Source: Lactococcus garvieae (GTDB taxonomy: Bacteria > Bacillota > Bacilli > Lactobacillales > Streptococcaceae). From it: a stretch of 64,000 nucleotides of DNA. This document shows positions 1 to 64,000 of this stretch, in pieces. Position numbers and translations under genes: made by a program. Position 1 is the first letter of the stretch. Every line of letters starts with the position of its first letter. The stretch is from positions 1 to 64,000 of the forward strand of contig NZ_WIVG01000001.1 in the NCBI RefSeq assembly GCF_016758115.1, in the 5' to 3' direction. A model generated the notes under the pieces. The model searched no databases and was not told where the DNA came from. It worked only from the letters and a program-made list of their open reading frames with translations.

Positions 1-524
1 TTATGTTCTTAACGGGTTTACGTATAGGAGAATTGTTGGCTCTAAGGTGGGAAGCGATTGATTTTGAAGCATCGACTTTAACAGTTGCGCATACCTTAAA
101 TTTACATGGCTATGTGGCAAATGCGCGCCAGCTCCTCTCCCCTAAAACAGCCCATTCTTATAGAACAATTTCATTAAATGAAAGATGTATCGAAATCCTT
201 ACGCATTTCCTTAAAGAATGTTATGATAAGGATTTTGTCTTTGTGGATGAAAGAGGTCATATTTATGGTAGAGATGAGCTTTCTCATTATCTTAAAAAAA
301 TCTGTTTTGAAAAATTTGGTAGAGAGGACTCTGATAGAAATTACCACTTACATATGTTAAGGCATTCTCATATCTCCTTGTTGGTAGAAATGAATGTACC
401 GATTAAAGCGATTATGGAGCGAGTAGGACATTCGGATGAAAAAATGATTTTACAGGTCTATAGCCACGTGACTCAAAATATGCAAAATGATTTGAAAGAG
501 AAGCTAAACGCACTTGACTTTTGA
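1..524 (+). CDS. Tyrosine recombinase/integrase, C-terminal part (cut by window edge)
   Basis: C-terminal catalytic domain of a phage-type tyrosine integrase, which cuts and rejoins DNA at attachment sites. Counting from the first visible Met at base 3, the box I arginine is R7 (TGLRIGEL), the second box is H117-x-x-R120, H143 lies in the GHS motif, and the nucleophile is Y153 in QVYSHVT. The reading frame is open at base 1, so the N-terminal arm-binding and SAM-like domains are outside the window and the ATG at base 3 is not the real start. The gene marks the end of a prophage or integrative element to the left. An att site may lie in 525-660, but I could not define one. Confidence 0.9.
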   Translation, partial: MFLTGLRIGELLALRWEAIDFEASTLTVAHTLNLHGYVANARQLLSPKTAHSYRTISLNERCIEILTHFLKECYDKDFVFVDERGHIYGRDELSHYLKKICFEKFGREDSDRNYHLHMLRHSHISLLVEMNVPIKAIMERVGHSDEKMILQVYSHVTQNMQNDLKEKLNALDF

Positions 525-649
525 GAGTAACCAAATATTAACCAAAAGTATAAGAAAAGGGAGGAAAAAAGAGGAAAAAGAAGGACAAAAGAAATTGTGG
601 GAAAAGCTGTTATAGCGCTTGTTTACAGGGTTTTTGTTCTATTATTTTC

Positions 650-655
650 TAAAAT
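650..655 (+). promoter_or_regulatory. -10 hexamer six bases before the ATG of the YdcF-like gene
   Basis: TAAAAT is followed by six bases (aaactt) and then the ATG at 662. No Shine-Dalgarno is visible. This spacing puts the expected transcription start at or next to the A of the ATG, so the mRNA may be leaderless. The hexamer is not preceded by TG, unlike the other five cases in the window, and I see no good -35. Confidence 0.45.
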
Positions 656-661
656 AAACTT

Positions 662-1759
662 ATGGGAAATGATATTGTGAACAATAATGACTTTGGTTTT
701 TTTGTTGTCGGTTTGATTTTGACTGCTATTTTTGCTTTTATGTCACTCTTTTTTTGGTGGAAAAGAAAGCGACTGCGCGATTTACGAACCTTGACACTAG
801 GACGTTTGACTTTTTTATATTTATTTTGTTTGCTTGTGGCATTAAATGGTCTACTTGGATCGATGCTTGTTTTGACCGATGGCGGGCGCAGCATTTGGCT
901 GTTTTTATTAGGTATTGAAGTTGTAGTTTTTATGATTTTTTCAATGTTTCTTGGGCTAGTTATTCCTCTTGGTATCGTTATTCTTACAGTAAAGATGTGG
1001 CGGCGTGAAACGAGGACTGTGGCTAATCTTCTCCTTCCAATAGTTGTTCTTTTTTTCTTAGTTATTGATGGTATTTTTCTTGCTATGGGCAATTTACCAG
1101 AGCACTGGCAATGGCTTTCCGTTTTGAGTTGGGTTTTTCCTCTCTTGTCACTTTATTTGGCTTGGCAGTTTACAGTCTTTTTTCTATCAAGTTGGGTGTA
1201 TGGCAGACGCACACGTAAACTTGAAGCAGCTTTTCATGTCGTGCTCGGTGCGGGCTTGATTGATGGTGAACGTGTCGGAATATTACTTGGAAACCGTATT
1301 AAAGCAGCAGTTCAAGCTGTTCGTGATGACCAAACTATCGTGGTTTTTTCTGGAGGTCAAGGGACAGATGAGAAAGTATCGGAAGCCTCAGCTATGCAAA
1401 AATATGCCCACGAAGAGCTTGGTTTTCCATCCGAGCGTACGCTTTTGGAGGAAAAATCACGCACAACATATGAAAATCTAGTTTTCTCATCAGAATTAAT
1501 CAAGGCGAGATTTCTTTTCTTTACATCAGATTATCATGTTTTTCGAGCAGCTCTTTTTGCAGCAGCTCTTGGCTTAGAGGCAGAAGGAGGCAGAGGTGGA
1601 AAAACTGCAATGTATTATCGTGTTCCGGCATTTATCCGTGAGTTTATTGCGGTGCTAAATACCGAGAAGAAGAAACATATGATTTGGGTGGCAACGATTA
1701 TTGGACTTCTGTTTATTATTACGATGATACAGCTTTTTCTTTATTATTATGTGCCCTAA
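662..1759 (+). CDS. YdcF/ElyC-family (DUF218) membrane protein
   Basis: 365-residue protein with several hydrophobic helices in the first half (about residues 10-30, 50-70, 75-115, 120-140, 150-180) and a cytosolic or surface C-terminal DUF218 domain from about residue 190. Domain landmarks are the VLGAGL start, FSGGQGTDE, the EEKSRTTYENL segment and FFTSDYHVFRA, which match the YdcF/SanA/ElyC family linked to envelope integrity. The exact substrate of this family is not settled. The gene stands alone between the integrase remnant and a resistance transporter, has its own terminator, and appears to start without a ribosome binding site. Confidence 0.85.
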   Translation: MGNDIVNNNDFGFFVVGLILTAIFAFMSLFFWWKRKRLRDLRTLTLGRLTFLYLFCLLVALNGLLGSMLVLTDGGRSIWLFLLGIEVVVFMIFSMFLGLVIPLGIVILTVKMWRRETRTVANLLLPIVVLFFLVIDGIFLAMGNLPEHWQWLSVLSWVFPLLSLYLAWQFTVFFLSSWVYGRRTRKLEAAFHVVLGAGLIDGERVGILLGNRIKAAVQAVRDDQTIVVFSGGQGTDEKVSEASAMQKYAHEELGFPSERTLLEEKSRTTYENLVFSSELIKARFLFFTSDYHVFRAALFAAALGLEAEGGRGGKTAMYYRVPAFIREFIAVLNTEKKKHMIWVATIIGLLFIITMIQLFLYYYVP

Positions 1760-1780
1760 AAGTTTTAAATAAATATAGCG

Positions 1781-1812
1781 AGCAGCTCCCTTGATATGAA
1801 GCTGTTTTTTTA
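1781..1812 (+). terminator. Intrinsic terminator of the YdcF-like gene
   Basis: CAGCT (1783-1787) pairs with AGCTG (1800-1804) and is followed by a run of eight T. Confidence 0.65.
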
Positions 1813-1834
1813 GTTTTACGTTTTTATGCAAAAA

Positions 1835-1850
1835 ATTACAAAAGTGTAAT
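1835..1850 (+). promoter_or_regulatory. BceR-type operator (TTACA-N4-TGTAA)
   Basis: ATTACAAAAGTGTAAT is a perfect inverted repeat with a four-base centre. It fits the TNACA-N4-TGTAA consensus remembered for BceR/PsdR/YxdJ-type response regulators in Bacillus, and it abuts the -35, the place where such activators bind. It precedes a BceAB-type transporter operon, so functional context agrees. Confidence 0.6.
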
Positions 1851-1878
1851 CGTCATTTCTTTAATGTTGCTTTATAAT
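1850..1878 (+). promoter_or_regulatory. Promoter of the YxeA/BceAB-like operon
   Basis: TCGTCA (1850-1855), a 17-base spacer and TATAAT (1873-1878). The weak -35 and strong -10 suit activation from the adjacent inverted repeat. The leader of about 100 bases contains CTGAAT...ATTCAG pairing that could fold. Confidence 0.6.
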
Positions 1879-1990
1879 AAAAATGTGCCTGAATGAAGCG
1901 GGAAATATATTTCATTGAAATAATTCAGAGAATAGGGGGGCTGCTTCGGACACGTAAAAACAGTAAATAATGAAGGAAAAGAAAGTGACA

Positions 1991-2359
1991 ATGAAAAAAA
2001 CTATAAAACTAATGCTCGGAATACTTGCTTTGGCTATAGCTTTACCGACAGGTGCTTATCTCTACTACAATCATGTGTGGCGCGGTGGTGACGTGACTTA
2101 CACACAAATTACAAGTGCAGGCATTGAAAAACCATGGAAGCAAGAGGGCGGAGGTCTGAGCGTACTTTATGATTATGCAGGAACGCAGTATGATGAAGAA
2201 GGCCAAGCTCAAGAGGTTCCACTCGTTGCCAGTAAAGAACTTCGTCAAGGCGCTTATCTGAAAGTGACTTATAATCAAAAACGAGATATTATTACGAATT
2301 GGTCAGAAATCAGCAAAGAACAAGTTCCAAAAAAAGCTCTGGAACAGCTTGAAAAGTAA
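1991..2359 (+). CDS. YxeA-family exported protein
   Basis: 122-residue protein with an N-terminal hydrophobic segment (about residues 6-24) and a C-terminal domain containing the GGDVTYTQI, YDYAGTQYDEEGQ and LKVTYN elements of the YxeA/DUF1093 family. In Bacillus subtilis yxeA sits beside the yxdLM peptide-resistance transporter, and the same association is seen here with the BceAB-like genes 62 bases downstream. An in-frame ATG at 1970 is possible. I prefer 1991 because it begins with the basic KK residues of a signal sequence and has AAGGAAAAG upstream. Role unknown, probably an accessory of antimicrobial-peptide defence. Confidence 0.75.
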   Translation: MKKTIKLMLGILALAIALPTGAYLYYNHVWRGGDVTYTQITSAGIEKPWKQEGGGLSVLYDYAGTQYDEEGQAQEVPLVASKELRQGAYLKVTYNQKRDIITNWSEISKEQVPKKALEQLEK

Positions 2360-2421
2360 AGACAAACAGACAAGAAAGGAAGAAATCTAGTCACTTAAAG
2401 ATTGGATTCATATATTAAACT

Positions 2422-3207
2422 ATGCTCTTAGAAGTAAAACACCTCAAAAAAGTTTTCAAGACACGTTTCTCTAAGGAGGAAACAACAGCCCTTAGTGATG
2501 TTGACTTTACCGTGAATCAAGGCGAGTATATCGCCATCATGGGAGAGTCAGGTTCTGGGAAAACGACCCTGTTGAATATTCTGTCGACACTGGAAAAACC
2601 GACTTCAGGACAAGTCTTACTCCACGAAAAAGACATCACCGCCATTAAAGATAAGGACTTGTCGGCTTTTCGACGTCGTCATTTGGGCTTTGTCTTTCAA
2701 GATTTTAACCTGCTGGATACGCTCAATGTTCGTGACAATATTTTTCTGCCACTTGTCCTTTCGAAAGAAAATATCAAAACGATGCAGGCAAGACTGGCGT
2801 TGCTGGCACCGAAACTTCAGATTGAAAACTTGCTTGAAAAACAGCCTTTTGAGCTTTCTGGCGGACAGAAGCAGCGGGTTGCTGTAGCGCGAGCGCTTAT
2901 CTCTCAGCCTGATCTTATCTTGGCTGATGAACCAACGGCCGCTTTGGATTATAAAAACTCAGAAGCGCTTCTCAACCTTTTTGAAGAAATTAACAAGAGT
3001 GGTCAGACCATTATTATGGTTACCCACTCGAGTTTGGCGGCTAGTCATGCCAAGCGCGTGCTCTTTATCAAGGACGGTATGCTGTATCATCAGCTCTATC
3101 GTGGAGAAAAAACGTCAACAGCCTTTGCCAAAGAAATCACGCTCTCGATGACAGCTTTTCTTGGCAGTACAGAAGAATATGATACGAAAGGAGTTCAAGA
3201 TGCTTAG
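2422..3207 (+). CDS. BceA/YxdL-type ABC transporter ATPase
   Basis: 261-residue ATPase of the MacB/BceA type that powers removal of antimicrobial peptides from their lipid-cycle targets. Walker A GESGSGKTT is at residues 41-49, the signature LSGGQ at 145-149 and Walker B LADEP at about 167-171. The ATG at 2422 has no Shine-Dalgarno. TATATT ends five bases before it, so an internal promoter or translation without a leader is possible. The 3' end overlaps the permease start by eight bases, so the two are translationally coupled. Its partner two-component system is not in this window. Confidence 0.9.
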   Translation: MLLEVKHLKKVFKTRFSKEETTALSDVDFTVNQGEYIAIMGESGSGKTTLLNILSTLEKPTSGQVLLHEKDITAIKDKDLSAFRRRHLGFVFQDFNLLDTLNVRDNIFLPLVLSKENIKTMQARLALLAPKLQIENLLEKQPFELSGGQKQRVAVARALISQPDLILADEPTAALDYKNSEALLNLFEEINKSGQTIIMVTHSSLAASHAKRVLFIKDGMLYHQLYRGEKTSTAFAKEITLSMTAFLGSTEEYDTKGVQDA

Positions 3208-5200
3208 TTTTAAATTGGCTCAGAAAAACATGAAAAAGGGTTTTCAAGCTTTTGCGCCCTTTCTGATGGCTTCTGTCACGATGTTTGTCATGCTTTTTGT
3301 AACAGCCTCGATTGGACTCTCCCCAACCATTGAAAAGCTTCCTGGTGGTAATTCTGTCGCTCAGCTGATGGGCTTTGCTTTACTCGTGCTCATCATCTTT
3401 TCCTTGATGATTTTAGTGTACAGTTATCGCTTTCTCCAGTTACAGCGCTCCCGGGAGTTTGGCCTGTATGATATTTTAGGCTTTGGCAAAGCTAGTATTA
3501 TCAAGGTTGCTTTTTGGGAACTTTTATTTACCTATCTTACAGCCACTCTTATCGGTACGATTGTGGGGATTTCTTTTGCCAAATTCCTTTACTTGATTTT
3601 TGTCAATCTTATCGGTGGTGACTATTTTAATCTAATAATTAGTCCCTTAGCGATTGCTTTGGTGGCAGGGATTTACTTGCTCTTTTTCTTACTTTTGCTT
3701 GTTATTGGAGCTGTGCTTATCCTTAAAAGTTCAAGTTTGGATTTGCTTCGCGAAGAGACAAAAGGTGAGAAGGAGCCCAAGTCCAATGTCTTCACAGCGC
3801 TTCTTGCTTTGCTTTTTTTAGCTGCGGGTTATTTTATCGCCTTGACGGTGGATAATCCTATCGTGGCATTGTTACGCTTTTTCATTGCTGTTCTTTTGGT
3901 GATTTTTGGGACTTATTTTTTCTATGTGAGTTTTACCATCTGGTACCTCAAGCGCAAGAAAAAACAGGATTCTTACTATCAACCGCATCATTTTATTACC
4001 GTCAGTTCGATGCTTTATCGGATGAAAGCCAATGCTGTCGGTCTTGGAAATATCACAATCTTACTGTCGATGACGGTGGTGACTGTTGTTGTCAGTTTAG
4101 GAGTATTTTTTGGAACAGCAGATATGGTAGAAAACCAGTTTCCAAAAGAGGCACAGATTATTTCGACTCAAGAAAACAATTCCCGTGCAGAACTGACGGC
4201 TCTGACGGAGCAGATTGCTGCGGAGAGCGGTGTGCCTATCGAAAATCTTTCCAGCATCTATGTCTCGCAAGATGTCGAAGCCAGTCGTGCAACTTCAAGT
4301 GCGGACCAATTTGTCACGCAAGAAGAGCTGGGCAGTATGCTGGATGAAAACCATTATTTGATGACCATGACGACTGCGGAGAGTTTGGTATCTTTAGGGA
4401 ATGAAAATGTGCAGCATTTGTCTGAAAATCAAGTGCTGCTGGTTGATTTATCAGAAGGCAAAGCCTCATCCGCTGGTATCAAGACAGTCAACTGGCACGG
4501 ACAGACCTATCAAGTTGCTGGTCATTTGACAGAATTGAAAAACTTCCCCGCAGAGATGACCATGTCGAACTCACTCATGCTGGTCTTTGTAAATGAAGCT
4601 ACGCTCAACCAGGCTTTATCAGTCTATAATCAGTCCAATTATGCTGAGAATACTTCAGGCATGAACGAATCAGCCATGACTTTAACCCTATTTGACCTCC
4701 CAGAAGCAGATCAAGCAAGGTTTGAAACAGCTTTTAATGAGAATCAAGAGGCACAAAGGGCTTATAATATCCTCACATTCCGTAGCCAAGCCTTGCAAAA
4801 TCAAAAAGCGCAGATCGGCGGTTTTGTCTTTATTGGCTTTGTGCTGGGAATCAGCTTTATCCTCGGTGCAGCCTTGATTATCTACTATAAACAGTTGTCT
4901 GAGGGGACTCAAGACAAGCGCAGTTTCAAAATTCTTCAAGAAGCAGGCTTTTCCAAAGAACAGGTTCAGAAAACTATCCGTTCACAGGTTCGTATGATTT
5001 TCTTCTTGCCACTGCTGGTCACCGTCCTGCATTTTGCAGGTGCTTATCGTATGATTAGTCAGATGATTATGCTTTTTGGGGTGACGGATGGTCGCTTAGC
5101 ACTCATCATCAGTCTGATTACTTTAGCTGTTCTATCCGGAATTTATTATCTTATCTATAAGGCAACCAGCCGTGTTTATTATAAGATAGTGAAGCGGTAA
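3200..5200 (+). CDS. BceB/YxdM-type ABC transporter permease
   Basis: 666-residue FtsX-like permease with ten expected membrane helices. A block of helices is followed by a large extracellular domain (roughly residues 310-530), which is the sensing and substrate-binding part in BceB proteins. The last three helices lie at the C terminus. The start at 3200 is chosen because AAAGGAG lies six bases upstream. An in-frame ATG at 3161 lies inside the ATPase gene and lacks such a site. With the ATPase and YxeA it forms a peptide-resistance operon under the BceR-like site at 1835. Confidence 0.9.
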   Translation: MLSFKLAQKNMKKGFQAFAPFLMASVTMFVMLFVTASIGLSPTIEKLPGGNSVAQLMGFALLVLIIFSLMILVYSYRFLQLQRSREFGLYDILGFGKASIIKVAFWELLFTYLTATLIGTIVGISFAKFLYLIFVNLIGGDYFNLIISPLAIALVAGIYLLFFLLLLVIGAVLILKSSSLDLLREETKGEKEPKSNVFTALLALLFLAAGYFIALTVDNPIVALLRFFIAVLLVIFGTYFFYVSFTIWYLKRKKKQDSYYQPHHFITVSSMLYRMKANAVGLGNITILLSMTVVTVVVSLGVFFGTADMVENQFPKEAQIISTQENNSRAELTALTEQIAAESGVPIENLSSIYVSQDVEASRATSSADQFVTQEELGSMLDENHYLMTMTTAESLVSLGNENVQHLSENQVLLVDLSEGKASSAGIKTVNWHGQTYQVAGHLTELKNFPAEMTMSNSLMLVFVNEATLNQALSVYNQSNYAENTSGMNESAMTLTLFDLPEADQARFETAFNENQEAQRAYNILTFRSQALQNQKAQIGGFVFIGFVLGISFILGAALIIYYKQLSEGTQDKRSFKILQEAGFSKEQVQKTIRSQVRMIFFLPLLVTVLHFAGAYRMISQMIMLFGVTDGRLALIISLITLAVLSGIYYLIYKATSRVYYKIVKR

Positions 5201-5241
5201 GTTGCTTCAGCCGTAAATCATGTGGTCTTCTTGAGGAAAAG

Positions 5242-5250
5242 TGATAAAAT
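5242..5250 (+). promoter_or_regulatory. Extended -10 of the small acidic protein gene
   Basis: TGATAAAAT is a TGn extended -10, and its start point would leave about 20 bases of leader with AAAGGAG before the ATG at 5276. No convincing -35 is visible. Confidence 0.55.
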
Positions 5251-5275
5251 AGTAAAAAACAAAGGAGATACAAAA

Positions 5276-5578
5276 ATGGGACTTTTTGATTTTGCGAAAA
5301 ACTTGGATTTGGGGAGCTTGACCGACCAAGCGCAAGAGCTTTTAGGCGGGAATGTTGTTGAAACACTTTCTAATGCAGTCGGTGGCGACTTGTCAGAAGT
5401 AACCAATAATGTGGCGGAAAATGTGCCAGCAGACTTAGCAGACCAAGCGGGAAATTTCGTAAATGACACGCGTGAAAATGCGAGTGGTCTACTAGACACT
5501 GCTTCTGAGCAGTTACCTGATTTTGGCGAGCAGGCAGGTGGAGCAGTAGAGGGACTTAAGGACTTGCTTGGTCTGTGA
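5276..5578 (+). CDS. Small acidic protein of unknown function
   Basis: 100-residue soluble protein, rich in Asp, Glu, Ala, Gly and Leu with almost no basic or aromatic residues. It has repeated short segments such as LDLGSLTDQAQELLGG, ADLADQAGNFV and LPDFGEQAGGAVEGL that look like amphipathic helices. The start at 5276 is fixed by AAAGGAG upstream; an in-frame ATG at 5222 precedes the promoter. There is no membrane segment and no recognised domain. The composition resembles stress-associated or hydrophilin-like proteins, but that is only an impression. Confidence 0.7.
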   Translation: MGLFDFAKNLDLGSLTDQAQELLGGNVVETLSNAVGGDLSEVTNNVAENVPADLADQAGNFVNDTRENASGLLDTASEQLPDFGEQAGGAVEGLKDLLGL

Positions 5579-5624
5579 AAAAAGATATGTGCTTTATTGA
5601 GATGAGAGAGGAAGAAAGCAGCGA

Positions 5625-6128
5625 ATGGAATACAGACTAAGCGGAAAAATCAGCGAGAAAGCATTTTATGAGATGCAGCGCTTCAATGTGCGAAAAACGA
5701 AACTCGTATTTTTACTTGTCTTCAATATTGTGATGTTAGCTGTATTTTTGCGGGACAATGCTGATGATTCTTTGTTTTTCTGGATTTTCACTGCTTTCTT
5801 TTTAATTGCTTTTAATTTTTTGCTCTCTTTTTTGATGAGGTATACTCTCAAAATCAAGAGCAGAAAAGCCTATAGGAGTGGTAAGAAACTGAATGGTCTT
5901 CCTCGACAAATCCATATTACTGCACAGGAAATCCAGCAGAACACATCTTTTTCGACTATGACCATAACACCTGACATGGTCTACAAGGTAGCCCATAATA
6001 ATGATCGGGAAATCTACATCTATTTGGCTACGAATCAAATATTGATTTTGAGCAAAGACTGGCTTGAAAATGGAGAATGGGCGGATTTTATAACTTTTAT
6101 TAAGAAGAACTGGGAACCTAAAAAATAA
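5625..6128 (+). CDS. YcxB-like membrane protein
   Basis: 167-residue protein with two adjacent membrane helices (about residues 25-42 and 48-72) and a C-terminal soluble domain (ITAQEIQQNT, YKVAHNNDREIYIYLATNQILILSKD) typical of the YcxB family. The ATG is preceded by GAGAGGAAG. Function is unknown for the family. It follows the small acidic gene by 46 bases and may share its transcript. A structured region follows its stop. Confidence 0.7.
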   Translation: MEYRLSGKISEKAFYEMQRFNVRKTKLVFLLVFNIVMLAVFLRDNADDSLFFWIFTAFFLIAFNFLLSFLMRYTLKIKSRKAYRSGKKLNGLPRQIHITAQEIQQNTSFSTMTITPDMVYKVAHNNDREIYIYLATNQILILSKDWLENGEWADFITFIKKNWEPKK

Positions 6129-6217
6129 AGAATAAAAACCATTAGAAAATTGAGTGCAGGCAAAAGTTAGAATGTTAGTCCAACTTTTTTGGAGCGCACC
6201 AAATGTCAATGGTTTTT
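6125..6217 (+). terminator. Long nested inverted repeat after the YcxB-like gene
   Basis: AAAAACCATT near 6135 can pair with AATGGTTTTTT near 6207. Inside it, GTGC/GCAC and AAAAGTT/AACTTTT form further stems. The outer arm ends in a T run, so it could terminate transcription, but at about 85 bases it is longer than a usual terminator and may be a small RNA or mobile repeat. Confidence 0.5.
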
Positions 6218-6343
6218 TACTGTATTCCCCTAGCAATAAGAGATGCAAGGGGTGTAATAAGTGATATGGGAGTAGAATTTCGTCTAAAATAGCCGCATTA
6301 AAAAACATGAGCTGCGGCATATAAGGAAATAATACATGAATTG

Positions 6344-6352
6344 TGTTAAAAT
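6344..6352 (+). promoter_or_regulatory. Extended -10 of rimM, six bases before the ATG
   Basis: TGTTAAAAT is followed by attggt and the ATG at 6359. There is no Shine-Dalgarno. The rimM-trmD mRNA is predicted to begin at the start codon. Confidence 0.6.
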
Positions 6353-6358
6353 ATTGGT

Positions 6359-6874
6359 ATGACAAAATTTTACAATGTAGGCACAATAGTGAATACACAA
6401 GGACTTCAGGGAGAAGTACGTGTAATTTCAGTTACTGATTTTGCTGAAGAACGTTTTGCAAAAAATACAGTTTTGGCCCTTTTTGACAAAAAAGGAAATT
6501 ATGTCCAAGATTTGAAGGTTAAAACTGCGCGTAAACAAAAGAATTTTTATATCATTAAATTTGAAGGATTATATCATATCAACGAAGTTGAAGCCTTTAA
6601 AGAATTTAGTTTGAAAATAGCTGAAGATAAGCTAACAGAACTGGATGAAGGCGAGTTTTACTATCACGAAATCATTGGTTTAGACGTTTATGAGCAGGAC
6701 AAATTAATTGGCCAAATTAAAGAAATTTTGCAACCAGGGGCTAATGACGTTTGGGTGGTCAAGCGTAAAGGAAAACGTGATTTGCTTCTTCCCTACATTC
6801 CACCAGTGGTGTTGAATGTGGATTTAAAAGCGAGAAGAGTTGATGTAGAAATTATGGAAGGTTTAGACGATTAA
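6359..6874 (+). CDS. rimM: Ribosome maturation factor RimM
   Basis: 171-residue 16S rRNA processing factor that helps mature the 3' domain of the 30S subunit. The N-terminal barrel begins [20 protein letters not shown] and the C-terminal PRC-barrel carries [13 protein letters not shown] and the [14 protein letters not shown] block. It is one base apart from trmD, the usual order. Unlike the common rpsP-rimM-trmD arrangement, no rpsP or KH-domain gene is upstream. The start lacks a ribosome binding site and lies directly behind an extended -10, so the mRNA may be leaderless. Confidence 0.96.
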
Positions 6875-6875
6875 G

Positions 6876-7607
6876 ATGAAAGTCGATATTTTAACAATCT
6901 TTCCACACATGTTTGACTCACTTAACCAGTCTATAGTCGGTAAAGCTCAGGAGAAAGGCCTGCTTGAACTCTATACGCATGATTTTCGTGAAAATGCGAG
7001 TAACAAGCAACGCCATGTAGATGATATGCCCTATGGCGGTGGTCATGGGATGCTTCTTATGCCTCAGCCCATCTATGATACAATGGATAAAATTCCTCAT
7101 GAAAATGCGCGTGTCATTTTGCTGGATCCGGCAGGAAAACGTTACAACCAAAAAATGGCAGAAGAACTGGCGAAAGAGGAGCATTTGATTTTTATATGTG
7201 GGCATTACGAAGGCTATGATGAACGTATCAAAGACTTAGTAACTGATGAAATCTCTCTTGGTGATTTTGTTTTGACAGGAGGGGAAGTAGCAGCTACAGT
7301 TATTGTTGATTCCGTCGTACGCTTACTTCCCGGAGCTTTAGGCAAGGCAGCGAGTCATGAAGACGATTCTTTCTCGTCAGGATTACTTGAGTATCCACAG
7401 TATACACGACCAGAAGATTTTCGAGGCAAAAAAGTCCCAAGTGTGTTAATGTCTGGTCATCATGAAAATATTCGTAAATGGCGTTTGACCGAGAGCTTGA
7501 AAAAAACTTTAGCACGACGTCCGGACTTATTGGAGAAATATGAGCTTAATGAGGAAGAGCAACAAATTTTGAATCAGCTAAAACAGGAAAGTGAAAGTTC
7601 TTTATGA
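6876..7607 (+). CDS. trmD: tRNA (guanine-N1)-methyltransferase TrmD
   Basis: 243-residue SAM-dependent enzyme that makes m1G37 in tRNAs reading CNN codons, which prevents +1 frameshifting. The N-terminal [13 protein letters not shown], the PYGGGHGM segment, the [12 protein letters not shown] trefoil-knot SAM-binding loop, the [11 protein letters not shown] motif and the tail block [13 protein letters not shown] are all intact. It starts two bases after rimM and overlaps the HAD gene by four bases (ATGA), so the genes form an operon with coupled translation. Confidence 0.97.
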
Positions 7608-8188
7608 TGTGGAAAAATTACATTTGGGATTTTGATGGGACACTTTTTGATACTTATCCTGTTATGCTAGAAGCATTGAGTGAAGCTATGAAACAGTCTT
7701 CCGTAGAATTTCCTGGGGACTTAGAGGCTTATGTCAAGCGTTTTTCGATTCAGAAATTTGCACATGAATTTGCCAATCAGGATTTTTTGGACTTGTATCA
7801 CAAAATAGAAGCAGAGCGTCAAAAGAATCCTCAAGCTTATGCCGAAATTCCTAAAATTTTGTCAAAAATTGTTGAAGATGGGGGACAAAATTTTGTCCTA
7901 AGTCACCGTGATAATTCTACTTTTGAATATCTAGGTGATTTAAAAAAATACTTCACGGAAGTAATTACGAGCAAGCAAAACTTTGAACGTAAACCAAGCC
8001 CTGAAGCCTTGGAATATTTACTCAACAAATATAAACTTGTGCCAGAAGAAACTGTTATGGTTGGAGATCGCCCGCTGGATATTGAAGCAGGAAGAAATGC
8101 AGGCATTGCAACTGTGCTCTTGGATGAGAAAGAGTACTTTGGAGACATTGCCGATAAAAAAATAAAAAATTGGAGTGAATGGAGATGA
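7604..8188 (+). CDS. HAD-superfamily hydrolase (phosphoglycolate phosphatase-like)
   Basis: 194-residue HAD phosphatase. Motif I is [10 protein letters not shown] with the nucleophile Asp, motif II SHRDNS contains the Ser position, a Lys occurs in RKPSPEAL, and the motif IV acidic pair is in [11 protein letters not shown] helical cap is inserted after motif I. The substrate cannot be told from sequence; related proteins act on small sugar phosphates or nucleotides. It overlaps trmD by four bases and the DUF1149 gene by a few bases, so it belongs to the rimM operon. Confidence 0.85.
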
Positions 8189-8583
8189 CATTAACATTAG
8201 AACGCGACAAGGAATTTGTAAATCAATTTCATTATGACGCACGTAATTATGAGTGGGAAAAGGAGAATGGTACACCTGAAACAAACATTAATGTACAGTT
8301 TCAGCTACTGCCTCATGAGCAAATTCCCCAAGGAAAAGTTGCGGCAGAGGATACAGCAATTTATGCGATTTTAACATACATGATTCCATTAGAGAATATT
8401 GTATTGTCAGGTATGCTCAGTCAGCTTAACTATGTTCGCGGACGTCAAGTAAAAGAGCAATCGGAGTTAGCTCAGGAGGAAATGGCACAACTTGCTGCTC
8501 CACTTTTTGATTTATTGAAACGTTTAGTGTACGAAACAACAGAGGTTGCCCTTGATCAACCGGGCATTAACCTTCAATTTTAA
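8185..8583 (+). CDS. DUF1149-family protein
   Basis: 132-residue soluble protein of the DUF1149 family common in streptococci and lactococci, recognised from the YDARNYEWEKENGTPETNINVQFQ region and the LTYMIPLENIVLSGMLSQ core. Its layout resembles SecB-like chaperones, but a role in export is not established for this copy. I place the start at 8185 because GGAG at 8172-8175 is nine bases away; the in-frame ATG at 8179 is only three bases from it. It overlaps the HAD gene and precedes degV. Confidence 0.75.
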   Translation: MTLTLERDKEFVNQFHYDARNYEWEKENGTPETNINVQFQLLPHEQIPQGKVAAEDTAIYAILTYMIPLENIVLSGMLSQLNYVRGRQVKEQSELAQEEMAQLAAPLFDLLKRLVYETTEVALDQPGINLQF

Positions 8584-8606
8584 GGATTTTTTCAAGATTA
8601 TTTATT

Positions 8607-9452
8607 ATGAAATTAGCAATTATTACAGATACTTCAGCAGATTTTGCTGAACAATATAAAAATCGTGACGACTTAATCATTTTGGAAATCCCTATTTCTA
8701 TTGAGGGAAAAGAGTATAGACCAAGTGAAATGACACATCAAGAGTGGTACAAACTTATGGCTGCTACTTCAGAAGTTCCTAAAACCTCCCAGCCGAGTGT
8801 TGTTGAGTTAGAAGAAATACTGAAAAAACTCAAACAAGAGGGATATACTCATGTTTTAGGAATTTTCTTGAGCTCAGGAATCTCTGGTTTTTTCCAAAAC
8901 GCCTTTTATTTACAAGATGAATTTGAAGATATGGTCGTGAAATTCCCTGAAACATTTATTACATCCAGTCCTCTTGGCTACATGATTGAAACAGCTTTAG
9001 ATGCAGCTGACGCTGGAAAGTCTTTTGAAGAGATTGTTGAACAGTTCGAGTACCAAAGAGACCATGATAATGCATTTATGCTTGTAGATGATTTGCACTG
9101 GCTAGCTAAAGGAGGACGTCTTTCACGTGGAGGCGAACTCCTCGGCACATTGCTTAATATCAAACCCATTCTACAATTCTCAGAAGATGGTAAAGTTGTG
9201 GTATATGACAAGGTAAGAACAAGCAAGAAAGCCACATCAGAACTTAAAAAACTTATGCTTGCGAATAGTGACCCCAAAACTCATAAAGTTTATGTTTTAC
9301 ATGCCGATGCAGAAGAACGCGCTAAGGAGCTTTACGATTTTGCCAAAAAGCATGGTTATGACGATGTAGAAATCGTAACGTTTGGTCCAGTTATTGCAAC
9401 ACATCTTGGCTTGGGAGCTATCGCTTACGGCTTTTCTCCTAAGAAAGGATGA
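8607..9452 (+). CDS. DegV-family fatty-acid-binding protein
   Basis: 281-residue DegV protein. These bind a fatty acid in a deep pocket, and in Gram-positive bacteria FakB members present it to the FakA kinase. Typical features are the N-terminal KLAIITDTSADF, the SQPSV segment, SSGISGFFQNA, the HWLAKGGRLSRGG turn and NIKPILQFSEDGKV. It follows DUF1149 by 23 bases and has no clear Shine-Dalgarno at the right distance. It probably ends the rimM operon, with a terminator at 9466-9500. No FakA gene is present in the window. Confidence 0.9.
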   Translation: MKLAIITDTSADFAEQYKNRDDLIILEIPISIEGKEYRPSEMTHQEWYKLMAATSEVPKTSQPSVVELEEILKKLKQEGYTHVLGIFLSSGISGFFQNAFYLQDEFEDMVVKFPETFITSSPLGYMIETALDAADAGKSFEEIVEQFEYQRDHDNAFMLVDDLHWLAKGGRLSRGGELLGTLLNIKPILQFSEDGKVVVYDKVRTSKKATSELKKLMLANSDPKTHKVYVLHADAEERAKELYDFAKKHGYDDVEIVTFGPVIATHLGLGAIAYGFSPKKG

Positions 9453-9465
9453 TTTGTATAAAAAT

Positions 9466-9500
9466 AAAAAAGGATGTTATCAGTGTATAGCATGTTTTTT
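9466..9500 (+). terminator. Intrinsic terminator after degV
   Basis: ATGTTAT (9474-9480) pairs with ATAGCAT (9487-9493), flanked by an A run and a T run that extend the stem and form the tail. Confidence 0.7.
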
Positions 9501-9598
9501 TATTTTGTTGTAAAAAAAGAAACAGGATTGTACAGCTAATGTAACCGGAAACATTAAAAAAGAATCTGGAGGAGGAAACAAAAATTCTCAGCTTTTGT

Positions 9599-9632
9599 TT
9601 GACTTTAGTTTGAAAAAGCATTAAACTAAAGT
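9599..9632 (+). promoter_or_regulatory. Promoter and dyad of the YfcC-like carrier gene
   Basis: TTGACT (9599-9604), 17 bases, then TAAACT (9622-9627). A 10-bp inverted repeat, ACTTTAGTTT at 9602-9611 and AAACTAAAGT at 9623-9632, covers both promoter elements and could be an operator. A strong GGAGGAGG at 9568-9575 lies upstream but leads only a very short frame. Confidence 0.6.
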
Positions 9633-9640
9633 TGTTGTTG

Positions 9641-9658
9641 TATGCATAAATATACAAA
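9641..9658 (+). promoter_or_regulatory. ARG-box-like operator
   Basis: TATGCATAAATATACAAA matches the pattern wNTGnATwwwwATnCANw of ArgR/AhrC boxes, differing from the stricter form at two inner positions. It lies just after the inferred start point and runs into the AAAGGAGGT ribosome binding site, a position suited to repression. Confidence 0.5.
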
Positions 9659-9668
9659 GGAGGTATAT

Positions 9669-11195
9669 ATGGAAACAAAAGCAGAAAAGAAAAAATTGCA
9701 AATGCCATCGGCATACACGATTCTTTTCATTATCATTGTACTTATTGCGATCTTGACTTGGTTTATTCCAGCAGGTCACTACAAGGTAGATGATGCAGGT
9801 AATATTATTGCTGGATCGTTTACACAAGTTGCTTCAAACCCTCAAGGGATTTGGGACATGCTTATGGCCCCCGTTAATGGGATGTTAGGCATTGAAGCAA
9901 AAGGAAACGTACCTGCTACGCCAGCGGCGATTCCCATTTCATTCTTTATTTTAATGGTGGGTGGCTTTTTAGGTGTAGTGAATAAAACAGGTGCCCTTGA
10001 AGCAGGTATTGCCTCGATCGTTAAGCGTTTTAAGGGCAAGGAGAAGATGTTGATTCCGGTCTTAATGATTCTCTTTGCACTTGGTGGATCAACCTATGGG
10101 ATGGCGGAAGAAACATTGGCTTTCTATGCTTTGATTATCCCTGTCATGATTGCGGTTGGGTTCGATACGGTTGTGGCTGTTGCTATCGTTTTAGTGGGTT
10201 CACAAGTCGGCTGTTTAGCTTCTACAGTGAATCCATTTGCCACAGGTGTAGCTTCTCAGGCAGTAGGAATTTCCATGGGACAAGGTATGGGCCTTCGTTT
10301 CTTCATGCTGGTTGTACTTACAGTTATCTCAATTCTCTATGTTTATCGTTATGCTTCAAAGATTGAAAAAGATCCTACAAAGTCTTTGGTTTACAAAAAT
10401 CGTGAAGCCGATATCCAACATTTCGACATTGCTTCTATTGAAAAACAGGAAAATATTACGCAACGTCAAAAATGGGTAAATGTTGTCTTCTTCGGAAGCT
10501 TTGTCATCATGATTATGTCGCTTGTTCCATGGGACATGTTAAATAAGCATTTTACTTTCTTTAATGACTTTACAGCTTGGTTAACATCAATCCCAGGTTT
10601 AGGTGTTGTTCTTGGTAAAAGCATGGTGCCTTTTGGGGCATGGTACTTCCCGGAAATTACAATGCTTTTCATCGTCATGGCTGTCGTGGTTGCTTTTGTT
10701 TACCGTATGAAAGAATCTGAATTTATCTCTGCCTTCCTCGAAGGTGCATCAGACATGATAGGTGTTGCGATTGTTGTAGCTGTGGCACGTGGGATTCAGG
10801 TTGTGATGAACAACGGGATGATTACAGATACAATCCTGCATTGGGGTGAACAAGGACTTCAAGGTCTTTCATCAAGTCTATTTATTATCTTAACGTTTAT
10901 CTTCTACCTGCCAATGAGTTTCTTAATTCCATCAACATCAGGCCTTGCTGCTGCTACGATGGGAATCATGGGTCCAATGGGCGAATTCGCCAATGTTTCA
11001 AAAGATTTGGTCATTACAGCTTATCAATCTGCATCAGGAATTTTGAACCTGATTACCCCAACATCTGCCGTTGTTATGGGTGCACTTGCTATTGCCCGCT
11101 TTAACATCGGAACATGGTGGAAGTTTATGGCCAAGTTGATCGTGATTCAGTTGGTTGTAATCATGATTATCCTTGGTGTTGCCGCAGTATTATAA
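9669..11195 (+). CDS. YfcC/ArcD-like basic amino-acid or C4-acid carrier
   Basis: 508-residue integral membrane protein with 11-12 predicted helices, of the YfcC/DcuC superfamily. Landmarks are TWFIPAGHY near residue 30, the ISFFILMVGGFLGVVNKTGALEAGI block, GGSTYGMAEETLAFY, the VGSQVGCLASTVNPFATGVAS segment and STSGLAAATMGIMGPM. In streptococci this family fills the arcD slot of the arginine deiminase operon, followed by an M20 dipeptidase (arcT); the same two genes are paired here without arcA, arcB or arcC. Arginine/ornithine or peptide-derived amino-acid transport is inferred, helped by the ARG-box-like site. Start chosen at 9669 for AAAGGAGGT. Confidence 0.8.
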   Translation: METKAEKKKLQMPSAYTILFIIIVLIAILTWFIPAGHYKVDDAGNIIAGSFTQVASNPQGIWDMLMAPVNGMLGIEAKGNVPATPAAIPISFFILMVGGFLGVVNKTGALEAGIASIVKRFKGKEKMLIPVLMILFALGGSTYGMAEETLAFYALIIPVMIAVGFDTVVAVAIVLVGSQVGCLASTVNPFATGVASQAVGISMGQGMGLRFFMLVVLTVISILYVYRYASKIEKDPTKSLVYKNREADIQHFDIASIEKQENITQRQKWVNVVFFGSFVIMIMSLVPWDMLNKHFTFFNDFTAWLTSIPGLGVVLGKSMVPFGAWYFPEITMLFIVMAVVVAFVYRMKESEFISAFLEGASDMIGVAIVVAVARGIQVVMNNGMITDTILHWGEQGLQGLSSSLFIILTFIFYLPMSFLIPSTSGLAAATMGIMGPMGEFANVSKDLVITAYQSASGILNLITPTSAVVMGALAIARFNIGTWWKFMAKLIVIQLVVIMIILGVAAVL

Positions 11196-11209
11196 AAAAT
11201 GAATAAATG

Positions 11210-11231
11210 GCTTTCCAGATGGAAAGCTTTT
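11210..11231 (+). terminator. Hairpin between carrier and dipeptidase genes
   Basis: GCTTTCC (11210-11216) and GGAAAGC (11221-11227) are perfect arms with loop AGAT and four T after them. The short T run suggests partial termination, reducing dipeptidase expression relative to the carrier. Confidence 0.6.
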
Positions 11232-11243
11232 GTTGGAGGTCAA

Positions 11244-12587
11244 ATGAAAACTTTTATTACAGACGAATATCAAACAGCAGCAGTACAAGCACTCGGACGT
11301 TTAGTCAAGCATGCCTCTGTATTAGACGAGAGTGATTCTGGAGCGGGACATCCTTTTGGTAAAAAAGTTTTGGGTGCTTTGGAAGAAGTCTTAGAACTTT
11401 GCCAAGAATTAGGTTTTAAGACTTTCCAAGACACGGAAGGGTATTATGGTTACGCTGAGATTGGGGAAGGTGAAAAACTCTTTGGCTTACTTTGTCACAT
11501 GGACGTTGTACCTGCAGCAGATCAAGCAGGTTGGGAAACTGATCCTTTTGAAATGGTCGAGCGTGATGGCCTTTTAATCGGTCGGGGAACACAGGACGAT
11601 AAAGGCCCAAGTATGGCTGCTCTTTATGCGGTAAAAGCATTAATGGATGCTGGGGTTACATTTGACGGACGTATTCGCTTCATTTTTGGTACAGATGAAG
11701 AAACACTTTGGCGTTGTTTGGATAAATATAATGAGAAAGAAGAAGCAATCACCATGGGCTTTGCTCCTGATTCTCATTTTCCACTTAACTATGCCGAAAA
11801 AGGCTTACTTCAAGCTTATCTTACTGGACCTGGTACAAATGATTTCGAATTGCACGCGCCCGGTGCATTAAATGTTGTACCTGATCGTGCAGCTTACACT
11901 TCGAAGAAAATCGAAGAAGTAAAAGCTGCCTTGACAGCGCATGGCTTTGCTCATGAAGAAACAGAAAAAGGGATTTCGGTAAAGGGAAAAAGTGTACACG
12001 CGATGGCTGCACCAGAAGGAGTAAACGCAATCCTACGTTTGTCTATTGCCTTGTCAGAAGTATTTGACTTCAAACCCCTTGATTTCTTAGGTAAACTCGT
12101 TCAAGATAATGCCACAGGAGAAAATGTCGTGGGTAAGGTCATGGATGAGCAGTCTGGTGAATTAACCATGAATTTCACAGATGTTGAAATCACTCCTGAA
12201 CATACAAAAATTGGTGTGGATATGCGTATCCCAGTAACCATTGATAAAGATGAACTTGCTGCAAAGCTTGCTACTCAAGCAGCAGAATATCAACTTGAAT
12301 ATAAACAATATGATTGGTTAAATCCCCTCTATGTGCCAGTAGAAAGTGAACTCATCCAAACCCTCCTTGCGACATATCGTGAAATCACAGGAGATATGAC
12401 CGAGCCGATGGTTTCTGGAGGAGCTACCTTTGCTCGGACAATGAAAAATTGTGTGGCTTTCGGAGCTATGTTCCCTGACACACCGGACTACATGCACCAA
12501 GCTAATGAACAGTGGGCCGTTGCGGATTTGCGTAAAACGATGGAGATATATGCTGAAGCCATCTATCGTTTATGTGCAGTGAAGTAA
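11244..12587 (+). CDS. M20-family dipeptidase (PepV/ArcT-like)
   Basis: 447-residue zinc dipeptidase. The metal-binding and catalytic landmarks are LLCHMDVVPAAD (first His and Asp), GRGTQDDKGP (bridging Asp), FGTDEET (catalytic Glu pair) and the C-terminal MHQANE (final His). It is of the Sapep/PepV type and cleaves dipeptides in the cytosol. Its length is nearer the streptococcal ArcT proteins (about 443, from memory) than lactococcal PepV (about 470). Start at 11244 is set by GGAGG five bases upstream; the ORF is open to 11199. It is followed by a strong terminator. Confidence 0.88.
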   Translation: MKTFITDEYQTAAVQALGRLVKHASVLDESDSGAGHPFGKKVLGALEEVLELCQELGFKTFQDTEGYYGYAEIGEGEKLFGLLCHMDVVPAADQAGWETDPFEMVERDGLLIGRGTQDDKGPSMAALYAVKALMDAGVTFDGRIRFIFGTDEETLWRCLDKYNEKEEAITMGFAPDSHFPLNYAEKGLLQAYLTGPGTNDFELHAPGALNVVPDRAAYTSKKIEEVKAALTAHGFAHEETEKGISVKGKSVHAMAAPEGVNAILRLSIALSEVFDFKPLDFLGKLVQDNATGENVVGKVMDEQSGELTMNFTDVEITPEHTKIGVDMRIPVTIDKDELAAKLATQAAEYQLEYKQYDWLNPLYVPVESELIQTLLATYREITGDMTEPMVSGGATFARTMKNCVAFGAMFPDTPDYMHQANEQWAVADLRKTMEIYAEAIYRLCAVK

Positions 12588-12601
12588 TCGCGTTCCATAG
12601 G

Positions 12602-12633
12602 AAAAAAATGATTCTCTCGTGAATCATTTTTTT
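12602..12633 (+). terminator. Intrinsic terminator after the dipeptidase
   Basis: Perfect 13-bp stem, seven A plus TGATTC at 12602-12614 with GAATCA plus seven T at 12621-12633, loop TCTCGT. Confidence 0.85.
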
Positions 12634-12757
12634 ACAAGGAGAGCTTTGAATAAACAATTACTTTTAATTTTCAAACTTCCATGTTTACATCGCTAGCCTG
12701 CACTAAATCTTTTTATCTTTAAAAAAACTACTCAGCGACTCTTTTTCATCTGAAAAG

Positions 12758-12766
12758 TGCTAAAAT
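12758..12766 (+). promoter_or_regulatory. Extended -10 of cca, six bases before the ATG
   Basis: TGCTAAAAT, then agaagt, then the ATG at 12773. No Shine-Dalgarno in the preceding 20 bases. Predicts a leaderless cca mRNA. Confidence 0.65.
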
Positions 12767-12772
12767 AGAAGT

Positions 12773-13969
12773 ATGAAACTAGAGAATTTGCCGTCAGAAT
12801 TTGTAAAAGCTTTGCTGGTTTTGGAAAAAATACAGGCACATGGTTTTGAGGCTTATTTTGTAGGAGGAAGCGTTCGTGATGCGCTTTTGCAAAGGCCAAT
12901 CCATGATGTGGACATCGCAACCAGCGCATATCCAGCTGAAACCAAAGCCATATTTCCGCATACCATCGATGTGGGAATTGATCACGGTACCGTGTTGGTC
13001 TTAGCCGGTCAATCTGAAGCTGAACATTATGAAATTACTACTTTCCGTACAGAAAGCACTTATACAGATTATCGCCGTCCAGATTCTGTAGATTTTGTCC
13101 GAGAACTTTCGGAAGATCTAAAACGGCGAGACTTCACGATTAATGCCTTTGCTATGGATACTGAGGGACAGATTATTGACTTGTTCGATGGCCTTTCCGA
13201 TTTAGCAGAGTCACGCTTGTGTGCTGTTGGAATTGCAACGGAACGTTTCAATGAAGATGCGCTCCGGATTATGCGTGCAATGCGCTTTGCTGCAACTTTA
13301 AATTTTAATGTTGAAGAAGAAACCTTTAAAGCCATGCAGGCACGAGCCCATCTTCTAAGCAAAATTTCGATTGAACGCATTTTTATTGAACTCGACAAGT
13401 TGCTTCTGGCTAAAGATTGGAAAAAAGGCTTAGAAATATTGCTTGCATCGGAAGCTTATACTTTCTTGCCTGACTTGCAAGAAAAGGCTATACAAGCATT
13501 ACTTCAAAATTTAGAGACAGGTTTTACCTTTGCCAATTCAGCACAAGCTTGGGCTGCGCTTTTAGTACACAGTGACCACGTAAATGTTAAAGATTTCTTG
13601 AAAAAATGGAAAGTGTCTAACGACTTTATCAAATATGTGTATGATTTGACAGAAGCTTACAGGCTTGAAAGTTGGAGTTTAGAGAGCATTTATCGCTATG
13701 GTTTAGAAAAAGCTCTACTTGTTGACCAGCTTAAAGTTGCTGCAGGCCAAGAAGTTGATTGTGACCAGGCTTATTTCTACGATGAAAATCTCCAGATTCA
13801 TAGTAAGTCAGAGCTTGCAGTAACTGGTAATGATATTATTCAAACATTTAATATCAAGCCAGGTCCGATTTTAGGGAAGTTGCTGCATCAGATTGAAAAA
13901 CAAGTCGTTAACAACCAATTAAAAAATGATAGAAACAAAATTTTAATATATATTAAGGAGATTCTATGA
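12773..13969 (+). CDS. cca: CCA-adding enzyme (tRNA nucleotidyltransferase)
   Basis: 398-residue class II nucleotidyltransferase that builds or repairs the CCA end of tRNAs. The catalytic head has [12 protein letters not shown] (residues 26-37) and the metal-binding DVDIAT, then the [12 protein letters not shown] block, the [15 protein letters not shown] neck motif, and helical body and tail domains. The N terminus [10 protein letters not shown] is the usual one for lactic acid bacteria, so the start is secure although it has no ribosome binding site. The stop overlaps pepD by four bases. The ssrA gene here does not encode its CCA end, so it depends on this enzyme. Confidence 0.96.
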
Positions 13970-15360
13970 TTACTCGTAAACAAGGTTCATGTACGACTAT
14001 TTTAGTTGGGAAAAAAGCCTCAATTGATGGTTCAACACTTATTGCTCGTAATGACGATGGCCATGAAGCGCTTGATCCACAACGCTTTGTTGTTGTTCAA
14101 CCAGATGAACAACCGCGTCATTATAAAGCCGTGTTAAGTGCTTTGGAGCTGGATCTTCCAGAAAATCCAATGCGTTATACAGCAACACCAAATGCTGTTT
14201 TAACAAACGGAACTTGGGCTGCTGCAGGGATTAATGCTGCAAATGTTGCAATGTCAGCGACAGAAACAATTACAACCAACCCACGCGTTTTGGGGCTTGA
14301 CCCTTACAATCAAGAAAGCGGTATGGGAGAAGAAGATTATGTTACTCTTGTCTTGCCTTACATCCACAGTGCGCGTGAGGGTGTTGAACGCTTAGGTGCC
14401 CTTCTTGATCAATATGGGACATATGAACCCAACGGTATTGCTTTTGCTGATAAAGAAGAAGTTTGGTGGTTGGAAACGATTGGTGGTCATCATTGGGCAG
14501 CAGTTCGCATCCCAGATGATTCTTATGTGGTTGCGCCTAACCGCATGAACATTGATCATTTTGATTTTGAAAGTGAAGATACGCTTTGTTCAAAAGATTT
14601 GAAAGCATTAATTGATGAAAATCATCTCAATCCAGATTTTGAAGGTTACAATTTACGTCATATTTTTGGTTCTAGCTCAGTTAAAGACAGTGTATATAAC
14701 AATCCACGTACTTGGTACGGTCAAAATGCTTTGGGAACTCCAAGTGATGATCCTCAAAATCAAGAATTACCCTTCATCTGTAAAGCCACACGTAAAATTT
14801 CAGTAGAAGATGTGAAATTTGTACTTTCAAGTCATTTTGAAAATACTGAGTTTGATACCTATGGTACAACAAACACACCAGAACAAGCACAACTTTTCCG
14901 CCCAATTGGGATTAACCGTAATCACAGTGTCCACATTTTGCAAATCCGTAATCATGTGGATGAAAAACTTGCAGGTATTCAATGGTTGGCATTTGGGGCA
15001 AATACCTTCAACCATGTCGTACCTTTCTACACAAATGTTGAAGACACACCAGCATGCTACCGTGATGCAACAGCTACATTTGACTTGAACAATATGTACT
15101 GGCTCAGCTGTACAGCAGCGCTCCTTGGCGATACAGATTACAGCAAATACGTTGATTTACGTGATACCTATGAATTGGCAACTGTCGGTAAGTTCCGTGA
15201 AATCCAAAATAAAACGGATAAAGCGGGAGCCGCTGCAGACCCACAAGCAGCAAATGAAGAATTGGCAGCCTTTGCGTTGAAAGCAATGACTGAAATGCTT
15301 GGTCGTATGGTAATTTCAGGTTCAAATCGTATGAAGCTCCGGTACGACTTTAACGACTAA
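13966..15360 (+). CDS. pepD: C69-family dipeptidase (PepD)
   Basis: 464-residue N-terminal-nucleophile dipeptidase of lactic acid bacteria that releases amino acids from a broad range of dipeptides. The Cys at position 9 in [17 protein letters not shown] is the expected nucleophile, possibly exposed by removal of the first residues. [23 protein letters not shown] and the [21 protein letters not shown] block are family signatures. The ATG overlaps the cca stop and has AAGGAG upstream, so it is coupled to cca. A terminator follows at 15374. Confidence 0.92.
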
Positions 15361-15373
15361 TAATAACAGACAG

Positions 15374-15395
15374 AAAGCACCGAGGTGCTTTTTTT
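15374..15395 (+). terminator. Intrinsic terminator after pepD
   Basis: AAAGCACC and GGTGCTTT arms (15374-15391) with a T tail. Confidence 0.8.
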
Positions 15396-15464
15396 GATGC
15401 CCTATACAAAATGTCTATCCTGTAAAAGAGTGCAAAGCATATTCTTAGTGTTCAGAAAATATTA

Positions 15465-15473
15465 TGTTAAAAT
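15465..15473 (+). promoter_or_regulatory. Extended -10 of the glycerophosphodiesterase gene
   Basis: TGTTAAAAT, about 40 bases before the ATG at 15515. AAAAAGGAA serves as ribosome binding site. Confidence 0.55.
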
Positions 15474-15514
15474 AGGGAGACATTTATATATACATTACTA
15501 AAAAGGAAATGAAA

Positions 15515-17359
15515 ATGCGTAAAACGTTTCAGATGACAAAAGATTTTTTTAAAAATACGTTTAACTATTTTGGTCCCGTAATCTTTTTTCACCTCTTACT
15601 CTTACTGGTCGTAGTTCCAACTTTGACTGTGACCACTAATTTTTTACTTCGCCGTAAAGAAATTGATTATCTTGCTTATGATAATGTTATTTCCATTTTT
15701 AGCAAGCATCCCCTAACGGCACTCGCTTTGGTGGGAATCCTAGTGTTGACCTTGGTAGCTGTATTTTTGGAGTTTACTTTTCTTACTATACTGGTTCACT
15801 TTGTGAGGAAAAAGGAAAAAGTAACGATTCCTGAGTTGCTTTATGCAACATTTTCAAGATTGAGGCACCTTCGACCTTCCCTTATTCTATTTTTCCTATT
15901 TTATTTTATGTTGGTTCTGCCTTTGAGTGGTTTTGCAAGCGGTATCGATATCATTTCTGCCATTCAGGTGCCCAACTTTATACTGGAATTTATTGCTACT
16001 AACAATTGGTGGCTCTTGGCGGCTTATATTTTACTGACTGTATTATCTATTTTTATCGGCTACCGTTTGATTTTTGTCTTGCCGCTCATGATTTTACAGC
16101 AGAAAAAACTCAGAACTTCATTGAGCACCAGTTGGCAGATGAGTAAAGGAACATTTAAAGTTTTCTTTTTCCGTTTCACAGCAATTTTTGTAAGTCTACT
16201 GGCCTCTTTTTGGGTGATCAGTCAGCTTTTGATTCTGTTGCAATCTGCAATTGATTATCATATGCCACAGATTGCCTTAGCATCAGCGACTGTGATTATG
16301 TTTATCATCCAAGTTTCAGCTCTACTGCACATGCTCTTGTCGTTGATACTGATTTTTTATGTAGTCATTAATCTGTTAGAGGAATTAACGTCAGAAGAAA
16401 TACATGTAGAACTTAAGGCTTTTCGTCTGCTGCCTAAAGCTTGGCGCTGGGTAAGTCGCAGTTTATTAGGGATTTTTACGGCTCTGTTTATTGCACTTAT
16501 TGGCATTTTTAATGTCTACTATCTCAGTCAAGATACCCTATCAGATCCACTGATTATTTCTCATCGTGGTGTGTCAGAGAAAAATGGCGTTCAGAATACA
16601 ATTCCGGCTTTGATTGAAACCAGCCAAACCTATCGTCCAGATTATGTGGAAATGGATGTTCGGGAAACAAAAGACAAACAGTTCGTTGTCATGCATGATG
16701 AAAATTTACGGCATTTAGCTGGTGTCAACAAGAGGGTAAATGAGCTGACTTTAGCTGAGCTTACGAAACTCACTGTCCGGGAAAATGGAAAATCTGCTCC
16801 ATTGCCAAGCTTTGATGAATACCTAAAAGAAGCAGATAAACTTCATCAAAAATTGCTGATTGAGATTAAAATTCCACTTAATGATGATGTAGAGGCAGTG
16901 AGTAAGAATTTCTTGCAACGTTACAAAAAAGATATCGAAGCAAAAAAACATCAAGTACAATCTTTAAGCTTTGATTTGTCACGGAGTCTAAAAAATCACG
17001 ATCAGTCTACTTTTGTCTCTTACATTATGACCTACAATCTTATCGGGGTACCTAAAAGTAATGTAGATGCTTTTTCCGTTGAAATATCAACATTGAATTC
17101 AGAATTTGTAGAAAAAGCGCATGAATATGGCAAAAAAGTATATGCCTGGGATGTCAATACTCCAAATACGGTACAACGTATGCGCCTGTACGATGTGGAT
17201 GGATTAATCACAGACGATATACCTGTGGTGAAGAAAACGATTGAAAATACACGAAACAGTATGACGTTTTCTCAAAAGCTTCGTATTTACCTCTTGGACT
17301 TAGGAAATGCAGACTTGACAGATTTAAGCTCGGAGAGTTTTTCTAGTTTTAATGTTTAA
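15515..17359 (+). CDS. Membrane-anchored glycerophosphodiester phosphodiesterase
   Basis: 614-residue protein. The first about 345 residues form a multi-helix membrane domain (GPDPase_memb type), and the C-terminal part is a GDPD barrel. Catalytic landmarks are ISHRGVSEKNGVQNT, the metal-binding EMDVRETKD and MHDENLRHLAG, and the IEIKIP strand. It should hydrolyse glycerophosphodiesters to glycerol-3-phosphate plus alcohol, and it could act on lipoteichoic-acid-type or lipid headgroup products at the membrane. Start at 15515 is preferred over ATG 15509 because AAGGA is seven bases away from it. Monocistronic between its own promoter and terminator. Confidence 0.9.
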   Translation: MRKTFQMTKDFFKNTFNYFGPVIFFHLLLLLVVVPTLTVTTNFLLRRKEIDYLAYDNVISIFSKHPLTALALVGILVLTLVAVFLEFTFLTILVHFVRKKEKVTIPELLYATFSRLRHLRPSLILFFLFYFMLVLPLSGFASGIDIISAIQVPNFILEFIATNNWWLLAAYILLTVLSIFIGYRLIFVLPLMILQQKKLRTSLSTSWQMSKGTFKVFFFRFTAIFVSLLASFWVISQLLILLQSAIDYHMPQIALASATVIMFIIQVSALLHMLLSLILIFYVVINLLEELTSEEIHVELKAFRLLPKAWRWVSRSLLGIFTALFIALIGIFNVYYLSQDTLSDPLIISHRGVSEKNGVQNTIPALIETSQTYRPDYVEMDVRETKDKQFVVMHDENLRHLAGVNKRVNELTLAELTKLTVRENGKSAPLPSFDEYLKEADKLHQKLLIEIKIPLNDDVEAVSKNFLQRYKKDIEAKKHQVQSLSFDLSRSLKNHDQSTFVSYIMTYNLIGVPKSNVDAFSVEISTLNSEFVEKAHEYGKKVYAWDVNTPNTVQRMRLYDVDGLITDDIPVVKKTIENTRNSMTFSQKLRIYLLDLGNADLTDLSSESFSSFNV

Positions 17360-17363
17360 TATC

Positions 17364-17397
17364 AAAAGGCAAAGGGCTCAGGCTCTTTGCCTTTTTT
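17364..17397 (+). terminator. Intrinsic terminator after the glycerophosphodiesterase gene
   Basis: AAAAGGCAAAG (17364-17374) and CTTTGCCTTTT (17385-17395) form an 11-bp stem followed by T. Confidence 0.85.
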
Positions 17398-17403
17398 AAG
17401 TTG

Positions 17404-17412
17404 TGCTATAAT
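17404..17412 (+). promoter_or_regulatory. Extended -10 of uup
   Basis: TGCTATAAT directly after the preceding terminator, about 43 bases before the ATG at 17455. Confidence 0.6.
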
Positions 17413-17454
17413 AAATAAGAGTATTCAGAGAAAAAGATAGGATTGAGAGCGAAC

Positions 17455-19305
17455 ATGGCAGACTTTTTAGCATCAGAATTAACAAAAAGCGTGGGAGATA
17501 AAATACTTTTTGATAAAATTTCATTTATCATTCATGACCTCGATCGCATAGGGCTATTAGGGACAAATGGCACAGGTAAAACGACCTTGCTTAATACGAT
17601 TGCGGGTATACAAGGTTTTGATGGAGATGTTTCTCCATTTACTCACCCCCAAGATTATAAAATTACCTATTTGACGCAAGAACCAGGTTTTGACGATACA
17701 GCGAGTATCATGGATACTGTTCTGGATGATTCACTCCCCCAAATGAGGGCCATCAAAAGATATGAAGCTGCACTTTTAAATATTGAAGACTTAAGCAAAT
17801 TTGAACGTGCTCAATCCGATATGGATGCTTTAAACGCTTGGCAAGTAGAAGCAGATGTGAAAACAGTATTGACAAAGCTCAAACTGCCTGATTTTTCTTC
17901 AAAGATAGGCTCGCTTTCGGGTGGACAAAAACGCCGTGTGCAGTTGGCCCAAGCCCTTGTGAATCCATCAGACTTACTTTTGTTGGATGAGCCGACAAAT
18001 CACCTTGATGTGGACACTATCGCATGGTTGCAAAACTATCTCAAAAACAGCAAGAGAACAGTGCTCTTTGTGACACATGATCGCTATTTTTTGGACAATG
18101 TGGCGACACGTATATTTGAGCTAGACAAGTCAAAACTCAAAGAATATCAAGGAAATTATCAAGATTATTTGGCGCAACGTGCTGAAGCAGAGGAGCGTGA
18201 GGCTGCAAGCTTGCACAAAAACCAACAGCTTTACAAGTCTGAATTAGCATGGATACGTAAGTCTCCGCAAGCGCGAGCAACTAAACAACAGGCGCGTATT
18301 GACCGTTTTGAAATCTTGAAAGAAGATATACGTACAGATAAAGACTTGGGCGATGTAGATATCAGTTTAGCGACGACACGCTTAGGGAAAAAAGTCATAA
18401 ACTTTGAAAATGCAGTTTTTGCATTTCCTGATCGTCCAATTTTTTCTGACTTGAACTGGATTGTACAGAATAAAAGTCGGGTTGGGATTGTTGGTGATAA
18501 TGGCGTAGGTAAGTCAACCTTGCTCAATATTATCGCCGGAGAGCTTCAGTTGACATCAGGAACGATGGATATTGGTGAGACTGTTAAAATTGGTTATTTT
18601 AGTCAAGAAATACGTGGACTTGAAGAGGACAAGCGCATCATCAATTTTCTGGAAGAAGTCGCTTCTGCTAGCCAAAATACAAGCGGTGAGACGGTTTCGA
18701 TTGTCAATCTTTTGGAACAATTTCTCTTTCCGAGAAGCACACATGGTACTTTGATTCGTAAACTTTCTGGTGGTGAGAAGAAACGTCTTTATTTACTAAA
18801 AATATTATTGACACAGCCTAATGTTCTATTGTTGGACGAACCAACCAATGATTTAGATATTGCAACTTTAACAGTTTTAGAAGATTTTCTTGCAAAATTC
18901 CCTGGTGCCGTAATTACCGTAAGTCACGACCGTTATTTCCAAGACAAGGTTTCCAATGAGCTTTTAGCTTTTGAGGATGGAAAAATTAATCATCTTTTTG
19001 GCGCTTACAGTGATTACTTGGCGACAAAAGTAACTGCTCCTGTGGAGGTGGCAACGCCGAAAGCTGATACACGGGTTCGTGAGAATGTAAAACCACGGAT
19101 GACATGGGCAGAGAAACAAGAGTGGGCAACGATCGAAGAAGATATTGCCAAATTAGAAGAAAGAATAGAAGAAATTGATACAGAAATGAATGAAAACGGT
19201 TCTGATGCTGGTAGGCTTGCTGAGTTGCAAAAAGAATTAGATCAAGTTACTGCTGACTTAGAAGTAAAGTATGAGCGCTGGGAGTGTTTGAGCGAGAAAG
19301 TATAA
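17455..19305 (+). CDS. uup: ABC-F protein, Uup type
   Basis: 616-residue soluble protein with two ATPase domains and no membrane part, a translation-associated ABC-F factor. Walker A motifs are GTNGTGKTT at about residues 36-44 and GDNGVGKST at about 347-355. Signatures are LSGGQKRRV and LSGGEKKRL, with Walker B LLLDEPTN in both halves. The C-terminal coiled coil (about residues 540-616, rich in E and K) is the Uup hallmark. An in-frame TTG at 17443 is possible, but ATG 17455 gives the family N terminus MADFLASEL. No terminator follows it, so transcripts may run on toward thyA. Confidence 0.92.
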   Translation: MADFLASELTKSVGDKILFDKISFIIHDLDRIGLLGTNGTGKTTLLNTIAGIQGFDGDVSPFTHPQDYKITYLTQEPGFDDTASIMDTVLDDSLPQMRAIKRYEAALLNIEDLSKFERAQSDMDALNAWQVEADVKTVLTKLKLPDFSSKIGSLSGGQKRRVQLAQALVNPSDLLLLDEPTNHLDVDTIAWLQNYLKNSKRTVLFVTHDRYFLDNVATRIFELDKSKLKEYQGNYQDYLAQRAEAEEREAASLHKNQQLYKSELAWIRKSPQARATKQQARIDRFEILKEDIRTDKDLGDVDISLATTRLGKKVINFENAVFAFPDRPIFSDLNWIVQNKSRVGIVGDNGVGKSTLLNIIAGELQLTSGTMDIGETVKIGYFSQEIRGLEEDKRIINFLEEVASASQNTSGETVSIVNLLEQFLFPRSTHGTLIRKLSGGEKKRLYLLKILLTQPNVLLLDEPTNDLDIATLTVLEDFLAKFPGAVITVSHDRYFQDKVSNELLAFEDGKINHLFGAYSDYLATKVTAPVEVATPKADTRVRENVKPRMTWAEKQEWATIEEDIAKLEERIEEIDTEMNENGSDAGRLAELQKELDQVTADLEVKYERWECLSEKV

Positions 19306-19366
19306 AAGATATTCTGTTTTTTTGTGTTGAAGATGTTTCTCTTTTCTTTTGAGGATTCTCTGACTA

Positions 19367-19439
19367 CTTTCCTAGGGTGAAAAGCCCTACAGGAAGGAGG
19401 GGAAAAATGAGTACTTATCTTCAAACGCTCAATTCATAA
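19367..19439 (+). promoter_or_regulatory. Hairpin over a strong SD followed by a 10-residue ORF
   Basis: CTTTCCTAGGG (19367-19377) pairs with CCCTACAGGAAGG (19385-19397) with a two-base bulge. The 3' arm includes part of the very strong AGGAAGGAGGGG. Four or five A then lead to ATG at 19407 and the frame MSTYLQTLNS with stop at 19437-19439. The arrangement looks like a leader peptide or the relic of a gene start. It lies before the thyA -10, so it would only be read on transcripts coming from uup. Confidence 0.4.
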
Positions 19440-19441
19440 TA

Positions 19442-19450
19442 TGATATAAT
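19442..19450 (+). promoter_or_regulatory. Extended -10 of thyA
   Basis: TGATATAAT, giving a leader of about 30 bases with GTGGGGGAAA before the ATG at 19486. Confidence 0.6.
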
Positions 19451-19485
19451 GTTAGTCATGAATAAATAATTTAAGTGGGGGAAAT

Positions 19486-20325
19486 ATGACTTACGCAGAT
19501 AAAATCTTCAAAGAAAACATCAGTAATATCCTCGAAAAGGGCGTGTTTTCAGAAAATGCACGCCCAAAATATAAAAATGGCCAAACAGCCAACAGTAAAT
19601 ATATTACAGGATCTTTCGTCACTTATGATCTTGAAAAAGGCCAATTTCCTATCACAACTCTTCGTCGTATCCCTATCAAGACAGCAATCAAAGAACTCAT
19701 GTGGATTTACCAAGATCAGACAAGTGCACTCGATGTTCTCGAAGAAAAATATGGTGTAAAATATTGGGCTGAATGGGGAATCGGTGATGGTACCATAGGC
19801 CAACGTTATGGGGCAACAGTCAAAAAATATAATATTATCAGCAAACTTCTTGAAGGTTTGGAAAAAAATCCCTGGAACCGCCGCAATATCATTAATCTTT
19901 GGCAATATGAAGATTTTGAAGAAACAGAAGGTCTTTTGCCTTGTGCTTTTCAAACCATGTTTGATGTAAGACGTGAAGCAGATGGACAAATTTATCTGGA
20001 CGCAACCTTGATTCAACGCTCTAATGACATGCTTGTCGCGCATCACATTAATGCAATGCAATACGTGGCTTTGCAAATGATGCTGGCTAAACATTTTAGT
20101 TGGAAAGTGGGTAAGTTTTTCTACTTTGTCAATAACTTGCATATTTATGATAATCAATTTGAGCAAGCGAATGAGTTGCTGTCACGTACGGGTTCAGAAA
20201 AAGAACCACGCTTGATTTTAAATGTAGCAGATGGAACGAATTTCTTTGATATTAAACCCGAAGATTTTGAACTGGTAGATTATGAACCGGTAGGTCCACA
20301 ATTAAAATTTGATTTGGCAATTTAA
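19486..20325 (+). CDS. thyA: Thymidylate synthase
   Basis: 279-residue enzyme that methylates dUMP to dTMP with methylenetetrahydrofolate. The catalytic Cys is C153 in [10 protein letters not shown]. The [22 protein letters not shown] region binds nucleotide and phosphate, and NNLHIYDNQ is also conserved. The sequence is of the shorter class found in lactococci rather than the E. coli type. It has its own extended -10 promoter. dihydrofolate reductase is not adjacent in this window. Confidence 0.95.
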
Positions 20326-20470
20326 GGAGATTACTGTTCTTATCCGCCTTCACGTTGCTTTATAGCTGCAGAATATTTTTCAAATATAGAGGATACCTTC
20401 CCTTGACAGAATGAATTGCTCCGAGAAAAAGATTCTGTTGAAACTTATAAGAAAAAGACTAGGAGGAAGA

Positions 20471-20896
20471 ATGTACAAAGAATTTATCAAAGAAGCAAAT
20501 TTAAATCCGGAGAACTTTGGTGGTGCATGGTCTTTTGGGAATAATCCGCAAATGGCCGATGAGATATTGGACCTTGTCCTTCAAGGTAAAAAACGAGCAA
20601 CGGCGAGTGCTTTATTGGACTATGATCCTGATGAGGATTTACCTGAAGTTGATGGGAAGTATGAACTTTTACTAGACGGAAAAGGCTGCCCTCGAGCAGC
20701 AATTCAAACAAGTAAGGTTTATATTACTAAATTTAATGAAGTAACAGAGGAGCATGCTTTCAAAGAGGGTGAAGGAGATAGGAGTCTCGCCTATTGGCGT
20801 CAAGCCCACGAAAACTTTTTCCGAGAGATAGGGTGTTTTTCCCCGGATATGGATATTGTCTGCGAAGAATTTGAAGTTTTATATAAATATTCGTAA
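20471..20896 (+). CDS. ASCH-domain protein
   Basis: 141-residue soluble protein with an ASCH (PUA-like) fold, a possible RNA-binding domain or small-molecule hydrolase. Landmarks are AWSFGNNPQMADEILDLVLQGKKRATAS, typical of the YqfB/ASCH group, and GDRSLAYWRQAHENFF. The start at 20471 is chosen because AGGAGGAAGA lies directly before it, although the frame is open from 20411. Its stop codon touches the PurBox of purC, and a terminator follows. Confidence 0.8.
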   Translation: MYKEFIKEANLNPENFGGAWSFGNNPQMADEILDLVLQGKKRATASALLDYDPDEDLPEVDGKYELLLDGKGCPRAAIQTSKVYITKFNEVTEEHAFKEGEGDRSLAYWRQAHENFFREIGCFSPDMDIVCEEFEVLYKYS

Positions 20897-20908
20897 AAAA
20901 CGAACAAT
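20896..20908 (+). promoter_or_regulatory. PurBox upstream of purC
   Basis: AAAAACGAACAAT matches 12 of 13 positions of the lactococcal PurBox AWWWCCGAACWWT. Its centre (20902) is 76 bp upstream of the start point inferred from the TAGAAT -10, the spacing remembered for PurR-activated lactococcal promoters. Confidence 0.7.
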
Positions 20909-20912
20909 GTTT

Positions 20913-20949
20913 AAAAAAGATATTGCTTTAACAAGTAATATCTTTTTTT
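20913..20949 (+). terminator. Terminator of the ASCH gene, inside the purC control region
   Basis: Perfect 12-bp stem AAAAAAGATATT (20913-20924) with AATATCTTTTTT (20937-20948). It lies between the PurBox and the purC -10. Confidence 0.85.
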
Positions 20950-20965
20950 GTACTCTAAATAAAGT

Positions 20966-20971
20966 TAGAAT
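20966..20971 (+). promoter_or_regulatory. Inferred -10 of the purC operon
   Basis: TAGAAT with no acceptable -35, only a T tract, as expected for an activator-dependent promoter. TATAAA at 20977 is an alternative. Confidence 0.45.
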
Positions 20972-21000
20972 GAAATTATAAAATAAATAGGAGGCACATT

Positions 21001-21717
21001 GTGAGAAAGGGACGCTTACTTTATGAAGGTAAAGCAAAGAAGCTTTATGAGACAGAGGATGAACAGCTGATTTGGGTGGAGTATTGTGATAATGCAACAG
21101 CTCTGAATGGTAAAAGAAAAGAAGAAATTAAAGGCAAAGGCGCATTGAACAATCAAATCACATCCTTGATTTTTCAAAAATTGAATGCTGAAAAAATCCG
21201 AACAAGCTTCATTGAACAATTATCTAAAACCGAACAATTGAATCAAAAGGTTGAGATTATACCTCTAGAAGTGGTCTTGAGAAATCGTGTTGCTGGCTCT
21301 TTTGCAAAGCGATTTGCTTTGGAAGAAGGTGGCGTTCTTCCTCAACCCATTATTGAATTTTATTACAAATCTGATGTGCTGGATGACCCCTTTATCAATG
21401 ATGCACATGTCTATTTTCTTGAACTTGCTCAACCAGAAGAAGTGGAATTCATCAAGTCAGAAACACTGAAAATCAATGCACTTCTACAAAAAATCTGGGC
21501 AAAAATCGGCTTAAGTCTGGTTGATTTCAAACTCGAATTTGGTCGTACAGCAGCTGGCGAAATTATCTTGGCAGACGAAATTTCACCAGATACTTGCCGC
21601 CTTTGGGATGCGGAGGGGAATCATTTAGATAAAGATGTTTTTCGCCGTAATATTGGCGATTTGATTGATGTATACAGTCGTGTACTCACAGCCCTTCAAG
21701 AAGGAAAAGAGCTTTAA
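21001..21717 (+). CDS. purC: SAICAR synthetase
   Basis: 238-residue enzyme joining CAIR and aspartate with ATP to give SAICAR. The start is GTG with AGGAGG upstream. [13 protein letters not shown] is the N-terminal ATP-binding loop, [11 protein letters not shown] and the DFKLEFG and [13 protein letters not shown] motifs line the active site. It is the first gene of the eight-gene purCSQLFMNH operon. Two PurBox-like strings occur inside its coding sequence near 21192 and 21226. Confidence 0.97.
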
Positions 21718-21773
21718 GATTAAGTAGTGAAATCGTAGAGAAGAAATAAAAGAAAGTGAATGAAAAAGAGAAA

Positions 21774-22016
21774 ATGAGTAAAGTAGAAGTTTATGTAACC
21801 TATAAAAAATCAATTTTGGACCCTCAAGGACAAGCCATCACAGCAGCAACACAAAAGCTAGGTTATGATGAGATAAAGGACATTCGTGTAGGAAAATATT
21901 TTGAGATTGAAGTCGATGCAACAGCTGAGGCAGCGGCCTCTAAAGTTGAGGAAATCGCAGAAAAACTTCTTGCTAACCCAAACATGGAAACTTACAAGGT
22001 TGAGGTGGTAGATTGA
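21774..22016 (+). CDS. purS: FGAM synthetase subunit PurS
   Basis: 80-residue small subunit that bridges PurQ and PurL and carries ammonia between them. The [21 protein letters not shown] terminus and the [20 protein letters not shown] core are typical. Start taken at ATG 21774; an upstream in-frame GTG at 21756 adds a charged tail absent from relatives. Its stop overlaps the purQ start by one base (TGATG). Confidence 0.95.
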
Positions 22017-22696
22017 TGAAATTTGCAGTTATTCAATTTCCAGGATCAAATTGTGATTTTGACCTCCTTTGGGCCATTCGTGATGTGATGCAAGCTGAAG
22101 CCGAATTTGTCTGGCATGAGGAAAATTCTCTTTCAGGCTTTGATGGTGTGTTGATTCCTGGAGGTTTCAGTTACGGGGATTACTTACGTTGCGGAGCCAT
22201 TGCTTCTTTTTCTAACATCATGCCAGAGATTAAGCGTTTAGCAGCAGAGGGAAAACCTGTCTTTGGCACCTGCAATGGATTTCAAATCCTTGTTGAGGCG
22301 GGACTTTTACCTGGAGCATTGATTCAAAATGACAGCTTAAAGTTTGTTTCAAAGTGGCAAAACTTAAAAGTAAATAACAATTCAAAATTTACAACTGTCT
22401 TTTCTGAAAATGAAGTGATTAGCTTGCCTATTGCTCATGGTGAAGGCAAGTATATTGCTGATGAACAAACTTTGTCAGATTTAAAAGAAAACGGCCAAAT
22501 CGTTTTCACCTATGTAAATGGAAATCCTAATGGTTCAGCTTTAGATATTGCTGGAATCTGTAATAAAGAGGGCAATGTTTTAGGAATGATGCCGCATCCA
22601 GAACGCGCTGTAGAATCCCTATTGGGTGGAAATGATGGTCAAAAAATGTTTGCCAGTATCTTGAAAAATTTTGTAGAAAAAGGAGCGCTACAATGA
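22016..22696 (+). CDS. purQ: FGAM synthetase glutaminase subunit PurQ
   Basis: 226-residue class I glutamine amidotransferase that releases ammonia for FGAM formation. The [13 protein letters not shown] terminus, the oxyanion [13 protein letters not shown], the nucleophile Cys in [10 protein letters not shown], and His/Glu in [10 protein letters not shown] form the catalytic set. Coupled to purS by a one-base overlap and to purL by ATGA. Confidence 0.97.
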
Positions 22697-24909
22697 GCGT
22701 TGAAATGAGTCCAGAACAAATCCAAACGTCAAAAATTTATCGTGAATGGGGCTTGACTGATGAAGAATACTCTAAAATTAAAAATGAGATTCTTGGTGGT
22801 CGCTTGCCTAACTTTACAGAAACAGGCATGTATGCCGTGATGTGGTCAGAGCATTGTTGCTATAAAAATTCAAAACCTGTCTTGAAAAAATTTCCAACAG
22901 AAGGCCCACACGTACTTATGGGACCAGGTGAAGGTGCAGGAGTCGTTGATATTGGTGATGATTGGGCTGTTGTTTTCAAAGCGGAATCGCACAATCACCC
23001 AAGCTATGTTGAACCCTATGAAGGAGCGGCAACAGGTTCTGGCGGGATTATTCGTGATATCTTTTCGATGGGTGCACGTCCAGTTGCTCTTTTAGATAGC
23101 CTTCGCTTTGGTCAGATTGACAATGCTAAAACACGTCACATTGTTGACCGCGTGACAGCTGGAATAGCAGGATATGGTAACTGTATCGGTATCCCTACGG
23201 TAGGTGGAGAAGTAGCTTTTGATGAATCTTATGCGGGAAATCCTTTAGTGAACGTGATGTGTGTAGGCTTGATTGAGCATAAGCACATCCAAAAAGGACA
23301 AGCCAAAGGTGTGGGCAACACAATCATGTATGTCGGTGCGAAAACAGGACGTGACGGCATTCACGGTGCTTCCTTTGCCTCTCAGGAGTTTGGTTCAGGT
23401 TCTGAAACACAACGTTCTGCCGTTCAAGTGGGCGATCCTTTCATGGAAAAACTTTTGTTAGAGGCTTGTCTCGAAGTGATTCATAATCATTCTGATATCC
23501 TTGTCGGTATTCAAGATATGGGGGCTGCTGGATTAGTTTCTTCGACTTCGGAAATGGCTTCAAAGGCTGGCTCAGGTTTGAAACTTAATTTAGACTTAGT
23601 ACCACAACGTGAAACGAACATGACACCTTACGAAATGATGCTTTCAGAATCGCAAGAACGTATGGTACTTTGCATTAAAAAAGGGCACGAAGACGAAATC
23701 GTTGAGCTCTTCAAAAAGTACGAACTTGATGCGGTAAATATTGGCGAAGTTACTGATGACGGGATGTACACTTTATTCCACCAAGGGGAAAAAGTTGCCG
23801 AAATTCCAGTAGACTCTTTAGCCGAGGATGCGCCAGTTTATCATTGTGAAATGAAAGAACCTGCACGTATTGCTGCATTTGAAAAAGCCGAAAAATTTAT
23901 CCCGGAAATCGCAAACGCAACAGAGATACTCAAAGAACTCCTGAATCAACCAACGATTGCGAGCAAACGCAGTATTTACGAAACCTACGATAGTCGTGTA
24001 ATGACCAATACCGTTGTTGCACCTGGATCTGATGCGGCAGTTATCCGCCTCCGTCATTCCAATAAAGCTTTAGCGATGACAACAGACTGTAATGCGCGCT
24101 ATCTCTATCTTAATCCCGAGATTGGTGGGCAAATAGCTGTCGCAGAAGCAGCACGAAATATCATTGCTTCAGGGGGGAAACCTTTAGCTATTACGGACTG
24201 CCTTAATTTTGGTAATCCAGAAAAGCCAGAGCAATTTTATGAGTTGAGCAAGGCATGTGACGGTATTTCGGAATCTTGCTGTGTCCTATCTACTCCGGTC
24301 ATATCAGGTAATGTTTCCCTTTATAACGAAACGAACGGTCAAGCTATTCTACCGACACCGATGATTGGGATGGTTGGCTTGATTGAAGATGTGGCACAGA
24401 TTACGACACAAGATTTTAAAGAAACAGGTGACTTAATTTATCTTATCGGTGATACTGGCGATGATTTCTCTGGTTCTGAAATTCAAAAAATGATGACAGG
24501 AGAGATTTCAGGTAGGCTGAACTTTGATCTGCAAGCTGAAAAAGAAAATCAGGAACGCGTACTAAAAGCAATCCAAGCGGGTCTCATTCAATCAGCACAT
24601 GATTTATCTGAAGGTGGCTTAGCTGTAGCTCTTGTCGAGTCGGCTTTTGCGAATAATAAAGGAATTTCGGTTCATTTTGATGGCAATGCAGCACAACTCT
24701 TCTCTGAAAGTCAAGGGCGCTTTATCCTCTCGGTTCATCCAGAAGATGAAAAGAACTTTGAAGAACTGATGGCAGGTAAAGCAAGCAAGTTAGGGCAGGT
24801 AACAGACAAGTCAGAAATTAAAATTTCGGCAAAAGATGGCGAAATTTCCCTATCTACTGAAGAAGCGAAAGCGATTTATGAAGGAGCGATTCCATGCCTT
24901 ATGAAGTAA
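22693..24909 (+). CDS. purL: FGAM synthetase large subunit PurL
   Basis: 738-residue small-type PurL, the ATP-dependent synthetase half of the PurSQL complex. The [23 protein letters not shown] and [13 protein letters not shown] motifs in the first half and the [12 protein letters not shown] and [14 protein letters not shown] motifs in the second are intact. The length fits the family of three-component enzymes. Overlaps purQ by four bases and purF by 16. Confidence 0.97.
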
Positions 24910-26309
24910 AGTCCTTAAACGAAGAATGTGGCGTTTTTGGCATCTGGGGACATCCTGAAGCTGCACAACTGACTTATTTTGGACTTCATGCCTTGCAACA
25001 TAGGGGGCAAGAAGGTGCTGGTATTCTGTCAAATAATGATGGGCAACTTCAACGGCATCGTGATTTAGGCTTGGTAACAGAAGTTTTTCGTCACGAAAAA
25101 GACTTGCAAAAATTATCAGGGAAAGCAGCCATGGGTCATGTGCGCTACGCCACCGCAGGTTCAGCAGAATTAAACAATATTCAGCCTTTCCACTTTAAAT
25201 TTCAAGACACGCAACTTGGTCTAGCCCATAATGGCAACTTGACTAATGCTATATCACTACGACGTGAATTAGAAGCACAAGGCGCGATCTTTTCTTCGAG
25301 CTCGGACACAGAAATTTTGGCGCATCTGATTCGCCGCAGTCATCATCCTGAATTTATGGGAAAAGTAAAGGAAGCCTTGAATACTGTTAAAGGTGGATTT
25401 GCTTATCTCTTGATGACAGAAGATTCGATGATTGCAGCTCTTGATCCTAATGGCTTCCGTCCCTTATCTATTGGGAAAATGGCTAACGGTGCGCTCGTTG
25501 TAGCCAGTGAAACTTGTGCCTTTGATGTGATAGGTGCGGACTTTGTTCAAGAAGTCAAACCCGGTCAGATTATTCAAATTAATGATCAAGGCTTGCATAT
25601 TGAGCAATTTACAGATAAGACCAATACACAAATCTGTTCAATGGAGTATATTTATTTTGCACGTCCGGACAGTGTTATTGCAGGTGTCAATGTCCATACA
25701 GCACGTAAACAGTCAGGACGTATCCTGGCGCGTGAGGCACAAATAGATGCAGATATTGTTATTGGTGTGCCAAATTCGTCACTCTCAGCAGCATCAGGAT
25801 ATGCAGAAGAATCTGGCTTACCCTACGAAATGGGTCTGATTAAGAATCAATATGTGGCACGTACATTTATTCAGCCTACACAAGAACTAAGAGAACAGGG
25901 TGTACGGATGAAGCTCTCGGCTGTTTCCAGTGTAGTTGAAGGTAAAAAGGTTATCATGGTGGACGATTCTATTGTACGTGGAACGACAAGCAGACGAATC
26001 GTGCGTTTACTTAAAGATGCTGGCGCTGCTGAAGTTCATGTTGTGATTGCGAGTCCACCGCTTGCTTATCCATGCTTTTATGGTATCGATATTCAAAAGC
26101 GAGAAGAGCTGATTGCAGCCAATCACTCAGTCGATGAAATTTGCCAAATTATTGGAGCAGATAGTCTTACCTTTTTAAGTCAAGAAGGATTAGTTGAGGC
26201 TATTGGCCACGATAATCTGTGTCTGTCTTACTTTGACGGTATATATCCGACACCACTTTACGATTACGAAGAAAATTACCTGAAATCTTTAGGAGGGAAA
26301 AATGTCTAA
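24894..26309 (+). CDS. purF: Glutamine PRPP amidotransferase
   Basis: 471-residue enzyme of the first committed step, making phosphoribosylamine from PRPP and glutamine. The catalytic Cys is C12, after an 11-residue propeptide [11 protein letters not shown], as in the Bacillus type. The glutaminase domain is followed by a phosphoribosyltransferase domain with the PRPP loop [18 protein letters not shown]. It is probably inhibited by AMP/GMP, as usual for the family. Coupled to purL and purM by overlaps. Confidence 0.97.
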
Positions 26310-27315
26310 AAATGCTTATGCAAAGGCTGGAGTTGATGTTGAAGCGGGTTACCAAGTGGTTGATCGCATAAAAAAACACGCCGAAAAAACGAAGAGACTT
26401 GGTGTTCTTGGAGGACTTGGAGGATTTGGAGCGGCATTTGATCTTTCAAGCCTTGATGTTAAGGAACCGGTGCTCATCTCTGGAACAGACGGAGTAGGTA
26501 CTAAGCTGATACTGGCTATTGAAGCAGATAAACATGACACGATTGGGATTGATTGTGTGGCCATGTGTGTTAATGACATCATTGCAGCTGGAGCAGAACC
26601 TCTCTACTTTCTTGACTATATCGCTACCGGGAGAAACCATCCGGAAAAGCTCGAAAAAGTGGTTGCAGGTGTTGCCCAAGGATGTTTGCTGTCAGGTGCA
26701 GCCTTGATTGGTGGTGAAACAGCAGAGATGCCGGATATGTATGATACAGATGATTATGATCTTGCAGGTTTTGCTGTCGGTATTGTCGAAAAGTCAGCCC
26801 TTATTGATGGTCCCAAAAACGTTGAGGCAGGTGATATTTTATTAGGTCTTCCTTCCTCAGGTCTTCATTCGAACGGTTACTCACTCGTTCGGAAAATCTT
26901 TAAAGATTTCGATAAACAAGAAATTCTTCCTGAGCTGGGACGTCCCCTCGGAGAAGAGTTGCTTGAACCCACCCATATTTATGTTCAAGAGCTCTTACCG
27001 CTCATAAAGGACAATATGATTAAAGGAATATCACACATTACAGGAGGCGGTTTTTATGAAAATCTTCCGCGAATGTTTGGTGATCAATTAACAGCTGAAA
27101 TAAAAGAAGACAGCTGGGAGATTTTGCCTATTTTCAAAGCTTTAGAGAAATACGGTCAAGTTCCTCATGATGAAATGTTTCAAATTTTCAATATGGGAAT
27201 TGGTATGGTCCTCGCTGTGGCTCCAGAAAAGGCTGAAGAAGTGAAGCAAAGAGTAAAATGTTACGAAATCGGAAAAATTACGCCTCGTATGAAACAATCG
27301 GTAATTATAAAATGA
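26302..27315 (+). CDS. purM: AIR synthetase
   Basis: 337-residue enzyme closing the imidazole ring of FGAM to AIR. The [20 protein letters not shown] terminus, the [12 protein letters not shown] motif, [22 protein letters not shown] and [11 protein letters not shown] are conserved. Start ATG 26302 follows GGAGGG. Overlaps purF by eight bases and purN by four. Confidence 0.97.
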
Positions 27316-27854
27316 GGATTGCCGTTTTCGCCTCAGGATCAGGGTCCAACTTTGAAGCTCTAGCTCAAGCTTTTCCCACAGAAATTCAGCTCTTATTTTC
27401 AGATAAGACTGAGGCTTATGCTCTTCAAAGAGCCCAGCAGCTCAATGTGCCTTCCGTCAGCTTTACGCTAAAATCTTTCGCTAATAAACAGACTTACGAA
27501 GAAGCCATAGTTTCTTTACTCCGTGAATATCAGATTGATTTGGTTTGTCTCGCAGGTTATATGAAAATTGTTGGCCCTACTCTTTTGCAAGCTTATGAAG
27601 GTCGGATTATTAATATCCATCCATCTTATTTGCCAGCTTTTGCGGGTTCAGCACATGCGCTAGAAGAATCTTGGGAAGCTCAAAAGGGACTGGGCATCAC
27701 CGTTCATTGGGTGGATGCGGGAGTCGATACAGGTAAAATTTTAGCCCAGCAGCAGCTTGATTATCACCCAGAACTCGCCGAATATGAAAAAAAACTCCAT
27801 CAAGCAGAGCATGAATTGTATATAAAAGTAGTAGAAGAACTTATCAAAAAATAG
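27312..27854 (+). CDS. purN: GAR transformylase PurN
   Basis: 180-residue folate-dependent enzyme formylating GAR. The [17 protein letters not shown] nucleotide-binding turn, [11 protein letters not shown] with the catalytic His, and VDAGVDTG with the catalytic Asp are present. Start taken at ATG 27312 (ATGA overlap with purM); an upstream in-frame start at 27258 lies inside purM. Followed by a 40-base gap to purH with its own AAGGA. Confidence 0.96.
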
Positions 27855-27894
27855 TAACAGCTATTATAAACTTAAAAAAAGAAAAGGAATAAAA

Positions 27895-29445
27895 ATGACT
27901 AAACGTGCGCTTATCAGTGTGTCGGATAAAAATGGAATTGTTGAATTTGCAGAGTCTTTGAGTAAGCTTGGCTTTGAAATTATCTCAACCGGTGGGACAA
28001 AAAAAACTTTGGATGAAGCAGGTATTGCAACTTTAGCGATTGAAAAAGTCACGCATTTTCCGGAAATGATGGATGGTCGTGTGAAAACATTGCATCCAAT
28101 GATTCATGGTGGGCTTTTGGCACGACGTGATTTGGACACGCATGTAGCTGCTTTAGAAGAGCACAATATTACCCCCATTGACTTGGTTGCTGTCAATCTT
28201 TATCCTTTCAAAGAGACACTTTTATCAGGAGCTGACCATCAAACAATTGTTGAGAATATTGATATTGGTGGTCCTTCAATGTTACGTTCTGCAGCAAAAA
28301 ATCATGCCGATGTTACTGTTCTTGTTGATCCAACAGACTATGCTACAGTTCTCAAAGAATTCGAAAAAGCTGGGGAAACTACCTTAGAGCTTCGTCAACG
28401 TTTGGCTGCCAAAGTTTTTCGACATACTGCTGCTTATGATGCGCTCATTGCACAATATTTAACAGAAAAATTTTCTGGTCAAGAGGAAAAACCTGAAAAG
28501 TTGACACTGACTTATGATTTAAAACAAGGGATGCGTTATGGTGAAAATCCACAACAAGATGCAGATTTTTATGAAAATGCACTCCCGACTGCTTATTCGA
28601 TTGGACAAAGTGTGCAGTTGCATGGTAAAGAATTATCTTACAACAATGTGCGTGATGCAGATGCTGCGCTGCAGATTGCGCGTGATTTTACGGAGCAACC
28701 TACCGTTGTGGCGCTTAAGCATATGAATCCTTGTGGCATTGGACAAGCGGTGACAATCGAGCAGGCTTGGGACTATGCTTATGAGGCAGACCCTGTTTCT
28801 ATCTTTGGGGGTATTGTCGTTTTAAATCGCCCAGTTGACCAGAAAACAGCGGAGAAAATGAGCAAAATCTTTTTAGAAATCATTATTGCACCAGCATTTT
28901 CTGATGAAGCTCTGGCAATTTTAACGAAAAAGAAAAATATTCGTTTGCTTACGCTTGATTTTGAACAAATTGGTGCATCAGAAAGAGAACCGATGATTAC
29001 AGGCGTGCTTGGCGGTGTTTTAGTACAAGAACAAGATGTTGTTACAGAACACCCAGAAGGTTGGACAGTAGTAACGCAAGACCAACCAGATATGGAACAA
29101 TGGGAAGCGCTAAAATTTGCATGGAAAGCGGTCAAGTATGTGAAGTCTAACGGTATCATTGTTACAAATGAACATCAAACACTCGGCGTTGGACCCGGTC
29201 AAACCAACCGTGTAGCTTCAGTGAAAATAGCAATAGAAGCCGCTCAGGAAAAAGGTTTAGATAATGCTGTGCTTGCCTCTGACGCCTTCTTCCCCTTTGC
29301 AGATAATATTGATGAGATTGCCAAATCTGGCATCAAAGCAATTGTCCAACCGGGCGGTTCCGTTCGCGATCAAGAAGTCATTGAAGCTTGCAACAAGTAT
29401 GGCATCACAATGGTCTTTACAGGTGTGAGACATTTCCGTCATTGA
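27895..29445 (+). CDS. purH: Bifunctional AICAR transformylase/IMP cyclohydrolase
   Basis: 516-residue enzyme for the last two steps to IMP. The N-terminal MGS-like cyclohydrolase domain starts [17 protein letters not shown] and includes STGGTKKTL and [12 protein letters not shown]. The transformylase domain carries LKHMNPCG with the Lys-His pair and ends with the GVRHFRH tail. It closes the operon and is followed by a strong terminator shared with treR on the other strand. Confidence 0.97.
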
Positions 29446-29446
29446 T

Positions 29447-29478
29447 AAAAAAAGCTAGACGAGAGTTTAGCTTTTTTT
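29447..29478. terminator. Bidirectional terminator between purH and treR
   Basis: Perfect 11-bp stem AAAAAAAGCTA (29447-29457) with TAGCTTTTTTT (29468-29478). T runs occur on both strands and the two genes converge on it. Confidence 0.85.
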
Positions 29479-29479
29479 A

Positions 29480-30196
29480 TTAGTGTTTCTGCCGTCTCGA
29501 AAACTCAGTAAAGCGGAACTTGTCCACCTGATGTCGGCTTTCTGTATATTGGAAAATACTATTGTCGGAGAGGTAAACATGACTGCGCACACTAACAACA
29601 TGGCGGTCTTTAGGGTTCAAGTCCAAATAGTCTTTGTCCTCAGTGTTAACAAAATCAATAGTAATCTCTTTTTGAGCATAGGAGATGTCTAAATTAAGCT
29701 GCTGCTCAAGATAAGCATAAAGGGAAGTTTGAATCATATCTTCTGTCATATTTGGTGCAATAGAAGCTAAGATATAGTCGCGATCAAGAATGACAAAACT
29801 GTTATCAATATTTCGGCGGCGCAAGATATGAAAAGCTTGAGCTCCTTCTTCAAAAAAAGAAAGCTCTGAAAGCTGCTTGTCTACAGTAATTTTCTCAAAA
29901 GTTAGGATTTCTGTAGTAGAGACAAAGTTTAAAGAATCTTTTAACTCTTTGAAAGAGATTAAACCGGATATGGGGAACATCAATCTTTCACGTGGAATAA
30001 CGATTGATCCGAAACCATGTCGCCGTTGAATAATGCCACTTTCTTCTAAAATTTTTAAAGCTTGTCTTACCGTTGCACGACTGGTTTGATAGATTTCTGT
30101 GAGCTGATTTTCGCTAGGCAAAAGTTCATTTTCGGGATAGGTTCCCTCAATTATTTTTTTCTCTAAATCTCGAAGAATGATTTCATACTTTTTCAT
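29480..30196 (-). CDS. treR: GntR-family trehalose operon repressor
   Basis: 238-residue repressor, with an N-terminal winged helix (LLPSENQLTEIYQTSRATVRQALKIL at about residues 24-49, then the RRHGFGSIVI wing) and a C-terminal UTRA effector domain that should bind trehalose-6-phosphate. It is divergent from the trehalose PTS and hydrolase genes. The start is ATG 30196; a longer frame to 30292 would run over the promoter region. No Shine-Dalgarno: TGCTACACT lies six bases before the ATG, so a leaderless mRNA is predicted. Confidence 0.9.
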   Translation of the reverse strand: MKKYEIILRDLEKKIIEGTYPENELLPSENQLTEIYQTSRATVRQALKILEESGIIQRRHGFGSIVIPRERLMFPISGLISFKELKDSLNFVSTTEILTFEKITVDKQLSELSFFEEGAQAFHILRRRNIDNSFVILDRDYILASIAPNMTEDMIQTSLYAYLEQQLNLDISYAQKEITIDFVNTEDKDYLDLNPKDRHVVSVRSHVYLSDNSIFQYTESRHQVDKFRFTEFSRRQKH

Positions 30197-30202
30197 AGTA
30201 TA

Positions 30203-30211
30203 AGTGTAGCA
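30203..30211 (-). promoter_or_regulatory. Extended -10 of treR, six bases before the ATG
   Basis: Read on the minus strand: TGCTACACT, then tatact, then the ATG at 30196. The hexamer TACACT is weaker than the others of this class, but it has the TGn extension. Confidence 0.5.
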
Positions 30212-30238
30212 AAAAAGAAGTTTAAGATAAAGTAAAAA

Positions 30239-30264
30239 TATAAACGCTTGCAAAACCGCTTTCA
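30239..30264 (+). promoter_or_regulatory. Two overlapping cre-like sites of the tre promoter
   Basis: 30249-30264 read on the minus strand is TGAAAGCGGTTTTGCA, with the left half of a cre site intact. 30239-30252 (TATAAACGCTTGCA) matches TGWAANCGNTNWCA except at two positions. Both cover the -35, so CcpA would repress. Confidence 0.6.
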
Positions 30265-30276
30265 TTTTGGTATCAT
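30248..30276 (+). promoter_or_regulatory. Promoter of the trehalose operon
   Basis: TTGCAA (30248-30253), 17 bases, and TATCAT (30271-30276) with a TGG extension. Confidence 0.65.
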
Positions 30277-30277
30277 T

Positions 30278-30295
30278 AACTTGTACGTACAAGTT
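30278..30295 (+). promoter_or_regulatory. TreR operator
   Basis: AACTTGTACGTACAAGTT is a perfect 18-bp palindrome across the inferred start point, between divergent treR and the PTS genes. It resembles the TTGTATATACAA operators of Bacillus TreR. Confidence 0.75.
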
Positions 30296-30324
30296 ATCAA
30301 TTTATTATGTTTAAGGAGAGAAAG

Positions 30325-30810
30325 ATGCTAGGTTTTGGCAAGAAAAAAACTTTGAGTGATGACACAGGTCTATATGCACCTCTATCAGGTACAGTCATTG
30401 ATTTAGAACAGGTCGCGGACCCCGTGTTCTCAAAAAAAGTGATGGGGGATGGTTATGCAATTGAGCCAACGAGTGATCAAATTGTCAGTCCCGTAGCGGG
30501 GGAGGTCACCTTGGTTCAAGGCCATGCTTTAGGATTTAAGCGTGCTGATGGTTTAGAAGTCTTACTTCATTTGGGAATCGATACAGTAAGCCTCAACGGT
30601 CAACCGTTTCACATTAAGGTAAAGCTAGGGGATAAAGTTGAAGGCGGCGACAAGCTTGGGCGTGTGGATTGGCAACAGGTTGAAGCGGCAGGGCTTCCTT
30701 TGACAAGTATGATTTTAATCACCAATACTTCTGAAAAATTGGGCAGTCTTTCTATTGAAAAAGGAAAAGTTCAGGCAGGCGATAAGCTTGGCCAAGCAAA
30801 AGCAAAATAA
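30325..30810 (+). CDS. PTS glucose-type EIIA protein
   Basis: 161-residue soluble EIIA-Glc domain, which passes phosphate from HPr to the trehalose EIIBC encoded next. The phosphorylated His lies in VLLHLGIDTVSLNGQ, and the second active-site His in VTLVQGHALGF region. Start ATG 30325 has AAGGAGAG upstream. Being a separate protein while the next gene is EIIBC shows the trehalose permease is split here. Confidence 0.92.
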   Translation: MLGFGKKKTLSDDTGLYAPLSGTVIDLEQVADPVFSKKVMGDGYAIEPTSDQIVSPVAGEVTLVQGHALGFKRADGLEVLLHLGIDTVSLNGQPFHIKVKLGDKVEGGDKLGRVDWQQVEAAGLPLTSMILITNTSEKLGSLSIEKGKVQAGDKLGQAKAK

Positions 30811-30822
30811 AAAGGAGAAATC

Positions 30823-32370
30823 ATGGCAGATTACAAAAAACTTGCAGCAGATATTATTGAAGCTGTTGGTGGAGAAGAAAATATTACAAAGGCTATTCAT
30901 TGTATCACACGCTTACGTTTTTATTTAGTAGATAAAGATAAGGCAGATAACGAAAAAATAGAAGCTATGGACGGTGTTGCTGGCGTTGTTTATAATGCTA
31001 ACTTAGGACAATATCAGGTTGTTATCGGTCAAGCTGTTGCAGATGTTTATGATGAAATTGTGGCTCAACTTGGAAGTCGTGTAGTTGAGGGTGCTGATGA
31101 TAACATAGTAACCGAAGAAAACAAGGTGTCGAAGAACCCAGTTGCGCGTGCTTTTCAGGTTGTGGTTGGAACAATCACAGGTTCAATGATGCCAATCATT
31201 GGTCTTCTAGCTGCTGGTGGTATGATTAATGGTATCCTTAACATGTTTGTTAAGGGAAATCATATTTTTGAACTTATTAGTCCTACTGACCCGACTTATA
31301 TTATTATTTCAACATTGGCAATGGCGCCGTTCTATTTCTTGCCGGTTTTAGTTGGCTACGCGGCTGCAAAACAGCTAGGGTCAGACCCTTACGTTGTCGC
31401 TGCGGTAGGTGGCTTTATGATCCACCCTGCATTACAAGGTCTTGTAGCAGCACCAAATATTATTCAAAATGGTGAGATTGTTGCAGGAAAAGCTCCCGTT
31501 GTTATGGAGTTCTTTGGTGTTACCTTTAATACAAGTTATTTTAACATCCCAGTGAGTCTTCCTAACTATGCCTACACCATCTTCCCTATCATTGTAGCTG
31601 CTTGGTTAGCAAAACCTATTGGTTCTTGGCTTAAAAAGCATATGCCTTTGGCACTTCGTTCAATTTTTGTACCAATGATTACTTTCTTTATCGTTGCTTC
31701 ATTGGTTCTATTGCTGGTAGGGCCTGTGATTAGTATTGTTTCATCAGCACTTGCTTCGGTTATTACTGGTTTGATTAACCTTAACCTCACTATAGCAGGA
31801 GCAATTATTGGTGGTCTTTATCAAGTTTTGGTTATCTTTGGTCTTCACTGGCTCGTTATTCCTATTTTGACACAGCAAATTGTGACAACGGGAGAATCAA
31901 ATATTAATATGATTGTTTCCTTCACAATGTTAGCACAAGGTGCAGGAGCTTTAACTGTTTTCCTCAAAACACGTCAGCAAAGTCTTAAAGGTTTAGCATT
32001 GCCTGCGGCTATTTCGGCTTTCTGTGGTGTAACAGAGCCAGCCATGTACGGTATTAACTTGAAGTATATGCGCGTATTTATTATGAGTTCAATCGGTGCA
32101 GCAGCAGGTGCAGCTGTAGCAGGTCTCTTAGACTTGCATATGTATGGCTTCTCCGGCTCACTTATTGGTTTCCCTAACTTTGCGGCTACGACAAATCCAC
32201 TGACGCATGCTGCAGGTAACCCGAATAACTTCATTGTTTTCTGGATTGCAACAGCAGTGTGTATCCTTGTTTCAATGACATTGGTGTGGTTCTTTGGTTT
32301 CAAAGACTCAGATACAATGGGAACAGGTCTTGAAAAGAAAAACGTATTTAAATCAGCTATAAATAAATAA
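30823..32370 (+). CDS. treP: Trehalose-type PTS EIIBC permease
   Basis: 515-residue membrane permease that imports trehalose as trehalose-6-phosphate. The EIIB domain (residues 1-80) carries the phosphocysteine in IHCITRLRFYL. The EIIC domain has about ten helices with AFCGVTEPAMYGINL, the sugar-binding motif of the glucose superfamily. It lies 12 bases after the EIIA gene and before the hydrolase, under the TreR operator. Confidence 0.93.
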   Translation: MADYKKLAADIIEAVGGEENITKAIHCITRLRFYLVDKDKADNEKIEAMDGVAGVVYNANLGQYQVVIGQAVADVYDEIVAQLGSRVVEGADDNIVTEENKVSKNPVARAFQVVVGTITGSMMPIIGLLAAGGMINGILNMFVKGNHIFELISPTDPTYIIISTLAMAPFYFLPVLVGYAAAKQLGSDPYVVAAVGGFMIHPALQGLVAAPNIIQNGEIVAGKAPVVMEFFGVTFNTSYFNIPVSLPNYAYTIFPIIVAAWLAKPIGSWLKKHMPLALRSIFVPMITFFIVASLVLLLVGPVISIVSSALASVITGLINLNLTIAGAIIGGLYQVLVIFGLHWLVIPILTQQIVTTGESNINMIVSFTMLAQGAGALTVFLKTRQQSLKGLALPAAISAFCGVTEPAMYGINLKYMRVFIMSSIGAAAGAAVAGLLDLHMYGFSGSLIGFPNFAATTNPLTHAAGNPNNFIVFWIATAVCILVSMTLVWFFGFKDSDTMGTGLEKKNVFKSAINK

Positions 32371-32393
32371 ATAAAAAACAAAGGAAGAAGATT

Positions 32394-34004
32394 ATGATAT
32401 TAAGCGAGAAAGTCATCTATCAGATTTATCCTAAATCATTTTTAGACACAACGGGAAATGGTATCGGTGATCTTAGAGGGATCACGGAAAAATTGCCCTA
32501 TCTGGCAGAGTTGGGAATTGATATGATTTGGCTCAATCCTTTTTACCCTAGTCCTCAAAAAGATAACGGTTATGATATATCTGATTATATGAATATCGAT
32601 CCTGTATTCGGTGATTTTGAAGATTTTGATCAAATGATTGCCCGAGGGAAAGAACTAGGTATTGAGTTTATGCTGGATATGGTTTTGAACCATGTTTCAA
32701 CAGAACATGAATGGTTTAAAAAGGCCTTAGCCGGTGATAAATACTACCAAGACTTCTTCATTTTAAGAGACCAACCTACAGATTGGCGCTCTAAATTTGG
32801 TGGCAGCGCCTGGGCTCCCTTTGGGGATACAGGAAAGTACTACCTTCACCTGTATGATGTGACCCAAGCTGACTTAAATTGGCGCAATAAAAATGTGCGT
32901 CAAGAGTTGTTCAAAGTCGTTAATTTTTGGCGCTCAAAAGGAATTTCAGGTTTCCGTTTCGATGTGATTAATGTAATTGGAAAAGACGAAATTCTTAAAA
33001 ATAATCCAGAATTTGAGGGGAAATTTGAGTATACAGATAAGCCGATAACTCATGAATATCTCCAAATGTTAAATCGAGAGACTTTTGGTCAGGATGAGAA
33101 TGCCATAACAGTGGGTGAAATGAGCTCGACAACGATTGAGAACAGTATTCTCTATACGCAACCTGAACGAAAAGAACTAAGTATGGTCTTTAATTTTCAC
33201 CATCTTAAAACGGACTATAAAGACGGAAATAAGTGGACCAAAGCTCCCTTTAACTTTCAAATGCTGAAGCATCTTTTCCATGAGTGGGGAGAAAAAATGG
33301 GACAAGGAGGAGGCTGGAATGCAAATTTCTGGAATAATCATGATCAGCCCCGAGCCCTTAACCGTTTTGTTGATGTGAAGAACTTTCGAGTGAAAGGGGC
33401 AACGATGCTCGCAGCTTCAATTCATCTTAGTCGAGGGACACCTTTCATTTATATGGGAGAAGAAATTGGAATGATAGATCCAGACTATGATTCTGTAGCA
33501 GATTACAAAGATGTAGAGGCACGAAACGCTTATGAAATGCTGATAAAGCAAGGAAAATCAGAAGAAGAAGCCTTTGACATAGTCAGCATCAAGTCTCGAG
33601 ACAATTCACGAACACCGATGCAGTGGGACAATAGTACAAATGCAGGCTTTACAAGAGGAGAGCCCTGGCTTAAAGTTGGAAAACATACAGATATCAATGT
33701 GAAAAAAGACAAGGATGGAGAAATCTACAAATTCTATAAGAAAATGATTGATTTACGCAAGTCTGAAAAAATCATTTCTGAAGGAAGTTACAAACCTGCA
33801 CTTGAGGACGCTGAGCACATTTATGCCTTTGTTCGTGAATATGGTGAACAGCGTCTGCTCGTTCTTAATAATTTTGCAAATCATAGTGTGAATTTTAAAA
33901 TTCCTCAAGGCTTTGAAAAAGCAGAAGTTTTTGTCAATAATTATGGTTCATATGAGAGCGAAACACTTGCCCCATATCAATCTGTAGCCTTATTGGCAAA
34001 GTAG
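32394..34004 (+). CDS. treC: Trehalose-6-phosphate hydrolase (GH13)
   Basis: 536-residue alpha-amylase-family enzyme that splits trehalose-6-phosphate into glucose and glucose-6-phosphate. The GH13 regions are visible: MVLNHVS, GFRFDVINVIG with the nucleophile Asp, VGEMSS with the acid Glu, and NHDQPR with the transition-state Asp. Genes of L. lactis are known to use a GH65 phosphorylase instead, so this locus follows the Bacillus plan. Last gene of the tre operon. Confidence 0.93.
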   Translation: MILSEKVIYQIYPKSFLDTTGNGIGDLRGITEKLPYLAELGIDMIWLNPFYPSPQKDNGYDISDYMNIDPVFGDFEDFDQMIARGKELGIEFMLDMVLNHVSTEHEWFKKALAGDKYYQDFFILRDQPTDWRSKFGGSAWAPFGDTGKYYLHLYDVTQADLNWRNKNVRQELFKVVNFWRSKGISGFRFDVINVIGKDEILKNNPEFEGKFEYTDKPITHEYLQMLNRETFGQDENAITVGEMSSTTIENSILYTQPERKELSMVFNFHHLKTDYKDGNKWTKAPFNFQMLKHLFHEWGEKMGQGGGWNANFWNNHDQPRALNRFVDVKNFRVKGATMLAASIHLSRGTPFIYMGEEIGMIDPDYDSVADYKDVEARNAYEMLIKQGKSEEEAFDIVSIKSRDNSRTPMQWDNSTNAGFTRGEPWLKVGKHTDINVKKDKDGEIYKFYKKMIDLRKSEKIISEGSYKPALEDAEHIYAFVREYGEQRLLVLNNFANHSVNFKIPQGFEKAEVFVNNYGSYESETLAPYQSVALLAK

Positions 34005-34032
34005 TGCTGCCTTATTTTCATGAAAAAACTCT

Positions 34033-34055
34033 TTTGTTGAAAAAATTTCAACAAA
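34033..34055 (+). promoter_or_regulatory. Inverted repeat before the HAD nucleotidase gene
   Basis: TTTGTTGAAA and TTTCAACAAA, ten-base perfect arms around AAA, about 40 bases before the ATG at 34096. No T tail follows, so it looks more like an operator than a terminator. Confidence 0.4.
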
Positions 34056-34095
34056 TCGTTAAACTAGATTCATATATTTTTTAGGAAGAGAGAAA

Positions 34096-34788
34096 ATGAC
34101 TGTACTACTTTTTGATATAGACAATACGCTTCTTGATTTTGATAAGGCAGAATATATGGCTTTGGGAAAAATTTTTGAACAGTATCATATTGAAGATACA
34201 AAGGAAAATAGGGCTATCTATTCGCGCGAAAATAAAGCCTTGTGGCGCAGTCACGAAGCAGGAGAAATCAGTCGTGAAGAACTGCTTACCACACGTTTTG
34301 CCAAAGCTTTTAGGGCCTTGGGTGTAACCGAAGTGTACGATGCTTCTGCCGTTGATGCTACTTATCAGCGTTATCTTGCACAAGGGCATGAACTCATTTT
34401 TCATGCTAAAGAACTTTTGGATAGACTGGCACAGGAAAAAAGAGAAATGTATATCGTCAGTAATGGCACATCTAAAGTATCACGTCCACGCATTTTAGAG
34501 TCCGGTATTGAGCGATATTTCAAAGACATTTTTATTAGTGAGGAAATTGGGAAACACAAACCGTCAAAAGAATTCTTTGATTATGTTTTCGATCATATTG
34601 ACCATGCGGAGGAGAAAGATTTCGCAATCGTTGGTGACACTCTAACAACAGATATCTTAGGTGGGAAAAATGCTGGAATAAAAACGATTTGGTATAACCC
34701 GAAACATTTAAGTACTCAAGAAGAGTTGGTGCCAGATTGTGAGATTGAAGATTTATTGGAAATCCCTTTTTTACCTGTCCTCTCTTGA
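34096..34788 (+). CDS. HAD nucleotidase, YjjG type
   Basis: 230-residue HAD phosphatase with motif I LLFDIDNTLLDFD, motif II VSNGTSK, a Lys in GKHKPSKEFFDYV, and motif IV GDTLTTDI. A helical cap follows motif I. The family name is pyrimidine 5'-nucleotidase YjjG, which clears non-canonical nucleotides, and that is the best inference here. AGGAAGAGAG precedes the ATG. Its terminator lies in the purD control region. Confidence 0.85.
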   Translation: MTVLLFDIDNTLLDFDKAEYMALGKIFEQYHIEDTKENRAIYSRENKALWRSHEAGEISREELLTTRFAKAFRALGVTEVYDASAVDATYQRYLAQGHELIFHAKELLDRLAQEKREMYIVSNGTSKVSRPRILESGIERYFKDIFISEEIGKHKPSKEFFDYVFDHIDHAEEKDFAIVGDTLTTDILGGKNAGIKTIWYNPKHLSTQEELVPDCEIEDLLEIPFLPVLS

Positions 34789-34789
34789 T

Positions 34790-34802
34790 AATTCCGAACG
34801 TT
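34790..34802 (+). promoter_or_regulatory. PurBox upstream of purD
   Basis: AATTCCGAACGTT matches AWWWCCGAACWWT at 12 of 13 positions. Its centre is 76 bp upstream of the start inferred from TAAGAT at 34860. Confidence 0.75.
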
Positions 34803-34819
34803 TGAACAAGAATATATTT

Positions 34820-34847
34820 AAAAAGTCCTCTAGGGCTTTTTCTTTTT
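34820..34847 (+). terminator. Terminator of the HAD gene, inside the purD control region
   Basis: AAAAAGTCCT (34820-34829) with AGGGCTTTTT (34832-34841), one G-U pair, followed by further T. Confidence 0.8.
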
Positions 34848-34859
34848 ATCTAAATATTT

Positions 34860-34865
34860 TAAGAT
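34860..34865 (+). promoter_or_regulatory. Inferred -10 of purD
   Basis: TAAGAT without a clear -35, which suits PurR activation from the PurBox at 34790. Confidence 0.4.
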
Positions 34866-34891
34866 AGAGGTGAGAAAGAAAGTGAGGTAAT

Positions 34892-36124
34892 ATGAGGGTT
34901 TTAGTCGTTGGTTCAGGTGGGCGTGAACATGCAATTGCTCGAAAATTTGCTCAAAGTGAAAAGGTGGATAAAGTTTTTATTTGCCCAGGAAATGTCGGAA
35001 TGACAGAAGAAAAACTAAAAACAGTGGCTATTTCCGAACTTGATAGTCAATCTTTGGCTGGTTTTGCTAAAAAAGAAGAGATTGATTTGACTTTTGTCGG
35101 GTCGGAAACGGCACTAATGAACGGTATCGTTGATGTATTTTTAGAAGAAGGCTTGCGTATATTCGGTCCAAGAGCTGATGCGGCACAGATTGAAGGAAGC
35201 AAGAGCTTTGCTAAATCTATTATGAAAAAATACGGTGTGCCAACAGCAGACTATGAAAGCTTTTTAGACTTGGAAGAAGCTCTAAACTATGTTGAGAAAA
35301 AAGGAGCTCCTATTGTCATTAAGGCCGATGGATTGGCTGCGGGCAAGGGTGTCACTGTAGCAATGGACTTAGAAACAGCAAGAGCTGCTTTAATAGACAT
35401 TTTCCAGATGAATGAAGCAAAAGTAGTTGTGGAGGAATATCTTGAAGGTGAGGAATTTTCCCTCTTCAGCCTGGTTCATGAGGGTAAGATATACCCACTG
35501 CCTATTGCTCAGGATCATAAGCGGGCCTTTGATGGGGATCAAGGTCCTAACACAGGAGGAATGGGGGCATATGCGCCAGTACCTCATATTCCAGAAAGTA
35601 TTGTTCAAGAAGCTTTAGAGAGGATTGTTGAACCAACGATTGCTGGATTAAGGGCTGAAAACAAATCCTTCACAGGAGTGCTTTATGCAGGGTTAATATG
35701 GACGGCGCAAGGTGTAAAGACAATTGAATTTAATGCTCGGTTTGGAGATCCAGAAACACAAGTGGTTTTGGAGACAATAAGGAGCGATTTTGCTGAAAAT
35801 ATAATAGACATTTTAGAAGGCAGAGAGCCGCAGTTGATGTGGAATACAGATGAAATCACTTTAGGAGTAGTCGTGGCGAATCAAGGTTATCCTAATACTT
35901 CAACAGGAAGTGTTGCCTTGCCTGACTTGTCTGGTTTAAATTGCTTTTATGCCGGCGTTGTCGAAAGAAATGGACAACTGTTTTCAAGTGGGGGACGTGT
36001 GTATATGGCTACGGAAACAGGAACAGATATAAGGAGCGTTCAGAAGGCATTGTATACAAAGTTAGACAGTTTAGACAATGAAGGGATGTTTTACCGAACA
36101 GATATTGGAAATAAAGGAGTATAA
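34892..36124 (+). CDS. purD: GAR synthetase
   Basis: 410-residue ATP-grasp enzyme joining phosphoribosylamine and glycine. [15 protein letters not shown], the [11 protein letters not shown] and [18 protein letters not shown] segments, [15 protein letters not shown], the [24 protein letters not shown] motif and [10 protein letters not shown] are intact. Two bases separate it from purE. It starts the second purine transcription unit. Confidence 0.96.
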
Positions 36125-36126
36125 GA

Positions 36127-36612
36127 ATGTCAGAAGTTGCAGTTATTATGGGCTCTCTTTCAGATTGGGAAACAATGAAGCAAAGTACACAAGTTTTGGA
36201 AGAATTTGGTATAGCGTTTGATAAAAAAGTAGTATCGGCACATCGAACACCAGAAATAATGTTGGATTTTGCCAAAAATGCAGAAAAGCAAGGCTATAAG
36301 GTAATTATTGCAGGAGCTGGAGGTGCAGCTCACTTACCGGGAATGGTTGCTTCGATGACGCTACTTCCCGTGATTGGTGTGCCAATCCAGTCTCGTGCCT
36401 TATCGGGCTTGGATAGTCTTTACTCTATAGTACAGATGCCAGGTGGTGTACCTGTTGCTAGCATGGCTATAGGAACAGCAGGCGCCAAAAATGCAGGACT
36501 CTATGCAGTTCAAATTTTGGCGCTGGGTAATCAAAGCTTGGCTAAAAAATTAAAAAAATACAGGGAAAATGCTGCAGAAATATCTGTGGCATCGACCAAA
36601 AAGCTACTGTAA
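36127..36612 (+). CDS. purE: N5-CAIR mutase
   Basis: 161-residue class I PurE that moves the carboxyl group of N5-CAIR to make [17 protein letters not shown], the SAHRTPE loop with the catalytic His, and [25 protein letters not shown] are typical. AAAGGAG precedes the ATG. An intrinsic terminator separates it from purK. Confidence 0.96.
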
Positions 36613-36670
36613 ACTTATGTTTTAAAAGTTAGTGTAATATTTGTAAAAATAATTCTATATTAGTAAATAA

Positions 36671-36698
36671 AAATCCGTATAATTAACGGATTTATTTT
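36671..36698 (+). terminator. Terminator between purE and purK
   Basis: AAATCCGT (36671-36678) and ACGGATTT (36686-36693) with a short T-rich tail. No PurBox or clear promoter was found before purK, so read-through is likely needed. Confidence 0.65.
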
Positions 36699-36734
36699 TA
36701 AACTATCCAAAAAAGAGTAGGGGAAAGAAGAAAA

Positions 36735-37847
36735 ATGACCTATAATGAAAATATGCAACATAAGAAAAAAACAATTGGAATTATTGGCGGTGGTCAGTTA
36801 GGGCAGATGATGGCTATCTCTGCACAATATATGGGTCATAAAGTAATTACTTTAGACCCTAATCCGAACTGTCCCGCAGCAAAATGTTCGGACGAGTTGC
36901 TTATTGCTGATTACGATGATGTCGATGCGCTTCTAAAACTAGCCTACGCTTGTGATTTAATAACTTACGAGTTTGAAAATGTATCATCAAAAGCACTGTA
37001 TGAATTAGAAACATGTGTAGACATTCCGCAAGGTATCAGATTGTTGGAAATCACGCAGAACCGTAAATTAGAAAAAGAGTTTTTAGAAGAGTGTGAGGTG
37101 AAGATAGCACCATGGAAGCTGGTTTGTGATGCTCAAGACCTTCCAAAAAAGGTGACCAAGAAACAAGTTCTTAAAACGACAACAGGAGGCTATGACGGGC
37201 ATGGGCAAGTTGTCTTAAAGAGTGAAGAGGATTTGAAAGAGGCAATAAAATTAGCAGACAGTGCTGAGTGTGTTTTGGAGGACTTCGTTAATTTTTCTTA
37301 TGAAATTTCGATTATTATAAGTGGAAATGGTAAAGATTTTGTTACCTTTCCCTTATGTCAAAACGAGCATGTTAACAATATTTTGCACCGTACGATTGCT
37401 CCTGCACTAGTTTCTTCTGAAATAAGCGAAAAAGCAGAACACTTAGCTCTAGCAATAGCAAAAAAGCTCCAGCTTTCAGGAACGCTTTGTGTTGAAATGT
37501 TTCTTACAGAGTCAGGGGATATTTATGTTAATGAACTTGCTCCGCGTCCACATAACTCAGGTCATTACACGATAGAAGCCTGCGATTTTTCACAATTTGA
37601 TTTACATATCAAAGGCATACTGGGTGAAAAATTGCCCGAGCCTCGTCTTTTAAAAAAGGCGATTATGATAAATATCTTAGGTCAGGATGTTACTAAAGTT
37701 GAAAAAATAAACCGTGAACATCCCGAATGGCACATCCATGATTATGGGAAATTAGAAGCAAAAGCAGGCAGAAAAATGGGACACATCACAATTCTGACAG
37801 ATGACATTTTAGAAAGCCTAAGGGAAATATCAAGTTTGCAGATATAG
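36735..37847 (+). CDS. purK: N5-CAIR synthetase
   Basis: 370-residue ATP-grasp enzyme that carboxylates AIR with bicarbonate. TIGIIGGGQLGQMMA is the N-terminal dinucleotide-like fold, KTTTGGYDGHGQVV the ATP-binding loop, and NELAPRPHNSGHYTIEA the substrate motif. ATG 36735 has AGGGGAAAG upstream; ATG 36753 is possible. The next gene follows 30 bases later. Confidence 0.95.
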   Translation: MTYNENMQHKKKTIGIIGGGQLGQMMAISAQYMGHKVITLDPNPNCPAAKCSDELLIADYDDVDALLKLAYACDLITYEFENVSSKALYELETCVDIPQGIRLLEITQNRKLEKEFLEECEVKIAPWKLVCDAQDLPKKVTKKQVLKTTTGGYDGHGQVVLKSEEDLKEAIKLADSAECVLEDFVNFSYEISIIISGNGKDFVTFPLCQNEHVNNILHRTIAPALVSSEISEKAEHLALAIAKKLQLSGTLCVEMFLTESGDIYVNELAPRPHNSGHYTIEACDFSQFDLHIKGILGEKLPEPRLLKKAIMINILGQDVTKVEKINREHPEWHIHDYGKLEAKAGRKMGHITILTDDILESLREISSLQI

Positions 37848-37877
37848 AAAATAAAAATGATAACAGGGAGGAAGAGG

Positions 37878-38681
37878 ATGCACACGATTAGATTATCGAT
37901 GGAAAGTAGAAAATCGATTTTTCGAATCGAAACTCTGAGTGAAGAAATTAATCCTGAATGGGCGATTGTATTTAGAAATTGCTTTAAAGATCCCCTAGTT
38001 GATTATTTGGAAAACAAAGAAAAAAATAGAGCGTGTCAATTGTTGCAAGGAAGTTCAACAAAGTGGCTTCAGCGCTCTGCCATGCAAGCAAGCTTATATT
38101 TACCCCTTGCCTCAAATGATGAAATGATTCGTGAAATGATTGCCCATGTGCTAAAGCAGCATTTTGAGTTTGTCAACACGAGCTATTCTTCCGCGATACC
38201 CTATGGAAATGAGAAGAGTAACGTTGAACTTTATCGTTTGTCCTATCCTCTACAGCTTGCCTATCTCTTTTATTTGCGTACAGAAGATATTAGCCAGTTC
38301 AGTTTATTATTTACTTCAGCTTCTTCAAGAATCTTAGCTCTATGCGAAAAGGAGCTGATGGGGTCAGGCAAAAAGGTTATTCTTGAGAAGGAATTTCTTA
38401 TCGAGGTTATTCAATATCTAGAAGAAATTTTTAGAAATATTACGCGACATGCAGCTTTAGAAGAACAAGCCCTCACACTAAAAAAACGACTTGTTAGGCA
38501 TGCTGAATTTGCTTCTCAGGAAGAACATGCTCTCTTTCGGAAAGGTCTCTTGGTAGAAACTTACCGTGAAAAAGAAAAAATTCTTAACCTTTTGTTAGGT
38601 AAAATGAAAGAAACGCAGTATCGAGACACGGTGATAGACCTCTTGTTTTGCCAACTTTTATTGAATTATTTTAAAGTTTAG
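37878..38681 (+). CDS. Unknown protein encoded behind purK
   Basis: 267-residue soluble protein, not recognised. It seems almost wholly helical from about residue 40 onward, rich in Leu, Glu, Lys and Arg, with no signal peptide, membrane helix or obvious catalytic motif. The start at 37878 follows GGGAGGAAGAGG; the ORF is open from 37857. Its position directly after purK with a good ribosome binding site suggests cotranscription with purine genes. A regulatory or adaptor role is possible but not shown. Confidence 0.65.
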   Translation: MHTIRLSMESRKSIFRIETLSEEINPEWAIVFRNCFKDPLVDYLENKEKNRACQLLQGSSTKWLQRSAMQASLYLPLASNDEMIREMIAHVLKQHFEFVNTSYSSAIPYGNEKSNVELYRLSYPLQLAYLFYLRTEDISQFSLLFTSASSRILALCEKELMGSGKKVILEKEFLIEVIQYLEEIFRNITRHAALEEQALTLKKRLVRHAEFASQEEHALFRKGLLVETYREKEKILNLLLGKMKETQYRDTVIDLLFCQLLLNYFKV

Positions 38682-38727
38682 AAACTTTATATCTGAGTGA
38701 GAAGAGAACTGTTGAAGTACAATATTT

Positions 38728-38755
38728 TTGAAAATTATTGAGAAGATGGTATAAT
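38728..38755 (+). promoter_or_regulatory. Promoter of the flavin reductase gene
   Basis: TTGAAA (38728-38733), 16 bases, TGG extension and TATAAT (38750-38755). The start point is expected near 38762. Confidence 0.7.
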
Positions 38756-38762
38756 AAAATAA

Positions 38763-38778
38763 ATTTACATTTGTAAAC
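38763..38778 (+). promoter_or_regulatory. Cop box (CopR/CopY operator)
   Basis: ATTTACATTTGTAAAC fits every position of the cop box RNYKACANNTGTMRNY as I recall it. It lies at the inferred start point, where a copper-responsive repressor would block transcription. Confidence 0.7.
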
Positions 38779-38824
38779 GAAAAAGTTGGAGACTTAATTT
38801 ACTCTGTTACGGTTATTTATATCT

Positions 38825-38883
38825 TGCCATTCTCTCTATTTTAGAGATGAAGAAGGAGAGAATGGCACATCTGTGCCATTTTT
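38825..38883 (+). promoter_or_regulatory. Mutually exclusive hairpins in the flavin reductase leader
   Basis: TGCCATTCTCTC (38825-38836) pairs perfectly with GAGAGAATGGCA (38856-38867). The same ATGGCAC (38862-38868) can instead pair with GTGCCAT (38873-38879), which ends in five T and looks like a terminator. The two folds share bases, the usual plan of an attenuator or riboswitch. No known riboswitch class was recognised. Confidence 0.55.
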
Positions 38884-38953
38884 GGCATTGAAACGTGAAA
38901 AGAAAAGTATCACAATCTATGGAAAAATTAAAAAACGGCTTAGAGGAGAGAAG

Positions 38954-39547
38954 ATGAAGACATTTAAAACAAAGGATATGAACAGTAAGGAAGCCTATAA
39001 GCTTATATCTGGTCTTGTTGTCCCAAGACCTATTGCGTGGCTAACAACGCAAAATAGTCAAGGACTTGTCAACGCTGCTCCTTTTAGCTTTTTTAATGTA
39101 GTTTCTAAGGAGCCAGTCATTGTCTCTATTGCGATGACGGAGATGAAGGATTCTGTCAGAAATCTTTTGGAAAGGGAAGAGGGGGTTATTCATTTGGTCA
39201 ACACTGATAATGTTGAAGCAATGAATAAAACGTCAGCACCGCTTGCAGCTAATGAAAGTGAAGTTGAAAAGTTTGGAATCAATTTGACAGAATCACAAGA
39301 AGTTAAGGTACCAGCTATCGCAAACGCTAAGGCTCGACTAGAAGTGATACTTCACAAGCATATACCTGTAGGAAAAACCAGCCACCTTATGCTCTTAGAA
39401 GTCAAAAATATACTGGTAGATGACACGGTTATTGACGAGGAGAAACTTTATATTAAAGCTGAGGCATTAGATCCTGTCGCTCGTCTGTCTGGAAGAGCTT
39501 ATACAGCTTTAGGTGAAACATTTGAAATTACAAGACCTATAAAATAA
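38954..39547 (+). CDS. Flavin reductase-like FMN-binding protein
   Basis: 197-residue FMN-binding split-barrel protein. RPIAWLTTQNSQGLVNAAPFSFFNVVSKEP is the typical flavin-binding start, with SIAMTEMKDSVRNL and a C-terminal KAEALDPVARLSGRAY. It probably reduces flavin or a quinone-like substrate with NAD(P)H. The start at 38954 has AGAGGAGAG upstream, after a leader of about 190 bases. The cop box suggests copper-stress induction, similar to the nitroreductase and lactate oxidase genes of the CopR regulon. Confidence 0.85.
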   Translation: MKTFKTKDMNSKEAYKLISGLVVPRPIAWLTTQNSQGLVNAAPFSFFNVVSKEPVIVSIAMTEMKDSVRNLLEREEGVIHLVNTDNVEAMNKTSAPLAANESEVEKFGINLTESQEVKVPAIANAKARLEVILHKHIPVGKTSHLMLLEVKNILVDDTVIDEEKLYIKAEALDPVARLSGRAYTALGETFEITRPIK

Positions 39548-39658
39548 AAGAAAAATCGGATTTTGTTTTAACTCTATTAGTGTCTTTTTCTTTCCTTTTG
39601 TTTTAAAATATAGATATAGAAAAGTTAAATTGACAATTTTAAAATAAGGGAGGATTCT

Positions 39659-40084
39659 ATGGAAAAACAATACAAAAATATCATGGTCGCAGTAGATGGC
39701 TCTGAACAATCTGATAAGGCAGTGCGTGAAGCTGTTAAGATAGCTAAAGAAAATGAAACTTCACTCCTTGTTTTACATGTTAAAGACGATATTCGACTTT
39801 ATGGCTCAACCTATGGTGCACCGCTTATTCTTGAAAACCTAGAGGAGCAAGCACGAGCAATTATAGATAGAGCTGCTGACATCATTAAGAAACAGGTTGA
39901 GTTCAAGACTTATCGTGTGGAGGGTTCGCCTAAGAAAGAAATTATTGACTTTAGCCAAGAACATGATGTTGATTTAATCGTCATCGGTGTTACTGGTAAG
40001 GGAGCATTTGACCGGCTGCTGGTGGGTTCAACAACTGCCTATGTTATTAATCATGCAAACTGTAATGTTATGGTTGTTAAGTGA
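39659..40084 (+). CDS. Universal stress protein UspA family (copy 1)
   Basis: 141-residue UspA protein. YKNIMVAVDGSEQSDKAV is the N-terminal strand and loop, and the C-terminal GVTGKGAFDRLLVGSTTAYVINHANCNVMVV includes the G-2x-G-9x-G(S/T) ATP-binding motif. GGGAGG precedes the ATG. A paralogue with much the same ends lies at 58074. Stress or energy-state response is inferred from the family. Confidence 0.92.
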   Translation: MEKQYKNIMVAVDGSEQSDKAVREAVKIAKENETSLLVLHVKDDIRLYGSTYGAPLILENLEEQARAIIDRAADIIKKQVEFKTYRVEGSPKKEIIDFSQEHDVDLIVIGVTGKGAFDRLLVGSTTAYVINHANCNVMVVK

Positions 40085-40111
40085 ACTAAAAAATAAGGTT
40101 CTGTATAATCT

Positions 40112-40147
40112 ATGGTAGTAGATGAAAAATCTATTGCCATTTTTTTT
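40112..40147 (+). terminator. Terminator after uspA copy 1
   Basis: ATGGTAGTAGAT (40112-40123), loop GAAAA, ATCTATTGCCAT (40129-40140) with G-U pairs, then eight T. The rest of 40148-40289 shows no gene. Confidence 0.8.
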
Positions 40148-40289
40148 ATAGCCGCAGTAATTTATAAAAATGATAGGCTAGTGATTGAATCTCCTTGCGC
40201 TCCCCTTTGAAACACCTAAACTAGAGCCTTTTAGATGTATTGCGCTCATTTTAAGAAGCTTTGTTCTCCTCATCTAAATACTATTTCAC

Positions 40290-40317
40290 TTTCATTTTCT
40301 TTTTTTTTTTTTATAAT
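40290..40317 (+). promoter_or_regulatory. Promoter with a 13-T tract in the spacer
   Basis: TTTCAT (40290-40295), 16-base spacer, TATAAT (40312-40317). The spacer contains a run of 13 T (40300-40312) abutting the -10. A slip of one or two T would change the spacer length and promoter strength. Confidence 0.55.
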
Positions 40318-40329
40318 ACTCTTAGAGTT

Positions 40330-40356
40330 TGTAACAAAAAGATTTCTTTTGTTACA
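40330..40356 (+). promoter_or_regulatory. Inverted repeat in the leader of the exported-protein gene
   Basis: TGTAACAAAA and TTTTGTTACA, ten-base perfect arms with a seven-base centre, just downstream of the -10. It could be an operator or an mRNA hairpin. Confidence 0.5.
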
Positions 40357-40387
40357 TCATATTTATGGAGTAGATGGAAAAATAGAA

Positions 40388-42133
40388 ATGGAACAAAAGA
40401 AAAAACTAGGCATCCTTTTAGTCATACTTTCAGTCTTGTTATTGATTTCGGGTACCTTTGCATGGTTCTCCTTCACACAGCGAGCCATCAATGACCGAAG
40501 TGGAAATATTAATTTCGAAGAAGTAGGCCGTCTGCACGACTACTTTGATCGTGCCTCAGGCAACAAGGATGTCTTCGCCGAGAACTTTGGTGATGCCCCT
40601 ATCTTGGTACGTGTAAAACTCCTCGAATACATGGAAATCAATGGCGAATCTCTGGTCCAAGCCGACCCGCAAGGGGTGGAAGACGGTAACGCAGTCCAAC
40701 CCATCAAAGAAGACACGGGCACATGGACGCCTTGGACACCAGAAGCCTCAGGCAATACAGTCGGCCAACGTGTCGGACCGGGCGCCGTCTTCACTGCCCG
40801 TGCCCGCTGGACCGTCGGTTGGAATCCCCGAGCAGCCACAGACGGCTCTGGACAGCTGAATGCTCCCTACTTCATGCCGACCTTTAACCGCGCCCGAGAT
40901 AATCACAAGACAGCTGCTGCAGGAGACGGGCGTGACTGGACCCAGTCGGGAGAAGAGGCGGATACTTCGGCTAGTCCTAATGGAACCAATGCCGGTGCAG
41001 ATGCTACAGGGGTCACTCATCCCGGGAATGGGACAGATGGCTATTGGAACAATGGCAGCACAGCCACCTCACTCCTAGGAACACCGCCCGATACAGAAGC
41101 CGGGACACACAGGGCTCGCCAAACTGTTATCCAAGACCAGCCGGTCATGTTGCTCAGTCAGTGGAATGCCCTGCCAGTCCGAGACCGTGTCGGCAACTTC
41201 TGGGTGGTGGATCCCCAGACAGGCTGGGCTTATTGGGCCAATCTGCTCTTCCCAGAGGAAGCCACCTCTTTCCTTCTCGATCAGGCTAACTTTGCGACAA
41301 GCGGGATTCGGGGAGATTATTACTACGGGATTAAGGCTGTCGCCAACATGGTAGCCAACACTGATGGCGACGTCTCTGCCCTTTGGGATGAAGCCCCAGA
41401 AAACCATAGCGACCTTGCCAAACAGCTGGTGGATGAAGTGCGTAATGGCCTACCTATTCTTGGTGAGATGACACCGGGACAAACATTCTCTATGCGTGGC
41501 ACGCAGTACCGCTACCTTGAAAACAAGGGGGATGGGAACCATTTGGTCATCTCACATAGAGGTCCTTCAGTTGCTTGGAATACTATTCCGGGTATCAATA
41601 GTTATAATGGGTCAACAGCTGACCTTGCCGCACGGAGCTGGCATGATAATTTGCCTTCTGTTATTCGCCGTCAGGTTCAACCTGTGCAAAAAGAATTTAC
41701 GGGTACAGGATCTGATGCTTATGCCCAAGGTAATGTATCGGGATGGGTGGGAGACCATGGGGCACTTTCTGGAGTAGTTCCGTGGATTGGAACACCTGGA
41801 CTAAATATAGATTTGAATCATGCTGCTTTTACAAATGCTTTGCGCAATGACTTTGCGGAGGTGGATCCAAGTGGTGAAAGAAAGGCTTTTGTGCTATCTC
41901 TTGCGGAGGTCAACCATCTTTCTGGACCAGGAAAGGCTTATCCAACACTGGCAAGTCGTTTGCAGACTCTTGAGGGGACACGTACGCCTTTTAATGCAGA
42001 GAGACCTTGGCTCATAGGTAATCACTCGGGGATTATTGTATTGGTTAATCAAGTAAGTAATGCTGTTCCACATATTTCTGGCATAGCCCTCATCCTCCGG
42101 GACCAAGACGGAGCATGGAATTCAAACATATAA
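40388..42133 (+). CDS. Large exported protein with SipW/TasA-like N terminus
   Basis: 581-residue protein. Residues 1-25 (KKKLGILLVILSVLLLIS, then GTFAWFSFTQ) look like the signal of SipW-processed TasA/camelysin-type proteins, and the next segment FAENFGDAPILVRVKLLEYMEI also recalls TasA. The middle is rich in Trp, Gly, Asn and Pro. The C-terminal part (SWHDNLPSVIRRQV, FVLSLAEVNHLS, PWLIGNHSG, ISGIALILRD) has the order of DUF6273-like domains, an inference. Bases 40681-40800 are about 61% G+C by my count, far above the neighbours. No LPXTG and no sipW gene nearby. Start 40388 chosen for the signal; its ribosome site is weak. Confidence 0.75.
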   Translation: MEQKKKLGILLVILSVLLLISGTFAWFSFTQRAINDRSGNINFEEVGRLHDYFDRASGNKDVFAENFGDAPILVRVKLLEYMEINGESLVQADPQGVEDGNAVQPIKEDTGTWTPWTPEASGNTVGQRVGPGAVFTARARWTVGWNPRAATDGSGQLNAPYFMPTFNRARDNHKTAAAGDGRDWTQSGEEADTSASPNGTNAGADATGVTHPGNGTDGYWNNGSTATSLLGTPPDTEAGTHRARQTVIQDQPVMLLSQWNALPVRDRVGNFWVVDPQTGWAYWANLLFPEEATSFLLDQANFATSGIRGDYYYGIKAVANMVANTDGDVSALWDEAPENHSDLAKQLVDEVRNGLPILGEMTPGQTFSMRGTQYRYLENKGDGNHLVISHRGPSVAWNTIPGINSYNGSTADLAARSWHDNLPSVIRRQVQPVQKEFTGTGSDAYAQGNVSGWVGDHGALSGVVPWIGTPGLNIDLNHAAFTNALRNDFAEVDPSGERKAFVLSLAEVNHLSGPGKAYPTLASRLQTLEGTRTPFNAERPWLIGNHSGIIVLVNQVSNAVPHISGIALILRDQDGAWNSNI

Positions 42134-42214
42134 GCAGCAAAAATCCAGTGATTTTTCAAAAGGACTTTGTTTTCCTTATGGTGAATTTAAACTCTTTTTC
42201 TTTGAGAAAAAACC

Positions 42215-42265
42215 AAAAGTGCTTAACTTCAGCAGTTGTATGCGGACAGTTAAGCACTTTTTCAC
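42215..42265 (+). terminator. Terminator after the exported-protein gene
   Basis: AAAAGTGCTTAAC (42215-42227) and GTTAAGCACTTTT (42249-42261), 13-bp perfect stem with a 21-base loop and T tail. Confidence 0.8.
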
Positions 42266-42268
42266 TAA

Positions 42269-42388
42269 TTTTTTTGTGCCAATTTTTTTCAAAATCAGTG
42301 TTTTTTATTGAATTTCGTAAAACAAAAACCGCTCTGTTGAGCGATTTTTAATTTCTATTTTAGCTATTTTTCCTTGCTGTTATTCCCA
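42269..42388 (+). repeat. 120-bp direct repeat, distal copy
   Basis: Matches 43414-43533 at 116 of 120 positions by hand alignment, offset 1145 bases. It holds a duplicate of the guaA terminator and, at 42380-42388, the last nine bases of guaA (TGGGAATAA on the minus strand). It is the outer boundary of the hicAB insertion. Confidence 0.85.
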
Positions 42389-42499
42389 TATATAAGAACA
42401 ATCGTTTCATTTATTACATCTTTAGATAATGAAAATGCAATTATCCTACCAACTATAAATCCTACCGATTTTGGTGAAGATAGTGATAAGGAAGATTAA
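42389..42499 (+). pseudogene. Possible gene-end remnant inside the hicAB insertion
   Basis: An open frame without a start codon runs from the repeat edge to TAA at 42497-42499 and would encode ...IVSFITSLDNENAII... ending DFGEDSDKED. It looks like the tail of a lost protein, not recognised. A weak hairpin with T run follows near 42540-42570. Confidence 0.3.
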
Positions 42500-42587
42500 T
42501 ATATAATTAATCATATATTAAATGAAAACTATATTTTATCCCTCAGCTTTGGTTGGGGAATTTTTTTGCTTTTTCTATACACACCAC

Positions 42588-42616
42588 TTGATTTATACAC
42601 AACTTTTGTGTATAAT
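42588..42616 (+). promoter_or_regulatory. hicAB promoter and operator
   Basis: TTGATT (42588-42593), 17 bases, TATAAT (42611-42616). A perfect inverted repeat TTATACACAA / TTGTGTATAA (42593-42602 and 42606-42615) covers the spacer and -10, the expected place for autorepression by the HicB antitoxin. Confidence 0.75.
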
Positions 42617-42652
42617 GTGTATGTGGTCAAGAAAGGAGATGAAGCATTGCCA

Positions 42653-42835
42653 ATGACACCTAGAGAAATGGTTAAATTTCTCAAAAAGAATGGCTTTATT
42701 GAAAAAGGTCAACGTGGAAGTCACAAGAAAATGTTTAATCCAGATACTAAGAAAATAACAATTGTGCCCATGCATAATAAAGACTTAGGACATGGTTTAG
42801 AGGCAAGTATTAAAAAGCAAGCTGGTCTGAAATGA
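42653..42835 (+). CDS. hicA: HicA-type toxin
   Basis: 60-residue mRNA interferase of the HicA family, with a dsRBD-like fold. TPREMVKFLKKNGF and RGSHKKM contain the catalytic H24, followed by KITIVPMHNKDLGHGLEASIKKQAGL, all characteristic. Start is ambiguous: ATG 42653 is 14 bases from AAAGGAG, while TTG 42647 is eight bases away and would add two residues. It overlaps the upstream end of the hicB reading frame and is transcribed with hicB. Confidence 0.88.
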   Translation: MTPREMVKFLKKNGFIEKGQRGSHKKMFNPDTKKITIVPMHNKDLGHGLEASIKKQAGLK

Positions 42836-42873
42836 CCAGTAGAACTTTTGCTTTATCTCAGAAGGGAGAAAAA

Positions 42874-43254
42874 ATGTTATTATATCCAGCAGTATTTAAA
42901 ACAGATGGAGATTATATCTCTGTACACTTTCCAGATGTTCCAGAAGCAATGACTCAAGGGACAGACCTTGATGAAGCTTATAAAATGGCTGAGGAAGTAC
43001 TAGGCTTTGCTTTAGAAGATTATGCAGAAATGCCCAAAGCAAGCTCGATTGAAGAAGTAAAAAAAGCGGAACCGGATGCAACTATTGCATTGATCGCAAT
43101 TGACATGGTGGCTTATATGCGTAAATATCATTCTAAAGTGGTCCGTAAAAATGTCAGCATTCCAGAATATCTTGCAATCTTAGCTAAAGAGCAGGGGATA
43201 AATGCAAGTCAAGTTCTAACTGAAGCTTTGGAAGAAAAGGTGAATTTTGGTTAA
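42874..43254 (+). CDS. hicB: HicB-type antitoxin
   Basis: 126-residue antitoxin. The N-terminal partly degraded RNase H fold (LLYPAVFKTDGDYISVHFPDVPEAMTQGTDLDEAYKMAEEVLGFAL) binds HicA. The C-terminal helix-turn-helix/ribbon segment (NVSIPEYLAILAKEQGINASQVLTEAL) should bind the operator at 42593. Start chosen at ATG 42874 with GGGAG; the frame is open from 42832. It lies between direct repeats of the guaA end. Confidence 0.9.
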   Translation: MLLYPAVFKTDGDYISVHFPDVPEAMTQGTDLDEAYKMAEEVLGFALEDYAEMPKASSIEEVKKAEPDATIALIAIDMVAYMRKYHSKVVRKNVSIPEYLAILAKEQGINASQVLTEALEEKVNFG

Positions 43255-43345
43255 ATGGGTGCCCTTTTATGAGTGTCAGGAACTCATTCTCCTACACCTA
43301 GTCTATTTTATAAAATATTAAATAGATAGAAACTCTATTATCCTA

Positions 43346-43420
43346 TTTGATGAAATAGCAAATGTGATATAATGAAAGTCTGTTCTTATAGGTAAATCCC
43401 CGACTTCGGTCGGTTTTTTT
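43346..43420 (+). promoter_or_regulatory. Promoter followed at once by a terminator
   Basis: TTTGAT (43346-43351), 16 bases, TGA extension and TATAAT (43368-43373). About 27 bases later a strong hairpin CCGAC-TTCG-GTCGG (43400-43413) is followed by seven T. A transcript from this promoter would be only about 40 bases. It is either a tiny RNA or the boundary relic of the inserted element. Confidence 0.5.
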
Positions 43421-43533
43421 GTGCCAATTTTTTTCAAAATCAGTGTTTTTTATTGATTTTCGTAAAACAAAAACCGCTCTGTTAAGCGATTTTTAATTTC
43501 TATTCTAGCTATTTTTCCTTGCTATTATTCCCA
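43414..43533 (+). repeat. 120-bp direct repeat, guaA-proximal copy
   Basis: Copy of 42269-42388 with four mismatches. It includes the terminator of guaA and the last nine bases of the guaA gene, so it is the native site. Confidence 0.85.
43466..43496 (-). terminator. guaA terminator
   Basis: On the minus strand AAAAATCGCT pairs with AGCGGTTTTT, one G-U pair, loop TAACAG. The same hairpin is present in the distal repeat at 42321-42351. Confidence 0.75.
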
Positions 43534-45066
43534 CTCAACAGTTGCAGGTGGTTTGGAGGTAATATCGTAGACAACGCGGTTAACGTGATTCACCTCGTTT
43601 ACTATACGTACTGAAATCTTTTGTAGAACATCCCAAGGGAGTTTCGCAAACTCCGCTGTCATACCGTCAATAGAAGTGATAGCACGGATGGCGAGTGTAT
43701 AATCATAAGTCCGGCTATCTCCCATGACACCAACTGAACGGACACCTGTATTAACAGTGAAGTACTGCCATACGTCACGGTCTAAACCAGCGGCAGCAAT
43801 TTCTTCACGGAGGATGGCATCAGATTCACGGACAACCGCAACCTTCTCAGGTGTCAAATCTCCCATAACACGAATGGCAAGACCAGGTCCTGGGAAAGGT
43901 TGACGCCATACAATCTCATCAGGCATTCCAAGTTCTGTACCAAGGGCACGTACTTCATCTTTGAAGAGTGTGTTTAAAGGTTCAATCAATTCGAACTGCA
44001 TGTCTTCTGGCAAGCCACCAACATTGTGGTGTGACTTGATTGTTTGAGCTGTATCTGTTCCTGACTCAATCACATCTGTATAAAGTGTACCCTGAGCGAG
44101 GAATTTAACATCTTTAAGTTTAGAAGCTTCATCATCAAAGACGTAAACAAATTCGTTACCGATGATTTTACGTTTTTTCTCTGGGTCAGAAACACCAGCT
44201 AACTTATTCATGAAACGTTCTTCAGCGTTAACACGGATAATGTTTAAGCCAAATTTGCCTCCCAACATATTCATCACTTGATCACCTTCACCTTTGCGGA
44301 GAAAACCATGATCCACGAAGATAGAGGTCAATTGATCACCTATTGCACGCTGCAAGAGCACTCCTACAACTGAAGAATCTACACCGCCAGAGAGACCAAG
44401 CAAGACTTTTTTATCACCAACTTGTTCTCGGATTTTCTTGACTTGCATGTCAATGAAATTTTCCATTGACCAATCACCTTTGGCGCCACAGATATTCAAG
44501 GCAAAGTTACGGAGCATGTCTGTTCCGTATACGGAGTGACGTACTTCAGGGTGAAATTGAATGCCGTAAATGTTGCGTTCAGTATCTTCAACGGCAGCAA
44601 ATGGACTGTTTGGAGAAGTTGCAACAACATGGAAGCCTTCTGGAAGTTTAACAACACGGTCACTATGACTCATGAGCACATCTTGTTTGTCAGGCGTGTT
44701 GGCAAAGAGCTTAGATGGAGCTTTTAACTCAATGGGAGCAACACCATATTCTCGTTCAGAGGCACCTTCAACTTTACCACCTAATTTGTGACTAATCAAT
44801 TGCATGCCATAGCAGATGCCTAAGATAGGTAAACCGAGTTCAAAAATTTCGGGATCGATATCAAATGAACCCTCATCATAAACAGAATTAGGTCCCCCAG
44901 AAAGAATAATTCCCACAGGGTTTATTTCACGGATTTCTTGAGCTGTGACTTTGTGACTCATCAGCTCCGAGAAAACACCTATCTCGCGAATGCGACGAGA
45001 AATTAATTGGTTATACTGACTACCATAGTCAAGAACGATAATTTTTTCAAGTTGTTTATCAGACAA
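43525..45066 (-). CDS. guaA: GMP synthetase
   Basis: 513-residue glutamine-hydrolysing GMP synthase, converting XMP to GMP. The class I amidotransferase domain has C85 in GICYGMQL and the HPEVRHS His/Glu. The ATP-pyrophosphatase domain has LSGGVDSS at about 225, and the dimerisation tail ends KPPATVEWE. The start is TTG at 45066 with AGGAGG five bases upstream, preceded by TGATAAAAT. The 3' end of guaA is a known insertion hotspot for islands, and here it is followed by a repeat-flanked hicAB insertion. Confidence 0.97.
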
Positions 45067-45182
45067 GGGGGCCTCCTAAAAATTAATATTAAAGTATTTT
45101 ATCATAAAAGAGCTAATTATAAAAACGTTTGACACAAAAAGACAGTTATTTTAATTAAAGAGTAAGTTATTGTTATGCTATT

Positions 45183-46103
45183 TCAAAATTTCTTCAAATA
45201 AATTTTATCAATGTAATGGTTGGCAGCTTTGTGCAAGATGACTTCGGCGCGGTTACGTGTCGGCTCGATATAGTCGCGCAAGTTAGGCAGATTAGTATTT
45301 GTCCATGTTTGACGCGCGAGCTGCATCACTTCATCGTAAGGCATTTTCGTAAACTGGTGATAATAGTTATGAGGATCATTTTCAGCAAGTTTGAGTAGGC
45401 TGTCAAACCGTTCCAAGTACCATTTTTCAATCAAGTCCTCATCAGCATCAACATAAATAGAGAAGTCATAAAAATCACTGACATAAAGAAGTTCACTCTG
45501 CGGATTTTGGAGAACATTTATTCCCTCTAAAATCAAAATATCAGGCTGGTCGATAATCTGGGTTTTATCTTCGATGATGTCATAAGTTTCATGTGAATAA
45601 AGGGGGATTTCGCATCGCTCACTGTTTTTTACACGATAGAGAAAGTCTAAGAGGCGTTCCATGTCATAACTTTCAGGGAAGCCTTTACGGTCTAACATGT
45701 TACGCTCTTCTAAAATTGCTGTAGGATAAAGAAAACCGTCTGTTGTCACAAGCTCTACGCTTAATTTTTTAAATTCACGGGAAAGGAGGAGCTGAACGAG
45801 ACGCGCAGCAGTAGATTTTCCGACAGCGACAGATCCAGAAATCCCAATGATTAGTGGGGGCGTTTGAACAATTTTTTGTAAAAACAATCCTTTGGAGAAA
45901 CTTAAATCTTCGATATTCTTTTTATATAAACGTACCAAATGTATTAATGGGAGATAGACGTCAATAACGTCTTGCAGTGAAATTTCATCATTGAGTGAAC
46001 GAATGGCATCCAGCTCCTTATTTGTCAAGGGAACTATGGAAGACAGGTATAAATTTTGCCAAGTTTCTCGTGAGATTTCATCGTAATTAATGAATTTATT
46101 CAT
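45183..46103 (-). CDS. coaA: Pantothenate kinase, type I
   Basis: 306-residue kinase of the first step of coenzyme A synthesis, normally feedback-inhibited by CoA. The P-loop [12 protein letters not shown] is at residues 87-98. TTDGFLYP and the [14 protein letters not shown] segment, then ILEGINVLQ, are standard. The ATG at 46103 lacks a Shine-Dalgarno and is six bases behind TGCTAAAAT, so a leaderless mRNA is predicted. It diverges from the methyltransferase-pdp operon. Confidence 0.95.
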
Positions 46104-46109
46104 AAGGAT

Positions 46110-46118
46110 ATTTTAGCA
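46110..46118 (-). promoter_or_regulatory. Extended -10 of coaA, six bases before the ATG
   Basis: Minus strand TGCTAAAAT, then atcctt, then the ATG at 46103. No Shine-Dalgarno. Confidence 0.65.
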
Positions 46119-46270
46119 TATTTTCCTTTTGTTTAAAAAATTTGTAGAAAGCAGATTAGCTTGCTATAGAGAGTGCATGAAATGAAAAAATACTCTAGCT
46201 ATAAAGTAAGAGTTTTTAAGTCCTTGATTACTATCTGTAAAGGTTTTCTGAGAAAAAATAAAATATTTTG

Positions 46271-46279
46271 TGATAAAAT
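46271..46279 (+). promoter_or_regulatory. Extended -10 of the nucleoside-salvage operon
   Basis: TGATAAAAT, eight bases before the ATG at 46288. No Shine-Dalgarno, so a very short or absent leader is also possible here. Confidence 0.55.
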
Positions 46280-46287
46280 AAAATGTA

Positions 46288-46893
46288 ATGGTAAAAACAA
46301 ATATGTATTATGAAGACAACCGTGATTTAGCACATGACGTGCAGGAGCTATCGGTTGAACTTTTGGGTCTTCCCCTACACTTTCTGACTGATGCAGGTGT
46401 ATTTTCTAAAAACGCTATTGATTATGGTTCACGTGTGTTGCTGGATAATTTTCAACCCGAAGGAGCGAAGACTTTGCTTGATGTAGGTTGTGGTTATGGC
46501 ACACTGGCTTTAACTTTAGCAAAAAAATATGGCTTGAAAGCCACACTTGTAGATGTAAATAGCCGTGCTCTTGATTTAGCAAAGAAAAATGCAGATAAAA
46601 ACAATATAAAAGTTGATAATATTTTTTTATCTAATATATATGATAATGTTGAACAAAGCTTTGATGCTATTATTTCAAATCCCCCTATTCGTGCGGGAAA
46701 AGAAGTGGTACATGCTATTTTATCTGATGCTTATATGCATTTAAATGATAATGGTCATTTGACAATCGTGATTCAGAAAAAACAGGGCGCGCCGAGTGCG
46801 CAAAAGAAAATGAATGCTGTCTTTGGCAACTGTGAGATTGTCGCGAAAGATAAAGGATATTACATTTTAAGGAGTTATAAGGAGAAACTATGA
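46288..46893 (+). CDS. RsmC-like SAM-dependent methyltransferase
   Basis: 201-residue class I methyltransferase with LLDVGCGYGTLAL as motif I and the NPPIRAG catalytic loop (N-P-P-I), as in RsmC-type enzymes that methylate rRNA guanines. The target is not certain. The ATG overlaps no upstream gene and lacks a ribosome binding site. The stop overlaps pdp by four bases, so it heads the pdp-deoC-cdd salvage operon, a common lactic acid bacteria arrangement. Confidence 0.87.
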   Translation: MVKTNMYYEDNRDLAHDVQELSVELLGLPLHFLTDAGVFSKNAIDYGSRVLLDNFQPEGAKTLLDVGCGYGTLALTLAKKYGLKATLVDVNSRALDLAKKNADKNNIKVDNIFLSNIYDNVEQSFDAIISNPPIRAGKEVVHAILSDAYMHLNDNGHLTIVIQKKQGAPSAQKKMNAVFGNCEIVAKDKGYYILRSYKEKL

Positions 46894-48182
46894 CCTACAG
46901 AATGGTAGACCTGATTCAAAAAAAACGAGATGGTGGTCACTTTGAGAAAGCTGAAATCGATTGGCTTATCTCTGGTTATACGACTGGCGAAGTTCCGGAT
47001 TATCAGATGGCAGCACTTGCAATGGCTATCTATTTTAAGGGTATGACGACAGAGGAAACAGCCAACTTAACCATGGCTATGGTTAAGTCAGGTAAAGAAT
47101 TTGATTTATCTGCCATCCCTGGTGTGAAGGTAGACAAACATTCGACTGGTGGTGTAGGTGATAAAGTAACGATTATTTTGGCCCCTTTAGTGGCGAGTTT
47201 TGATGTCCCTGTCGCTAAAATGTCCGGCCGTGGTTTAGGACATACAGGGGGCACGCTGGATAAGTTAGAATCTATTCCAGGTTTTGAAATTGAAAAAACA
47301 GAAGAAGACTTTATCAGCCAAGTAAAAGATTCAGGAATCGCGGTGATTGGTCAATCTGATGATTTGGTTAAAGCAGACAAACTCCTCTATGCCCTTCGAG
47401 ATGTGACAGCCACAGTCGATATTATTCCATTAATTGCAAGTTCTATCATGTCTAAAAAAATTGCTTCGGGCTCAAATGCCATTTTGCTTGATGTGACTGT
47501 TGGCGACGGGGCTTTCATGAAGAATATCGAAGATGCCCGACTTTTAGCGCGTACAATGGTTGACTTAGGAAAGGCTGTTGGTCGTGAAACAGTGGCAGTT
47601 CTAACAAATATGAACCAGCCTTTAGGATATGCCATAGGTAATCGTAATGAAATTACGGAAGCCGTGAATACGCTAAATGGTAAAGGAACATCGGAATTCC
47701 GTCACTTTATCGCTGAACTGGCTCAAATTATGCTTGGATTAGCAGGTGTAGAAAAAACTGTTCCAGAAATCATCGAAAATCTTGATAATGGTAAAGCTTA
47801 TGCCAAATTCCTTGCCATGTGTGAAGCACAACACGGGGATGCAACAGCCTTCAATCATTTGACTGCAGAATTAAATGTGGCACATACTGTGGAAATCCAT
47901 GCCGAGCGTGAAGGCTACATTACGCAAGAAAAAGCAATGGGTGTCGGTATTGTTGCGATGAAGCTTGGTGCAGGACGAGCAACCAAGGCAGATACAATCG
48001 ATTTTGAAGCAGGTATTAATTTGGCTAAAAAAGTGGGTGACTTCGTCCAAAAGGGTGATCTTATCGCCACACTTTATAGTAATCGTGAAATTACACCAGA
48101 ATTGATTACGGAGTTTAAGAACAATATCGAAATTTCTGACCAGCAAGTTCATGCACCTGAAATTTTGGAAATTATTCGCTGA
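46890..48182 (+). CDS. pdp: Pyrimidine-nucleoside phosphorylase
   Basis: 430-residue enzyme that splits uridine, thymidine and deoxyuridine with phosphate. The RMVDLIQKKRDGGHF N terminus, the MSGRGLGHTGGTLDKLESIPGF signature and KHSTGGVGDKVTI phosphate-binding motif are intact. AAGGAG is upstream, and it overlaps the methyltransferase (ATGA) and the next small gene (TGATG). Confidence 0.95.
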   Translation: MTYRMVDLIQKKRDGGHFEKAEIDWLISGYTTGEVPDYQMAALAMAIYFKGMTTEETANLTMAMVKSGKEFDLSAIPGVKVDKHSTGGVGDKVTIILAPLVASFDVPVAKMSGRGLGHTGGTLDKLESIPGFEIEKTEEDFISQVKDSGIAVIGQSDDLVKADKLLYALRDVTATVDIIPLIASSIMSKKIASGSNAILLDVTVGDGAFMKNIEDARLLARTMVDLGKAVGRETVAVLTNMNQPLGYAIGNRNEITEAVNTLNGKGTSEFRHFIAELAQIMLGLAGVEKTVPEIIENLDNGKAYAKFLAMCEAQHGDATAFNHLTAELNVAHTVEIHAEREGYITQEKAMGVGIVAMKLGAGRATKADTIDFEAGINLAKKVGDFVQKGDLIATLYSNREITPELITEFKNNIEISDQQVHAPEILEIIR

Positions 48183-48376
48183 TGAAAAATGAACTTCCCC
48201 CTATTCCCACCGGAATAAAAGCTCTACAAAGTATAGCAGGTGCTGCACTTGGGGCAATTGGAATGAATCTTTGGGCACAGAATACGTTGCTCAAAATAGC
48301 CCTTTTTATTCTTATCTTTATCTCGGTTTATACGATGATTGGGATGCTATACCTTAAAAGTCGCAAGCCCAAATAA
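48182..48376 (+). CDS. Small membrane protein
   Basis: 64-residue protein with a hydrophobic stretch from about residue 14 to 58, interpreted as two helices around an Asn-Gln turn, and a basic C-terminal tail. Not recognised. It starts with a one-base overlap with the pdp stop and precedes deoC by 72 bases, so it is cotranscribed with nucleoside salvage genes. Confidence 0.6.
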   Translation: MKNELPPIPTGIKALQSIAGAALGAIGMNLWAQNTLLKIALFILIFISVYTMIGMLYLKSRKPK

Positions 48377-48404
48377 AATTTTAATGTTCACAACTAAAGC
48401 GAAC

Positions 48405-48424
48405 TTTATAGTCCGCACTATAAA
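48405..48424 (+). promoter_or_regulatory. Inverted repeat before deoC
   Basis: TTTATAGT and ACTATAAA, perfect 8-base arms with CCGC between, 25 bases before the deoC ATG. It may be an operator or an mRNA stabilising hairpin. Confidence 0.4.
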
Positions 48425-48448
48425 TAATAACTAGGAGAAGACCTAAAA

Positions 48449-49111
48449 ATGAAAATCAATCAATACATTGACCACACTATCCTCAAAGCTGATGCTACAC
48501 AAGAAAAAGTGCAAGCTATCGTTGATGAAGCAAAAAAATACAAATTCGCAAGTGTTTGTATCAATCCAACCTGGGTAGCATTTGCTGCTGAACAACTCAA
48601 AGATGAAGTTTCAAAAGTATGTACAGTCATCGGTTTCCCTCTCGGAGCAAACACTTCAGAAGTCAAAGCCTTTGAAGCCGCGGATGCAATCAAAAAAGGT
48701 GCAGACGAAGTGGATATGGTGATTAATATTGGTGCAGCTAAAGACGGTAAATGGGACTTAGTAGAAAGTGATATCGCAGCAGTTAATGCTGTTAAGGATG
48801 GCCGTATCCTTAAAGTTATTATCGAAACAAGTCTTTTGACAGATGAAGAAAAAGTCAAAGCTTGTCAAGCAGCACAACGTGCTGGCGCAGATTTTGTTAA
48901 GACATCAACAGGCTTTTCAACAGCTGGTGCTAAAGTTGAAGATGTAAAATTGATGCGTGAAACGGTTGGACCTGACATGGGTGTCAAAGCTTCAGGCGGT
49001 ATCCGCAATCTTGAAGATGCTAAGGCTATGATTGCAGCTGGAGCAAACCGTTTGGGCTGTTCATCAGGTGTCGCTATCATGGAAGGTGAAACTGCCAATG
49101 CCAGCTACTAA
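48449..49111 (+). CDS. deoC: Deoxyribose-phosphate aldolase
   Basis: 220-residue aldolase that splits deoxyribose-5-phosphate into acetaldehyde and glyceraldehyde-3-phosphate. The Schiff-base lysine is K151 in [13 protein letters not shown], and [12 protein letters not shown] and KASGGIR are also active-site motifs. It overlaps cdd by 14 bases. It follows pdp to complete the pathway from nucleosides to glycolysis. Confidence 0.96.
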
Positions 49112-49490
49112 AGAACTTATTGAAGCAGCACGTGAAGCGAGCAGCCATGCTTATGTCCCTTATTCACATTTTCCTGTAGGTGCAGCGTTGGTAGCTACGG
49201 ATGGTAAAGTTTATCAAGGCTGTAACATTGAGAATGCGAGTTTTGGCTTAAGCAATTGCGCAGAGAGGACAGCTATTTTTAAGGCCGTATCCGAAGACCA
49301 TTTGGAATTTTCAAGTCTGTATATTTATGGAGAAACTGCCGCTCCCATCAGTCCTTGTGGTGCATGTCGTCAAGTGATTTCAGAATTTTGTGATGCAGAT
49401 ATGCCTGTTTATTTGTTGTCCAAGTCAAAAGAAGTGAAAGCAACAACTGTTGGGGAATTATTGCCGTATTCGTTCCAAGAATTGGAATGA
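49098..49490 (+). CDS. cdd: Cytidine deaminase
   Basis: 130-residue small homotetrameric cytidine deaminase. Zinc ligands C54 with catalytic E56 (NCAERTA) and C87/C90 (PCGACRQ) are present, plus [10 protein letters not shown] and [10 protein letters not shown] for nucleoside binding. Start at ATG 49098, inside deoC. Last gene of the salvage operon; its terminator overlaps the bmpA PurBox. Confidence 0.95.
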
Positions 49491-49517
49491 TAAGCTAAAA
49501 TCACCTGTAAATTTGCT

Positions 49518-49530
49518 ATTTCCGAACAAA
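49518..49530 (+). promoter_or_regulatory. PurBox upstream of the BmpA lipoprotein gene
   Basis: ATTTCCGAACAAA matches AWWWCCGAACWWT at 12 of 13 positions. Its centre is about 75-76 bp upstream of the start inferred from TAAAAT at 49587. Confidence 0.7.
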
Positions 49531-49554
49531 GATGCGGATAAATTTCGCATTTTT
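49528..49554 (+). terminator. Terminator of cdd, inside the bmpA control region
   Basis: AAAGATGCG and CGCATTTTT arms (with a G-U pair), loop GATAAATTT. The 5' arm shares three bases with the PurBox. Confidence 0.75.
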
Positions 49555-49563
49555 GTTTTTAGC

Positions 49564-49592
49564 TTGAATTAATATATAAAATAGCTTAAAAT
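49564..49592 (+). promoter_or_regulatory. bmpA promoter
   Basis: TTGAAT (49564-49569), 17 bases, TAAAAT (49587-49592). Confidence 0.65.
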
Positions 49593-49663
49593 AAACTTAT
49601 AGATAAAAGCTCTTATCTTGTAAGAGTTTAAAAAAATTTTAAAATTTGGAGGAAAACGTTTCC

Positions 49664-50716
49664 ATGAAAAAACGTATTTTCGCAGTTGGTGCTTTGGCAC
49701 TTGCATCAGTAGCAGTTTTGGCTGGTTGTCGTGGGCGTGATGCAGCTTCAGGGGGTGAAGCAAAAACAGATCTCAATGTAGCGATGATTACCGATACTGG
49801 TGGTGTTGATGACCGTTCATTCAACCAATCAGCATGGGAAGGCTTGCAAGCTTGGGGGAAAGAAAATAACCTTTCAAGAGGTAAAGGCATCAACTATTTC
49901 CAATCAAATTCAGCTTCTGACTACACAGCAAACTTTAACTCAGCAGTTTCTGGTGGTTATAACCTAATATTTGGTATTGGTTTTGGTCTTCAAGAAGCAA
50001 CTTCACAGGCTGCTAAAAACAATCCAGATACTAAGTTTGCCATCATTGACTCTGTGATTGAAAACCAGCAAAATGTCGTTTCTGCAACATTTGCTGACCA
50101 AGAAGCTGCTTATCTCGCTGGTGTTGCCGCAGCTAAAACAACCAAGACAGATCACGTTGGTTTCATCGGAGGTGTTGCCTCAGACATCATCACAGCCTTT
50201 GAAGTTGGTTTCCAAGAAGGTGTTAAGTCTGTCAATCCAAACATCAAAGTAGATGTTCAATATGCTGGTTCATTTAGCGATGCAGGTAAAGGTAAAACAA
50301 TCGCATCAGCTATGTACTCTAGCGGTGCAGATATCATCTATCAAGCTGCAGGTGGTGTAGGAACAGGTGTATTTACAGAAGCACGTGTACTTAATGAAAC
50401 AAAAAACGAAGCCGATAAGGTTTGGGTAATCGGTGTTGACCGTGACCAAGAAGCAGACGGAAACTTCAAATCAAAAGACGGTAAAGAATCTAACTTTGTC
50501 TTAGCTTCTACACTTAAAGAGGTTGGAAATGTCGTCAAAGACGTCTCAAACAAGGTAAAAGATGACAAGTTCCCTGGTGGCGAAATTCTTAAATACGATT
50601 TGAAAAACTCAGGTGTCGATCTTGCGCGTAACAATACTTCAGACGAAGCATGGAAAGCTGTTGAAGCTGCCAAACAAAAGATTATTGATGGTGAAATAAC
50701 AGTTCCAGCTAAATAA
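49664..50716 (+). CDS. bmpA: BmpA-family nucleoside-binding lipoprotein
   Basis: 350-residue lipoprotein with signal MKKRIFAVGALALASVAVL and lipobox LAGC. The BmpA/Med periplasmic-binding fold is visible in MITDTGGVDDRSFNQSAWEG, ADQEAAYLAGVAA and GFIGGVASDII. In lactococci it feeds nucleosides to the NupABC-type transporter, but no permease or ATPase gene follows here; a terminator comes directly. The PurBox predicts PurR activation. A cre-like sequence spans the ribosome site at 49651-49664. Confidence 0.92.
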   Translation: MKKRIFAVGALALASVAVLAGCRGRDAASGGEAKTDLNVAMITDTGGVDDRSFNQSAWEGLQAWGKENNLSRGKGINYFQSNSASDYTANFNSAVSGGYNLIFGIGFGLQEATSQAAKNNPDTKFAIIDSVIENQQNVVSATFADQEAAYLAGVAAAKTTKTDHVGFIGGVASDIITAFEVGFQEGVKSVNPNIKVDVQYAGSFSDAGKGKTIASAMYSSGADIIYQAAGGVGTGVFTEARVLNETKNEADKVWVIGVDRDQEADGNFKSKDGKESNFVLASTLKEVGNVVKDVSNKVKDDKFPGGEILKYDLKNSGVDLARNNTSDEAWKAVEAAKQKIIDGEITVPAK

Positions 50717-50717
50717 T

Positions 50718-50773
50718 TATACCAATTATGTAAACCAGCTATTGTAGCTGGTTTTTTATTTAAAATTGGTATA
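50718..50773 (+). promoter_or_regulatory. Inverted repeat pair around the bmpA terminator, likely GntR operator
   Basis: TATACCAATT (50718-50727) and AATTGGTATA (50764-50773) are perfect ten-base inverted arms. The second overlaps the TATAAT (50772-50777) of the GntR gene. ATTGGTATA resembles half-sites of HutC/NagR-type regulators. Confidence 0.45.
50732..50757 (+). terminator. Terminator after bmpA
   Basis: AAACCAGC (50732-50739) and GCTGGTTT (50747-50754), loop TATTGTA, T tail. Confidence 0.85.
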
Positions 50774-50806
50774 TAATAAGTAAAAAACGGTGCAAAGGGA
50801 GACAGC

Positions 50807-51514
50807 ATGCAGAGAAGTAACCTTCCGAATTATGTAAGGATTCATGATGCGATAAAAGAAGAGGTTGAAAAAGCAGTTTGGAAAATTGGAGAACGCTTGC
50901 CGAGCGAACGGGATTTGGCTGAACGTTTTGGTGTGAGTCGTATGACAGCACGGCAAGCAGTGACTTCACTCGTTGATGAAGGAATTTTGGAGCGCCGTGT
51001 TGGAAGCGGTACTTATGTAGCGAGTCGGCGAGTTCGCGAAAAGATGCGCGGGACAACCTCATTTACAGAGATTGTCACTGCTCAGGGTAAAACACCTTCT
51101 ACAGAACTTCTAAGTTATCTCAAGACATTACCTAATGAAGTTGAGTGCGAAAAGCTACAGATTACTAAAGACAGGGCAATTATTCGTATGGAGCGTGTCC
51201 GCTATGCAGATCAAGTTCCTATTTGCTACGAGGTGGCAAGTATTCCTTATGATTTGGTGAAGCCTTTCGAAAAGAAAAGTATCACTTCTAACTTTTTTAA
51301 TACTTTAACCCAGGCAGGATATGTGATTGAGCATAGTCAGCAGATTATTTCAGCTAAAAAGGTAAGTACAGAAGTAGCTGAATATTTAAAAATAAAATCC
51401 GGTGATGCTATTTTAGGATTGACACAGATTTCATACTTATCAGATGGCTGCGCTTTTGAATATGTATTGTCGCAATATGTTGGTGATCGCTTTGAATTTT
51501 ATCTTGAAAGATAG
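50807..51514 (+). CDS. GntR/HutC-family transcriptional regulator
   Basis: 235-residue regulator with a winged helix at the N terminus (GERLPSERDLAERFGVSRMTARQAVTSLVDEG, then ERRVGSGTYVA wing) and a UTRA effector domain from about residue 90. It resembles NagR/YvoA-like members, which sense sugar phosphates, but the ligand is not known. AAAGGGAG precedes the ATG. The inverted ATTGGTATA arms upstream suggest autoregulation and possibly an effect on bmpA read-through. Confidence 0.88.
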   Translation: MQRSNLPNYVRIHDAIKEEVEKAVWKIGERLPSERDLAERFGVSRMTARQAVTSLVDEGILERRVGSGTYVASRRVREKMRGTTSFTEIVTAQGKTPSTELLSYLKTLPNEVECEKLQITKDRAIIRMERVRYADQVPICYEVASIPYDLVKPFEKKSITSNFFNTLTQAGYVIEHSQQIISAKKVSTEVAEYLKIKSGDAILGLTQISYLSDGCAFEYVLSQYVGDRFEFYLER

Positions 51515-51572
51515 AGTGAAAAAACCTTTATTCAGTGTCGCTGATGCAAAATCTCGGTTTATTTATGCACAT

Positions 51573-51612
51573 AAAAATGGAACCACTTAAGCGTGTGCGG
51601 TTCCATTTTTTA
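51573..51612. terminator. Bidirectional terminator between gntR and the histidine kinase
   Basis: AAAAATGGAACC (51573-51584) with GGTTCCATTTTT (51599-51610), perfect 12-bp stem, 14-base loop. Confidence 0.85.
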
Positions 51613-51663
51613 TTTTCACAATTTGTTGTCAATTTTTAGCAGTTTTACTTTCATAAAGCTTTT

Positions 51664-53226
51664 TTACAAGGTAACTGTGAAAGTTGTTCCTTTACCGGGA
51701 ACACTAATCACATCGATATGTCCTTGTAGCTCTCTTACATTTTTATCAACGATTGATAATCCAAGTCCTGTTCCTGTCACTTGTGTTCGGCCTTCATCCA
51801 CTCGATAGAAACGCTCAAAGATTCTAGACTTTTCAATTTCTGTCAGACCAGGTCCATTATCAGTTACGGTGAAAATAACTTTCTTCTTATCTTTATGGAG
51901 ACCGACAAATATCTTTCCATGCTCATCGGTGTATTTTATAGCATTTTCAATCAGATTTTCAAAAATACTGTGCACCATTTGACGATTTGTCACTTGGGAA
52001 ATATTCGAAATTTTTGTCTGGAGGAACAAGTGCTTTTCATCGAGTAACGGTTGAGAGGTGCTTAGAATCTCCTCGACAAGGGCTGTAAGATTAATTTTTT
52101 TCTTTTCAATGTGAATGTTTTGTTTGGTCAAGAGCAGAGTATCCTGAACTAAGTCAATCAGGCGAGAACTTTCCTTACTGATAATCTTCGAAAATTCTTG
52201 CCGGTCAGCTTCAGGAAGAGAGTTGTCTTTAAGCAACTCAGCAAAGCCTTTGATTGAAGTCAACGGTGTTTTTAACTCATGACTGACGTTCGCAATAAGT
52301 TCATTATGCGCATTAAGAGTACGTTTAAAAGCTGTAATATCAAGTAGAGTAACTAAGAAGCGATTGTCCAAATCAGGAAGCGGTGAAATACGGACTTGAT
52401 AATAGGCATTTATATTTTCGAAATAGAAATCCTTTTCCTGAGTTGTTGGATTAAGCATCTTATCCACCAAGAAAGTTAAGAAGTCCGCATAAGGACTGAA
52501 AATGTCGAGATTGTGTGTGTCTGCAAATTCATTTTTAAAAGCAGCATTTGTTTTACGAATCTTGCCTTTGGCATTGTAAATAAAGATGGGAAACTGGAAG
52601 AGCTCAATAAATTCGTAAATATTTTCTTTCTTTTCACTGTGCGACAAAATCTGATTTTGAATATATTCGCCCAAAGAATTGAGAGCAGATGTCACTTTGT
52701 CATCATTTTCACTCATCAGATAGCTCTGTGTTAGAGGACTACGTTCAATATTCTTTATTTTAGCAACAATATCCTGTGTAAAGAGATAGTTACGTCTGGC
52801 GTGAACAAAAACATAGAAGGCACAAGCAAGATAAACGAGTGTAGCAAAACCTCCCACCATCAGATTAGTGAACCAAGGGGAGGTACGACTATCAACAGCA
52901 TGGAGATATGCGGTTATTACACCGTCTTTACGTATTGGACTGGTGATTTCGATAGAGTGACGAGTGACGGCTTGTGCATATTCAGCTCCCGCGTCAATCT
53001 TTTTAGTTTCCTCATTTCGTGTGCTTGCAGGCCAATACTGGAACTTGCTAGGTAGAGCGGAATCAGGGTGCTCTGAAAGGAATGTTTTAGTCGTTTCAAT
53101 CGCGTGTAAAACACGGTTTGTATCTGTTTTTAGAATCTGTATGTTGAGAAAAACGAGCAAAGTTACAGTCGCAACAAGATAAATAACTGTCGAAATTACA
53201 ATGTTTTTAAGCTTTATTTTTTTCAT
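51664..53226 (-). CDS. PhoR-like sensor histidine kinase
   Basis: 520-residue kinase with two membrane helices (about residues 10-30 and 125-150) around an extracellular sensor domain, a PAS domain, and the kinase core. H316 in NVSHELKTPLTSIKGF is the phosphorylation site. N box ENLIENAIKYTDEHG and DNGPGL, GTGLGLSIV complete the ATPase. Start taken at ATG 53226; a TTG at 53244 is also in frame. It overlaps the response regulator gene. The signal is unknown. Confidence 0.88.
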   Translation of the reverse strand: MKKIKLKNIVISTVIYLVATVTLLVFLNIQILKTDTNRVLHAIETTKTFLSEHPDSALPSKFQYWPASTRNEETKKIDAGAEYAQAVTRHSIEITSPIRKDGVITAYLHAVDSRTSPWFTNLMVGGFATLVYLACAFYVFVHARRNYLFTQDIVAKIKNIERSPLTQSYLMSENDDKVTSALNSLGEYIQNQILSHSEKKENIYEFIELFQFPIFIYNAKGKIRKTNAAFKNEFADTHNLDIFSPYADFLTFLVDKMLNPTTQEKDFYFENINAYYQVRISPLPDLDNRFLVTLLDITAFKRTLNAHNELIANVSHELKTPLTSIKGFAELLKDNSLPEADRQEFSKIISKESSRLIDLVQDTLLLTKQNIHIEKKKINLTALVEEILSTSQPLLDEKHLFLQTKISNISQVTNRQMVHSIFENLIENAIKYTDEHGKIFVGLHKDKKKVIFTVTDNGPGLTEIEKSRIFERFYRVDEGRTQVTGTGLGLSIVDKNVRELQGHIDVISVPGKGTTFTVTL

Positions 53227-53911
53227 CAGAGAAGTAATACCCAAATCCTCGTTTTGTTTTTATAAATTGATTGTCTAACTTTTTACGAATCTTACTGATC
53301 AAAACGTCAATAGTCCGTGTTTCTGCAGCAGAAGATATTCCCCAAAAATGTTGGAGCAATTCTTCACGCGAAACAACATCACCCGAGCGATCAATCAAAA
53401 GTTCCAAAATTTCGAATTCACGCTTGGTCAAATCTAAAGGCTTTCCATCAAATATACAAACTTTTTTTGTAAAGTCTAGTTCTAGACGATCGAACTTTAC
53501 TTTGGATTTTTCCAAAACTTTTTCATTTCCTAAAGTCTGATTATAGTATTGATGACGACGAATGAGCGCATTAGCCCTTACGATTATCTCTTTTAGAGGT
53601 GTTGCCTTGTCCAAATATTCATCAGAACCCGAATTGAGTCCTGTCAGCTTCATTTCCTCATCATCTCGTGCGGTGAGGATTAAAATAGGCGTGAAATTCT
53701 GTTTTTTACGTAAAATTTCCGTCACCTCAATACCAGAAAGCTCAGGCATCATCAAATCCAGCAAGATGAGGTCGTAATGATTTTTCTTAGCTTTCTCTAA
53801 GGCTTGCTTTCCACCGCTGACAGTTGTAACCTCAAAATCATTCTGCCGAAAGTTGTAAGAAAGTAAGGTTAAAATCGAACGATCATCATCCGCAATTAGA
53901 ATCTTTTTCAT
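53207..53911 (-). CDS. OmpR-family response regulator
   Basis: 234-residue regulator. The receiver has the acidic pocket ADDD (8-10), the phosphorylation site D52 and a conserved Lys (K102). The usual Lys-Pro-Phe after it is Lys-Ala-Thr here. The C-terminal winged helix ends TRTIDVLISKIRKKL and KTKRGFGYYF. The start ATG 53911 is six bases after TGCTATAAT, with no Shine-Dalgarno, so it is probably leaderless. Paired with the kinase downstream by overlap. Which genes it controls is not visible. Confidence 0.9.
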   Translation of the reverse strand: MKKILIADDDRSILTLLSYNFRQNDFEVTTVSGGKQALEKAKKNHYDLILLDLMMPELSGIEVTEILRKKQNFTPILILTARDDEEMKLTGLNSGSDEYLDKATPLKEIIVRANALIRRHQYYNQTLGNEKVLEKSKVKFDRLELDFTKKVCIFDGKPLDLTKREFEILELLIDRSGDVVSREELLQHFWGISSAAETRTIDVLISKIRKKLDNQFIKTKRGFGYYFSDEKNKA

Positions 53912-53917
53912 TTCTCT

Positions 53918-53926
53918 ATTATAGCA
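53918..53926 (-). promoter_or_regulatory. Extended -10 of the response regulator, six bases before the ATG
   Basis: Minus strand TGCTATAAT, then agagaa, then the ATG at 53911. The 53927-54199 region upstream shows no gene. Confidence 0.65.
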
Positions 53927-54199
53927 TATGTGTAGCATGACAATCATTGATTATTATCTAATTTAAAGTGCAGATACTGTTTTTTTATGAACGCGTAGCT
54001 AGCTGTTGTTCATTAGAACTGGAAGTTTGTGTTTGACTGGATAAGTTATATCTGTAAAGAGAGCCTAACATCTATAGAGGTGTACTTATGATTACAGCAA
54101 GAATTATGATAGAATTATAAAAGATAGGGAATTTATGTTATGAATAAATTTGAAAATGAATGTTAAAAAACAGACATTTTCTTAGAATGCCAGGAAGTT

Positions 54200-54535
54200 A
54201 TGGAAATCGAAAAAACAAACCGTATGAATACGCTTTTTGAGTTTTATGCGACTCTTTTGACAGACAAACAGATGAATTATATTGAACTGTATTATGCAGA
54301 TAATTACAGTCTGGCTGAGATTGCTGAAGAGTTTGATGTGAGTCGTCAAGCCGTCTATGATAACATTAAACGCACAGAAAAAGTTTTGGAAGGTTATGAA
54401 GAAAAACTCCATCTCTTTTCCAACTATGTCGTTCGAAATCAGCTCATTGATAAACTTTTAGAAGAATATGCTTCTGATAAACATTTAACTGAGGTTTTAC
54501 ATGAAATCCAGAAAATTGACGAAGATGAATTTTAA
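54200..54535 (+). CDS. ylxM: YlxM/p13-like DNA-binding protein
   Basis: 111-residue protein with a sigma-70 region 4-like helix-turn-helix ([51 protein letters not shown]). In streptococci and bacilli ylxM precedes ffh of the signal recognition particle and is thought to modulate it. Here ffh is absent and small transporter genes follow, an unusual separation. CAGGAAG precedes the ATG. Confidence 0.85.
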
Positions 54536-54560
54536 AGAAATACGCAGAGGAGCTTGAAAA

Positions 54561-54749
54561 ATGGATATACGTATTATTATACCGCTTGTTATGTTGATAG
54601 TAATCTACTTTGGAGTCTGTTTTTACAGTCTTCTGAAGAGTCCAAAAGTGAAACACCTCCCTAAATGGGGCTGGGCACTAATCTGTATTATTTCTATACC
54701 TTTAGGAGGAATAGTTTATTTTACTTTAGGAAGGGATAGACATGAATAA
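54561..54749 (+). CDS. PLDc_N/YxlE-like small membrane protein
   Basis: 62-residue protein with two helices (about residues 6-24 and 37-54) and PKWGWALICIISIPLGGIVYFTLGR, the PLDc N-terminal domain. In Bacillus subtilis a protein like this (YxlE) is encoded before an ABC transporter YxlFG; the same order appears here. AGAGGAG precedes the ATG. It overlaps the ATPase gene by eight bases. Confidence 0.75.
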   Translation: MDIRIIIPLVMLIVIYFGVCFYSLLKSPKVKHLPKWGWALICIISIPLGGIVYFTLGRDRHE

Positions 54750-55647
54750 AATCATCGACATTGAAAACCTGACGGTTTCGTTTGGAAATTTTGAGGCTTT
54801 AAAAAATGTTACTTGTTCCATTGAGGCTTATCCCGGTATTATTGGTTTGATTGGTCCAAATGGTGCTGGAAAAACAACCTTGATTCATGCTATTTTAGGT
54901 CAGTATAAAGCCAGTCAAGGAAAAATAAAGTTAGCTAACCAGGCTTTAGCTTATTGTCCAGACACACCAGAATTTCCTGCCCATCTTACAGCAAAAGAAG
55001 TTCTCCAACAAAGCTGTGCTTTACATGAGAAGCCAGAAAATGCAGAACAAATTGAAACAACACTTGAAAAGGTAGGTTTGGTAGATTATCCCAGTAAAAA
55101 GGTCGGCGGCTATTCACGTGGGATGAAGCAGCGCTTGGGTATAGCAGTTGCTCTCTTGCTTGATCCGGTACTGATTTTTCTTGATGAACCAACAAGCGCC
55201 TTGGATCCTATTGGTCGCATTGAAATTTTACAACTTATTATGGAAGTAGCACAGGAAAAAACCGTAGTTGTTTCAAGTCATCTCCTTGCAGATATAGAGA
55301 ATATTGCGGACAGACTTCTTGTTTTGAACCATGGTCAATTAATTTTTCAAGGAAAGCTTCATCAATTTATTGAAAACAGTCAGATGGATGATTTTGCAGA
55401 GCTCGAAATCAAAAGTGAACAAGTCAAGCAAGAAGTGATGGATATTCTTCAAGTGAATGATATTGAGTTTTATCCTGAAATTACTGGAAAATTGATGGTT
55501 AAAAGCGAATACACTGAGAAGCTTTTACAAGTCTTCCCTGATATAGGTGGAAAGATAAGTGTCTATCGGGCAACAAGTAACAGTTTGGAGCTGGCCTTTG
55601 AACGGGCTATTATGGGGGTGAAAAATGAAAAGATTAATTTTTCTTGA
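54742..55647 (+). CDS. YxlF-like ABC transporter ATPase
   Basis: 301-residue ATPase with GPNGAGKTT at about residues 38-46, YSRGMKQRL as signature and IFLDEPTSALD as Walker B, of the CcmA/drug-export type. AGGAAGGG precedes the ATG. It overlaps the permease gene by 23 bases. Substrate unknown; related systems give immunity to peptides or control an anti-sigma factor. Confidence 0.9.
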   Translation: MNKIIDIENLTVSFGNFEALKNVTCSIEAYPGIIGLIGPNGAGKTTLIHAILGQYKASQGKIKLANQALAYCPDTPEFPAHLTAKEVLQQSCALHEKPENAEQIETTLEKVGLVDYPSKKVGGYSRGMKQRLGIAVALLLDPVLIFLDEPTSALDPIGRIEILQLIMEVAQEKTVVVSSHLLADIENIADRLLVLNHGQLIFQGKLHQFIENSQMDDFAELEIKSEQVKQEVMDILQVNDIEFYPEITGKLMVKSEYTEKLLQVFPDIGGKISVYRATSNSLELAFERAIMGVKNEKINFS

Positions 55648-56374
55648 AACAAAGATATGGTGGCGCAGTGGTCGTCTGGGAATTCTTTTCTTTTTGTTTA
55701 TCTTTTTTGGTATTACTTCGCCTGTTTTAATTTACTATATGAAGGAATTTTTATCAGCCTTTGGTGGGACAGATGGCACGATTATTCTTATGCCAGATCC
55801 TAATTGGAAATCATTAATGGAATCTTATTTTAGTAATACTTCTCAAATTGGCTTGTTTGTTTTAATTTATTTTGTTGCTGATACCTTTAGGATAAAGAAA
55901 GAGAGTTCTTTAGGGCTTTATTATTCGACAGTGGCACGAAATTCCTTTATATTACAAGTGCCAAAATTTATTCTTGCTTTTTTTGTGACTGTGTTAAGTA
56001 ACTTTATGGGTCTTGCTAGTGCAGCCTATGTAACCTGGGTTTTCTTTCCAACTATGGATTTTGGAAGAGTTTTTTCGGCAAGTGTGCTTCAAACTTTGGC
56101 TTTACTCACTCTGACGGTGTTTGGCAGCGCCCTTGTTGTTTGGACGAGAAAAACTTTTCTGGCGGTTGTCTCTGTACTTGTGCTTGTAGTTCTTAGCTCT
56201 ATTTTACAGACTTTGAGTGACGTTTCTCAATGGTTGCCATTCAGTCTGCTTTCACCCATTGATGTTTTAAATGCGCCGGATAAGGTAAATTTTGTGACAG
56301 TTGCTCTTTGCATTAGCATTATATTTTTATCACTCGTGGCTATCTTAGCACGACCACTGCGCGTGAAATATTAG
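55625..56374 (+). CDS. YxlG-like ABC transporter permease
   Basis: 249-residue permease with six predicted helices (first at about residues 15-35, last at 225-243), of the ABC-2 type. Forms the transporter with the preceding ATPase and probably the PLDc_N protein. Ends 46 bases before the ssrA mature end and carries the ssrA promoter just after its stop. Confidence 0.85.
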   Translation: MKRLIFLETKIWWRSGRLGILFFLFIFFGITSPVLIYYMKEFLSAFGGTDGTIILMPDPNWKSLMESYFSNTSQIGLFVLIYFVADTFRIKKESSLGLYYSTVARNSFILQVPKFILAFFVTVLSNFMGLASAAYVTWVFFPTMDFGRVFSASVLQTLALLTLTVFGSALVVWTRKTFLAVVSVLVLVVLSSILQTLSDVSQWLPFSLLSPIDVLNAPDKVNFVTVALCISIIFLSLVAILARPLRVKY

Positions 56375-56382
56375 ATGACTTG

Positions 56383-56391
56383 TGTTATAAT
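56383..56391 (+). promoter_or_regulatory. Extended -10 of ssrA
   Basis: TGTTATAAT, giving a precursor about 20 bases longer than the mature 5' end. Confidence 0.65.
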
Positions 56392-56419
56392 AAGTACTTG
56401 GAATTCATTCCACCGTAAC

Positions 56420-56773
56420 GGGGGCGTTACGGATTCGACAGGCATTGTCGCGCATGAACTGCAACTGGTGGTGATGTCACCTAAATCCATCGCAGATAAA
56501 TATAACTGCTAAAAATAACACTTCTTACGCACTCGCTGCCTAAACACCAGCCTGCGTAGCTGATGATCGTTCGCCGATGGCGTTCTGAAGCTCTAAACCT
56601 CAGTCGGATACGTTTTTATGGTGGCTTTACATAAAAAAAGAGATTTTAAAGCATCGCAAATTTCTGCTGTTTGAGACTGGCTTTGGAAATTTGTTAAATG
56701 AGAGAAAGTCCTATGGTTGTAGACGTTGATGTAGCAAGGTGTCTGGACAGGGGTTCAACTCCCCTCGCCTCCA
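56420..56773 (+). ncRNA. ssrA: tmRNA
   Basis: Transfer-messenger RNA that rescues stalled ribosomes. The 5' end GGGGGCG (56420-56426) pairs with CGCCTCC (56766-56772) as the acceptor stem, then discriminator A at 56773; CCA is not encoded. The tRNA-like D-analogue GGATTCGACAGG follows the 5' end and the T arm is GGGGTTCAACTCCCC. The tag frame 56508-56543 encodes AKNNTSYALAA with stop TAA. Pseudoknots lie between. Partner smpB is not in this window. Confidence 0.95.
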
Positions 56774-56805
56774 TTTTATGGTTTTTGCCAATTTATATAA
56801 GTCTC

Positions 56806-56833
56806 AAAATCGCTCAATAGAGCGGTTTTTAAT
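56806..56833 (+). terminator. ssrA terminator
   Basis: AAAATCGCTC (56806-56815), AATA, GAGCGGTTTT (56820-56829) with T tail. The stem is very like the guaA terminator hairpin at 43466. Confidence 0.8.
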
Positions 56834-56882
56834 TTTTAAAATAGATATAAATAGTTAAAACCTAAAAAAAGACAGACCCCCC

Positions 56883-56917
56883 AAAAAAACAAAAAACTAG
56901 CTGAAGAAGGGCTAGTT
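56883..56917 (-). terminator. Terminator of the DUF1398 gene
   Basis: AACTAGC/GCTAGTT stem (56895-56901 and 56911-56917) followed on the minus strand by a T run. Confidence 0.75.
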
Positions 56918-56940
56918 CGAAAATAATATATTCCAGATAA

Positions 56941-57387
56941 TTACGTTAAAGGCTGCTTTTTTGTGGTCTTTTTGTCAAGAGTGACAGCAGAATAATCTTC
57001 TCTATATTCTTCACCAAAAGCGCTAAAGTATGTAACTTGCCGTTTTATAAAGTCAACTTCATATCTGATAACTCCAGCTTTCCAGGCGGCAGTTAGAAAT
57101 TCAGAAAAAGTAATTTTCCCTGCTTGATCTGCACGTAATGCTTTGATGAGTGCTGCTTGATCAAATGTTGGGCATGGACCAACACGACCAATTAGCGGTG
57201 TGCCAGGATTTATGAGTGATTCTGACTCAGAAAAATAGAAGCTATCACCTGAGGGAAGATGCCAAATGTTTTTAATAATACCTTCTTGCCTTAAACATTC
57301 CGCAAGATAAGGAAAACTATTGACTTTTGGCTGAATCTGATTAGCTCTGAGTATCGCTTTTTGAAGGTTTTTTGAAATCATTTGCAT
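56941..57387 (-). CDS. DUF1398-family protein
   Basis: 148-residue soluble protein of the DUF1398 family (E. coli YbcV-like). FPYLAECLRQEGI, QAALIKALRADQAGKITFSEFLTAAWKAGVIRYEVDF and the YFSAFGEEYREDYSAV end are typical. Function unknown. It is monocistronic with its own terminator and starts at ATG 57387 after GAAAAGAG. Confidence 0.8.
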   Translation of the reverse strand: MQMISKNLQKAILRANQIQPKVNSFPYLAECLRQEGIIKNIWHLPSGDSFYFSESESLINPGTPLIGRVGPCPTFDQAALIKALRADQAGKITFSEFLTAAWKAGVIRYEVDFIKRQVTYFSAFGEEYREDYSAVTLDKKTTKKQPLT

Positions 57388-57497
57388 AAGCTCTTTTCTA
57401 CACCGATATTCATGATGTAATTAAATCATATTTTTAAGAAGAAGTAAATCTATTTAAGAGAAGTTATAGGGAAAGTCGAAATTTTAAGTAACAAAAA

Positions 57498-57527
57498 GGC
57501 ATCTACTTAAACGGTGAAGTAGATACC
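57498..57527 (-). terminator. Terminator of the small HicB-like gene
   Basis: GGCATCTACTT (57498-57508) and AAGTAGATACC (57517-57527), one mismatch, with a T run on the minus strand. Nothing else is seen in 57388-57562. Confidence 0.7.
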
Positions 57528-57562
57528 ATCACGAGGAATATTCATCCATTGCTATGAGCTCC

Positions 57563-57718
57563 TTATGCTAATTCTTCCAAGTTGTGCATTGCTTCTTCAA
57601 TGGTACGACCAAGACCATAAACTTCTGGATTATTGGTCAAAAATACTTTAAAAATATCTTTTGAAGTATCTAGAGATACACTGTACTTGAAATTTTTATT
57701 TTTGTTAGTGAATGTCAT
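57563..57718 (-). CDS. Orphan HicB-like small protein
   Basis: 51-residue protein with FKYSVSLDTSKDIFKVFLTNNPEVYGLGRTIEEAMHNLEELA, which looks like the N-terminal HicB fold without its DNA-binding tail. No hicA is adjacent. Start at ATG 57718 with AAAGGAG; the longer frame to 57769 adds a poorly fitting extension. It may be an orphan antitoxin relic or a small regulator. The 57719-58073 gap holds no other gene that I can see. Confidence 0.55.
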   Translation of the reverse strand: MTFTNKNKNFKYSVSLDTSKDIFKVFLTNNPEVYGLGRTIEEAMHNLEELA

Positions 57719-58073
57719 AATGCATTCTCCTTTCTCTTTATATTGACGAAAGGACACTATAACGAACATAACGAAATTCCATTAACATTGTAGCACATTC
57801 TTTTTAAAAGCACAAAAAAACCGTCTTAAAATTTTAGATAAATTCTATGACGTTTACAATTCACTAAAATAAAGTGACAAAATTGTTAGACAGCTTTCAG
57901 AAGTTATTGTAGAGAAATCTAGATTAAAACTCATGAGATAATTGGCGTGAAAAATATGAAAGAGTGTCTTAATGCACAGTATGAAAGTTTTTTTAAAGGA
58001 AATAATTTCGTTTTTGGAAAAATAAAATGTACAATAGAACTATAGATAATAACATCAAAGGGAGGAATTTAAA

Positions 58074-58508
58074 ATGGATAACCATTATAAAAACATCTTG
58101 GTTCCAGTTGATGGCTCGGAACAGTCCTATAAAGCGATAGATGAAGCAGTACGTATTGCTCGTATGAATCAGGCAAAATTGCATGTGCTTACAGTAAAAG
58201 ATCTCAATAAGTATTATGGCGCAGTTCATAAAGGCATTTTAGAAACACCGGGCTTGGACCAACTTGCACAAGATATTCTAGCAAACTGTGCAGATATTAT
58301 TCGTGAACAAGTTAAATATGAAACTTATGAAGTTGCAGGTAAGCCTAAGCTAAGTATTGTTAATTTCGCTGAGGAAGAAGCGCATAAGATTGACCTCATC
58401 GTAATCGGTGCAACGGGCACAGACATGTTTGATCGTTTGCTTGTAGGCTCAACAACGAACTATGTCGTTAATCACGCACCATGTAATGTTATTGTAGTCA
58501 AGAAATAG
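58074..58508 (+). CDS. Universal stress protein UspA family (copy 2)
   Basis: 144-residue paralogue of the protein at 39659. It shares HYKNILVPVDGSEQSYKAI and the C-terminal GATGTDMFDRLLVGSTTNYVVNHAPCNVIVV with the nucleotide-binding glycine pattern. The middle differs more. GGGAGG precedes the ATG. Two copies in one window are typical of stress-rich lactococcal genomes. Confidence 0.92.
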   Translation: MDNHYKNILVPVDGSEQSYKAIDEAVRIARMNQAKLHVLTVKDLNKYYGAVHKGILETPGLDQLAQDILANCADIIREQVKYETYEVAGKPKLSIVNFAEEEAHKIDLIVIGATGTDMFDRLLVGSTTNYVVNHAPCNVIVVKK

Positions 58509-58554
58509 AATTTAGCGTGTTTTTCTTCCAATAAAATTTTGATAAAACAGTCAA

Positions 58555-58580
58555 GCTTCCCGAGGTGGAAGTTTTTTTAT
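58555..58580 (+). terminator. Terminator after uspA copy 2
   Basis: CTTCC, loop CGAGGT, GGAAG and seven T. The rest of the gap to 58847 holds two very short frames (22 codons at 58633 and 37 codons at 58659) that I do not call as genes, and a TTGACT near 58769 that may be the -35 of the next gene. Confidence 0.75.
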
Positions 58581-58847
58581 CGGTGTACAAAAAGAAAAAA
58601 GCTGTGATATAAAAATGGTGTTCAGGGGCGATTATGGCACTTTTTCATAAAAGTAGAAATGAAAACAAAAAATCTCACATGCATTACTTTGCTGGGTGTT
58701 AAGACGAGAAAGAGTATTGTAAGCATGCTTGATTTTCAGAATCTCCGTATGGAATATACCGGAAAAGTTTGACTTTTTAATTTTTTATGGTTCAATAGTA
58801 ATAGGCTAGATTATTGAGCTGATGTATAAATGAAAGAGGATAAACGG

Positions 58848-59327
58848 ATGATTGAAAATATGCTCGATTGGGTGGCAAGTTTGCCGCTTTGGCAAGCAAC
58901 TTTATTTTTATTTATAGTTGTTTTCTTTAGGGCACAAATGACTTTTGGACTAGGAAAACTCATTCATATGGGAATACTGAAGACAAAATGGGGGAGAAAT
59001 GCAGAGAAATCAGAGGAAAATCAAGCAGGAATGCGTGCACTCCAAAAATATGGTTGGCCGGTTATTCCTCTAAGTTTCTTAACAGTAGGCTTCCAATCTG
59101 TAGTGCAGCTTGGAGCCGGTATGTTGAACTGGAAATGGGGTAAATACACACTTGTGGCTCTTCCAGGCTATCTAATTTGGGGATTTGTCTATGCCGTTGG
59201 AGGACTGACACTTTTCCGTTCGATTGCTAATGGTTCTATTGGTTTATTGATTCTTTTTATCATTATTGCATTGTTACTTTGGAGTGCTGGTAGCTTTTTG
59301 ATTAAAAAACTAAAAACTAATATTTAG
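58848..59327 (+). CDS. DedA/VTT-like membrane protein
   Basis: 159-residue membrane protein with an N-terminal helix, a charged linker (about residues 38-60), a re-entrant-like GWPVIPLSFLTVGFQSVVQLGAGML segment and C-terminal helices, resembling DedA-family proteins linked to lipid flipping and membrane homeostasis. Start at ATG 58848 fits AGAGGA nine bases upstream; ATG 58830 is also in frame. The substrate cannot be inferred. Confidence 0.7.
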   Translation: MIENMLDWVASLPLWQATLFLFIVVFFRAQMTFGLGKLIHMGILKTKWGRNAEKSEENQAGMRALQKYGWPVIPLSFLTVGFQSVVQLGAGMLNWKWGKYTLVALPGYLIWGFVYAVGGLTLFRSIANGSIGLLILFIIIALLLWSAGSFLIKKLKTNI

Positions 59328-59395
59328 TGCCATGTGATTATATATATTTTATTGGCTGTCTTTAATAAATAAAAGAGACAGGGACAAAAGGTCTA

Positions 59396-59446
59396 AAAAA
59401 CGCTTAACTAGGTGTAAAAGAATATCCTAATTGAGCGTTTTTGTTT
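59396..59446. terminator. Terminator between the DedA-like gene and the following minus-strand gene
   Basis: A 17-bp stem with one mismatch, 59396-59412 against 59426-59442, with T runs on both strands. Confidence 0.85.
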
Positions 59447-59467
59447 TGCATAAATACAGATAAAGTT

Positions 59468-60067
59468 TTATTTTTGGTTAAAATTGAAAATTTGGGCCTT
59501 GTCAAAGCTATATGTTGTTAATGCATGAGCTGCATCACGTTTGTCTTCAATCACGCTAATATATTCAGCAGCTGCTTGAAAATTTTGGAAATCATTATTG
59601 TCTAGTACAAGTGTCTTTTTAGTAGTACTTGACTCACCTAAGACAATATATTCCGTTGCTGCAGCAGTAAAAATTTTCCCGTTTTTATCTGTAGCACTTG
59701 CTGCTTTAAGATCAGACGTCCATAGTGCGGGAGTTTTTGAAAGTGATGTCACATGTTTGAAAGTAAAATCATTCCCTTTTTTATTTACACAATTGACTGC
59801 GTGAGCAGCTATCAACTTCTCAGCGGAGTTTTTACTCAAAACTAATGTATCTGTTTTGGAGTTATATTTTGCTTTGATATTGATAGAATCTTTGATGGAG
59901 GAGTGGTTATTTTCTAGTCCTTTTTCTAAGCTTTTCTTATCTTTGCTGTATAAGATTATGCCGTGGACGGGCTGGTGAAACAAGGCCACGACCTTGTTAA
60001 CAGCAAAATATCCTCCAAGGATGAATAGAAGTAAGACAGGAATAATCCAGATTTTCTTTTTCGACAT
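59468..60067 (-). CDS. Membrane-anchored protein of unknown function
   Basis: 199-residue protein with one N-terminal helix (about residues 5-25) and the rest outside the membrane, rich in Lys, Ser, Thr and Asn. It has no lipobox and no recognised domain. AAAGGAG precedes the ATG. It faces the DedA-like gene across a shared terminator. Secreted or surface role is likely from the topology only. Confidence 0.65.
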   Translation of the reverse strand: MSKKKIWIIPVLLLFILGGYFAVNKVVALFHQPVHGIILYSKDKKSLEKGLENNHSSIKDSINIKAKYNSKTDTLVLSKNSAEKLIAAHAVNCVNKKGNDFTFKHVTSLSKTPALWTSDLKAASATDKNGKIFTAAATEYIVLGESSTTKKTLVLDNNDFQNFQAAAEYISVIEDKRDAAHALTTYSFDKAQIFNFNQK

Positions 60068-60142
60068 GTAAAGCTCCTTTTCTTTAAGTTATCTTTATTT
60101 TAACAAGCTTTGCTGCTGGAAAACTTACTCTTCTGTAAGATA

Positions 60143-60176
60143 AAATAAACCGCACGATTGTGCGGTTTATTTTTGA
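60143..60176 (-). terminator. Terminator of the PSRP gene
   Basis: AAAATAAACCGCAC, GATT, GTGCGGTTTATTTT stem, which also includes the stop codon of the gene; boundaries good to one or two bases. Confidence 0.75.
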
Positions 60177-60970
60177 ATTAGATTTTCAATCAGCATAGAG
60201 CTTTCTTCAATCGAACGCTTACTGACATCAATAGTTTCAATCCCTAACTGTTCAAAAAGAGTTTCAGCGTAAGCAAGTTCTTCAAGTATACGTTTTTCAT
60301 CAGAGTACATTGACTTTGTTTTTAAGCCTAAAGTCTGTTCTCTAAAGCTTCGGATATTGCTTAGACTTTCGGATGTACTGGTTAGACCAATAATTTTATG
60401 AGGATCAACTTTAAAAAGTTCTTTTGCCACTTCAACTTCAGGAATAATCGGTAGATTTGCAACCTTGTATCCTTTGTTGGCTAAGTACATGCTCAGAGGA
60501 GTTTTAGAGGTCCGTGATACTCCCAGAAGGATGATATCGGCATTTAAGAAGCCTTTAGGATCCTTGCCATCGTCATATTTTACAGCAAACTCAATAGCAG
60601 ATACACGATTAAAATAAGCTTGATTCAGGCGATGAACACTGCCAGATTCTTGAGTGGGATGTTCACCAGATAGATTTTCGATGATTTGTATGAGAGGAGA
60701 CATGAAGTCCACATAGGGCAAGCTATGCGTTTTGGAAAACTCTTCTACAAAGTCTACTAAAGACTTATCCACGAGAGTAATCGCTACGATAGCCTGTTCT
60801 TTTTTCGCATCATTTAATATTTCTAGAAGTGACTCTTTGTCATTTGTAAAAGGATAGAGGTGGACATCTGATAAGTCTACAGTTGGAAATTGAGCCACAA
60901 CAGCAGAAATGATTTTTTTGGCAGTTTCTCCGACAGAGTCTGTGATTAAATAAATTTTTATACTTTGCAT
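60167..60970 (-). CDS. Pyruvate, phosphate dikinase regulatory protein (PSRP)
   Basis: 267-residue DUF299 bifunctional kinase/phosphorylase that switches PPDK off and on by phosphorylating a Thr beside its catalytic His. YLITDSVGETAKKI N terminus, the P-loop GVSRTSKTPLSMYLANKGYKVANLP and the HKIIGLTS motif are typical. Start at ATG 60970, with AAAGGGG; a longer frame begins at 60991. It is 11 bases after ccpN and its target ppdK is divergently encoded, as in many Firmicutes (yqfL). Confidence 0.93.
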   Translation of the reverse strand: MQSIKIYLITDSVGETAKKIISAVVAQFPTVDLSDVHLYPFTNDKESLLEILNDAKKEQAIVAITLVDKSLVDFVEEFSKTHSLPYVDFMSPLIQIIENLSGEHPTQESGSVHRLNQAYFNRVSAIEFAVKYDDGKDPKGFLNADIILLGVSRTSKTPLSMYLANKGYKVANLPIIPEVEVAKELFKVDPHKIIGLTSTSESLSNIRSFREQTLGLKTKSMYSDEKRILEELAYAETLFEQLGIETIDVSKRSIEESSMLIENLIQK

Positions 60971-60980
60971 TTTTTCCCCT

Positions 60981-61613
60981 TTAGTTTTCATCTTGAATCT
61001 TATTGCCTGTCTGAATGAAGGCCTTCATAATGTGCTTGATTGAAATTTTACCGATTATTTTTTTTGAGCCTTCTTTTTCGACCACGGGTAAGCTGTCGAC
61101 TTCATAGCGTGAGAGGATATTTCCAGCTTCAAGAAGGGTTTTATCCGGACTGATTGTGTGAATATTTGGCATGCGTGTCATTATGACAGCGACAGGTGTT
61201 TTCTCCAGATTGTTTCCAGTAATGGAAAAACGAAGGAGGTCTTTCCTAGAAAGTAGTCCGGCAAGCTCCCCTTCTTCGTTCTTAACATAGATGCTACCAA
61301 TGTCATATAAAAAAAGACTTGTAGCGGCATCATAGATAGACATATTCTGCTCAATAATCAAGGGTGACGTCATATAGTCTTCTACTTTTTGGGAATAACA
61401 GCTCTCTAAATAAAGAGGATGAATCTTTTGACCGGTATAAAAATAGCCCACCTTTGGCTTTGCATCAAGTAAGCCAGTCATCGTAAGAATAGACAAGTCA
61501 TTTCTAAGTGTTGCACGACTTAAGCCGAGAGTTTGAGCTATTCTTTCACCACTAATGGGTTGTTCTGATTTTACAATATTAATAATTTCAGTTTGTCTTT
61601 TTGTGAGTTTCAA
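60981..61613 (-). CDS. ccpN: CcpN-like HTH-CBS regulator
   Basis: 210-residue repressor with an N-terminal DeoR-like helix-turn-helix (ISGERIAQTLGLSRATLRNDLSIL) and two CBS domains (MTSPLIIEQNMSIYDAAT and MPNIHTISPDKTLLEAG) that sense nucleotides. It resembles Bacillus CcpN (YqzB), which blocks gluconeogenic genes in the presence of glucose. It forms an operon with PSRP and faces ppdK. CcpN-type boxes lie in both promoters. Confidence 0.92.
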   Translation of the reverse strand: MKLTKRQTEIINIVKSEQPISGERIAQTLGLSRATLRNDLSILTMTGLLDAKPKVGYFYTGQKIHPLYLESCYSQKVEDYMTSPLIIEQNMSIYDAATSLFLYDIGSIYVKNEEGELAGLLSRKDLLRFSITGNNLEKTPVAVIMTRMPNIHTISPDKTLLEAGNILSRYEVDSLPVVEKEGSKKIIGKISIKHIMKAFIQTGNKIQDEN

Positions 61614-61629
61614 TACGAGCTCCTTAATA

Positions 61630-61640
61630 AATAGGACATA
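61630..61640 (-). promoter_or_regulatory. CcpN box in the ccpN leader
   Basis: Minus strand TATGTCCTATT, one mismatch from TRTGHYATAYW, just downstream of the ccpN -10. Suggests autoregulation. Confidence 0.5.
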
Positions 61641-61646
61641 CTATAT

Positions 61647-61675
61647 ATTATAAGAGAATTGTTATAGAAAAGCAA
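61647..61675 (-). promoter_or_regulatory. ccpN promoter
   Basis: Minus strand TTGCTT (61675-61670), 17 bases, TATAAT (61652-61647). Confidence 0.7.
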
Positions 61676-61739
61676 TATATGGGGGAATAAAAAAATAGGA
61701 ACTAAAATCCACAAAAAAAGAATGCGATTACAAAAAAGC

Positions 61740-61768
61740 TTGACAATATATATGACATACTATATAAT
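61740..61768 (+). promoter_or_regulatory. ppdK promoter
   Basis: TTGACA (61740-61745), 17 bases, TATAAT (61763-61768), a perfect consensus that would need strong repression. Confidence 0.85.
61749..61759 (-). promoter_or_regulatory. CcpN box 1 in the ppdK promoter
   Basis: Minus strand TATGTCATATA fits TRTGHYATAYW fully and lies in the promoter spacer. Confidence 0.65.
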
Positions 61769-61785
61769 GTATTTGTTCGTTAAAT

Positions 61786-61796
61786 AGTATATCACA
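61786..61796 (-). promoter_or_regulatory. CcpN box 2 downstream of the ppdK start point
   Basis: Minus strand TGTGATATACT fits TRTGHYATAYW fully. It lies about 10-20 bases into the transcript. Confidence 0.6.
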
Positions 61797-61814
61797 TTTA
61801 TAGAGGAGACAATT

Positions 61815-64000
61815 ATGTCAATGGGAAAGAAACGCGTTTATGATTTTACTCAGGGATCAAAAGAACAAAAAGATCTCTTGGGCGGAAAAGGAGCGAATCT
61901 AGCTGAAATGACCAGCATTGGTTTGCCTGTTCCTCGCGGTTTTACAATCACAACGGAAGCTTGCTTAGAATATCTAAATTCAAAAAATTTGGATGCAGAA
62001 CTAATTAAAGAAATAGAAACGCATATTGCACGTTTAGAAAAGGAAACGGGAAAGAAATTTGCGGATAATGAAAATCCTCTTCTCGTTTCTGTACGAAGTG
62101 GTTCAAAATTTTCAATGCCGGGTATGATGGATACTATTTTGAACTTGGGGCTGAATCATCAAAGTGTTGAAATTCTTGCCCAGAAAACAGGCAATCCAGT
62201 GTTTGCTTACGACTGCTATCGCCGTTTAATTCAGATGTTTGGAGATGTTGTCAAAGCTGTAGATAAAAATCTTTTTGAAGAAGCTTTAACGGACTATAAG
62301 ATGAAACATGGCTATACATCTGATACCGAAATGCAAGCAGTAGATTGGAAACAGATTATTAAGCAGTTTAGTGAAATTTACCTGAAGGAAGTCGGTGAAA
62401 AATTTCCGCAAGAGCCAGTAGAACAACTTTATGCAGCAGTAGAAGCAGTCTTTACTTCTTGGAACAATCCGCGAGCAGTCACTTATCGCCGTATTCATGA
62501 TATTCCAGACACATTGGGGACAGCAGTGAATATTCAGGAAATGGTCTTTGGCAATACAGGATTAAAAAGTGGAACAGGTGTGGCTTTTACACGTAATCCA
62601 GCCACTGGAGAAGGAGGCGTCTTTGGAGAGTTTCTGATGAATGCTCAAGGAGAGGACGTTGTTGCAGGAATCCGGACACCGCGACCTATCCAGGAACTGA
62701 AGGAGGATAATCCTGATATCTATAGACAATTTGAAAAAATCTGTCAACAACTAGAGGCGCATTATCAAGATATGCAAGATATAGAATTTACTATAGAAGA
62801 AGGTAAACTCTTTATTTTACAAACACGAAATGGAAAGAGTACTGCCAAAGCAGCTTTTAAAATTGCGACTCAGTTGGCAGAGGATGGTGTAATAAGTAAG
62901 AAAGAAAGTTTGAAGCGTTTAACGCCTTCTATGATTACTCAGCTTTTACATCCAGTATTTGATGAAAAGTCACTTGCACAAAATCAAGCAATTGCAAAAG
63001 GTTTGCCAGCCAGTCCTGGTGCAGCCTATGGAAGGGTTTATTTTAATGCTCAAGATGCTCAAAATGCACATGAAGCTGGTCAGAAAGTCGTTCTTCTCAG
63101 AACAGAGACTTCTCCAGAAGATATAGAAGGAATGCTTGTGAGCGAAGCCATTGTTACTTCTCGTGGGGGAATGACCTCGCATGCTGCAGTTGTTGCGCGT
63201 GGGATGGGAGTTTGTTGTGTTGTTGGGTGTGAAGCACTTAATGTTAATGAGAAGCGAAAACAGGCGCAGTATGGCACTCAAATCATAAAAGAAGGAGATA
63301 TTGTTTCGGTAGATGGTACAACAGGAAATATCTATCGAGGTGAAATTAAACTTGATAAGGCACAAGATTTAGAAATTCTAGGAAAAGTTCTAAAATGGGC
63401 TGCTGAAATAGGCGACATGAAAGTTAGAGCTAATGCAGAAACAGTTGATGATATCAAGACAGCTTTAGATTTTGGAGCAAGTGGGATTGGCTTGGCACGC
63501 ACAGAGCACATGTTTTTTGGTAAAGAGCGTATCCTTGAAGTGCGTAAAATGTTTCTTTCTGAAGAAGAGATGCAGCGCAAAAAATCCCTTGAAACTTTAA
63601 AAGAGTATCAGAAAAAGGATTTCTTAGAAATTTTAAGTCTAACGGAAGGTATGCCGTGCACGATTCGACTTTTAGATCCCCCTCTTCATGAATTTATGCC
63701 TAAAACGAAAGAGGAGTTTGAGGAAGTTGCAAAAGCGTGTGGTCAGTCTGTAGATTTTATTATTCAAAGAGGAAAAGAATTAGAAGAATTTAATCCGATG
63801 TTGGGACACAGGGGCTGCCGTTTAGCTGTGACGTATCCAGAGATTTATGAGATGCAAGTTGAAGCAATCATTGAAGCGGCATTAGATCTTGCTCAAGCAG
63901 GAAAACAAGTGAAACCTGAGATAATGATTCCTTTAATTTCAGAGGAAAGAGAGCTAACTTACCTCAAGGAACTTCTTGAAAGTAAAATTCAAAAGCTTTT
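61815..64000 (+). CDS. ppdK: Pyruvate, phosphate dikinase (3' end outside window)
   Basis: First 728 residues of an enzyme of about 880 that interconverts pyruvate, ATP and phosphate with phosphoenolpyruvate, AMP and pyrophosphate. The ATP-grasp domain starts VYDFTQGSKEQKDLLGGKGANLAEM. The swivelling domain has GGMTSHAAVVARGMG, with H456 as phospho-carrier and the adjacent Thr454 as PSRP target. The C-terminal PEP/pyruvate barrel begins about residue 530 (GLARTEHMFF, LLDPPLHEF). Start ATG 61815 has AGAGGAG. The frame is open to the end of the window. Controlled by CcpN and PSRP encoded divergently. Confidence 0.96.
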   Translation, partial: MSMGKKRVYDFTQGSKEQKDLLGGKGANLAEMTSIGLPVPRGFTITTEACLEYLNSKNLDAELIKEIETHIARLEKETGKKFADNENPLLVSVRSGSKFSMPGMMDTILNLGLNHQSVEILAQKTGNPVFAYDCYRRLIQMFGDVVKAVDKNLFEEALTDYKMKHGYTSDTEMQAVDWKQIIKQFSEIYLKEVGEKFPQEPVEQLYAAVEAVFTSWNNPRAVTYRRIHDIPDTLGTAVNIQEMVFGNTGLKSGTGVAFTRNPATGEGGVFGEFLMNAQGEDVVAGIRTPRPIQELKEDNPDIYRQFEKICQQLEAHYQDMQDIEFTIEEGKLFILQTRNGKSTAKAAFKIATQLAEDGVISKKESLKRLTPSMITQLLHPVFDEKSLAQNQAIAKGLPASPGAAYGRVYFNAQDAQNAHEAGQKVVLLRTETSPEDIEGMLVSEAIVTSRGGMTSHAAVVARGMGVCCVVGCEALNVNEKRKQAQYGTQIIKEGDIVSVDGTTGNIYRGEIKLDKAQDLEILGKVLKWAAEIGDMKVRANAETVDDIKTALDFGASGIGLARTEHMFFGKERILEVRKMFLSEEEMQRKKSLETLKEYQKKDFLEILSLTEGMPCTIRLLDPPLHEFMPKTKEEFEEVAKACGQSVDFIIQRGKELEEFNPMLGHRGCRLAVTYPEIYEMQVEAIIEAALDLAQAGKQVKPEIMIPLISEERELTYLKELLESKIQKL

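Follow-up and report, generated by a model that had tools for sequence, protein, structure and literature searches.

A promoter layout shared by six genes

The window, i.e. the whole stretch of 64,000 nucleotides analysed here, is the beginning of contig 1 in a 2.3 Mb Lactococcus genome of the garvieae / petauri / formosensis / ileimucosae group (contigs labelled G000:C-number). Six of its genes share a -10 hexamer followed by six bases and an ATG, and all six lie where the original prediction had placed them. Five of the six also carry the predicted TGn extension (TGT at rimM; TGC at cca, treR, coaA and the response-regulator gene), and -35 elements are weak or absent, the features of extended -10 sigma-A promoters. 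The sole site of the six without TGn is that of the YdcF-like gene, which reads TTC TAAAAT. A methyltransferase gene has a gap of eight bases instead (TGATAAAAT-N8-ATG), as had been claimed.

650..664, + strand: YdcF promoter and start, attR of an integrated element; TAAAAT 650-655, spacer AAACTT, ATG 662
662..1759, + strand: gene for a YdcF-like (DUF218) membrane protein, 365 aa (Pfam PF02698)
6344..6361, + strand: rimM promoter and start; TGT TAAAAT, spacer ATTGGT, ATG 6359
6359..6874, + strand: rimM, ribosome maturation factor, 171 aa (TIGR02273, above cut-off)
12758..12775, + strand: cca promoter and start; TGC TAAAAT 12758-12766, spacer AGAAGT 12767-12772, ATG 12773
12773..13969, + strand: cca, CCA tRNA nucleotidyltransferase, 398 aa (NF009814, 516 bits against a cut-off of 290)
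30194..30211, - strand: treR promoter and start; TGC TACACT, spacer TATACT, ATG 30196
29480..30196, - strand: treR, trehalose operon repressor, 238 aa (TIGR02404, above cut-off)
46101..46118, - strand: coaA promoter and start; TGC TAAAAT, spacer ATCCTT, ATG 46103
45183..46103, - strand: coaA, type I pantothenate kinase, 306 aa (TIGR00554, above cut-off)
46271..46290, + strand: methyltransferase-gene promoter and start; TGA TAAAAT, eight-base spacer, ATG 46288
53909..53926, - strand: response-regulator promoter and start; TGC TATAAT, spacer AGAGAA, ATG 53911
53207..53911, - strand: OmpR/PhoB-type response regulator, 234 aa from the leaderless ATG (Pfam Response_reg and Trans_reg_C)

The mechanically called open reading frame of the response regulator begins earlier than the leaderless ATG, at 53947. 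We note a further TATAAT-N6-ATG at 36753, within the first codons of purK. It could be an internal leaderless start, but a Shine-Dalgarno-led ATG lies 18 bases upstream, and we set the site aside as probably coincidental.

The strict motif is in excess at a spacing of six

TGnTAnAAT-N6-ATG is matched four times in the window against an expectation of 0.27, and none of 100 dinucleotide shuffles reaches four matches. The looser form in which the scan had originally been proposed, TGNTANNNT-N6-ATG, also stands above chance, but mildly (7 matches against 3.2 expected, with 7 reached in one of 100 shuffles), and two of its seven matches are not gene starts. TANNNT alone shows no peak at a spacing of six; a clear signal therefore needs the -10 box given as TAnAAT.

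Genome-wide, the strict motif occurs 90 times with six bases before the ATG, 39 times with seven and 19 times with five, whereas the reversed pattern is found 7 times. Spacings 0 to 15 sum to 356 matches, those besides six and seven average about 16, and the count at six exceeds the average of the other spacings more than fivefold (Poisson p ~1e-36). The genome scan that had been named as a possible refutation of the prediction is thus clearly positive for the strict motif. In 464 kb of this and related genomes, where only ATGs opening at least 60 codons were counted, a spacing of six is found 21 times and every other spacing from 0 to 30 between zero and five times. The peak is specific to ATG, as GTG, TTG, CTG and ATC following TGnTAnAAT show none at six. 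All 18 Lactococcus genomes carry the excess, with 67-112 matches each against 1-9 for the reversed pattern. Summed over these genomes, six bases occur 1,621 times, seven 809 times and five 470 times; six is the mode in every genome, with a ratio of six to seven between 1.3 and 3.2.

Start context and absence of Shine-Dalgarno motifs

We read the DNA around all 90 genomic sites. An open frame of at least 59 codons follows 69 of them, while 21 have no long frame, two of the latter being junctions of inserted elements. The base preceding the ATG in the 69 sites is T in 43, C in 17, A in 8 and G in 1; this pyrimidine preference (60 of 69) is expected if transcription starts on the A of the ATG. 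The variable base of TGn is C in 23 sites, T in 18, A in 18 and G in 10, and TGY, originally proposed as the rule, is consequently not special. No common -35 element was found over the 69 sites, the best matches resembling those in shuffled sequence with the exception of a few strong ones.

The predicted absence of Shine-Dalgarno motifs holds for the whole set: a short-motif scan detects none upstream of any of the 69 starts, and none of the 69 frames has an internal Shine-Dalgarno motif with a start codon in its first 25 codons. The longest match to the anti-Shine-Dalgarno complement within 20 bases spans 2-5 bases, reaching five at 6 of the 69 sites and never more. Among ordinary genes of the window, 16 of 26 have a match of at least five bases, 11 of these one of 6-7.

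The distance is maintained across Lactococcus

All genomes of the genus contain orthologues of coaA, cca, rimM and the response regulator. In every readable upstream region (70 of 70) the -10 box lies six or seven bases from the ATG (cca 17/17, rimM 18/18, coaA 17/17, response regulator 18/18), and TGn is present in 67 of the 70, including 15 of those of the response regulator. Farther upstream, the DNA is unrelated between distant species. The first residues past the ATG are conserved across species. That the distance is kept while the flanks diverge indicates that the arrangement is maintained, though not at exactly six, since about a third of the orthologues have seven bases. The proposed constant spacing of six therefore has to be relaxed to six or seven, rarely eight, with six retained as the most frequent value.

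The other sites have narrower support. TGnTACACT-N6-ATG at treR is preserved in only three relatives (G004, G005 and G007), and a single relative supports YdcF. The methyltransferase gene has eight bases throughout the garvieae group and seven in G006 and G009. The cca gene of Streptococcus has no -10 box upstream of its ATG, and conservation of the cca layout thus ends at the genus.

Leaderless genes in Lactococcus and Streptococcus

Descriptions of such leaderless genes in Lactococcus already exist. For L. lactis IL1403, Zheng et al. (2011, PMC3160421) predicted TA-led, i.e. leaderless, genes whose TAtAAT precedes the start codon by about 12 bases, with an extremely strong TG peak. The present sites belong to the same genus but to another species and gene list, and the controls for spacing and codon and the per-gene conservation come from the present analysis. 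Rend-seq of L. cremoris revealed a bimodal distribution of leader lengths, either below 5 or around 40 nt, with ~13% of mRNAs leaderless (PMC10986495). In streptococci (PMC4448216, PMC6431027, PMC6212727), leaderless transcripts make up 8% in S. agalactiae (all with AUG, 90% starting on its A), 8.6% in S. pyogenes (81% of these are leaderless in S. agalactiae too) and 9% in S. pneumoniae, where a reporter established that the leaderless promoter of pbp2A is efficiently translated. Leaderless transcripts thus amount to 8-13% in these species, in which starts were measured, whereas here they are deduced from sequence. Given these published cases, the six sites are not a new class but further members of a known phenomenon.

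Leaderless initiation and its alternatives

We propose that the six sites are extended -10 promoters of the housekeeping sigma factor, at which transcription would start on the A of the start codon or one or two bases off. The genes would be transcribed as leaderless mRNAs, and the 5'-terminal AUG would be recognised for translation without a Shine-Dalgarno motif. They would belong to a class of some 70 or more such genes in the genome studied, common to the genus, and at YdcF the layout comes from the end of an integrated element, which has taken the place of a native leaderless promoter at the same distance. The specificity for spacing and codon, the lack of Shine-Dalgarno motifs both upstream of and inside the genes, the pyrimidine before the ATG and the conserved distance all point to the leaderless initiation originally predicted. 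We consider leaderless mRNA very probably the best explanation of the sites, including the layout brought by the element to YdcF, even though the YdcF box, without TGn and without a clear -35, counts against it. The precise position of the start and the way in which the ribosome binds are predicted.

Such layouts might arise by chance, since TA-rich upstream DNA often holds -10-like hexamers and the six sites were picked by hand; the missing peak of TANNNT and the mild excess of TGNTANNNT-N6-ATG in the window would fit. The strict motif, however, with its more than fivefold, ATG-specific excess, its recurrence in 18 of 18 genomes and its persistence in orthologues, already refutes this explanation, to which we assign a negligible probability. 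The promoters might instead be real, with translation beginning farther in at a Shine-Dalgarno-led codon. Three sites do have a box and a short 5' region followed by a Shine-Dalgarno-led gene, namely the promoter of an aldo/keto reductase (AKR) gene, C69:1236 and C46:22846. We regard this as very improbable for the class, because a search of codons 1 to 25 found no internal Shine-Dalgarno start in any of the 69 long frames and the residues just after the ATG are conserved between species.

The mRNAs may also carry leaders of one to three bases rather than being strictly leaderless. If the start were fixed seven bases after the -10 box, spacings of seven and eight would give leaders of one or two bases, and both occur, the former in about a third of the orthologues and the latter at the methyltransferase gene; moreover, six outnumbers seven by modest factors in each genome (1.3 to 3.2). 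Against this stand the mode of six in every genome and the S. agalactiae transcripts, which begin on the A of AUG in 90% of leaderless cases, and such short leaders are in our judgement an equally improbable general explanation. Under the preferred reading, leaderless initiation, Lactococcus, a tractable genus of low GC content, would offer in these genes well-conserved cases for studying leaderless translation, for which the strict motif would be a simple predictor.

At G000:C69:1236 (- strand), the -10/N6/ATG opens a frame of seven codons, MKYFWRL, which holds the GGAGG Shine-Dalgarno motif for the next gene, whose product has a TetR-like start (MPRGTREKIVN). The short frame is a possible leaderless upstream ORF.

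Genes that carry the layout

Approximately 17 of the 69 genes (a raw share, by family assignment) encode RNA-modifying or ribosome-assembly enzymes, a fraction that looks high. RNA- and ribosome-related products among the family assignments include RsuA type, RsmD, RlmD type, a 23S G745-type methyltransferase, KsgA, TruA, Era, RsgA, YqeH, SmpB, RimM, Cca, ArgS, YbaK, a D-aminoacyl-tRNA deacylase and an ABC-F protein. Higher leaderless proportions in RNA processing were reported by Zheng et al. (PMC3160421). Enzymes of cofactor metabolism also occur (CoaA, CoaE, AcpS and MenG). The suggested range of "regulators and RNA or cofactor enzymes" is partly right: RNA enzymes are conspicuous and cofactor enzymes are present, but regulators are few, and genes of DNA repair and recombination (UvrC, Pol IV, RecX, Ogt, XerS) and of the cell wall (MurB, MurF, PBP3, LytR) carry the layout too.

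An integrated element replaces the native -10 box

The missing TGn at YdcF is explained by the origin of its promoter, contributed by an integrated element with its right end. About 137 bases of this end and, farther upstream, an integrase gene precede YdcF in the window.

3..524, + strand: tyrosine integrase, C-terminal part, cut by the contig start; ~90% identical to the copies on G000:C42 and C64
525..655, + strand: right end of the element, with TAACCAAA repeats beside the integrase gene and the element-borne TAAAAT box

The C42 copy matches the phage-integrase catalytic domain PF00589 (8.7e-26); the window copy is 90% identical to it and truncated. The 130 bases of the right end in the window are 97% identical to those on C42 and 81% to those on C64. 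PDB entries 6emy, 6en0 and 6emz (Int protein, that of Tn1549) are distant sequence matches.

The related genome G007 has an empty YdcF site (TTTGCTAAAATAAAACT-ATG), and the native YdcF promoter of the window genome lies on contig C72, where it runs into ATGGAATGGAGTGATAGATACTAACAG, the left end of the element. Left ends of the same kind are found on C62 and C80, right ends on C42 and C64. The empty site of G007 and both junctions can thereby be compared at three sites, YdcF, FolD and AKR. Upstream of the left junction, the flanks at these three sites match the empty site with 90-99% identity, versus 35-40% for the flanks upstream of the right junction. In all three, the native -10 box is replaced by the element's TTTTCTAAAAT, while the six bases to the ATG (ATTG at AKR) are retained. 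The sequences of these six bases at the two junctions differ at YdcF (AAAACT/AAACTT) and FolD (GATAGT/AAAAGT) and agree at AKR. The element loci are window 3-664 and G000:C72:12386, C62:3340, C80:38-84, C64:1-5770 and C42:3422-4100.

The element at folD spans ~5.7 kb. Its products are a DUF1310 protein and other cargo, a nucleotidyltransferase-domain protein, the integrase and a small protein whose position resembles that of an excisionase; genes for conjugation or replication were not recognised in it. As side observations, the left-end cargo of the C62/C64 elements comprises DUF1310-type proteins and lipase-like proteins without Pfam hits, and in these elements the succession of nucleotidyltransferase-domain protein and small protein resembles a toxin-antitoxin pair.

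Related integrases mostly adjoin predicted leaderless genes

Integrases or integrase fragments at least 58% identical to the window copy lie directly upstream of YdcF, FolD, YqeH, RlmB, RecG, YoaK, ArgR and a phosphoesterase gene, and in this small sample, which includes several draft assemblies and some fragmentary copies, all eight genes have -10/N6/ATG at the junction. Exceptions are AKR, with the same layout at a leadered gene, and C110 and G010:C11, whose right junctions are not at gene starts. A more distant integrase relative (40%) adjoins QueA without the layout. For six of these genes, we searched the relatives with one query joined from their first 110 residues. They are natively leaderless, with six or seven bases, in 15 of 15 cases for FolD, 17/17 for RecG, 7/7 for YoaK, 15/16 for YqeH, 15/16 for RlmB and 7/9 for the phosphoesterase, each count including one or two element-holding genomes.

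We infer TAWAAT-N6-AT to be the sequence that the integrase recognises; the six bases may form its overlap, and the element-borne box may be an active promoter. It appears reasonably likely to us that the attachment site of this integrase family is the leaderless layout itself, TAWAAT followed by six bases and AT[G]. Strand exchange would take place in the six-base gap and would thereby remove the native -10 box and put an element-borne one at the same distance, so that the gene would stay leaderless, possibly under control of the element. Alternatively, insertion may weaken the gene, since the element's box has neither TGn nor a clear -35. If the proposal is correct, the gap of six bases would serve both to set the transcription start and as the overlap for recombination, and mobile DNA would have a whole promoter class to land on, replacing promoters at genes such as folD, recG, rlmB, yqeH and argR. 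The literature searched, with its incomplete coverage, yielded no integrase family specialised in leaderless starts; the integrase association is the new part of this work, the leaderless phenomenon itself being known.

Kindred systems exist. SpyCI islands insert into mutL at its 5' end, and streptococcal ICEs do likewise at rbgA, ftsK and ebfC (PMC3430984, PMC4129442, PMC4701971). As with the Lactococcus elements, insertion by a tyrosine integrase takes place where a housekeeping gene begins and can exchange the promoter of that gene. In contrast to these, one Lactococcus integrase family inserts at no fewer than eight different leaderless starts, its junction falls between the -10 box and the ATG with the spacing kept, and the element is small (~5.7 kb at folD), lacking recognisable genes for conjugation or replication. 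TnGBS and Mutator-like DDE elements (PMC4701971, PMC3942029) likewise target housekeeping promoters as a class, but these employ a DDE transposase and insert 15-16 bases upstream of the -35 box, whereas the Lactococcus elements employ a tyrosine integrase at the -10 box and start codon. Tn916/Tn1549-like integrases have a variable six-base coupling sequence, to be compared with the six-base gaps that differ at YdcF and FolD and agree at AKR.

Two further loci were noted. At G000:C112:489-526 and C85:7500-8006 there is an integrase of a second type, with TGTTAAAATAAGCCT as the right end; on C112 this right end runs directly into the left end of another element, suggesting tandem elements at yqeH. 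On G000:C101 and C110, another copy has its junctions at the extended -10 box (TGTTATAAT) of a HIT-family-like gene on the opposite strand, and it may hence be the -10 layout, not the start codon, that is targeted.
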